From Patescibacteria group bacterium (GTDB taxonomy: Bacteria; Patescibacteriota; Patescibacteriia; UBA2591; JABMQE01): a stretch of 32,927 nt of DNA. Positions 1 to 32,927 of this stretch are shown here, in pieces; the first letter of the stretch is position 1, and every line of letters starts with the position of its first letter. The translations under genes were made by a program, and so were the position numbers. The notes under the pieces are model-generated. The model saw only the letters and a list, made by a program, of their open reading frames with translations. It had not been told where the DNA came from and made no database searches. Where the stretch lies: contig JAHIMF010000032.1 of assembly GCA_018896645.1 (NCBI GenBank), positions 1 to 32,927 on the forward strand, given 5' to 3'.

Positions 1-2
1 CC

Positions 3-206
3 ATAACGGCTAAAAGATTAATTGCAATACTTTTGGCCAACGGTTATAAATTAGTTCGGCAAAAAGGCAGTCATCAAATTTATCGCCATAAAGTTTTTGG
101 CATTATCGTTCCAGTACCTTTGCATGGCCGGAACAAACCAATTTATATTGGAACATTACTGACTATTATCAAGCAATCTAAAATTCCTAAAGAAAAATTT
201 AAATAA
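3..206 (+). CDS. HicA-like mRNA interferase toxin, 5' partial
   Basis: The reading frame is open from the left edge of the window and stops at 204-206; the start codon lies outside. The visible protein (67 residues) reads ITAKRLIAILLANGYKLVRQ followed by KGSHQIYRH and a basic C-terminus. This is the HicA/YcfA fold: a small double-stranded-RNA-binding-like domain whose conserved histidine (in GSHQIY) cleaves mRNA. HicA toxins are normally paired with a HicB antitoxin, which would lie just outside the window if present. It differs in sequence from the second HicA at 15010-15225, so it is a separate locus rather than a recent duplicate. The family call is good; activity and partner cannot be judged from this fragment. 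Confidence 0.8.
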   Translation: MTAKRLIAILLANGYKLVRQKGSHQIYRHKVFGIIVPVPLHGRNKPIYIGTLLTIIKQSKIPKEKFK

Positions 207-227
207 TCTGTTTTCTAAATTAGCGTT

Positions 228-255
228 TTGTCAAGGAACGTTTTTTTGTTATTAA
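228..255 (+). promoter_or_regulatory. Candidate sigma70 promoter for the structured RNA
   Basis: TTGTCA at 228-233 is separated by 16 bases from TATTAA at 250-255. Transcription would begin near 262, immediately before the perfect 11-bp hairpin at 264-298. That placement is what one expects of a non-coding RNA with a protected 5' end. The -10 box is only a 4/6 match, so this is a prediction. Confidence 0.4.
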
Positions 256-261
256 AGAAAT

Positions 262-957
262 TTCTGAAAGCGAGACGGGTTTAGGTCCTCGCTTTCAGCC
301 GATCTCCTTAATAAAATGAGTCGGGTGATAGGATTGCTTTTTGGCGGATTGCTTCGATTCAACAAGCATGGGAATCGATATCATCACTACCTACTGGGCA
401 ATGCGTAAAAGATAATCGGTTCGTGGCGATTGATCTTTCGTGCCTGTCAGGCAACTCTCTCCTAGAAAGCAATGCCTGACTTAAATCCTATCCTTATCCA
501 GCCACTTGACCAGATAACGAACTAGAGTATTTATTAGATGCCTATTTTCCAGCCCCCTCTCTCCTTTATAGAGAATGAAGACCACGCATCTAATAGATAA
601 TCTCTTTTACTCTCTCCTAATGAACTAAATTTAATGAGCTTTTTCCGGGCAAACCCCAGAAAAATAATGGAGGAGAACAGCTATCAGCCAGCTCTGTAAA
701 ATGTTTTTTTAAATATTTTACAGCTTAAACGATATTTTTTCGCTTACCCTTCTAATCCTGTGAAGGGATTTAGAGAGATTAAACGGCTATTATCTTCTTA
801 TCCATGTAGTATAGATAACTCTCTCTCCATTATTCTTCTGGTATTTAATAAAAGCCCTATTTATGAGAAGAGGGCTTTGTGTAATAAATGTCATATAGCT
901 CTCTCTTCTATATTGTTGATTATTTATTTGTCAAAGTGCTTTTTCTTTTTTTTATCT
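262..957 (+). ncRNA. Candidate large structured non-coding RNA with repeated CU-rich loops
   Basis: About 1.1 kb between the HicA gene and the TrmB gene has no credible ORF but is dense in perfect inverted repeats. Visible stems are 264-274/288-298 (11 bp), 354-360/372-378 (7 bp), 446-453/473-480 (8 bp), 532-541/586-595 (10 bp), 694-702/715-723 (9 bp) and 851-858/871-878 (8 bp). A long-range 9-bp pairing, GATAGGATT at 327-335 with AATCCTATC at 484-492, would close a multibranch domain. The motif CTCTCTCCT recurs at 455-463 and 557-565, each inside a hairpin loop, and at 610-618, with near copies at 821-829 and 899-909. It resembles an anti-Shine-Dalgarno sequence. The 3' end is uncertain; a T-rich run at 941-957 is a possible terminator. 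I could not match it to RNase P RNA, tmRNA, 6S or SRP RNA. Direction and borders are inferred. Confidence 0.5.
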
Positions 958-1103
958 TGATACTCCAGTATAGCATACCTTAATAATTTTGTCAAGGGTG
1001 TTTTGACATACTTTTCTATGATTTATACTACTTTTGGCTAAGGTTGGCTTAAATAAAATAGTTTAAAAGTTATAAAAAATAGCTATTTTTCGTCAAAATA
1101 TAT

Positions 1104-1132
1104 TTGACACTATTTTTGTTTGGGTGTATAAT
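1104..1132 (+). promoter_or_regulatory. Consensus sigma70 promoter of the TrmB-family gene
   Basis: TTGACA at 1104-1109 and TATAAT at 1127-1132 are both perfect consensus boxes with the ideal 17-base spacer. Transcription should start near 1139, leaving a leader of about 155 bases before the ATG at 1295. Confidence 0.85.
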
Positions 1133-1149
1133 ATAAATATAATGCAAAT

Positions 1150-1195
1150 CTGCCCGCCTTGACTTGCAAGGCGAGGCAGGCGAATGGATGCGAAT
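1150..1195 (+). repeat. Leader hairpin plus interspersed CGAATGGATGCGAAT element
   Basis: Within the leader of the TrmB gene, CTGCC (1150-1154) plus GCCTT (1156-1160) pair with AAGGC (1168-1172) plus GGCAG (1175-1179), giving a GC-rich hairpin. It is directly followed by the 15-mer CGAATGGATGCGAAT (1181-1195), which recurs exactly at 30800-30814 in the ftsH leader. GC-rich palindromes of this kind are common intergenic repeats in CPR genomes; a regulatory role is unproven. Confidence 0.5.
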
Positions 1196-1294
1196 CTACA
1201 AATTGCGAATATATTTTTGTTGATTCTAAACAAATTTAATACCTTTAGCTAATATTAGCAGAGCTAAGCTCGGCTTTGCCATTTAGGAGGTTAT

Positions 1295-2091
1295 ATGTAT
1301 GAAACAACTTTAAAAAACCTAGGTTTAAACCAAAATGAAGCTGAAATATACGAAATACTCTTGGAATTAGGCCCCTCTACCCTTCAAGTCCTGAAAGGTA
1401 AAAAAACCGATCTTAGCCGAGGTAATATTTATAATACTTTTTACTCTTTGCGAAATAAGGGGCTGGTTGTTGAGCTGAAGCATAAAAAGAAGACCATATT
1501 TCAGGCAGAAACACCGGATAAATTGATGGATTTGTTGGTTCGTAAAGAAGAGGGGTTTTTGCAGGACAAAAAAATTTGGCGAATATTTTGCCAAATTTAA
1601 AATCTATGTATGTTTTGGGTACGGAAAAACCGCAGGTTAGATTTTATGAGGGGGTTGGAGGATTAAAAAAAATATATGATGATATTTTAGCGGAAGGCAA
1701 GGATTTTCAGTTTGTCCGTTCAGTATATGATCCAATTTATACTAAGGAACTTGAGCCAAAAGTAACCCGGCCCTTTGTAAAAAAACGGGTGGCCAAGGGA
1801 ATTAAGGCCTATTCTATTACTACTGACCAGCCAAAAGCTTTACATGACGCGGAAAAAGACAGGGCAATGAACCATTTTCGGCAATGGGTGCCAAAAGAAT
1901 ATTATGACGCGCCGGTGGAAATAAATATTTACGGCGACAAAATCGCTTTTTTGTCTTTTGGGAAAGATTTGACTGGCGTTATTGTAGAAAACAAAAACAT
2001 TGCCGAAGCAATGCGCAAAGTTTTTGTTATGGCGAGAAGAGGGGCTAAAGAATTTTATGAGGCGTCTAAGGAAAATATGAAAAATAATTAA
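1295..2091 (+). CDS. TrmB-family transcriptional regulator, split by a frameshift
   Basis: The first part (1295-1600) is a winged-helix domain typical of TrmB regulators: it begins MYETTLKNLGLNQNEAEIYE and contains SRGNIYNTFYSLRNKGLV, the recognition-helix region. The second part, from about 1576 to 2091 in another frame, carries the TrmB-type C-terminal domain (LPNLKSMYVLGTEKP, VRFYEGVGGLKKIYDDIL). Reading the A7 run at 1568-1574 as eight A's joins them as QDKKNLANILPNLK, restoring one protein of about 265 residues, the usual family length. So this is a single gene with a one-base frameshift: a real pseudogene, transcriptional or ribosomal slippage, or a sequencing error. An AGGAGG site at 1285-1290 fixes the start. 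TrmB proteins sense sugars or other small effectors; the ligand here is unknown. It is probably monocistronic, with a consensus promoter upstream and a terminator at 2115-2150. Confidence 0.8.
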
Positions 2092-2114
2092 ACTCCGGAA
2101 GTCCGAATAGGATC

Positions 2115-2150
2115 AAAAAAGCGGCAATAACATGATTAAGCCGCTTTTTT
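2115..2150 (+). terminator. Rho-independent terminator of the TrmB gene
   Basis: AAAAAAGCGGC (2115-2125) pairs perfectly with GCCGCTTTTTT (2140-2150), with a 14-base loop and a T tract. Because of the flanking A and T runs it could also terminate the convergent minus-strand gene ending at 2160. Confidence 0.9.
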
Positions 2151-2159
2151 AGCGGCATT

Positions 2160-4598
2160 TTACCGCACATATTTTTCTTTAATATATTTTTTTAATGTAT
2201 TTACTATCTCCTTAAAAACATCAGCCTGGCCCAATTCCTTATAAAATGATTCCTTGTTGTGATAAAATTCTGGGCATTTTCGCTGTTCCTGATTGGCGCA
2301 ATAATTACCAATCGATACAACCCGACCAAGAATTTGGTTGGCGCGCCCACTGTCTTCAAAAACACTGCCAAAATCTATAGATAATTTACCATCTGGTTTA
2401 GTATTGTCTTTACTTATTACATTGTCTCCAGTTTTATCGAATTCTAAACCTTCACGATCAATTCTAAAGGTGATGGCCTCTTTTCTTGCCTGGCTACTTA
2501 GCTCTTTAGGAATTGGCTCATTGCTAAAAAGGAAATTAATACGCGCTTCTCCGTCAAATTCAATATCCGTGTAATGCTTATTTGTGCCTATATCACGCAA
2601 ATGCAGAGCAAAATAACTTCTGGCTTTATCTTTTTGGCGAATAACTTCAAAATTGTAAACAGAATAATTGGGCAGTTCCTCGTTATTATTAAACTCATAT
2701 TTATAATCTCCGCTGTCAGTAAATAAACTCTCTAATTTATCTAAAAATTCTTTATAAGTATCAAAAGCTTCATACACCTCTTTGATATCTTTAACTTCTA
2801 ATTGCTTCCCGCCATAAAATTCTGCCTTGGCCTGTTTATTGGTTGCGATTAGATGAGCGGTGTGTAACATGTCGGTAGCCCGCCTTAATAGCGCTTCTGG
2901 AAAATTATCATACAACTTCTGTTTAGTTTCTTCATCTAACCCACTTTCTTTGATGTATTTAGAATTTTTTATTTCACTCGCGAGGTTAGCAGTTCGGTCA
3001 TATATCCGCCCATAAATATCAAAAAACTTATTAGCTTCAATCGGTGGCAGATTATCACCAATCTCAATTATTTTTTTAGCATTACCATCGCCGTATTCCA
3101 TGGCGATAAAAGATTTTAGTCCATACTCTCCAAAAGTATTAATAAATTTAATAAATCTATCATCTTCCCTGAAATTCATTTTACTTGCGGCGGTGGCAAT
3201 TAACTGCTGTTCTTTGAAACTAAAGTCTGCTAAATTTATTCCAGTCTTATCTGATATATGCTTTGATACGTTGATTATATTTTCGAATGATTCGTATTCT
3301 CCTACTCTTTGTTTAAATTCCTCATTTGATTCATCAGCCCTTTTATTGTAAATTTCTTCTTTTTCATATTTTTTAATATTGGCTTCGTTTTTTCCAACCA
3401 TAGCATAGCCCTTGGACGATTTTCTGGCTGTTTCCCTGCTAATTAGACCAAAGGTCGCCACGAGCTTCCTTGCGCCTTCTTTATCTACTTCCACAATTCC
3501 GCCTAAATCATTAGCAATTTCAAACGCCTTGAAATTTCCATTTTTGGGATCATATTCACTGCCTAATATGTACCGAACCGAGTCAAACATTACCGTCCCT
3601 CTGGTATTTATTTTTTTGTCCACTCTTTCTGCCTCAGCTGTTGAGCTTGTTGACATTATCTCAAAATCCTCGGGTTTTAATAAGCCGGTTTCAATCAAAT
3701 TTGGTAATTCATTCCTAACATAAGCGCGCGGAGTATTCATTGACTCTCCTGGAATGCGAGAATTACCAAACGCGCCATACCTTTTATAAATATCATTAGA
3801 CGCTAATTTTTTATATTCTCCATCCTCACCCCTAATCATTAACTTTCCAGCTTCATCTCGGTAGCCGTCCATGTATGTAGGATGATAAATAAGTAAAGGC
3901 AATAACACTTCTCGGTAATCTAAATCTTCAATATCCCCATATCTGACACTGCTATAGTTTTGTATCGCTCTATATACGTCAAATAACGATAAGTGGAATT
4001 GACTGCCTTTTATGGATTCCATATCAAGCGCTTGCTCTTTGCTGTCTGGGAAATAAAATAACTTTTTTTCGTTTTCTTCTCCGGCTTCATAATCTTCTTT
4101 CGATATTGCTTTTACATCTTTAAAAAGTAAGCGCAAGGTCTTAGATATAGAACTGTCTCCAAGATATTTAGCAATAAAAATAGTGCCAAACTCTGATAAA
4201 AGTTCGGTGTCAGTATTTTGCTTTAAAAAATCTAAGTCAACTACCGTTTTCCCATCAGCCGTATAGCTAATAACCCCCAGATCCTCAAGCTTTTTATATG
4301 CCAATTCTTTAGCTTCTCGGAGATCTGCCATCTGTTCGCATTGTCTGTTAAGATCTTTTAAATTAGCGCCTGATTGCATTTTCTTTTCCAATACTCCAGC
4401 GCCGTTGCCTTTTCTTTGATTCAATTCCAACCGCAACTTTTCTAATTTATCATAATGCTCTTGCATTTTTGCAAGCAGTTCTTTGTCGCTCATTTCTTGA
4501 TTTTCATTTACGTTAATTTCGGTATCTTCTTGAAGTGTCCTTTTATCGGATAATTCATGATCACCTTCAATTTGTGGTGTTAATGTTTCTTTCAACAT
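2160..4598 (-). CDS. Orphan 812-aa protein with N-terminal coiled coil
   Basis: I do not recognise a known family. The protein is soluble-looking, with no signal peptide or membrane segment, and is highly charged. Residues about 30-110 are Glu/Lys/Leu-rich and predicted coiled coil. The middle (about 350-560) is mixed alpha-helical. The last 150 residues look like a compact alpha/beta domain with the stretch LSIDFGSVFEDSGRANQILG followed by a segment with two cysteines (NYCANQEQRKC). The ATG at 4598 is preceded only by AT-rich sequence with no Shine-Dalgarno site, as for many genes here. The upstream DUF4143 gene has its own terminator in the gap, so this is probably a separate transcription unit. 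It is likely lineage-restricted; no function can be given. Confidence 0.75.
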   Translation of the reverse strand: MLKETLTPQIEGDHELSDKRTLQEDTEINVNENQEMSDKELLAKMQEHYDKLEKLRLELNQRKGNGAGVLEKKMQSGANLKDLNRQCEQMADLREAKELAYKKLEDLGVISYTADGKTVVDLDFLKQNTDTELLSEFGTIFIAKYLGDSSISKTLRLLFKDVKAISKEDYEAGEENEKKLFYFPDSKEQALDMESIKGSQFHLSLFDVYRAIQNYSSVRYGDIEDLDYREVLLPLLIYHPTYMDGYRDEAGKLMIRGEDGEYKKLASNDIYKRYGAFGNSRIPGESMNTPRAYVRNELPNLIETGLLKPEDFEIMSTSSTAEAERVDKKINTRGTVMFDSVRYILGSEYDPKNGNFKAFEIANDLGGIVEVDKEGARKLVATFGLISRETARKSSKGYAMVGKNEANIKKYEKEEIYNKRADESNEEFKQRVGEYESFENIINVSKHISDKTGINLADFSFKEQQLIATAASKMNFREDDRFIKFINTFGEYGLKSFIAMEYGDGNAKKIIEIGDNLPPIEANKFFDIYGRIYDRTANLASEIKNSKYIKESGLDEETKQKLYDNFPEALLRRATDMLHTAHLIATNKQAKAEFYGGKQLEVKDIKEVYEAFDTYKEFLDKLESLFTDSGDYKYEFNNNEELPNYSVYNFEVIRQKDKARSYFALHLRDIGTNKHYTDIEFDGEARINFLFSNEPIPKELSSQARKEAITFRIDREGLEFDKTGDNVISKDNTKPDGKLSIDFGSVFEDSGRANQILGRVVSIGNYCANQEQRKCPEFYHNKESFYKELGQADVFKEIVNTLKKYIKEKYVR

Positions 4599-4664
4599 AA
4601 TAATATCAATAAATAAAAATTATTTTCTTATTTTACTTTATCATTTCCCGACCAAAAAATCAAT

Positions 4665-4692
4665 CAAAAAACTCGCTTCCAAAGCGGGTTTT
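4665..4692 (-). terminator. Terminator of the DUF4143 ATPase gene
   Basis: Read on the minus strand, AAAACCCGCTT pairs with AAGCGAGTTTT around a 2-3 base loop and is followed by a run of T's. It lies 25 bases after the stop of the gene at 4717-5895. Confidence 0.8.
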
Positions 4693-4716
4693 ATTATAAT
4701 AACTTTTTCCAACAGC

Positions 4717-5895
4717 TCAAACTAATCCAGTTAAAAATTTGTCAGCGCTGATTATACGAACCTTGTCTTGCCAAAAATCGATGTCAGGATTTTTAACTAA
4801 TTGATACGTAAAAGGAATGTTGAGTTTTTCCATGAAATATTTTAGATGTTTTGAGGGCTTTTGGTCTGATAATTTTACTTCTACGGCAAACCAGGGTTTT
4901 TTGTTAACAGCGACTAAAAAATCCACTTCTCGGGCTTCAATATCGCGCAGGAAAAATAATTCAACTTTATACCCCTGGGAATCATAGAGGAAATGAGATA
5001 ATTTTAAAAGATGGGAAGCAATCATGTTCTCCAGTCTGGCTCCTTCATCTTTTACTTGAGACCAATCCCATAAATACATTTTTGGTTCTTTGCGCAATGA
5101 TTTGATGAGTTTGGCAGAGAAGGGATAAATTCTAAAATGATAATAAAATTTTTCTAAAATATCCACCCAAAGGGCAATGGTTTTATGGGTTACTTCCAAA
5201 TCTTCTCGCAAAGCGTTTAATGATAAGAGAGCGCCGACTTTGTCAGGTAAAATTTCTACTAATACTTGGAGAGCTGATAAATCACGTACTGATTCAATAT
5301 CTCGAATATCTTCTTTAACTAATCTATCTACACGTTCGTTATGAAAGCGACGTAATGTTTTATAATCTTTTTTAATAAAAGGTTCTGGAAAACCGCCAAA
5401 GGTTAATAAGTCCTCAAAAGTCTTAGCTGTGTCTTTCTTAATGTCAGGAAAAGATAATTCTTTGAATATTTTCAATCTTGGTTTAATTAACAGGCTTTCA
5501 GCTAAAGAAAAGGGGTGGAGACGGTAATAGTGATACCGACCCATGAGAGAATCTCCGCCTTTGCGGTATAAATCAAGACGAGCACTGCCAGTAACTAGAA
5601 TATGGAATTTATTTTTGTATTTGTCAAACTCGCCCTTGATGTAATTTTTCCATTGTTTGTATTTATGGATTTCGTCAAAAATAATCAGGGTTGATTCAGC
5701 CCTAAATTTACCCTCTATGATGACTTTTCGGTCCTCACGATTATCCCAATTAAGATAAGTATATTTTTTATAATCGTTTTCACCAATATACTTTGCTAAA
5801 GTGGTTTTACCCACTTGTCTTGGACCGCCAACAAAAACCATTTTGGCTTTTAAGTCGGAAGTTACGGTGGGTTGGAGATATCTTAATTTTATCAT
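4717..5895 (-). CDS. AAA-type ATPase with C-terminal DUF4143 nuclease-like domain
   Basis: The 392-residue protein has a P-loop at residues 24-31 (GPRQVGKT), a Walker B at about 70-75 (LIIFDE) followed by IHKYKQWKNYIK, and sensor-like VTGSARLDLYRKGGDSLMGR. The C-terminal half matches the DUF4143 layout: an all-helical winged region, then EVDFLVAVNKKPWFAVEVKL, a PD-(D/E)XK-like core with conserved D, E and K. Proteins of this type are common in archaea and bacteria; their role is poorly defined and is often discussed in relation to mobile elements or toxin-antitoxin-like systems. The length is typical and all motifs are intact. There is no Shine-Dalgarno site before the ATG. It has its own terminator and appears monocistronic. 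Confidence 0.9.
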   Translation of the reverse strand: MIKLRYLQPTVTSDLKAKMVFVGGPRQVGKTTLAKYIGENDYKKYTYLNWDNREDRKVIIEGKFRAESTLIIFDEIHKYKQWKNYIKGEFDKYKNKFHILVTGSARLDLYRKGGDSLMGRYHYYRLHPFSLAESLLIKPRLKIFKELSFPDIKKDTAKTFEDLLTFGGFPEPFIKKDYKTLRRFHNERVDRLVKEDIRDIESVRDLSALQVLVEILPDKVGALLSLNALREDLEVTHKTIALWVDILEKFYYHFRIYPFSAKLIKSLRKEPKMYLWDWSQVKDEGARLENMIASHLLKLSHFLYDSQGYKVELFFLRDIEAREVDFLVAVNKKPWFAVEVKLSDQKPSKHLKYFMEKLNIPFTYQLVKNPDIDFWQDKVRIISADKFLTGLV

Positions 5896-5942
5896 AGAAC
5901 TTTTATGAAAAGTTAATTCCTATATATTATACCAAAGTCAAA

Positions 5943-6011
5943 AAAAATGTCAAGAATTTTCTACTTGGGTAGAAAATGTCGGATTTACCCTGAACCTAAG
6001 ATGGTTCAGGG
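5943..6011 (-). terminator. Tandem hairpin terminator of the Clp-like ATPase gene
   Basis: On the minus strand, just past the stop at 6021, CCCTGAACC/GGTTCAGGG (6003-6011/5988-5996) forms a 9-bp perfect stem. A second 9-bp stem, ATTTTCTAC/GTAGAAAAT (5956-5977), follows and then a T-rich run at 5940-5947. The second hairpin plus T tract is the more convincing terminator. Confidence 0.7.
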
Positions 6012-6020
6012 TTTATTATT

Positions 6021-8768
6021 TTACAGCCTCTTCGCCTTTTTAATCTCAATCTTATCTCCAGCTCCCAAGATTACCACATCCCGGCGGCCAACTTCGCCTT
6101 GCAAGATTACCTTGGCCAAAGCATTGGATACCCGTTCTTGGATTACGCGGCGCAAGGGACGGGCGCCGAATTGGGGATCAAAACCTGCTTCCGCTAATTC
6201 TTTAACTGCGTCTGGAGTTACTTCCAGGCTGATACCTTTTGTTTGCATTTGGACTTGCACCTCGGCTAGCAAAAGACTGGCTATCTGTTCTATTTCTGTT
6301 CGGCTTAAAGGTTTAAAAACAATAATATCATCAAAACGATTTAAAAATTCTGGCCTAAAATATGTTTTTAGTTCTTGTTCTAAAAGGCCTCGTTTAATGG
6401 TTTCATAGACAGATCCGGCTCTCATTTGATCTTGGATATACTGGGAACCAGCATTGGAAGTGGCGATTAAAATGATATTGGTAAAATCAATAGTCCGGCC
6501 AAAAGCATCAGTTAGCCGGCCATCATCCATCACCTGCAAGAAAACATTCAAAATATCCGGATGAGCTTTTTCTATCTCGTCCAAAAGCAACAAAGAAAAG
6601 GGGGTTTGCCGCACCGCTTCGGTTAAAAATCCAGGAGTTTTGGTGCCGACATCCCCGATTAAACGCTCAATGCTTGTTTGCTCTTGATATTCAGACATGT
6701 CTAAGCGAATCATATTTTTCTCCGAGCCAAAATAAACACTAGCCACAATCTTTGAGAGCTGGGTTTTACCCACACCAGTTGGCCCCAAAAAAAGCAAATT
6801 GGCAATAGGACGTTTTATGTCCCTAATCTGGGCCCGAGCTCGGCGCAGGGCCGAGGCCGCCGCTTTAACAGCCGGCTCTTGATCAACCATTCGCTCATGA
6901 ATTTTTTCTTCCAAATGTAAAAGTTTAACTGATTCCTTTTCTGTAATTTTAGTAACCGGAATATTTGTCCGCTCACTAATAATTTTAGCGATGTCTTCTT
7001 TTTGAACAATTCCATCTTTACCCCGATTTTTGCGAACCGCCACTGCCGCTTGTTCCAGAATCGTGATGGCTTTCTCTGGCAAATAGCGATCATGAATGTA
7101 GCGATCTGCGAACTTAATGGTTTCTGCAATAGAATCATAAGAAAAAAATATTTGCTGGCGATACTCTATCGAGCCGCTTTTTACTTCTAATATCTGAATG
7201 GCTTGATTACCTTTGGGCTCAGAAATTTGCACTTTCTCCAATGCTTCATCCAAGGCTGTGCCCTCAAGATAACGACGATAATCAGCCGGAGTGGTGGTGG
7301 CTAAAACAATAACACCTTGGGACTTCAAAATTTGCGCTAATATCTCTGAAATATCCAGCTCTCCCTGGGTAGTCTGGATGCCAATCATATTATGAATATC
7401 GCCAATAAAAAGAATAATATTGCCAGAGCGCCTGACTTCACTAATAACTGCGGCTACCCGCTCCTCTACTGAACCGGTCTTGGAAGCGCCAGCAACCAGC
7501 GCGCTAAGGCTTAGACTCACCAAACGTTTATCTTCTAAAATCTTTGGCACTTCTTCGGTCACCATCCTTTGAGCAATACCCTCAATAATAGTTGTTCGTC
7601 CTGTGCCGGGATTACCGATTAAAAGCACCCCCCCATTTTTTGTTTCTAAAATACTAAAAATGTCTTCAGTCTCCTTGTCCCTGGCGACACATGCGCCTAA
7701 ATATCCGTTGCGAGCCAATAAGGTTAAATCCTGACCAAGGGTATCAAGCATTGGAGTGGCAATGGCAGTCATTGCTCGATTCATGGCTCCTTTTGGTTTA
7801 AGTTGGGCTAAAAAGCTAAACCTTTTTCGTTTCTTTGCTAATTCCTCTTGGGTTTCAATCCAAACCACAACATTACGCAACTTATCTTCGTTAATCTCTA
7901 AATCATAGAGAACCTCGTAAGTCGGGGTTTCCAACAAGGCGCAACTAATTAATACATCAAATAAGTTAACTTTCCTGTGTCTCTTTTCTAAAGCAACCAC
8001 GTAAGATTGAAGCAAAATTTGCTTAAACCTCAAGGAAAGTTCAGGCTCAATTAAAGCGCCTTTGTCAACAAAAAAACTTAAAAAGGCCTGGCTAATTCTA
8101 TCCTTCAAGGATTGCAAAGGAATGCCCAAACGACCAAAAATCAAAGCTGTTTTACTAAAACCAAGACTGGCACCCAATAAATGCAAAGGTTCAACCTCTC
8201 GATGTTTGAGTTTCTCTGCCATTTGCCAAGCTTTTTCAATGGCCTTAAGGGCTTCGGCATTAAAAGAATGCGAAATATCAATTTTTAATTTGTTGCCGAA
8301 TTGATTGGCGTCCTCCCAAGACAAGGGGGCCGCTGTTTTCTCGGCAATTTGTGCTGTCAAAACATTTCTTTTGCCAGGCTCTTTCTTGCCTGCTAAACGA
8401 TAATAAATATACAAATCTACCCAAGCTGAAAACCAAAAAACTAAAAGCTCTGGGTGTTTTTCGTGGAACAAGCTATCAAAGATAAACCCATAGTCCCTAA
8501 CCTTAAGGAAAAATTGAAGCAAGAAAAATAACCCAAGCAATCCAATGAGCAACAAAACTCCGCTAAAAACCTTATTGATAATGTCGGAAATCCGTCTCTG
8601 CCAAATATCTCGATTATTTATCTTTTTACCCCAATACAAAAGGCGGCCAGCGGTCCAAGAGTAAACGCCATGACCATTACAGGATAGGCACGGCCCAATA
8701 CCAAGCTGGCCCTTGCCTTGGCAGGCCGGACAAATGAGGAAGGTGGGTTTTGAGGATGATTGTTCCAT
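6021..8768 (-). CDS. Membrane-anchored Clp-like double AAA+ ATPase with N-terminal zinc ribbon
   Basis: Domains in order of the 915 residues: a DnaJ-like zinc knuckle with C13, C16, C27 and C30 (CPACQGKG, CLSCNGHG); a strong hydrophobic segment at 66-90 and a weaker one at 107-123; a Clp-N-like helical repeat (about 165-305); the first AAA+ domain (about 345-580); and the second AAA+ domain plus D2-small (about 620-910). D2 is intact for ATP hydrolysis: Walker A GPTGVGKT 662-669, Walker B LLLLDE 726-731, RPEFLNRFD arginines, sensor 2 GARPLRR. D1 is degenerate: Walker A GNPGTGRT has R for K, Walker B reads ILFIGD instead of ILFIDE, and the ERRFQ-type arginine finger is replaced by EALEKVQ. Both pore loops lack the usual tyrosine (D1 AGASKTG; D2 GDVGTKTPG). 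The family (ClpC/ClpB) unfolds proteins; this member is probably membrane-tethered with one working ring. No ClpP partner is in the window. Confidence 0.9.
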   Translation of the reverse strand: MEQSSSKPTFLICPACQGKGQLGIGPCLSCNGHGVYSWTAGRLLYWGKKINNRDIWQRRISDIINKVFSGVLLLIGLLGLFFLLQFFLKVRDYGFIFDSLFHEKHPELLVFWFSAWVDLYIYYRLAGKKEPGKRNVLTAQIAEKTAAPLSWEDANQFGNKLKIDISHSFNAEALKAIEKAWQMAEKLKHREVEPLHLLGASLGFSKTALIFGRLGIPLQSLKDRISQAFLSFFVDKGALIEPELSLRFKQILLQSYVVALEKRHRKVNLFDVLISCALLETPTYEVLYDLEINEDKLRNVVVWIETQEELAKKRKRFSFLAQLKPKGAMNRAMTAIATPMLDTLGQDLTLLARNGYLGACVARDKETEDIFSILETKNGGVLLIGNPGTGRTTIIEGIAQRMVTEEVPKILEDKRLVSLSLSALVAGASKTGSVEERVAAVISEVRRSGNIILFIGDIHNMIGIQTTQGELDISEILAQILKSQGVIVLATTTPADYRRYLEGTALDEALEKVQISEPKGNQAIQILEVKSGSIEYRQQIFFSYDSIAETIKFADRYIHDRYLPEKAITILEQAAVAVRKNRGKDGIVQKEDIAKIISERTNIPVTKITEKESVKLLHLEEKIHERMVDQEPAVKAAASALRRARAQIRDIKRPIANLLFLGPTGVGKTQLSKIVASVYFGSEKNMIRLDMSEYQEQTSIERLIGDVGTKTPGFLTEAVRQTPFSLLLLDEIEKAHPDILNVFLQVMDDGRLTDAFGRTIDFTNIILIATSNAGSQYIQDQMRAGSVYETIKRGLLEQELKTYFRPEFLNRFDDIIVFKPLSRTEIEQIASLLLAEVQVQMQTKGISLEVTPDAVKELAEAGFDPQFGARPLRRVIQERVSNALAKVILQGEVGRRDVVILGAGDKIEIKKAKRL

Positions 8769-8819
8769 TTGTAAATTTTTAAATCTCTAATATTAACTTT
8801 TAACAATTAAGCGGGCAAT

Positions 8820-8940
8820 AACCAAGATGCAAGATGCCCTTCGACCCGGCTCGGGGCGGGCAAGTTCCAAGAAAATTTCAAGATACAAATTACAAATGGT
8901 TTGAAATTTGGAGCTTGTATCCTTGTATCCTTGTATCTTG
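8820..8940. repeat. Intergenic low-complexity repeat with three CTTGTATC units
   Basis: Three exact tandem copies of CTTGTATC occupy 8914-8937. The block at 8879-8888 (CAAGATACAA) is their inverted complement, so the region can fold into a long hairpin. CAAGATGC is also repeated at 8822-8836. This matches the repetitive intergenic style of CPR genomes; no gene is visible in it. Confidence 0.7.
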
Positions 8941-8973
8941 CCTAGAAGTCTATTTAAAATTTGAAATAAGTCT

Positions 8974-9951
8974 TTACCCTTTTTTCTTATGTTCCGTTTT
9001 TTCAGCAAGTTGTCTAAATGAATTTTTTCCAAAGGTATTTTTAATCAAATGGGCAATACCTATCATCCTGCCGGTAAATGCAGCTTTTACAAAAAGTCGA
9101 AATACATCTTCCGGCGAAGCAAATTGAGTTTTATTTTTTTCGTATATTGCATTTATCAAGGATGAAAGCTCTTTCCGCTCGGGTTGATACTCATACTCTT
9201 TTATCGTTGTTTCCCATTCCTCGCTAGATATCTGCACTGTCCTCACAGATCCGATTTCTTCAGTATCATTATCTGGATTTTCTATTTTTACTGCGGCAAT
9301 ATATTCTTCACGTTTTTTAATCGCACGAGACAAGGATGGCATCTTATTAAAATACTTGCGATCAAATCTCTTGGTCAGTTCTTCTGTTATGGCCTCATTG
9401 AGATCGTGAAAATATCTCCTGCCGTTTTTATCCAAAATCGTTAGACCAACGCGCCTTAATGTAAGCCTTAATGTAGGATCATTGTCCTTAGCCGTAAATG
9501 AAATAAAACTGTTAGCGTGCAAACTTTCATGCGCTACGTCTTCTGCAAACGTTAAATCATTATCGTTATCAAACACAACACTTCCCTGTTCTGGCTCCAT
9601 ATAAAATCCTCCTGCTTTCTCTGGGATACCAAGTGTCTTTTTTTGGTCTGCAGACAAAGAAGCTTCATTTACAACATGAATATGGTTGGGGGTTAAGTTT
9701 AAAGATTCTATCTCATATTCACTTAAAAATTCTGGGAGTTTAATAAGTATGTCCTGTATAATTTGCATTTCTCTTTCTGTTTTTTCATGTTCAATAGGCA
9801 ATTTTTCCTGTTTTTGAAAAATCCCTTTTGCCTCTTCTGATATTCTATTTTCTTCGCTTTCCGAAAGATTGACAATTCTATTAACAGCAGATTCTCTTTC
9901 TTTATGATTGTTTTCATTTTCTGAATTAAATCCTTTTTCAAAATTTTTCAT
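8974..9951 (-). CDS. Putative cytoplasmic zinc metallopeptidase (HExxH)
   Basis: The 325-residue protein has no signal peptide. Residues 141-145 read HESLH, a zinc-metallopeptidase HExxH site in the context EDVAHESLHANSF. A second conserved-looking helix follows at 184-191 (LNEAITEE), whose E186 is a good candidate for the third zinc ligand, as in gluzincins. Before the site, GGFYMEPEQGSVVFDND looks like the edge strand that often precedes such active sites. The first 65 residues are highly charged and probably disordered. Substrate unknown. It lies upstream of the Clp-like ATPase on the same strand, separated by the repeat at 8820-8940. The metallopeptidase call rests on motif and spacing, not on a recognised named family. 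Confidence 0.65.
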   Translation of the reverse strand: MKNFEKGFNSENENNHKERESAVNRIVNLSESEENRISEEAKGIFQKQEKLPIEHEKTEREMQIIQDILIKLPEFLSEYEIESLNLTPNHIHVVNEASLSADQKKTLGIPEKAGGFYMEPEQGSVVFDNDNDLTFAEDVAHESLHANSFISFTAKDNDPTLRLTLRRVGLTILDKNGRRYFHDLNEAITEELTKRFDRKYFNKMPSLSRAIKKREEYIAAVKIENPDNDTEEIGSVRTVQISSEEWETTIKEYEYQPERKELSSLINAIYEKNKTQFASPEDVFRLFVKAAFTGRMIGIAHLIKNTFGKNSFRQLAEKTEHKKKG

Positions 9952-10211
9952 GTATTTGCAGTTTAAAAAATTTGCTTGAATAATCTTTCTGCGATAGCGA
10001 TGGCCGAAAAGAATTTATTTAGTAGTTAATGTACCTGTATGTGAAAAATCCGGCATCGTTTTAAACAATCAGTTCGTTGGGCTTCCAATACAATTAATGT
10101 GTCGAGTTAAATGCTATATTAGCAATAGCGAAATTTGAGTAAAAAATTTTTGCTCAGTGTTGAGGTTTAATTATTAGTTATTTTTTGATGTTCGTTTTTA
10201 GCTATTGGTGA

Positions 10212-10577
10212 TTATATAATTTGCCTAATAATCATATAAATAACAAATGGCGGCAAGACAAGCCACAAGAGAAACAACGTTAATACCACACAAAGCCAGA
10301 GGATCATCAAAATAGTCCTGGCGATTATTTGAAGCAAACGGACAAAAAAACTAATAAGCCGGCCTTCCCAAGAATAATCGCCAAACATCGGCCTGAACAA
10401 GTTAGCCAGCCAAACTTTTAACCCAACGGCCCGCAAACCCAGTTTAAGCTGCCGAATAAAAAACTTGCCAGCGCGCTGGACGCCAGCCGTGTACCACCAT
10501 ACAGGAAATTTAACCAAATCAAAAAGAATGTCTAGAGTAACATATTTAATTGTGCCAACAGTGAGGCTTCTAACCAT
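10212..10577 (-). CDS. Small membrane protein of unknown function
   Basis: The 121-residue protein has one long, strongly hydrophobic C-terminal segment (about residues 75-118) that is probably a helical hairpin of two membrane spans: ISFFVRLLQIIARTILMILW and then LCVVLTLFLLWLVLPPFVIY. The N-terminal half is amphipathic and basic (VQRAGKFFIRQLKLGLRAVG), suggesting a cytoplasmic or membrane-surface location. I do not know a named family. On the same strand, the next genes are the putative metallopeptidase and the membrane-anchored Clp-like ATPase, so a shared membrane quality-control role is conceivable but unproven. The 260-base gap downstream (9952-10211) contains only a palindrome at 10136-10156 and no gene. 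Confidence 0.75.
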   Translation of the reverse strand: MVRSLTVGTIKYVTLDILFDLVKFPVWWYTAGVQRAGKFFIRQLKLGLRAVGLKVWLANLFRPMFGDYSWEGRLISFFVRLLQIIARTILMILWLCVVLTLFLLWLVLPPFVIYMIIRQII

Positions 10578-10580
10578 AGT

Positions 10581-10744
10581 TTAAAGAAACTAAGAAATAG
10601 AGAAATAAGAAATAAGGGAAAATATTTTAAATCTGGCGACTCAACCCTTTATTTCTTTATTTCTTGTTTCTCTATTTCTATTATAATTCTATCACATTTT
10701 AGCTGAAAAAGAAAAAACGACGGGTCAAAATCTGAACCGTCGTT
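10581..10744. repeat. Interspersed inverted-repeat element, copy 1
   Basis: The left end, TTAAAGAAACTAAGAAATAG (10581-10600), is identical to the left end of copy 2 at 12161. The left arm (to about 10617) and the right arm (10652-10682) are imperfect inverted complements built of AGAAATA-type units. The right end carries a perfect hairpin AACGACGG/CCGTCGTT (10716-10744) followed, on the minus strand, by T's, so it can act as a terminator. The right half resembles 12329-12400 in copy 2. MITE-like, but no terminal target duplication could be established. Confidence 0.6.
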
Positions 10745-11053
10745 GGTCTTGGGACATGTAATCGAGTGGGAGATCAGTCCTTCCTTTTTCCAAGCCAAGT
10801 TTTCAATTCGTTTGGCAAAAAGTTTGGAGATTATAGTGTCGTCAATCATTAGATAACCGTCTTGCGGTTTTCCAAAGGTTCTCAGGATGAAGTTTTGCAA
10901 GAGTATTTGCCAGCAAAAATTTTGTCCATTGAGAACCCTTGTAAGGCTATCATGACTACACTTGGCAATCTTGGACAATGACATACAACTAGCATTTTCA
11001 AAAACACACATTAAACCACTAAGGTAATTGATAACATTTTTAGGCAAAGTCAT
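10649..11053 (-). pseudogene. Transposase remnant (DDE type), N-terminal part only
   Basis: The ORF encodes 134 residues. The first 95 or so look like the N-terminus of an IS4/IS701-like DDE transposase: a helical DNA-binding part (LSKIAKCSHDSLTRVLNG) and YLMIDDTIISKLFAKRIENL, which contains the first catalytic aspartate strand. An intact transposase of this type is around 350-400 residues, so the remaining catalytic residues are missing. The C-terminal residues (SFFLFQLKCDRIIIEIEKQE) are not transposase sequence; they are read out of repeat copy 1, including its terminator hairpin at 10716-10744. The gene is therefore a truncated relic fused to the repeat. Exact IS family uncertain. Confidence 0.65.
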
Positions 11054-11153
11054 AGTTTTTGTTCTAGTTTTTAGTTTTTTAGGCTTTGCCTTTATTTTAC
11101 GCTATTTTTTCAAGGTGCGTAATATCTGTAAATAAAAGAAATTTTGATTTTTC

Positions 11154-11240
11154 GTCTTGACTTCTGGGCAGAGGAGAATTAAAGAGGTGTTGTGTCCGTC
11201 TATAGCCTCAGCGAAGGCAGGAATACCTAGAAGTCGAGAC
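11154..11240 (-). other. Long stem-loop downstream of the cysteine-rich membrane protein
   Basis: GTCTTGACTTCTGGG (11154-11168) and CCTAGAAGTCGAGAC (11226-11240) pair over all 15 positions if two G-U wobbles are allowed. A smaller hairpin with GCCT/AGGC sits in the 57-base loop. It lies 28 bases after the stop of the minus-strand gene at 11269 and is followed there by a T-rich stretch, so it may be a 3' processing or termination structure, or a small RNA. Confidence 0.45.
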
Positions 11241-11268
11241 ACCTTAAATATATGGTTGGTTCTTTCTT

Positions 11269-12045
11269 TCAAAAACTGAAAAAAACCACAGCATAAATTA
11301 TAAAGTTAAAAATAAATAACAAAATTCCAATAGTGAGACATCTTTTCTCAACTTTAAAATTTGTAATCGCATTCTCACTGTTGATCTTTTGACGATTCAC
11401 CATACCTTTCTTTATGGTTTTAATTATATAACTCAATACTGCATAACTAATTAATCCTACAGATAAAATACCTAGGAAACCCAAAATCACATTGACTATT
11501 ATTAAAATAACATGCCTTAAGTCGTTGCTTTCATATTCGGGTAGAGATATACCAGCTACAACTTCATATTTTTCATTACCTTTCTCAAAAATTATCGTTA
11601 CTGTTTTATTCTGTGTGTCTATGTATTCATCTTTTAACCTACAAGGAGGCCAGCCGCCTCCGGCATAGTTAATTCTTGCATAATAACTTTTTCCTTTGTA
11701 GTCTTTTAAATCCTCATCTATACCAATTGTGAAGTTGCTATAGTATTTCCTTGAAACTGAGATTTTGTCATTCAAAATTTTGAAACCATCACTTTCATAA
11801 AATCCCACGTGACCACCATCCCAGCACTCTACATTTGTATAAAACACATCCTCTTCACAAGTATTTTTGAATTCTGGGATACCCCCACAATTTGATTTGG
11901 GAATACTTATACAATCCGGAAGATTGCTGGTTATAATATTAGGAGACAGTTCCTCACAGATAACTGCATGGGTTGCTTTGTGAGGTAAAATTAAACCAGA
12001 AATAAATAATGATAATAAGATAACTAATTTAATTGTTAACCTCAT
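11269..12045 (-). CDS. Exported cysteine-containing membrane protein, unknown function
   Basis: The 258-residue protein starts with a clear Sec signal peptide (MRLTIKLVILLSLFISGLIL, then a likely cleavage after THA near residue 27). The mature extracytoplasmic part (about 28-175) holds seven cysteines, among them CEE, DCIS, NCGG, TCEED, ECWDGG and PPCRL, which suggests disulfides. Two C-terminal membrane segments follow (about 179-208 and 233-257), separated by a basic cytoplasmic loop (KTIKKGMVNRQK). The topology is thus a surface domain on a membrane anchor. No known family recognised. It is flanked by repeats and stem-loops and appears to be a lone gene. Confidence 0.75.
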   Translation of the reverse strand: MRLTIKLVILLSLFISGLILPHKATHAVICEELSPNIITSNLPDCISIPKSNCGGIPEFKNTCEEDVFYTNVECWDGGHVGFYESDGFKILNDKISVSRKYYSNFTIGIDEDLKDYKGKSYYARINYAGGGWPPCRLKDEYIDTQNKTVTIIFEKGNEKYEVVAGISLPEYESNDLRHVILIIVNVILGFLGILSVGLISYAVLSYIIKTIKKGMVNRQKINSENAITNFKVEKRCLTIGILLFIFNFIIYAVVFFSF

Positions 12046-12160
12046 ATAATCTATTAATTAAGAATATTCTTTCTAATTTTCCCCTTTATAAAAATCAGAA
12101 TTTCCTACCTTTAAAAATCCTTCAATATTATATCAATAAAGAAAAATTTGATAAATAAGA

Positions 12161-12412
12161 TTAAAGAAACTAAGAAATAGACCCGCCTGCCATCGCCACC
12201 AATGCTTTACAAGAAAGCATGAGGGGGGGGTTAATATTATTTTTTCTTTGGGCAATGTTAACTGGCAATGGCGGGCAGGGAAATTAAGAAATTAGGGATG
12301 GACTATTGGGCATTCTTAATTACTTCCCTTTATTTCTATTATCATTCTATCATATTTTACCAAGAAAAGAAAAAACAACGGGTCAAGATTGAACCGCCGT
12401 CTTTTTTCCTCT
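12161..12412. repeat. Interspersed inverted-repeat element, copy 2, with an internal insertion
   Basis: It starts with the same 20 bases as copy 1 (12161-12180). Between the arms lies about 100 bp bounded by CCCGCCTGCCAT and its approximate complement near 12270-12280, absent from copy 1. The right end again contains TTTATTTCTATTAT and an ACGGGTCA/TGAACC-type hairpin (about 12376-12400). That hairpin, followed by T's on the minus strand, is the likely terminator of the PRC-barrel gene. Confidence 0.55.
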
Positions 12413-12414
12413 CT

Positions 12415-12729
12415 TTATTTCTCGCTCCCCATCACCCCCACTGGTTCTCGTGCCCGGATTGGGATTTTTTCTTTTTTGACTTTTACAGACTCACCCTCCA
12501 CGCCATCCTCAACTATCATCTTCTCTTGAGTAATCTCAACAACCTGGGCTCTATGTATAATGAGCTGTTTATTATGGATAATGTTCTCTATAATGTTATC
12601 ACTCCTGACATAATATCTAACAATGCTTTGAGTATCAATGTCAATATTAAAACCAACCACCCTGCCCAGGTGTCTGCCAGATTTAGTGTAGACTGGAAGA
12701 TTGATTAAGTTTTTGTCTGTGATAAGCAT
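12415..12729 (-). CDS. PRC-barrel domain protein
   Basis: The 104-residue protein is essentially one PRC-barrel: LPVYTKSGRHLGRVVGFNID (strand-turn-strand opening), YYVRSDNIIENIIHNKQLII, and VVEITQEKMIVEDGV. PRC-barrels occur in RimM and in photosynthetic reaction-centre H subunits; stand-alone versions in Bacteria and Archaea bind RNA or protein partners, and some act in cell division or ribosome maturation. There is no membrane segment. The gene is downstream of yidC on the same strand, separated by a hairpin-forming repeat (12750-12862). Specific role unknown. Confidence 0.8.
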   Translation of the reverse strand: MLITDKNLINLPVYTKSGRHLGRVVGFNIDIDTQSIVRYYVRSDNIIENIIHNKQLIIHRAQVVEITQEKMIVEDGVEGESVKVKKEKIPIRAREPVGVMGSEK

Positions 12730-12749
12730 ATCTTTTAAATTTCTAATTT

Positions 12750-12862
12750 CTAATTCACCTAATTTCTAATAAAATTCCTAATCCTAAATATCAAATTCAA
12801 AACATCAAATATCAAAAAGTATTTTTGAATTAGGCATTTGGAATTTTATTAGGTGAATTAGG
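12750..12862. repeat. Long hairpin-forming inverted repeat between yidC and the PRC-barrel gene
   Basis: The right arm (12840-12862, GGAATTTTATTAGGTGAATTA and on) is the complement of the left arm (12750-12778), which carries a short insertion of TTCTAAT-like sequence. Inner AATTCAAAA/TTTTGAATT segments extend the pairing. It may end yidC transcripts or simply be an intergenic repeat. Confidence 0.65.
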
Positions 12863-12897
12863 AATTTTAGACGTGGGTACACTCAAAAAAATGTCGC

Positions 12898-13659
12898 CTA
12901 CTTGTTTTCCTGATTTGCTTGGACTGGAACAACTTCCCTCCCCCCGTCCTTCTTGAAAAAATATTTCTGCTGGGCAACCATAAGCAGGGTTGTTACCAGC
13001 CAATATAGTGCTAGTCCCCCTGGCAGTGTCAGACCAATAATTACGGTTATAACAGGCATCAGATAAAGCATCTGCTTATTCATGGCCGCGGCCATGCCCT
13101 CATCTTTAGCGCCCTCTTTATTTTCAACCTGCTTAGGCGGCTGTTTTGTCACCATCATTTTAGCCTGCCAATATTGGGCCGCGCCAGCCAAAATTGCTAA
13201 AGCGACTTGGGGTTTTGATAAATCTAAAAATCCGAAAGAAATTGGGTTTAAAGCGCCAGGATTATGAACAAAAGAATAAAGCATGTCCAAACTCCCTTCT
13301 CCCAGGCCCGTACGAAAAACTCGGAATACCGCAATCAAAAAAGGAAATTGAATCAAAAGCGGCAAACAAGATGACATGGGATTAATTTTTTCTTTTTTGT
13401 ACAACTGCATCATTTCCCGGGCCAATACATCTTTTTGGCCTTTAAATTTTTTCTTAAGCTCTTCTATTTTGGGCTGTAAGTCCTTCATGGATTTTTGGGC
13501 TTTGATGGACTGCAAAGAAAAAGGATAAAGAATGGCTTTGATTACTATTGTTAATAAAATAATAGCAATGCCAATGTCGTGGCCCGGGATAACATTGTAC
13601 AGCCAAACCAAGAGATTAAATATTGGCTGATAAAGTACGGTGTTGAATAATTGGATCAT
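12898..13659 (-). CDS. yidC: Membrane protein insertase YidC (Oxa1 family)
   Basis: YidC inserts proteins into the cytoplasmic membrane alone or with SecYEG. The 253-residue protein is the short form without the large periplasmic domain of Gram-negatives, consistent with a monoderm CPR cell. Visible features: first hydrophobic segment about residues 8-45 (VIPGHDIGIAIILLTIVIKA), a basic cytoplasmic hairpin (SIKAQKSMKDLQPKIEELKK), the family signature PMSSCLPLLIQFPFLIAVF, and C-terminal spans (LMPVITVIIGLTLPGGLALY and WLVTTLLMVAQQ). No signal peptide with lipobox is seen. It follows rpmH, rnpA and yidD in the classical order on the same strand, though with a 197-base repeat-containing gap after yidD. 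Confidence 0.97.
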   Translation of the reverse strand: MIQLFNTVLYQPIFNLLVWLYNVIPGHDIGIAIILLTIVIKAILYPFSLQSIKAQKSMKDLQPKIEELKKKFKGQKDVLAREMMQLYKKEKINPMSSCLPLLIQFPFLIAVFRVFRTGLGEGSLDMLYSFVHNPGALNPISFGFLDLSKPQVALAILAGAAQYWQAKMMVTKQPPKQVENKEGAKDEGMAAAMNKQMLYLMPVITVIIGLTLPGGLALYWLVTTLLMVAQQKYFFKKDGGREVVPVQANQENK

Positions 13660-13856
13660 GTTGTTATTTACTATTTATTATTCCAGCCAGAGGGTGCCTG
13701 CCCGCCTTTGGAGGGGTCAGCCTTTGGCTGATATTATTCACTTTCATTGATTTTTTTAACCCTGTCTCCTAATATTCAAGCTATTGGGGTCTATTGGAGA
13801 TATTTTGAGTTGAATCAATTTAATCCTCTAAGCTCTTCTTTCCCTAATAGCTATCT

Positions 13857-14114
13857 TCAATTTAATGGATCATAACCACCCTTGCTAAACGGGTGACAAC
13901 GGACGATCCGCCTAAGACCCTTAAAGCCGCCTTTTACAACTCCGTATTTTTCAATTGCCTGATACGTGTATTCAGAACAGGTGGGAACAAACTTGCATTG
14001 TCCGTGGGGTCGGAATACGCGAACTAAACCATGGTCAAAGGAAACCGTCTTTTGATATAAACGGATGAGATGGAGAGCAGTGAGTTTGGGGATGGAGAGG
14101 ATTATTTGGAGCAT
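13857..14114 (-). CDS. yidD: Membrane protein insertion efficiency factor YidD
   Basis: The 85-residue protein has the family core [12 protein letters not shown], then [19 protein letters not shown] and a [12 protein letters not shown] ending, with all three conserved cysteines in place. YidD is a small membrane-associated protein that helps YidC-dependent insertion. The position between rnpA and yidC is the classical one, which supports the call and the start. The N-terminal amphipathic helix ([15 protein letters not shown]) is the membrane-binding part. Confidence 0.96.
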
Positions 14115-14204
14115 ACGTTCGATTGTTCAATTGCTCGATTGTTCGATTGACTATTCGCCTAAAAAAATATTTAACAATTGGACAATGAAATAAAAAGTAA
14201 CACC

Positions 14205-14546
14205 CTAATTTAACAACCGAAGCCGCTTCAAACAAGTAATCACCCGTTCCTCAATCTCTTTATACCCTAACTCCCCAATCCCGGTCCGGGCAACTACCAC
14301 GGTGTCAACACCCTTTTTAATCTTAGGAAAATCCAAACGAATCACTTCTCGCAAGCGGCGCTTTATTTTATTCCGTTCAGTCGCCTTTTTTGATATCTTA
14401 TTGGAAACAACAAATCCAAATCGGGAATAATCTAAATCGTTGTTTGCATATTTAACTCCCACTTCTTTATTAAAAAAAGAACGGCCATTTTTAAACACTT
14501 TATCAAAATCGTTTTGTCGCGTCAGACGATATTTTTTCGCTAACAT
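14205..14546 (-). CDS. rnpA: Ribonuclease P protein component
   Basis: RnpA binds the 5' leader of pre-tRNA and assists the RNase P RNA. The protein has the family start MLAKKYRLTRQNDFDKVFKNG, the conserved RNR-type motif as TERNKIKRRLREVIR, and VVVARTGIGELGYKEIEE. I chose the ATG at 14546 because it aligns with other RnpA starts; an upstream in-frame ATG at 14612 would add 22 residues unlike the family. The predicted length is 113 residues, normal. No Shine-Dalgarno site is visible. It lies between rpmH and yidD as in most bacteria. The RNase P RNA gene itself was not found in the window. Confidence 0.96.
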   Translation of the reverse strand: MLAKKYRLTRQNDFDKVFKNGRSFFNKEVGVKYANNDLDYSRFGFVVSNKISKKATERNKIKRRLREVIRLDFPKIKKGVDTVVVARTGIGELGYKEIEERVITCLKRLRLLN

Positions 14547-14697
14547 TTTGTTTGCTTGATAGATTGTTGTATTGTTATATTGTTGACCCTGTAAATTGGT
14601 AATAAATAACATAACAATTTAACAATTTAGCAATATAACAATTGGCTTCATCCTTGGATAAGCAGAAAAACGCATTCCAAAAAGAAAGCGCTCTAAT

Positions 14698-14835
14698 CTA
14701 CACGGCTAGTTTTTTCCGACCCCGGGCTCGCCGGCGCTTTAAAACATTCCGACCTTGTTTAGTCTTCATTCGCTTGCGAAAGCCATGAGCTTTAGCGCGT
14801 TTTCTTTTTTTGGGTTGATATGTTCGTTTAGGCAT
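14698..14835 (-). CDS. rpmH: 50S ribosomal protein L34
   Basis: The 45-residue, very basic protein reads [20 protein letters not shown], then [20 protein letters not shown] and KKLAV, the full L34 sequence pattern. It binds 23S rRNA in the large subunit. A TATAAT box on the minus strand at 14919-14924 is a possible -10 for this gene, but its -35 is weak. The gene heads the rpmH-rnpA-yidD-yidC cluster. dnaA, which usually lies next to rpmH near the origin, is absent: the neighbours here are a hicBA pair and gyrA. Confidence 0.98.
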
Positions 14836-14960
14836 TTTTTGTTATTTGAGCCCGGGGCTCATCAGTCTCTGGCTGATATTATTTATTATTCACCCTAGTG
14901 ACTCGGGGCTCATTCCTTATTATAAACATAGCAAAAAACAAACAAACCCGCAACTATTGA

Positions 14961-14998
14961 CAAAAAAGTAAAAGCCGCCCAAGGGGGGGGTGGCCTTT
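14961..14998 (-). terminator. Terminator of the hicBA pair
   Basis: Read on the minus strand, AAAGGCCACCC pairs with GGGCGGCTTT (one bulge, one wobble) and is followed by TTACTTTTTTG. It starts about 12 bases after the HicA stop. Confidence 0.8.
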
Positions 14999-15009
14999 AT
15001 CAAATTTTC

Positions 15010-15225
15010 TTAAACCCTTTCAAATTCTTTTTTACTAACTCCGGCTTGTTTTAAAATTCTTAATAACAAATCAGGGCCAATGTCTTTACGATGATGCGGA
15101 CCGGGAACCAGCAAATCCGCTCCTCTTCTTCTCATAAACAAATGCTTGCCGCCCGAATAGGGCCCTTGAAATCCCAACTTTCTCATCTTCTTGATAAATT
15201 CATTGTAATTGATAGAGGTGCTCAT
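15010..15225 (-). CDS. hicA: HicA-family mRNA interferase toxin
   Basis: The 71-residue protein has the HicA fold: NEFIKKMRKLGFQGPYSGGK, HLFMRRRGADLLVPGPHHRK and DIGPDLLLRILKQAGVSKKE. The histidine in GGKHLFM is the catalytic position. HicA cleaves mRNA and tmRNA and is neutralised by HicB. Its start overlaps the end of the HicB-like gene by four bases (ATGA), so the two are translationally coupled with the antitoxin first. It is a separate locus from the HicA fragment at the left edge of the window. Confidence 0.88.
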   Translation of the reverse strand: MSTSINYNEFIKKMRKLGFQGPYSGGKHLFMRRRGADLLVPGPHHRKDIGPDLLLRILKQAGVSKKEFERV

Positions 15226-15488
15226 GCAAAGGCATGGTGTTTATTTGAAGCGCTAAAAGAAACATTTAAATCAATCTTTTTAACAACCGGCAATTTTTCA
15301 TTGCGTCTGAGTTTAATTAAAAGCCATTCTTCTAAAACTTCACGCAGGGATTGTTGGCATTTTATTAGGGTTTTCTCGTTAGCCCAAACCCCTTGAACCC
15401 CAGGAATTTCACCATAATAACTGGCATCATCTTTTAAAATCTCATATTTTGCCTGAGCTATTAAATTGTTGATATAGTGAGTAAGCAT
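15222..15488 (-). CDS. hicB: HicB-family antitoxin
   Basis: The 88-residue protein has the degenerate RNase-H-like HicB fold: YEILKDDASYYGEIPGVQGV (the usual Y-x-a-x-i-P-g-l-p-G-v strand pair), then WANEKTLIKCQQSLREVLEE and WLLIKLRRNEKLP. No C-terminal DNA-binding domain is visible, so autoregulation may be weak or need another factor. A strong promoter (15495-15522) ends so close to the ATG that the mRNA should be leaderless. The gene lies between gyrA and hicA on the same strand. Confidence 0.85.
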   Translation of the reverse strand: MLTHYINNLIAQAKYEILKDDASYYGEIPGVQGVWANEKTLIKCQQSLREVLEEWLLIKLRRNEKLPVVKKIDLNVSFSASNKHHAFA

Positions 15489-15494
15489 ACATCT

Positions 15495-15522
15495 ATTATA
15501 CTTTAATTAAAATCTATATCAA
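15495..15522 (-). promoter_or_regulatory. Promoter of hicBA giving a leaderless transcript
   Basis: On the minus strand TTGATA (15522-15517) is followed after 16 bases by TATAAT (15500-15495). The expected start point, about 7 bases on, coincides with the A of the hicB ATG at 15488. The -35 box overlaps the last codons of gyrA. Confidence 0.75.
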
Positions 15523-18500
15523 ACCACGGTCACGCTCGCCACTTTATCACCCGCCTCTTTAAATCGCATCAGCTTGACTCCTTGAGTGGCTCGACCTAAC
15601 GAAGGAACGGACTTTAATGGCAAGCGAATCACTTGGCCTTTGTCAGAAATAATAACCATATCGCGCGACCCGTCTTCCTTTAACGTCTTATCGTCAATAA
15701 TCCAACCGCTAACCAACTTACCGGTCTTGGCGGTTATTTTGGCAGTTTTAATACCGCTGCCGCCCCGGCCTTGCAATTTATAGCCGGCTATTTTGCTCTT
15801 TTTGCCGAAACCCTTTTCACTAATTACGAAAATTTGAGCTGTCTTAAGGTCTTCTTTGCCTACTATCTGCATACTAATAATATCATCTTCCGGTTTTAAC
15901 CTAATGCCCCGGACGCCGGCAGCGCCCCGGCCCATAGCCCGAATCTCGGTCTCTTTGAAATGAATTGATTGGCCATGAGCACTCACTAAAACAATAGTGT
16001 CGCCGCCGCGAGAAGCCCTGACCCATTCCAGACGGTCGTCATTTTTAAGTTTTATGGCAATCAAACCACTGCTACGAACTTTTTCAAATGCATTGATATC
16101 AACCTTTTTAATAACACCGTTTTTAGTAACCATCAGCAGATATTTATAACCCTCAAGTTCAGCCAAAGCCAAAACTTCTGAAACCCGTTCTTCCGAAGAA
16201 ATTTGTAAAAAATTCACCAAGGCCTGGCCTTTAGCGGTCCGTGAGGCTGTGGGAACATCATAAGCTTTAAGCTGGAAAACTCGACCCCGAGTAGTGAAGA
16301 AAAGAATGTCAGAATGAGTGGTGGTTGTAAAAAATCTCTCCACCGTGTCTTCTTCTTTGGTGGTCAACCCGACTACGCCCTTGCCGCCGCGACCTTGGGT
16401 TTTAAATATATCCGGAGACATTCGCTTAATATAACCACCGCGGGTCATCATAATAATGGTTGACTCATTGGGGATTAAATCTTCTTGGGAAAACTTATTT
16501 ACGGCGCCGGCAACGATCTTAGTGCGACGCTCGTCCGCGTATTTTTCTCTAATTTCTAAGAGTTCTTTTTTAATAACACCTAAAATCCTTTTAGCGCTCT
16601 TAAGCAATGCTTCTAGCTCTTTAATTAATTTGTGCTTTTCTTTTAATTCTTGTTCAATGTTTAATCGCTCAAGATTGGCTAATTGGTGCAAACGCATTTC
16701 CAAAATCGCGTCTGTTTGTTTCTCGCTAAACTTAAATCGTTTCATTAGATTAACCTTGGCTACTTGCCGATCTCGAGATTTTTTAATAATTTTGATTACT
16801 GCATCAATGTTATCAATTGCTTTTTTCAATCCCTGCAAAATATGGGCTCGCTCCCGGGCGCGAGCTAAATCAAACTCAACTCGGCGCTGAACCACTTGCT
16901 CGCGATGTTTAATATATTCCTCAAGAATATTCTTTAAAGTTAATACTCGCGGCTGAATCCCGTCAATCAAAGCCAACATGTTAGCATGAAAAGACTCTTG
17001 CAATTGTGTTAAAGTGAACAAACGATTAAGAATCTTTTGCGGATAAGTGTCTTTTTTTAATTCAATTACTACGCGCACTCCGTCTTTGTTAGACTCGTCC
17101 CGCAGGTCTTTAATGCCGTCAATTTTTTTGTCTTTAACAAGACCGGCAATTTTTTCTAAAACGTTTGCTTTATTCACCTGATAAGGCACTTCGGTCACAA
17201 TAATATTAAAACTGCCCCCCTTAGCTTCAACAATTTCGGTTTTAGCGCGCATCACAATTGAGCCCTTGCCGGTGGTGTAGGCTTGTTTGATTTCCTTAAT
17301 ATTATAAATGATCCCGCCGGTGGGAAAATCCGGACCCTTAACGGCCTTCATCAACTCATCGATTTCGGCCTTTGGGTTATCAATCAATAAACAAATTCCA
17401 TCAATGATTTCCCCTAAATTATGCGGCGGGATATTAGTGGCCATGCCAACGGCAATACCCAAAGAGCCGTTTAGCAACAGGTTGGGCAGCTTGGCTGGTA
17501 ATACAGTTGGTTCTTGATGCGAGCCGTCATAATTAGGCCGAAAATCAACTGTGTTTTTTTCAATGTTATTGAGGAGCTCTTCGGCAGTAGCTTGGAGTTT
17601 AGACTCCGTATTATGATTAATAAAACCATTGGCGATAAATGAATGGCAAGGACTGTCTACCCGAATAGAATAGACGTTTTCTCTATTTTTTAATTTGTCA
17701 ACGTCTTTTATTTTGTTAAAGAAAAATTTATTTTTTAATAACCAATCAACCATCCTTTTATCTTGCGGCCTCAACGTCTTTACCAGTTGTGAATAATTTT
17801 TTTCTAAATTATTATATCTATCAAAATTATTCTTCTTTATAAAAGTACTACCATAATTAGACCGGAGATAAGTGTTTATATAAGGAATGTAATCAGTCTT
17901 ACTCATTCTACTCTGGCTAATTCTTTTGATACCCGCCAATGTCTCCCTTTTTCTCTGAGAAAAAAATCCTATTTCTTTGGCGAATAAAGCAATATTCTTA
18001 CAACCCGAGATTATCAATTTATAGCAACCATTTCTTTTGTCCTTATGCGGGGAGGTTGTCACTATGCCAAAGTTTAAGAGCACTGTTTTAAGCTGACTGA
18101 TAAGTTTTTGACTTTGGGAATTATAAGTTAACTCAATTGATTCGCCGCCATGACGTTTATCTTGATGATAAATAACAGAGCCGTCTCCCTCAAATAAACC
18201 AATCAAAAAATATTTGAGAGATTCTTTTTTAGAAAGCAACACAGTTTTAGGAATTTCCTTTCTATTGGATCGAGCTCGATTCAAACCAATGTTTTTCAAA
18301 AATTCCACAGCTTGCTTGGGGTAGATACTTAACCCATGGCAATCTCCGGCCATCTCTCTCTCATATAATTTAATACCCTTAAACTGAAAAATAGTTATGG
18401 CTTTTACTTTATTATAAAAGTCTAAATCTTGATTGTTAAATAATACTTGACCTTGATGGAAACTACCCTCAGAGACTAAGGCGCCAAGAAGAAAGGCTAA

Positions 18501-19394
18501 ATCTTTATTCATTTTCCTGGGCAAACCAATGTTTTTTCGTCTTGGAGTAATTTTTGGCCAATACTCCTTAAGTCCTGGATTGTTTTTACTAAAACAGGGA
18601 AAATTTCTGTTTATTAAAATAAAATCTTTTCTAGTGACCTCCTCAAGTAATTTCCATTTTAAATCAGGAAAGCCAAATTCATTAAGGACAAAACATAAAA
18701 TGGGATGATTATAAGTGCCTTTTAGCTTGTAGCCCTGTTCAGTGGTTATCTCAATAATATTATGTTTGCCAGAATTAAAAAATTTAGAGGCCTTAATTGA
18801 TTTGCCTTGATAGTTTAGAACTTTAAGATTTATATCGGCTTCTTCTTTGTCTGAAATTTCTCCTACGGGAACAATCCCACTATCTGCTAAAACCAATGCG
18901 TCTCCCGTAATACAATATCTCATAGCTGCCGCGCTATCACCATCCATAGAACCAAAATTCCCCTGGCCATTAATCAAAGGATAACGCATGGCAAAATCCT
19001 GAGCCATCCGCACCAAAGAATCATAAACCGCGATATCGCCATGAGGGTGATATTTGCCCAAAACCTCACCAACCACAGTGGCGCACTTGCGGAACTTGGC
19101 TTTAGGGGTTAAGCCCAAACGCCACATCGCATACAAAATCCGCCGATGGACTGGTTTTAAGCCATCACGAACGTCTGGCAACGCCCTCTGAACAATCACG
19201 CTCATGGCATAATCAAGATATGAAGACTGGACTTCATCAACAATAGATACCGGAGTTAGTTTATTGTGGATGTGTTCACTGCTGGCTCGGTTATTATCAT
19301 TTTGACTCTGCTTTGCCGGCCCGTTCTTTTGCTCTCGTTCTTTTCTTTTTGGTTTTTGAGAAAAACGAGGTTTTTTTTGATTATTGGTTTTCAT
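15519..19394 (-). CDS. gyrA: DNA gyrase subunit A precursor containing an intein
   Basis: GyrA cuts and rejoins DNA in the A2B2 gyrase that introduces negative supercoils using ATP. The 1291-residue precursor has a 45-residue charged extension, then the breakage-reunion domain ([32 protein letters not shown]). The catalytic tyrosine is Y160 in AAAMRY; the next residue begins the intein (161-595). The extein resumes with [13 protein letters not shown], so mature GyrA is 856 residues, a normal size. The C-terminal DNA-wrapping domain includes [12 protein letters not shown], the GyrA box that separates gyrase from topoisomerase IV ParC. In the quinolone-binding region the usual serine is isoleucine ([11 protein letters not shown]121), while D125 is kept. 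The gene starts 5 bases after the upstream small membrane-protein gene, so they are probably cotranscribed. gyrB is not in the window. Confidence 0.98.
17610..18914 (-). other. GyrA intein with LAGLIDADG homing endonuclease
   Basis: This is residues 161-595 of the gyrA product, 435 residues. Splicing block A is [13 protein letters not shown] with the nucleophile C161. Block B has GTYNHPIL with its histidine. The C-terminal blocks read [20 protein letters not shown] and end with H-N, followed by Thr as the +1 residue. Between them is a homing endonuclease with two dodecapeptide motifs: [12 protein letters not shown] (about 301-312, acidic E309) and [13 protein letters not shown] (about 395-407, acidic D404). 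Both acidic residues are present, so the endonuclease may be active. The insertion site, immediately after the gyrase active-site tyrosine, is the one used by the mycobacterial GyrA inteins. All splicing residues look intact. Confidence 0.95.
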
Positions 19395-19399
19395 AAAGT

Positions 19400-19813
19400 T
19401 TAATTATTTTCCATCTCGCCGTCCGGGCTGGAGGTTGCCTCTTCCTGGTGCGCCTCCTCAAACAATCTCTCCTCTAGATCTTTAATTTCCCCCTCGGATA
19501 ACAGTGGATTAGAATATAGTTTCTGGTCTTTAATTGTGTCCAGCTCATTATTGAATTGCTCAAATGCTTCTGAAAAATCTTCTCGCGTTTTGTCAAAATC
19601 TGATGTGGATTTTTTTTGGCTGCTAATAATCGAAAAATTGTACCTCACTATAATAAGCCAGACAACCAAAATAATTAAAATAACCCCAGCAACCAACATC
19701 CAAAGGAATTTTTTCTTTTGGAATTCTCTTCCTGCCTCTCTTTCTGGGGTACTTGCTTGGTCTTGGGTATTATTTTGCGCTTGGCCTTTGGGCCTGATTG
19801 AATCAAAAGGCAT
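19400..19813 (-). CDS. Small single-pass membrane protein upstream of gyrA
   Basis: The 137-residue protein has a polar N-terminus, one strong membrane span at about residues 36-59 ([20 protein letters not shown]) and an acidic, helical, probably coiled C-terminal tail ([20 protein letters not shown]). No known family. It ends 5 bases before the gyrA start and so is in the same transcript. A function in gyrase regulation is not implied; such small membrane proteins are often linked to genes by chance in compact genomes. Confidence 0.75.
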
Positions 19814-19819
19814 GAAATT

Positions 19820-19904
19820 AGTCTAAAGTCAAAAATCTAAAGTCAAAAGTCATTTTGGATTTTGGGCTTAATTTTAGACTTTAGACTTTAGACTTTTGAC
19901 TTCT
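19820..19904. repeat. Hairpin-forming GTCTAAAGTC repeat
   Basis: AGTCTAAAGTC at 19820-19830 and AAAGTCAAAAGTC up to 19851 face GACTTTAGACTTTAGAC and GACTTTTGACTT at 19876-19902. The block forms a long imperfect hairpin in the gap between the MBL-fold gene and the small membrane-protein gene. Confidence 0.65.
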
Positions 19905-19905
19905 C

Positions 19906-20532
19906 TTACGGCTGCATTACAATGTATCGCGTTGCCTCGACTGGTAAATCTTTTTTAGAAAGTTTTAATTTAACCAGCTGCTCTTTTTCGCAGGAACCAA
20001 TTTCATTACAAAACTTATCTACAGAATCAAGTTTTTCTTTTAGCCCAGCAAGTTTATAATGCATGGGAATAACAACACGCGGCTCAATTTGGCTGATAAC
20101 TTCGGCTGCTTTTTTAGCGTCAAGAACGCCGTTGCCACCAACGGGAATCATTAAAACATCAACTCCGTTCAGGGCTTCTAACTCATCATCCTCAAGCGCC
20201 CTATTGATGCTCCCTAAATGTCCAATTGCCACTTGCTCGCTTTCAATGTGATAAATAAAAGAGGCGGCGCCCGCATTCTTTATATGGATGGCATAAATAA
20301 AAATACCCCTTACTTCGTACTCGCCCGGCGAGGAAATCAAAAAAACACCCCGTTCCTCATTGTTAGATTTGATTTCTTTGTAACTGACTTTCGGGTCGGT
20401 CACTACTACAATATCTGCTTTGGGAGCGTTTAATTTCAAACCAACTTTTGCTGGATCAAAGGGGTCTATTAATAATATATCTTTGCCCAATTGGAGTTTA
20501 AAACAATTTTGTCCGTGCCAGGTTATGTACAT
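19906..20532 (-). CDS. MBL-fold protein lacking the HxHxDH metal site
   Basis: The 208-residue protein follows the fold of UlaG-like metallo-beta-lactamase hydrolases: MYITWHGQNCFKLQLGKDIL, LIDPFDP, KADIVVVTDPKVSY, SSPGEYEVRGIFI, GHLGS, and a C-terminal PRVVIPMHYK. At the place of the metal-binding HxHxDH the sequence is TDPKVSY (about residues 45-51), so three or four metal ligands are absent although later histidines (GHLGS, MHYK) remain. It therefore looks like a non-catalytic or altered member. The gene has a good promoter at 20654-20682 and is probably the first of an operon with the small membrane protein and gyrA. Confidence 0.85.
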   Translation of the reverse strand: MYITWHGQNCFKLQLGKDILLIDPFDPAKVGLKLNAPKADIVVVTDPKVSYKEIKSNNEERGVFLISSPGEYEVRGIFIYAIHIKNAGAASFIYHIESEQVAIGHLGSINRALEDDELEALNGVDVLMIPVGGNGVLDAKKAAEVISQIEPRVVIPMHYKLAGLKEKLDSVDKFCNEIGSCEKEQLVKLKLSKKDLPVEATRYIVMQP

Positions 20533-20653
20533 AAAAGGGTTATTGGTTAGCTTGGTTATTGGTTAATGGTTACTAAAAGTGCTGGGGATTAGTAAAAATA
20601 AAATCCAATTAAAATAAAAAATGAACTTGTTAAAAGCCTGTTCTTGTATCATT

Positions 20654-20682
20654 AGTATACTATATCAAGTAACATCTGTAAA
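20654..20682 (-). promoter_or_regulatory. Sigma70 promoter of the MBL-gyrA transcription unit
   Basis: On the minus strand TTTACA (20682-20677) and TATACT (20659-20654) are separated by exactly 17 bases. The transcript would begin near 20647, about 115 bases before the ATG at 20532. Confidence 0.7.
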
Positions 20683-20686
20683 GTTC

Positions 20687-21466
20687 TTATTCTTCGTCCT
20701 CGTCGGGTGGTCCCCACATAACTATCGGGTCTCCTGGCTCTTTATCCTGCTTTGATTTATTATTATTCTCTTCTTTTTTGGTTGGAGGGGTTTCAATGCC
20801 CTTGGAGGTTGAGCCTACTCCTGATAATCCTAGGGTCCATTTCTCTTTCTCTGTTGAACTGGTTTTGGTGGGTGGAGCTTGCAGGTGGGTATCGCTTGAT
20901 ATCTTTTTTGAGTTTGAGTTTTTATTGTCTGCCGTCTTTTGATTTTTAGACAATCCTGACCGGGAAATACCGCCATATGCGTCTTTGCTCTTTGTAAATT
21001 TTGCAGTTTGCTCTTTCATCTTCTGCCAGATTGGCACTCGTTTTGTCTTACTAACAACCTTGGTTTTCGGTTGAACCTCTTTCGCTTCTGCTTCTTTGAT
21101 CTCTTTTATTTTCTGTCTAAAAAATTCTCCTGGTTTCTGTTTCGCGCTGTATGACATATCCTCGGTCATACCTCCGGGCCGAGACTCTTCTTTGGCTGCT
21201 TCATGAATTACTGCAACAACTTTGGTCGCTTGCGCGTTGGTTAATTTATAACTATCTTTACCATAGCGCATTTTACTATATTCCGGGCCGAGTTTCTGCT
21301 TTAAGTTTTTCTCAATAAAATCTCTTCCAGCTCTGCTGTCCGTCTTTATTTTTGTAATTCCACCGGCTAATTTTCTAACTGCTCCAACGTTAATTTTACC
21401 ACCGCGGGATAAGGGCGAAAGAATTTTTTGCAATTGAGCTGGATTAATCGCTTTAGGCATATGCAT
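20687..21466 (-). CDS. Orphan protein with disordered, Lys/Ser-rich C-terminus
   Basis: The 259-residue protein has a folded-looking N-terminal part (about 1-100: MPKAINPAQLQKILSPLSRG, KINVGAVRKLAGGITKIKTD, DSYKLTNAQATKVVAVIHEA), possibly a helical DNA- or RNA-binding domain. A long low-complexity tail of Lys, Ser, Thr, Pro and Glu ends in an acidic stretch (PPDEDEE). No family recognised. It follows the gene at 21480-21938 with a 13-base gap, so the two share a transcript from the promoter at 21984-22012. An in-frame ATG two codons downstream (21460) is an equally possible start. Confidence 0.7.
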   Translation of the reverse strand: MHMPKAINPAQLQKILSPLSRGGKINVGAVRKLAGGITKIKTDSRAGRDFIEKNLKQKLGPEYSKMRYGKDSYKLTNAQATKVVAVIHEAAKEESRPGGMTEDMSYSAKQKPGEFFRQKIKEIKEAEAKEVQPKTKVVSKTKRVPIWQKMKEQTAKFTKSKDAYGGISRSGLSKNQKTADNKNSNSKKISSDTHLQAPPTKTSSTEKEKWTLGLSGVGSTSKGIETPPTKKEENNNKSKQDKEPGDPIVMWGPPDEDEE

Positions 21467-21479
21467 ATATTGTTAGCAA

Positions 21480-21938
21480 TTATACTCGCCAATCTTTTTT
21501 ATTAACTTGCGGCCGGTCAAGCTCTCTGGGAACCAAGGTATCTGTTTCACTCACTGACCCTCCGGTTTCTCTTGTTTCCCTTTTTGGTTCTGTTGACTCT
21601 CTGGGTTCGTCTTGTTCTCTAACAAGTTTTAACAGCTCTCTTTTTGCCTCGTTTTCGGTTTTAAAACGCGACTTTAAAAAACCTTCCCGGTGTAGACGTT
21701 TAACCACCGTGGCCAGCTCTGTTTCTCTTATTCTGTCTCCAAAATGTCCATAGTATACTAAACCCGCAGTGTCTGAATTCTGCTCAAGGCTGGTAATCAC
21801 TGCCTTGGCTATCGTAGAGCCAAAAACATACTTGTCCTTGAGTAAGTTTGGGAGCAGCGAATGAATTTCATCCCGTTTAATAAAATGATTATAGCGGGGC
21901 TCTAGGGAAGAGCCAAAAATTGAGCCAAAAAAAGACAT
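21480..21938 (-). CDS. Orphan protein, probable partner of the downstream orphan
   Basis: The 152-residue protein has a folded N-terminal part (residues 1-110: RYNHFIKRDEIHSLLPNLLK, IAKAVITSLEQNSDTAGLVY, TELATVVKRLHREGFLKSRF, with the look of a winged helix) and a polar, disordered C-terminal tail rich in Arg, Glu and Thr. No membrane segment or known family. It is the first gene after a strong minus-strand promoter. The shared layout with the next gene (folded domain plus disordered tail) suggests the two proteins act together. Confidence 0.7.
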   Translation of the reverse strand: MSFFGSIFGSSLEPRYNHFIKRDEIHSLLPNLLKDKYVFGSTIAKAVITSLEQNSDTAGLVYYGHFGDRIRETELATVVKRLHREGFLKSRFKTENEAKRELLKLVREQDEPRESTEPKRETRETGGSVSETDTLVPRELDRPQVNKKDWRV

Positions 21939-21983
21939 GGATTTAGTGATTAAGTTTAAGATCGGTCTCGGAATTCTGATTAT

Positions 21984-22012
21984 ATTATAGCATATCCATA
22001 AAGGCCTTTCAA
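21984..22012 (-). promoter_or_regulatory. Sigma70 promoter of the two-orphan operon
   Basis: On the minus strand TTGAAA (22012-22007), a 17-base spacer, and a perfect TATAAT (21989-21984). The transcript would start near 21977, leaving a leader of about 40 bases before the ATG at 21938. Confidence 0.8.
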
Positions 22013-22159
22013 TTAGGGGTTAGGCCGGGAAAAAATCCTTGCAAAAAATAATAGTATATGATAAGCTATGTTTAACTACATAATCGATAACCCCATAAAT
22101 CGCCTTGGGCAGAGCGGTTTGCGGGTCTAATAATTAATGCCCGATTTTGTTTTTTTATT

Positions 22160-23461
22160 ATGAAAGCCACTACTATCAAAATTAAAGAGCCTTCCAGCAA
22201 AATGGAACAATTGTTAACCTCTAAACAGACAAAGACTATTCCCCAATTGGGTGATCTGGTTACTGGCAAAGTAATCAATATCGGGAAAAACGAGGTGCTT
22301 TTAGACATTGACGGCCTGACCACTGGGGTGGTTAGGGGCATTGAATTTTATGACGAGTCCGGCGAGTATTCCAATTTAAAAATTGGTGCTGAAGCAACCG
22401 CCACGGTTGTTGATTTAGAAAACGAGAAGGGGCAAATCGAGCTTTCTTTTAGGTCGGCCGGTCATCAGAGGGCTTGGGATCGACTAATAAAGCTTATGGA
22501 TAAGGGCGAAGAGGTTACTGTGGAGGGCGTAGACGCTAACAAGGGGGGGTTAATGATTAAGCTGGGGCAGATATCCGGATTTCTGCCGGTTTCCCAGCTC
22601 TCCCCTAAGCATTATCCTCGAGTCGAGGGCGGCAATAAAAATAAAATTTTGGAAAAGCTGCGGCAATTTGTCGGTCAAAAACTAAAGGTTAAAATTATTG
22701 CTGTGGAAGAGGCTGAGGAAAAACTTATTGTCTCGGAAAAAGCAACCATCAAGGAGGAGCAGAAACAAATAATTTCGAAATATAAGACGGGTGATGTTGT
22801 TGAGGGTAAAATTTCCGGAGTGGTAGACTTTGGCGCTTTTGTAGAATTTGACGATGGCCTTGAGGGGCTGGTTCATATTTCCGAACTGGCCTGGAAACGG
22901 ATTGATAATCCTCGGGACGTTGTTAAAACCGGCCAACAAATTAAAGCGGAAATTATTGATATTGATGATTCTAAAATTTCTCTTTCTATCAAAAAACTTC
23001 TTCTTGACCCCTGGAAAAAGGCCGTGGAAAAATATAAAATTGGTCAAGTTGTGGAAGGCGAGGTGCTTAAAGTAAATCCTTTTGGTTTATTCGTTAAACT
23101 TGACGAAGAGATTCACGGCTTGGCTCATGTTTCAGAACTTTCTTCAAAACCAAATCAGCGGCCAGAAGACCTTGCTAAACCGGGCGATAAATTGAAACTT
23201 AAAATTGTCTCTATTGAGCCCAATGACCATAGATTGGGGCTAAGTATCAGAGCGTTGGGCCAGAAAGGTCAAGATAAAAAAGAGGCGGGGAAGGAAGATA
23301 AAAAAAATGAGCAGAAGAAAGGGGAAGGCAATGATAAGATGGACAAAATTAAAGAATCAAAAAAGAGAACCAAGGAGGAAACTAAGGATATTACAAGTAA
23401 AGACAAGGTTGGGGCTAAGAAGGACTCTTCAGGAGAAAACACAAAAAAACGGGCTAGATAA
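22160..23461 (+). CDS. rpsA: S1 RNA-binding domain protein (ribosomal protein S1-like)
   Basis: The 433-residue protein contains four S1 OB-fold domains: about 28-100 (PQLGDLVTGKVINIGKNEVL), 112-195 (more divergent), 211-280 (GDVVEGKISGVVDFGAFVEF, then GLVHISELAW) and 293-367 (GQVVEGEVLKVNPFGLFVKL, then GLAHVSELS). Domains 3 and 4 are the most typical. The remaining 65 residues are a Lys/Glu-rich disordered tail. In bacteria such proteins bind mRNA at the ribosome and help start translation of poorly structured or SD-poor messages, fitting a genome where many starts lack a Shine-Dalgarno site. The gene ends at a clear terminator. Most bacterial S1 proteins have four to six domains, so this is a short form. 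Confidence 0.92.
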   Translation: MKATTIKIKEPSSKMEQLLTSKQTKTIPQLGDLVTGKVINIGKNEVLLDIDGLTTGVVRGIEFYDESGEYSNLKIGAEATATVVDLENEKGQIELSFRSAGHQRAWDRLIKLMDKGEEVTVEGVDANKGGLMIKLGQISGFLPVSQLSPKHYPRVEGGNKNKILEKLRQFVGQKLKVKIIAVEEAEEKLIVSEKATIKEEQKQIISKYKTGDVVEGKISGVVDFGAFVEFDDGLEGLVHISELAWKRIDNPRDVVKTGQQIKAEIIDIDDSKISLSIKKLLLDPWKKAVEKYKIGQVVEGEVLKVNPFGLFVKLDEEIHGLAHVSELSSKPNQRPEDLAKPGDKLKLKIVSIEPNDHRLGLSIRALGQKGQDKKEAGKEDKKNEQKKGEGNDKMDKIKESKKRTKEETKDITSKDKVGAKKDSSGENTKKRAR

Positions 23462-23473
23462 TTTAACTAGACG

Positions 23474-23504
23474 AAAAACCACTCAACTAAACTGCGTGGT
23501 TTTT
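23474..23504 (+). terminator. Rho-independent terminator of the S1 gene
   Basis: AAAAACCAC (23474-23482) pairs with GTGGTTTTT (23496-23504) across a 13-base loop, followed by further T's. Confidence 0.92.
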
Positions 23505-23968
23505 TTGTTTTATGACATCTATCGAGCTATCCACCCGAGAGCCCTTGACAAAACTTCTCAAAATGTGATAAGCTTTTAAATCTATGATTCATACGAGCTC
23601 TTTAAGGGGTTTCTTTCCTTTTATCTTAGCCATAATCAGCCAAGTATATAAAAATGAGTAATTATTAAGTTGCAGATTACATTCATTTTGCGGCTAAGGT
23701 TAGCCCAAATTATAGATTAATTCTATATAAATTCTAATTTAAGCTAATAAAAATGACTGTTTAATTCTTGTTTTTGGCAATATAACAATTTTTAAGTTAT
23801 ATTACCTAAGGCAAGATGCCCTATAAAAACAGCTCATTACAATTTGGTTTTGGAAAAAAAGACAAACACAAATCAAAGCAAAGAAAGGAGGGAAAAGTAC
23901 GTTCTATCGGTACAAATTCTATGAGGTGGATTTTGGTTTAAACCTTTTTAACGGGGAGGGAGAACATC
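23505..23968 (+). promoter_or_regulatory. Long leader region of the NAD/kinase island with several palindromes
   Basis: No gene is visible. A possible promoter is TTGACA (23545-23550) with TAAGCT (23569-23574), spacer 18. Palindromes follow: GGCTAAGGTTAGCC (23692-23705), TATAGA/TCTATA (23711-23727) and AATATAAC/GTTATATT (23779-23803, 9-base spacer). They are operator-like and could serve a repressor. A strong ribosome-binding site, GGGGAGGG at 23953-23960, fixes the start of the next gene. A second AGGAGGG near 23887 has no start codon at a proper distance. Confidence 0.4.
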
Positions 23969-24787
23969 ATGAATAAGATCCATTTGCTTATCATTGATCC
24001 GCAGAATGATTTCTGCGACATTGATGGTGCCACGTTGCCAGTTAGCGGCGCTGACGAAGACATGAAGCGTGTTGCCGCCATAGTTAATCGTATCGGCTCA
24101 AAGCTGGAGGATATCCATGTTACCCTGGATAGTCATCGTTTAGTAGATATTGCCCACCCGACTTGGTGGAGGGATCAGAACGGAGAACAACCAACGCCCT
24201 ATACGATAATCTCGGCTGACGATATTGAAAACGGCATCTGGACGCCCAGAGATCCGGATTCTCGCAAGCGTACTTTAGAATATGCTCGGCAACTGGAAGC
24301 AACCGGCAAGTATCAAATTTGTGTTTGGCCACCACACTGCCTTATTGGCACCTGGGGCCACAATGTCCAGTCTGATGTTAATAACGCGCTGCAACGATGG
24401 TCTGGTAAAGAGTTTGCTGTGGTTGACTATGTGACCAAGGGATCCAATCCTTGGACAGAGCATTATGGCGCTATGCAAGCAGAAGTGCCTGATCCCACTG
24501 ATCCAACCACGGCATTGAATACTGACTTTCTCGCCATGTTGTCGGAAGCAGATATAGTAATTGTAGCCGGTGAAGCGTTAAGCCACTGCGTGAAGGAAAC
24601 TGTTACGCAGATTGCTGATAACATTGGTGATGAGCATGTCAGAAAATTCCATATCCTGACAGATTGCTCCAGCCCGGTTGCGGCAGTTCCTGGTGGTCCA
24701 AATTTTCCGATCATTGCCCAGGATTGGCTCAGGGAGATGCAAGGACGCGGAATGTCTTTGACTACTTCTGTTGAATTTTTGACCTGA
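23969..24787 (+). CDS. Nicotinamidase-type cysteine hydrolase (isochorismatase superfamily)
   Basis: Likely reaction: nicotinamide + water to nicotinate + ammonia, the first step of NAD salvage. Active-site residues are in the order expected of PncA: D10 (LLIIDPQNDF), metal ligands D54 and H56 (VTLDSH), H123 (WPPHCLIGTWG), catalytic K157 (VTKGSNP) and nucleophile C207 (GEALSHCVKET). The length, 272 residues, exceeds E. coli PncA (about 213) because of insertions before H123 and near 170-190, so related amidase specificities cannot be excluded. Supporting the nicotinamidase call is the nicotinate phosphoribosyltransferase gene 3.7 kb downstream on the same strand. The gene has a strong Shine-Dalgarno site, unlike most neighbours outside the island, suggesting transfer. 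Confidence 0.85.
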   Translation: MNKIHLLIIDPQNDFCDIDGATLPVSGADEDMKRVAAIVNRIGSKLEDIHVTLDSHRLVDIAHPTWWRDQNGEQPTPYTIISADDIENGIWTPRDPDSRKRTLEYARQLEATGKYQICVWPPHCLIGTWGHNVQSDVNNALQRWSGKEFAVVDYVTKGSNPWTEHYGAMQAEVPDPTDPTTALNTDFLAMLSEADIVIVAGEALSHCVKETVTQIADNIGDEHVRKFHILTDCSSPVAAVPGGPNFPIIAQDWLREMQGRGMSLTTSVEFLT

Positions 24788-24852
24788 TCATTTCTTGCTC
24801 CAAAAACGGTCAAATAACTTGGACTACTAACCTACCTTAAAAGGAGGATGAC

Positions 24853-25632
24853 ATGCCACGTCTTATGGCTGGTGATACAATGGAAATTGGCAACATTAGT
24901 GGAATGCAGGGATTCAAGTTTTCCGGTGTACGAACCGAGCATCTTGGTGCCACCGAATATACTGTGGTTACTGTTGCGGTTGACGAAACCGGTTCGATTC
25001 AGGAATTCCAGAACGACCTGCTTAAATGCTTGATTGCTGCGGTTGAATCCTGCAAAAAGTCACCGCGTTCGGATAACCTCCTGTTGCGCGTTATTAAATT
25101 CTCCACCGCCTTTTCTGGCGGCGTGAAAGAATTGCATGGATTCAAACCGCTGGCTGACATCGATCCGCAGAACGACTATGCACAGTTGTGGCCAGGCGGT
25201 CAAACCCCGCTTTATGACGCTACCTTTTCTTCGGTTGGAGCAACGATCGCTTATGCTGAAAAACTGATGGCAGATGATTTTCTGGTCAACGGGATCGTTT
25301 TCGTGATTACAGATGGATTAGAATACCCGTTGCCGCCCAACAATCCCTCATCAGCTACCCCAGCTATGATTAAGAGAGAGGTTGAAAAAGCTATCGTTGG
25401 TGAAAATATCGAATCACTGGTAACTGTGTTGATCGGTATCAATGCTGGCCAATATTTGCAGGAACTCACAACCTTCCAGCAAAACGCCGGCATTGACAAA
25501 TACATTGATGCGGGCGATGCGACCAAAGGCAAGCTAGCGAAATTGGCTGAATTTGTATCACAGTCGGTATCAAGCCAATCCCAAGCCCTGGGAACCGGAG
25601 GTCCGAGCCAGAACATCTCTGCAAAGATATAG
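24853..25632 (+). CDS. vWA-domain protein, TerY-like
   Basis: The 259-residue protein is a von Willebrand factor A domain with a nearly complete metal-ion-dependent adhesion site: D44-E-T46-G-S48 (variant of DxSxS), T118 in GGQTPLYDA, and D154 in VFVITDG. There is no signal peptide, so it is cytoplasmic. The layout vWA, then PP2C, then kinase is the TerY-P triad described for tellurium-resistance-associated stress systems, where the vWA protein is thought to be an assembly or substrate partner of the kinase and phosphatase. It has an AGGAGG ribosome-binding site at 24842-24847 and a terminator-like hairpin after its stop, which may lower expression of the following genes. The actual ligand or partner is unknown. 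Confidence 0.88.
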   Translation: MPRLMAGDTMEIGNISGMQGFKFSGVRTEHLGATEYTVVTVAVDETGSIQEFQNDLLKCLIAAVESCKKSPRSDNLLLRVIKFSTAFSGGVKELHGFKPLADIDPQNDYAQLWPGGQTPLYDATFSSVGATIAYAEKLMADDFLVNGIVFVITDGLEYPLPPNNPSSATPAMIKREVEKAIVGENIESLVTVLIGINAGQYLQELTTFQQNAGIDKYIDAGDATKGKLAKLAEFVSQSVSSQSQALGTGGPSQNISAKI

Positions 25633-25651
25633 TCGAGGCGAAATAGCGTTA

Positions 25652-25690
25652 ATGGGAAGATGATGGACAAATCCGTTGTCTTCCCGTTTT
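25652..25690 (+). terminator. Terminator or attenuator between vWA and PP2C genes
   Basis: GGGAAGA (25654-25660) pairs with TCTTCCC (25679-25685), extended by an A-T and a wobble pair, followed by GTTTTTATTTT. It lies inside the presumed operon and so may make the downstream phosphatase and kinase genes less abundant than the vWA gene. Confidence 0.75.
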
Positions 25691-25709
25691 TATTTTGGAG
25701 GTGAAAATT

Positions 25710-26606
25710 ATGATTCAACTACATACTGATCATTATTTCCATATCGGAAACAAACATCTGATCACTGGGAAGCCTTGCCAAGATTATGCTATCTCAGATG
25801 TACATAATAACGTTGCTTTGGCAGTAGTCTCAGATGGGTGTTCAACTGGTAGACATACAGATGTTGGGTCTAGAATTCTCGCCTTATCTACAGCAACTGC
25901 TATCCGCGAACATTGGACTATTAGCTGTGATGCGCTTGGCGAAGCTGTTCCACAAGAAATCAGTTTACGTCAAAGAATAGTGTTGTCTGGAACGCGCCAG
26001 GCACTGGGATTACAGCTGGACGATATGCTGGCAACCTGTGTTTATGCCTACGTCTCACCATCAGGTGGCTTCGTTCATGTACAGGGAGATGGTGTTGTCG
26101 CTTTTAAATATCGGAGTGGAGGCATTGATATGTTCCGATTGGAGTGGGAAGACAATATCCCCTATTATCCAGCATACTATGAAGGGCGACTACCCAAATT
26201 TATTGAAAATCATGGCGGTGATTTGAATGCTTTACGATTAAGCCGAGAGAACTGTGCGTGGACACCTAATGAGGGATTCACGACATCCGACACAGATAGT
26301 TACACTCTTAGTGGAGGAATTCGGGGCATTACGATTGACTTGCCCGCGGAACTCTTGTCTCAAGACCTTGAATTCATAGCTGTCTTTTCTGATGGCGTAG
26401 CGCAGATTGAAAAACTTGACTGGAAAAAAGCTGTTGTGATATTTATGGCGTTCAAAAACAAGATTGGCGAATTTGCAAAACGCCGAATGATCCGCGGGAT
26501 TAAAGATGCGCAAAAAGACGGCAAAGGCCTTCTCGATGATATTGCATATGCGGTTATTCGGGTAGAGCAATCCGAAACCGAAGGGGCCCAAAATGCAAAA
26601 GACTAA
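25710..26606 (+). CDS. PP2C-type protein phosphatase
   Basis: The 298-residue protein removes phosphate from Ser/Thr residues, presumably those set by the kinase next door. Motifs of the metal-dependent PP2C fold: GKPCQDYA (D25), AVVSDGCSTGRHTDVGSR (D42), QGDGVVAF (126-130), VFSDGVAQIE, and a C-terminal DDIAYAVI. These supply the metal-binding aspartates. I chose ATG 25710 because GGAGGTG at 25697-25703 is at the proper distance; the upstream non-ATG start at 25695 would lie in that site. It overlaps the kinase gene by 14 bases, showing translational coupling. There is no membrane segment. Confidence 0.9.
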   Translation: MIQLHTDHYFHIGNKHLITGKPCQDYAISDVHNNVALAVVSDGCSTGRHTDVGSRILALSTATAIREHWTISCDALGEAVPQEISLRQRIVLSGTRQALGLQLDDMLATCVYAYVSPSGGFVHVQGDGVVAFKYRSGGIDMFRLEWEDNIPYYPAYYEGRLPKFIENHGGDLNALRLSRENCAWTPNEGFTTSDTDSYTLSGGIRGITIDLPAELLSQDLEFIAVFSDGVAQIEKLDWKKAVVIFMAFKNKIGEFAKRRMIRGIKDAQKDGKGLLDDIAYAVIRVEQSETEGAQNAKD

Positions 26607-28347
26607 AGGCAATCTTAGTGTTGTCCTAGATGGACGTGGGCCATTAACACTTCGGCCCAATGACTATCAAGCAACTGGGGGAGAAGGTTCAGTCTATAAA
26701 GCCTCTGGGACAGCGATAAAAATTTTCCACGAACAAAAAAGGGTTCTGTGGAATAATGTCGATGGAAAAGTAGCTTTCTTCCGAGCGAATCCTCATCCTT
26801 ATGTTGTTTTTCCCTTGGGACGGGTTATGACATCTTCGGGAGAAACGATTGGCTACTACATGAAGTTCGTAAATGGAGAACCGATTGCGAGGGTTTTTAC
26901 TAATGACTTTCGCAAAAGAACAGGATTTAGTAATGATAAGGCTTCGCTGTTGATAGATCGGATGCGCGACATAGTAATGTATGCGCACGAGAGAGACGCC
27001 TTACTTATTGACGCAAATGAGCTTGGTTATTTTGTGGTTAACAACAATTCTCAAGAGCCTGAGCCCAGAATTATAGATGTTGACTGTTGGGTTATTGACG
27101 ACAAATGGCCTCCTAGTTGTCCTATAATGCCTTCTATACGAGATTGGCATGTAAGACAAGGTAAACAGTGGAACGAAGGAACGGACTGGTTTGCTTGGGG
27201 GGTGGTAACTTTCCAAGTATATACTGGTATTCATCCATACAAAGGAACCCTAATTGGCTATAAACGGAATGAATTAGAAAGAAGGATGCGAGATAACGCA
27301 TCAGTATTCACAAATAATGTTCGGCTCAACAAAGCTGTTCGGGACTTCTCGTGCATCCCTGGTCATTTGCTTGACTGGTACGTAGCGACCTTTCAAAGCG
27401 GAGAACGGACAATCCCGCCTTCACCCTTTGAGACCGGCGTTGCTACAACTCAAGTTGCTCGAGTACTACACGCTATTACAACCGCGACTGGAATACTAGT
27501 TTTCGACAAACTGCTTGGCAAAATAGGGGTTCAGGTTATTCGATTTTTCCCTTGTGGTGTCGCTTTGTTAGAATCTGGTAAGCTCATAGACGTTTCTAAG
27601 AGTCGGCAAATCGGCATAGCCCAATCTCGCGATTGTGAGATAGTGAAAGTACAAAATGGCTGGCTAAAGACGGATCTTGAGGATGGGAATATTAGATTCT
27701 TCCATATCAATGAGGTAAGCCTGGATGAAAAGGAAATGACGTTGAATCTCAATGGTCATCAATTGCTTCGTTATGGAAACCGTTTGTTTGTAGTGACGGA
27801 CAGGGGATTAACAGAGATGACCCTGAAAGTTTTAGGTAAGCCGATCCTGTCTGTTGGCCAAACGTGGGGGGTGATGATAAACTCTACTCGCTGGTTTGAT
27901 GGAGTTGGTATTCAGGATACTATGGGAGCAACGTATGTTATTGCACCCTTTAGTGACAATTCTTGCGCTCAAATTCGTGTCCGAGAACTCGATGGGTTGA
28001 AGCCAATCATGGCCAAAGCCGGCAATAGATTTATTACAGTGATTGCCTTGGATGGTAATGGCGTTTATCAAAAAATTGAATTGACAATGGATCGAGGATA
28101 CAGTAGCTATAAGGTGTGGCAAGAAGCTACTGATAGCCCGGATTTGAATATCGCCATTTTACCTAAGGGCGTATGCGCCACGATCGTCAATGATGGAGAG
28201 CTGGATATTTTTGTGCCAACGTCTGGTACGTTCAACAAGATTCAAGATAAGTATGTTTTAACAGATATGGCTCTTGCTAACTGGGAAAACAAAGTTGTGT
28301 ATATTCAAAATGGCGAGCTATGGAGTGTAAGGATGTCTGGCAAATAA
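26593..28347 (+). CDS. Ser/Thr-kinase-like protein of the TerY-P type with C-terminal beta-repeat domain
   Basis: Kinase features in the 584 residues: glycine loop GGEGSVY (29-35), ATP-binding lysine K43 (TAIKIF), catalytic loop LLIDANELGYFVV with D140 and N142 in place of HRDLKxxN, a metal-binding D162-V-D164 in place of DFG (IIDVDCW), and GTDWFAWGVVTFQVYTGIHP of the C-lobe. The variant catalytic loop and the DVD motif are typical of kinases in TerY-P triads. Residues from about 290 to the end look like repeated beta strands, possibly a propeller, which could bind a partner or ligand. The start overlaps the PP2C gene. The gene ends at a strong terminator. Kinase activity is likely because K, D and the metal-binding D are present. 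Confidence 0.87.
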   Translation: MQKTKGNLSVVLDGRGPLTLRPNDYQATGGEGSVYKASGTAIKIFHEQKRVLWNNVDGKVAFFRANPHPYVVFPLGRVMTSSGETIGYYMKFVNGEPIARVFTNDFRKRTGFSNDKASLLIDRMRDIVMYAHERDALLIDANELGYFVVNNNSQEPEPRIIDVDCWVIDDKWPPSCPIMPSIRDWHVRQGKQWNEGTDWFAWGVVTFQVYTGIHPYKGTLIGYKRNELERRMRDNASVFTNNVRLNKAVRDFSCIPGHLLDWYVATFQSGERTIPPSPFETGVATTQVARVLHAITTATGILVFDKLLGKIGVQVIRFFPCGVALLESGKLIDVSKSRQIGIAQSRDCEIVKVQNGWLKTDLEDGNIRFFHINEVSLDEKEMTLNLNGHQLLRYGNRLFVVTDRGLTEMTLKVLGKPILSVGQTWGVMINSTRWFDGVGIQDTMGATYVIAPFSDNSCAQIRVRELDGLKPIMAKAGNRFITVIALDGNGVYQKIELTMDRGYSSYKVWQEATDSPDLNIAILPKGVCATIVNDGELDIFVPTSGTFNKIQDKYVLTDMALANWENKVVYIQNGELWSVRMSGK

Positions 28348-28368
28348 TTGATCTTTCGTCTTGGAAAC

Positions 28369-28402
28369 CGGAGGGAAATCGCCAGGTGGTGATTTCCCTC
28401 CG
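28369..28402 (+). terminator. Terminator of the phosphatase-kinase unit
   Basis: CGGAGGGAAATC (28369-28380) and GATTTCCCTCCG (28391-28402) form a perfect 12-bp stem with a 10-base loop, followed by CATCTTTTTC. Confidence 0.88.
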
Positions 28403-28427
28403 CATCTTTTTCGAAGCCCCAGAAAAT

Positions 28428-28479
28428 TGTAACTAAAAATAATTTAGTTACAGATTTCTTGCCTTAATTTAGATTAAGG
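28428..28479 (+). promoter_or_regulatory. Two operator-like palindromes before the nicotinate phosphoribosyltransferase gene
   Basis: TGTAACTAAA (28428-28437) is the exact complement of TTTAGTTACA (28443-28452). CCTTAAT (28462-28468) is that of ATTAAGG (28473-28479). Both lie in the 130-base gap after a terminator and before the gene, a natural place for a repressor such as an NAD-metabolism regulator. They are not a close match to any site I can name. Confidence 0.4.
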
Positions 28480-28533
28480 TAGGCGCACATTCAAATAATA
28501 TATCATCTATCATCTTGAACAAAGGAGGCAGAG

Positions 28534-29760
28534 ATGCCGATTATCCAATCGTTGCTTGATTTAGACCAGTATAAATTAACAATGGGTGGATTTGTTCGGA
28601 AGCGCTACCCCGACGTGCCAGTAAAGTATGGTTTCACTAATAGGACAACTAGTATTTTTCTGTCACAACATATTGATGAAGGTAGGCTACGGGAAGAGTT
28701 TGACCATGCCCGAACCCTATCCTTCATGGATGATGAACTTGACTATGTAGGGAATATGACCGTCAACAATAAGTCAATGTTCTCGTCTGCATTTATTGAA
28801 TTCTTAAGGAACTACTATTTGCCAGAGTACGACATAGAGAAGGTCGACGATACTTATAGGATTGAGTTTACCGGTCCATGGAAAGAAACTATTTACTGGG
28901 AAACAATCGCCCTTTCAATCATTAACGAGCTTTTCGGTGAAGCTTGGATTAAAGATCAAGGGCTATCGCTGGATCGGGTAGTTGGGAGGGGTTGCCGTCG
29001 ACTTAGAGAAAAAATCGCAATCCTCAAGAAATATCCTGGTATTAAGTTTATAGAGTTTGGCACTCGCCGGCGCTTTACTGGCTGGTGGCAAGGTTATGTC
29101 TTAAGAGTCTTGCTTGAGGAAATTCCAAACCAAGTATTGGGGACATCCAATGTGCTGCTTGCTAAAAAATTGGGGATCCCCGCAATGGGCACCCAGGCCC
29201 ATGAGCTCTTTATGATTATGTCTGGCGTTATGCGTGGGGGTGATGAAAAAATACGCGCCTCCCAAAATAGGGTTTTGGAAGAATGGTGGGATGAATATGG
29301 GTATGACTTGTCAATTGCTCTTCCTGATACCTTTGGCTCAGATTTCTTTCTCCAAACCACGCCAGAGCAAATAGCCCAAGAATGGAAGGGGTTTCGGCAG
29401 GACTCTGGAGACCCAAAGGAGTTTGGTGAAAAAGCAATCAAGTTCTACGAATCATATGGGGTGAATCCTAAAACCAAGTTGGTTGTCTTCAGCGACGGTC
29501 TGGATATATATAAAATCGTGGAGCTCTATAATCACTTCCAGGGAAGGGTTATTCCATCGTTTGGTTGGGGAACCAATCTTACTAACGACCTCGGGCTACC
29601 GACCTTATCACTTGTTGTTAAAGCGATTGGAGCTTGTGGTTGTGGTCTGGTTAAGCTCTCTGATAACTTGGCTAAGGCCATCGGTAAACCAGAAGATATT
29701 GAGCTTTACAAGCGGATCTTCGGTTATACAGGGACAATGTACGAAAAGGTAAGTTATTAG
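28534..29760 (+). CDS. pncB: Nicotinate phosphoribosyltransferase
   Basis: It makes nicotinate mononucleotide from nicotinate and PRPP, usually with ATP hydrolysis. The 408-residue protein aligns with E. coli PncB along its whole length: LLDLDQYKLTMGG at the start, GPWKETIYWE, EFGTRRRF (173-181 region), MGTQAHE with the phosphorylatable H223, RQDSGDPKEFGEKAI, FSDGLDIYK, SFGWGTNLTNDLG and KLSDN. All catalytic and PRPP-binding residues appear to be in place. A strong AAAGGAGG site precedes the ATG. With the hydrolase at 23969 it forms a two-step route from nicotinamide to NaMN; NadD and NadE, needed to reach NAD, are not in the window. Confidence 0.95.
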   Translation: MPIIQSLLDLDQYKLTMGGFVRKRYPDVPVKYGFTNRTTSIFLSQHIDEGRLREEFDHARTLSFMDDELDYVGNMTVNNKSMFSSAFIEFLRNYYLPEYDIEKVDDTYRIEFTGPWKETIYWETIALSIINELFGEAWIKDQGLSLDRVVGRGCRRLREKIAILKKYPGIKFIEFGTRRRFTGWWQGYVLRVLLEEIPNQVLGTSNVLLAKKLGIPAMGTQAHELFMIMSGVMRGGDEKIRASQNRVLEEWWDEYGYDLSIALPDTFGSDFFLQTTPEQIAQEWKGFRQDSGDPKEFGEKAIKFYESYGVNPKTKLVVFSDGLDIYKIVELYNHFQGRVIPSFGWGTNLTNDLGLPTLSLVVKAIGACGCGLVKLSDNLAKAIGKPEDIELYKRIFGYTGTMYEKVSY

Positions 29761-29767
29761 TTTTTGC

Positions 29768-29798
29768 TGGTGGAGGGAAGCGCTCTTTCTCTCCACCA
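29768..29798 (+). terminator. Terminator of the pncB gene
   Basis: TGGTGGAG (29768-29775) pairs with CTCCACCA (29791-29798), followed by TTCTTTTCT. Confidence 0.85.
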
Positions 29799-29822
29799 TT
29801 CTTTTCTCAAATCATTCAATAC

Positions 29823-29853
29823 TATAATATATTACATAATGTATTACGTAATA
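29823..29853 (+). promoter_or_regulatory. Possible promoter -10 and palindrome before the methyltransferase gene
   Basis: TATAAT at 29823-29828 could be a -10 box, though no good -35 is seen. TATTACGTAATA (29842-29853) is a perfect 12-bp palindrome, preceded by another TATTAC at 29830-29835. This is suggestive of a repressor site. Confidence 0.35.
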
Positions 29854-29924
29854 AACGTAAATGATTTAAACAAGGAGAAAATTCGTTGACAATTCAATAA
29901 CACCAGCCACAAAGGAGGAGCCTC

Positions 29925-30560
29925 GTGGAACAATGGAAGCCAGAAACATGGAAAAGCTCCTACATAGAGCAATTCCAGAAACTGCGATGTTTTGAGGATG
30001 TTTGGAATATAGTATCACCAATAAAAAAAGATTCCAAAGAAATTTCCGAGTCCATGAGCGTTGTCGTGCGAGTGCGAAATCTGGTCCTGCCTGAACCTGG
30101 GCGGTATACAGTGTATGACATCTGCGCTGGAAATGGTTTAACCGGGATTATTATCGCTTTTTTACTGCCGGTAAAATCAGTGATTGCTGTGGATATTAGG
30201 CGCCGCGACAGGCCCTGGGAATTGGCGCGAGGATTCTCCTATCAAGAGCGCGACCTCCGCGAGCTTACACCGGCTTTTTTTGAAAAGGATTCGATTATAG
30301 TGGGTGTCCACGCCTGTGGGATTCTGTCGCAAAAAATCATTGAACTCTACAACACAAGCAGGGCCAAGCATCTTATTCTGATGCCTTGTTGTAACGGCAA
30401 AATAGATGGGATGCTGCAGTTTATGGGAGATACGTGCGGCAATTATGCGGCTTGGTCCCTGCAATTGGGGCTGTTGTGTAAAGGCAAGGTGCGAATAAAA
30501 CAAGATAAAAAAATTATATCACCCAAAAATCTCGTAATCACCGCTCATAAGGAAAGATAA
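29925..30560 (+). CDS. SAM-dependent methyltransferase (class I, HACG/MPCC type)
   Basis: The 211-residue protein has the Rossmann SAM-binding motif YDICAGNGLTG (64-74), the acidic end of strand 2 AVD (88-90), then GVHACG (127-132) and LMPCCNG (152-158). The pair of cysteine-containing motifs is typical of the Methyltransf_32 (METTL25/Trm13-like) group, some of which modify RNA; the substrate here is unknown. The start is GTG at 29925 with AAAGGAGGAG at 29911-29920. The context is the end of the NAD/kinase island; its role there is open, but methyl transfer to nicotinamide or nicotinate would be one testable idea. A very short ORF (30565-30624, 19 codons) follows and is not annotated as a gene. 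Confidence 0.8.
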   Translation: MEQWKPETWKSSYIEQFQKLRCFEDVWNIVSPIKKDSKEISESMSVVVRVRNLVLPEPGRYTVYDICAGNGLTGIIIAFLLPVKSVIAVDIRRRDRPWELARGFSYQERDLRELTPAFFEKDSIIVGVHACGILSQKIIELYNTSRAKHLILMPCCNGKIDGMLQFMGDTCGNYAAWSLQLGLLCKGKVRIKQDKKIISPKNLVITAHKER

Positions 30561-30683
30561 AATTATGTTTCTTAAGCCGCCAAGCGAAATAGTTAAACGA
30601 TTAGCAGAACCCGCCACAAAGTAGAGCCGCTCCATGGCATGGATTGCGAGACTCTAAGGGGGGGCTTATTGGAATGATGCCTT

Positions 30684-30736
30684 GACCCCACCCAACATCT
30701 ACTAAATAATAGTAGTAAGGGCGGGGTCTTTTTTTT
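30684..30736 (+). terminator. Terminator at the end of the island
   Basis: GACCCCACCC (30684-30693) pairs with GGGCGGGGTC (30719-30728) with one mismatch; inside, CTACT/AGTAG extends the hairpin. Eight T's follow. The stretch between the methyltransferase gene and this hairpin holds nothing else that I can support. Confidence 0.93.
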
Positions 30737-30745
30737 AGCTCAAGG

Positions 30746-30774
30746 TTGCCAAAAGGCCTATTTTTTGCTATGAT
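30746..30774 (+). promoter_or_regulatory. Sigma70 promoter of ftsH
   Basis: TTGCCA (30746-30751), 17 bases, TATGAT (30769-30774). The transcript should begin near 30781, about 114 bases before the ATG at 30895. Confidence 0.75.
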
Positions 30775-30799
30775 CAAAACAATTATAATTAATTTTATA

Positions 30800-30890
30800 C
30801 GAATGGATGCGAATTTGTAGATTCGGATTCACCCCGTGAAATATTGCTTTTAGCAATTTCATTGGGTACATTCGTAGATTTGGATTGTAT
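30800..30890 (+). repeat. ftsH leader repeat: CGAATGGATGCGAAT element plus hairpin
   Basis: The 15-mer at 30800-30814 is identical to 1181-1195 in the TrmB leader. Downstream, GAAAT-A-TTGCT pairs with AGCAA-TTTC (about 30838-30860) to form a hairpin. Variants of GTAGATT-CGG/TGG occur twice (30816 and 30875). The region lies wholly in the untranslated leader. Confidence 0.5.
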
Positions 30891-30894
30891 CTTT

Positions 30895-32709
30895 ATGAAA
30901 AATCTATTCAAAAACTTCATCATCCTCTTTATCATCTTCATTGTGATTGCGGGAATTTTCAGTATGTACAATAATCCCACTAAAGACGCAACCGAAGTTA
31001 CGATTGATACTATTCTTAAAAAAATTGAGGCCGAAGAAATAGACCGAGTTGAGGTGGAGGGAGAAAAAGTCAAAGCCTTTGCTAATGATGGTGTTGTTTT
31101 GGTCTCCTATAAGGAGCCGATGCAATCTTTGACAGAACTTTTTGATAACTACAACCTAACGCCAGAGAAAATCCAAAAACTCAAAATTAGCATTAAAACC
31201 TCAACTGGCTTATCCTTTTGGGTTTCAAGCGTCTTGCCGTTTTTACTCCCCCTGCTTATTATCGGCCTTTTTATATTTTTGATGGCCCGGCAAATCCAAG
31301 GCGCTAATAACCGCGCTATGATGTTTGGCCAGGCTAATTCTAAAGAAATTAACCCCAAGGACAAAAAGAAAAAAACCACGTTTTTAGATGTGGCTGGGGC
31401 TCGCGAAGCTAAAGAAGAACTTTTGGAAGTAGTGGAATTCTTGCGCAACCCCAAGAAGTTCACTGTCTTGGGCGCCAAGGTTCCTAAGGGGGTTTTGTTA
31501 ATCGGGCCAACCGGAACCGGTAAAACCCTTTTAGCCCGAGCCATTGCCGGCGAAGCCAATGCGCCTTTTTATCATATTTCCGGCTCGGAGTTCGTAGAGA
31601 TGTTTGTGGGCGTGGGGGCTAGCCGTGTCCGTTCGCTTTTTCAAAAAGCCAAAAAAGCCGCGCCAGCAATTTTATTTATTGATGAAATTGACGCTGTGGG
31701 CCGGCAACGAGGCACAGGCTTGGGCGGCTCCCATGATGAACGAGAACAAACTTTAAACCAAATTTTAGTAGAAATGGATGGTTTTGAGCCTCACGCTAAT
31801 GTCATTGTTATCGCGGCTACTAATCGGCCAGACGTGCTGGACCCGGCCCTGCTCCGGCCCGGCCGTTTTGACCGCCGGATTATTGTTGACTTGCCAGACA
31901 TTAATGACCGGGAGGCAATTCTTAAAGTCCATGCGAAAAACAAACCTTTGGCTAAAAACGTTGCTTTAAGAGTCATTGCCGAACATACCCCGGGTTTCTC
32001 CGGCGCAGATTTGGAAAACCTTTTAAACGAAGCGGCGATTCTCGCGGCCAGGCAAAATAAAAAGCAAGTTGAGATGCAGGAAATTTTAGAAAGTATTGAA
32101 AAAGTGCTGCTCGGACCCGAGCGCAAAAGCTATGTTTTAAACAAAAAAGAAAAAGAAATTACTGCTTACCACGAAGCTGGCCATGCTTTGGTAGCCCATA
32201 TGCTGCCGCATACTGATCCAGTCCGCAAAATTTCTATTATCTCTCGGGGCCAGGCGGCTGGTTATACTTTAAAACTTCCGGAAGAAGAGAAAAGACTCCA
32301 CAACAAATCAGAGTTTACCGAAGAGCTGGCGACTCTTTTGGGCGGCTGGGTTACAGAAAAAGAGGTCTTTGGCGAAGTGACTACCGGCGCCCGGTCTGAT
32401 CTTAAGCAGGCTACTAAATTGGCTCGGAAATTAGTAATGGAATACGGGATGAGCGATGAGCTCGGGCCCCAGACTTTTGGAGAAAAAGAAGAGTTAATAT
32501 TTTTAGGCCGGGAAATTTCCGAGCAACGGAATTATAGCGAAAAAGTGGCAGAACAGATTGATAAAGAGGTGGCCAAGTTTATTGGCCAAGCCCAAAAGCA
32601 GGCCCAGGAAACCATTACTCAAAATAAAGAAAAGTTAGAAAAAATTGTTAAGGCTTTGCTTAAAAAGGAGACGATTGATAGGAAAGAGTTTGAGAAATTG
32701 ATGGAGTGA
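30895..32709 (+). CDS. ftsH: ATP-dependent zinc metalloprotease FtsH
   Basis: FtsH is a hexameric membrane protease that extracts and degrades damaged membrane proteins and some regulators. The 604-residue protein has two membrane spans (about 6-23 and 108-130), the AAA+ domain with Walker A GPTGTGKT (204-211), pore motif MFVGVG (236-241), Walker B LFIDE (260-264) and arginine fingers (RPGRFDRR), then the protease site HEAGH (426-430) with the third zinc ligand D502. Everything is in place. I chose ATG 30895, which begins [20 protein letters not shown]; the earlier in-frame start at 30844 would put 17 residues encoded by the leader hairpin before the first span. It has its own promoter and no Shine-Dalgarno site. 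Confidence 0.97.
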
Positions 32710-32714
32710 GGTGG

Positions 32715-32752
32715 TAAATGTGTAATCATAAAACTTTGTGATTACACATTTA
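32715..32752 (+). terminator. Hairpin after ftsH
   Basis: TAAATGTGTAATCA (32715-32728) pairs perfectly with TGATTACACATTTA (32739-32752) across a 10-base loop. There is no good T run, so it may stabilise the mRNA end or terminate weakly. Confidence 0.6.
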
Positions 32753-32844
32753 TAGTTGACAATTTACTAATCTTAGATAAAAAATCAACAAGTTTATATA
32801 AAACTTGTTAGGCGACATTTTCTTTCAAATTATTTTTTGCTCAT

Positions 32845-32886
32845 AAGAAAAAAGGCGTCAGCCGTCAGCTGTGTAGCCAACGCCTT
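32845..32886 (-). terminator. Terminator of a minus-strand gene lying beyond the right edge
   Basis: Read on the minus strand, AAGGCGT (32886-32880) pairs with ACGCCTT (32858-32852), followed by TTTTCTT. The gene it serves is outside the window. The 217 bases after ftsH contain no gene that I can support. Confidence 0.6.
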
Positions 32887-32927
32887 GTGTTTGAACCGGA
32901 TCTGCTCTTTGCTGTTTACAGAAAGTA

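Follow-up and report, generated by a model that had tools for sequence, protein, structure and literature searches.

Fixed-order linkage of a nicotinamidase-like gene with a TerY-P-like gene triad suggests a phosphorylation switch on NAD salvage in Patescibacteria and phage-classed contigs

We found that the gene for a divergent nicotinamidase-like cysteine hydrolase (Nam) recurs in distant genomes together with genes for a von Willebrand factor A (vWA) protein, a PP2C phosphatase and a Ser/Thr kinase, and this fixed-order linkage suggests that NAD recycling is under a phosphorylation switch not described before. On balance we think it likely that these genes form an NAD salvage module of the nicotinamide-based (Preiss-Handler) type that has its own protein-phosphorylation switch, a reading that draws on features present in the sequences themselves, i.e. 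the linkage, the gene order, the conserved active sites, the neighbours and a palindrome in Patescibacteria. The literature searched (open-licence PubMed Central) contained no description of a nicotinamidase combined with such a triad.

In the proposed mechanism Nam would deamidate nicotinamide to nicotinate and nicotinate phosphoribosyltransferase (NAPRT) would convert nicotinate to NaMN, after which NMNAT and NadE would complete NAD in the complete versions of the module, and NrtR would match transcription to the NAD state. The kinase with its putative beta-propeller, the PP2C phosphatase and the vWA protein, probably an adaptor, would form a TerY-P-like triad. We infer that this triad regulates Nam, most likely by setting the activity or assembly of Nam, the candidate phosphorylation target (or of a Nam-vWA complex), through reversible phosphorylation. 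In Patescibacteria the switch would tune nicotinamide scavenging, and in phages it may serve counter-defence, where the virus would rebuild NAD from the nicotinamide released by NAD-destroying defences of the host.

Gene order in the window and in other genomes

The window (the whole 32,927-nt stretch analysed, contig JAHIMF010000032.1 of a Patescibacteria group bacterium, to which all coordinates refer) carries six consecutive genes on the plus strand. These encode Nam (272 aa, 23969..24787, recognised by conserved residues and AlphaFold2 fold), a TerY-like vWA protein (259 aa, 24853..25632, with an intact MIDAS in the family alignment), the PP2C phosphatase (303 aa, 25695..26606, PF13672, 57.5 bits), the Ser/Thr kinase with an all-beta C-terminal domain (26593..28347, from predicted fold and aligned residues), an NAPRT of the PncB type (408 aa, 28534..29760) and a class I methyltransferase (29925..30560, PF13679, 42 bits). 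All six reading frames of the order described in an earlier note on this DNA were confirmed as open on this strand, as was the overlap of exactly 14 bases between the PP2C and kinase genes (26593-26606). The NAPRT scored above the cut-offs of both TIGR01514 (323 bits, cut-off 270) and PRK05321 (409 bits) and was the sole NAPRTase match found in the window genome. The methyltransferase, which the earlier note had included in the gene set, has to be left out, as it was found near Nam in no other scanned locus; it is a mere neighbour outside the conserved unit.

A consensus scan of the window, in which hairpin counts were just slightly above those of shuffled sequences, placed a hairpin with a T-rich tail, a possible terminator or attenuator, in the gap between the vWA and PP2C genes (25651..25688, plus strand) and, between the kinase and NAPRT genes, a hairpin of 15 pairs with a T run after it (28369..28402, plus strand). 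With hairpins in these two gaps the window genes may not share a single transcript, and NAPRT may form a transcript separate from that of the kinase. Upstream of Nam there is a weak sigma-70-like promoter match (23774..23803, plus strand), of a kind no commoner than in shuffled sequences, and no Rfam or tRNA match was found in the window.

The four genes Nam, vWA, PP2C and kinase were present together in 86 of the 173 Nam-bearing loci examined, with identical order and strand in 80 of these 86. The loci come from Patescibacteria, Bradyrhizobium and phage-classed contigs, which reach lengths of 0.6 Mb. The vWA gene was on the strand of Nam in all loci that had both (96/96), and the gap was shorter than 150 bases in 71 of them. 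Searches anchored on the vWA protein and on the kinase were run without Nam, albeit with profiles built from Nam loci, and found Nam within 10 kb in 66/66 and 67/70 distinct viral loci, respectively. Among 380 genomes of the phylum there were four strong vWA matches, all adjoining Nam. The recurrence of the gene order is thus far beyond chance. The earlier note had linked the triad to the salvage genes and had named absence of the gene order from any other genome as a refuting outcome; the order was found in many distant genomes, in support of that link. In one locus (L260) an apparent Nam-vWA fusion was rejected as a functional protein, since in its frame Nam is cut down to an N-terminal part that lacks the catalytic Lys and Cys; given this truncation and the adjoining transposon-like (IS200/IS605-type) genes we read it as a deletion.

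In 43 cellular loci, Betaproteobacteria among them, Nam and NAPRT occurred together and the triad was missing; since the pairs in Betaproteobacteria manage without it, the triad is not needed for salvage as such. That the triad is almost never found without Nam, while Nam and NAPRT are often found without the triad, favours a triad that acts either on Nam or by way of it.

The triad and its relation to known systems

In the vWA family the MIDAS residues D44, S48, T118 and D154 are invariant and the C-terminal tail is Ser-rich, with conserved S236, S238, S240 and S243; the window protein alone had no Pfam match, and 12 of 38 family members matched PF00092. The metal-binding residues of the PP2C phosphatase (D30, D47, G48, D233 and D282) are conserved. 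The window kinase also had no Pfam match. In the AlphaFold2 model it folds as a protein kinase over about residues 1-280, followed by an all-beta domain of about 28 strands (294-581), and the best PDB matches of the model were LRRK2 and LRRK1, in which a kinase is followed by a WD40 propeller. The C-terminal domain therefore looks beta-propeller-like in the model. The window kinase retains K43, H132, D140 and D162, with a DVD motif at 162-164, and has a glycine (G145) at the position of the catalytic-loop Asn that is found in 65 of the 66 aligned kinases.

Adjacent vWA, PP2C and Ser/Thr kinase genes are what the unit shares with the TerY-P triad (including CoCoNuT-linked triads), together with a MIDAS-containing vWA protein and PP2C and kinase families that look active. 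The C-terminus of the TerY-P kinase is a zinc ribbon, or an OB fold in defence versions (PMC11090510), whereas that of the kinase described here is beta-propeller-like, and the triad is tied to NAD salvage genes instead of Ter or restriction genes. The identification of a TerY-P triad in the earlier note thus holds for the three adjacent genes and not for the kinase type, and we regard the triad as a TerY-P-like variant. Its observation that TerD-family genes are lacking was borne out, as a Pfam scan of 20 window proteins gave no TerD-family or other Ter gene. We know of no substrates of TerY-P-like kinase/phosphatase/vWA triads, and if our reading is true such triads gain a concrete candidate target.

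A further relative is the YegI-PphC-YegL set of Escherichia coli K-12, which has no adjoining nicotinamidase or NAPRT gene. In profile comparisons YegI is homologous to the family kinase (2e-26), although the part after its kinase domain was not matched by the family profile, and PphC is homologous to the family PP2C (3e-11). YegL gave a weak match to the family vWA protein (E 7e-4, probability 26%) and has, by eye, a similar Ser-rich tail.

Phage-classed contigs

Ribosomal protein L2 was absent from all 30 phage-classed records, which argues against cellular contigs for the group and is proof for no single record. A viral hallmark match above cut-off was obtained in 7 of the 30, in a search with three Pfam families that is too narrow. 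An NAPRT-family gene was present in 22 of the 30, with weak matches (17-26 bits) to divergent proteins of 450-530 aa in seven of these. The check for phage or defence neighbours proposed in the earlier note turned up NAD/ADP-ribose genes (NADAR and PARP) and RNA ligase genes in these neighbourhoods, in keeping with a conflict setting.

NAD depletion is among the main weapons of bacterial antiphage defence, and the known phage answers enter via ADP-ribose (NARP1) or nicotinamide phosphoribosyltransferase (NARP2). The module resembles NARP1, NARP2 and the NAD salvage pathway of phage KVP40 in that NAD rebuilding would be phage-encoded, and differs in its entry via nicotinamidase and NAPRT and in its kinase/phosphatase switch; the literature searched made no mention of such an entry or switch for phage NAD pathways. 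We tentatively propose that one route from nicotinamide to NAD, under a kinase-propeller/phosphatase/vWA switch that acts on the nicotinamidase, is common to huge phages and Patescibacteria. This route could represent a third kind of NAD reconstitution in phages, with direct phospho-control of salvage in bacteria and their viruses. If so, a widespread nicotinamidase route with built-in phosphorylation control would be a further phage answer to NAD depletion.

The same neighbours could also be explained by a triad that senses stress or phage and has Nam and NAPRT as its output, so that a signal leads to phosphorylation and salvage refills NAD. Defence contexts have been reported for TerY-P-like triads (PMC11090510). 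Nevertheless, the triad clade is almost always found with Nam, unlike a free-standing sensor that borrows an output, and PADLOC gave no match for the window triad proteins; on 39 family kinases it reported PD-T4-6, mad6 and MkoA models only, which we read as generic kinase matches. We consider a sensor of this kind unlikely.

NAD neighbours, NrtR and a candidate operator

The commonest further neighbours were NAPRT (79 loci), Nudix proteins (57 loci) and NadE (43 loci). Among the Nudix proteins are NrtR, which has a winged-helix domain, and an NMNAT-Nudix protein, and the phosphoribosyltransferases examined scored best on nicotinate models. By sequence-based assignment, Nam and the neighbours NrtR, NAPRT, NadE and NMNAT make up a complete nicotinamide-to-NAD route. 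The order NrtR/Nudix-Nam-vWA-PP2C-Kin-NAPRT-NadE is complete in L024 and L026, and L027 has the same arrangement, save that a 145-aa gene precedes NAPRT and NadE is followed by a weak NMNAT-like match; an NrtR gene is present in the relatives L024, L028 and others. NrtR-regulated NAD salvage operons comprise NrtR, PncA-like, PncB, NadE and NMNAT-Nudix genes, and the same enzymes and NrtR are found in Patescibacterial relatives of the window and in triad-free Betaproteobacterial loci, the difference being the added triad.

We also found a palindrome, AGTGT-N7-ACACT (e.g. TATAGTGTATATACTACACTATA), that occurs 20 times in the 261 kb of sequence from Patescibacterial loci (0.36 times in shuffled sequences); 19 of the sites are intergenic, and most precede Nam, PP2C, NAPRT or NadE. 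It is a candidate NAD operator in Patescibacteria, to which NrtR probably binds. The window has no exact or one-mismatch copy, and two-mismatch matches were rejected as chance-level. A match to the NrtR winged helix was likewise lacking in the window genome, and family searches of that genome found no NadE or NadD, the candidates being MnmA and HldE as judged by sequence. The route may therefore stop at NaMN there, or the genes may lie in gaps between the 92 contigs. Without NrtR, operator, NadE and NadD and with Gly145 in its kinase, the window copy appears reduced and may be a poor model of the working system.

An unfinished salvage route in the window genome would suit a different role, in which Nam, gated by the triad, removes nicotinamide as a product inhibitor of NAD-consuming enzymes and does not feed NAD synthesis. 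PARP is inhibited by nicotinamide, and PARP genes lie near some phage copies. This role is improbable, even more so than that of a sensor, as NAPRT and NadE often lie nearby and have the same upstream palindrome in Patescibacteria.

The nicotinamidase-like protein

We infer nicotinamidase activity of Nam from its conserved residues and predicted fold. The catalytic residues D10, K157 and C207 and the metal site D54, H56 and H123 are invariant across the aligned family, and the AlphaFold2 model (pLDDT 96) had nicotinamidases as all 11 of its best PDB folds. The scores of Nam are under the curated cut-offs (21.2 bits against 27 for PF00857 and 29.4 against 174 for PRK11609), so we call it nicotinamidase-like, a divergent subfamily that present database cut-offs would miss. 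These low scores, and a longer distance than in PncA from the metal-binding H56 to the WPxHC motif, would also be expected of an amidase acting on another small molecule, but the invariant catalytic and metal residues, the nearest structures and the NAD genes constantly beside Nam make such an activity very unlikely.

Chance neighbourhood or simple hitch-hiking on mobile DNA would agree with the rarity of the four-gene unit in Patescibacteria (about 1% of the sampled genomes), as expected of transferred DNA, but is contradicted already by the anchored viral searches and the order-and-strand counts and is hardly credible, as the order is maintained among proteins that are 25-50% identical and in differing surroundings, and a second order, PP2C-Kin-Nam-vWA, retains the same four genes.

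Recurrence of the Nam-vWA-PP2C-kinase module

The earlier note had proposed a search for its gene order in other genomes, and this order was found for four of the six genes, Nam (encoding a nicotinamidase-like hydrolase) and the triad of vWA, PP2C and kinase. An alignment of Nam recovered 579 relatives from 84,980 species genomes and 146 from the viral collection IMG/VR, of which 80 were taken in each case. All four genes were present in 86 of the 173 Nam loci examined, and 80 of these 86 had the order Nam-vWA-PP2C-kinase on a single strand. By source the four-gene loci made up 67 of 84 viral-collection and 19 of 89 cellular loci, counts that include near-copy contigs and Bradyrhizobium in both collections; with near copies removed, 64 of 125 Nam sequences were triad-linked. 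Nam and vWA lay on one strand in 96 of 96 loci (median gap 36 bases).

Scans anchored on vWA or on the kinase were run without requiring Nam, using profiles derived from Nam-linked sequences, so that the result covers this triad clade and not TerY-P triads generally. Nam was found within 10 kb in 66/66 distinct vWA-anchored and 67/70 distinct kinase-anchored loci; one of the three exceptions sits at a contig edge and in another (L334, on the same contig as L120) Nam lies just beyond the scanned stretch. The 380 genomes of the phylum gave four strong vWA matches, all adjoining Nam. The strongest inference is one of asymmetry: Nam occurs without the triad, but the triad hardly ever without Nam.

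In a quick Nam tree (many open forks, midpoint root only) the window Nam fell within a group of 12 rows (support 100) that also held other Patescibacteria, a contig of 411 kb from the viral collection (L101) and sequences from Alphaproteobacteria, including those of Bradyrhizobium type. Its nearest relative was the Nam of an unclassified bacterial MAG (L021), followed by Nams from Patescibacterial MAGs (Uhrbacteria, Lloydbacteria, Parcubacteria, Moraniibacteriota and Niyogibacteria), and on this basis the source organism is probably itself a Patescibacterium. Triad-linked Nams were scattered across the deeper branches, and the nesting of a triad-free Betaproteobacterial group among them suggests that the triad was lost there. 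One phage-classed contig (L260:9617-12370) has a truncated Nam joined to vWA in a single reading frame, probably as the result of a deletion; transposon-like genes of the IS200/IS605 type lie next to it.

Protein identities

The NAPRT gene (encoding nicotinate phosphoribosyltransferase) was assigned unambiguously. Nam scores under the Pfam and NCBIfam cut-offs; its six catalytic and metal residues are all invariant in a 53-sequence alignment, its AlphaFold2 model is confident (pLDDT 96) and the eleven best PDB folds for this model are all nicotinamidases. Its residues and predicted fold make Nam a divergent representative of the nicotinamidase fold. In the vWA protein the MIDAS residues are invariant and the Ser-rich tail at the C terminus is conserved, and PP2C retains its metal-binding residues. 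The window kinase retains Lys43, His132, Asp140 and Asp162. C-terminal to the kinase domain, the predicted structure has an all-beta domain of ~28 strands, and the best fold matches spanning both domains were LRRK2 and LRRK1, in which a kinase is followed by a WD40 propeller. TerY-P is described as consisting of vWA, PP2C and a kinase bearing a zinc ribbon or OB fold (PMC11090510); the present kinase has the all-beta domain instead. The kinase- and PP2C-family profiles also matched YegI and PphC of E. coli, respectively.

Association with NAD salvage

The commonest neighbours beyond the four genes were NAPRT (79 loci), Nudix proteins (57) and NadE (43). Those Nudix proteins of ~225-250 aa that were checked contain the NrtR winged-helix domain, and a type of ~345 aa is a bifunctional NMNAT-Nudix. 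Two loci (L024 and L026) have the complete arrangement Nudix-Nam-vWA-PP2C-Kin-NAPRT-NadE; in L027 it is accompanied by a further short gene and a weak NMNAT-like match. In 43 cellular loci, mostly of Betaproteobacteria, Nam adjoins NAPRT without the triad. An NAPRT-family gene was present somewhere in 22 of 30 phage-classed records, 15 of the 22 being strong matches.

The triad could be a sensor in its own right that has borrowed its output; this reading is less favoured, as the triad hardly ever occurs without Nam and the neighbours are NAD genes. The same asymmetry and neighbours favour a switch on nicotinamide salvage. In such a switch Nam and vWA would be the first candidates for putative phosphorylation targets, given their constant linkage. 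The neighbours of the module, among which the earlier note had proposed to check for phage or defence genes, include NADAR and PARP genes; with such neighbours, and by likeness to NARP pathways (PMC12774641, PMC13232231), a phage-borne module might serve in counter-defence.

The combination of nicotinamidase and triad, for which the earlier note could name no description, was not found in the literature searched. Nicotinamidase and PP2C are absent from surveys of jumbo-phage and viral NAD genes (PMC7824862, PMC9503650). A huge-phage paper describes one phage with four genes leading from nicotinamide to NAD, in passages that make no mention of the triad (PMC10747093).

Several individual loci had further neighbours. 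PARP-like genes (PF00644, PF02877) adjoin the module in three phage-classed contigs (L144, L145 and L146). The Bradyrhizobium copies (L029/L102 and L030/L103) lie within regions classed as viral by IMG/VR, and a gene for a HerA-like helicase is close by. On a 0.8 Mb Variovorax plasmid (L011, NZ_LR594667.1) Nam-vWA sits beside Nudix, macro-domain, NAD kinase, AlkB and RNase HII genes, the matching kinase being ~21 kb away. A 925 kb plasmid record of Vibrio vulnificus (L012, NZ_CP015514.1) has a distant Nam homologue in whose vicinity lie genes for an RNA ligase, a potassium channel and a member of the TerD family; no other link to TerD was noticed.

A putative NrtR operator in Patescibacteria

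Several Patescibacteria have the palindrome TAGTGTA-N5-TACACTA between NrtR and Nam. The 261 kb of Patescibacterial loci covered (L016-L028) contain 20 copies of the palindrome core, AGTGT-N7-ACACT, compared to a mean of 0.36 and at most 2 in shuffled sequence. All but one of the sites (19/20) are intergenic, usually just before Nam, PP2C (where the gene order starts with it), NAPRT or NadE. On sequence grounds the core is a candidate NrtR operator of Patescibacteria; NrtR sites vary from lineage to lineage (PMC6800001).

The copy in the window

The six genes described earlier (23505-30736) were confirmed, all on the forward strand, as was the overlap of 14 bases between PP2C and kinase. The genome comprises 1.33 Mb in 92 contigs (96% complete), with the window as contig 32, and the cluster is chromosomal, since a gene for ribosomal protein S1 lies upstream and that for FtsH downstream. 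Neither NrtR nor the AGTGT-N7-ACACT palindrome was found in the window, nor NadE in its cluster; NadD and NadE were likewise not found elsewhere in the 92-contig assembly, where the candidate matches proved to be MnmA and HldE. Codon 145 of the window kinase encodes Gly, whereas the other 65 kinases in the alignment of 66 have the catalytic-loop Asn at this position, and judged by this substitution the kinase may be weakened or a pseudokinase. We read these losses, in a fragmented assembly, together with Gly145 as reduction of the module. One hairpin separates vWA from PP2C and another separates kinase from NAPRT, and given both of these the cluster may form more than one transcript.

Elsewhere in the window, a short ORF (10649-11053) with a weak match to PF13546 (DDE transposase domain) is perhaps a transposon remnant, and DNA gyrase subunit A contains an intein with a LAGLIDADG domain (15519-19394).
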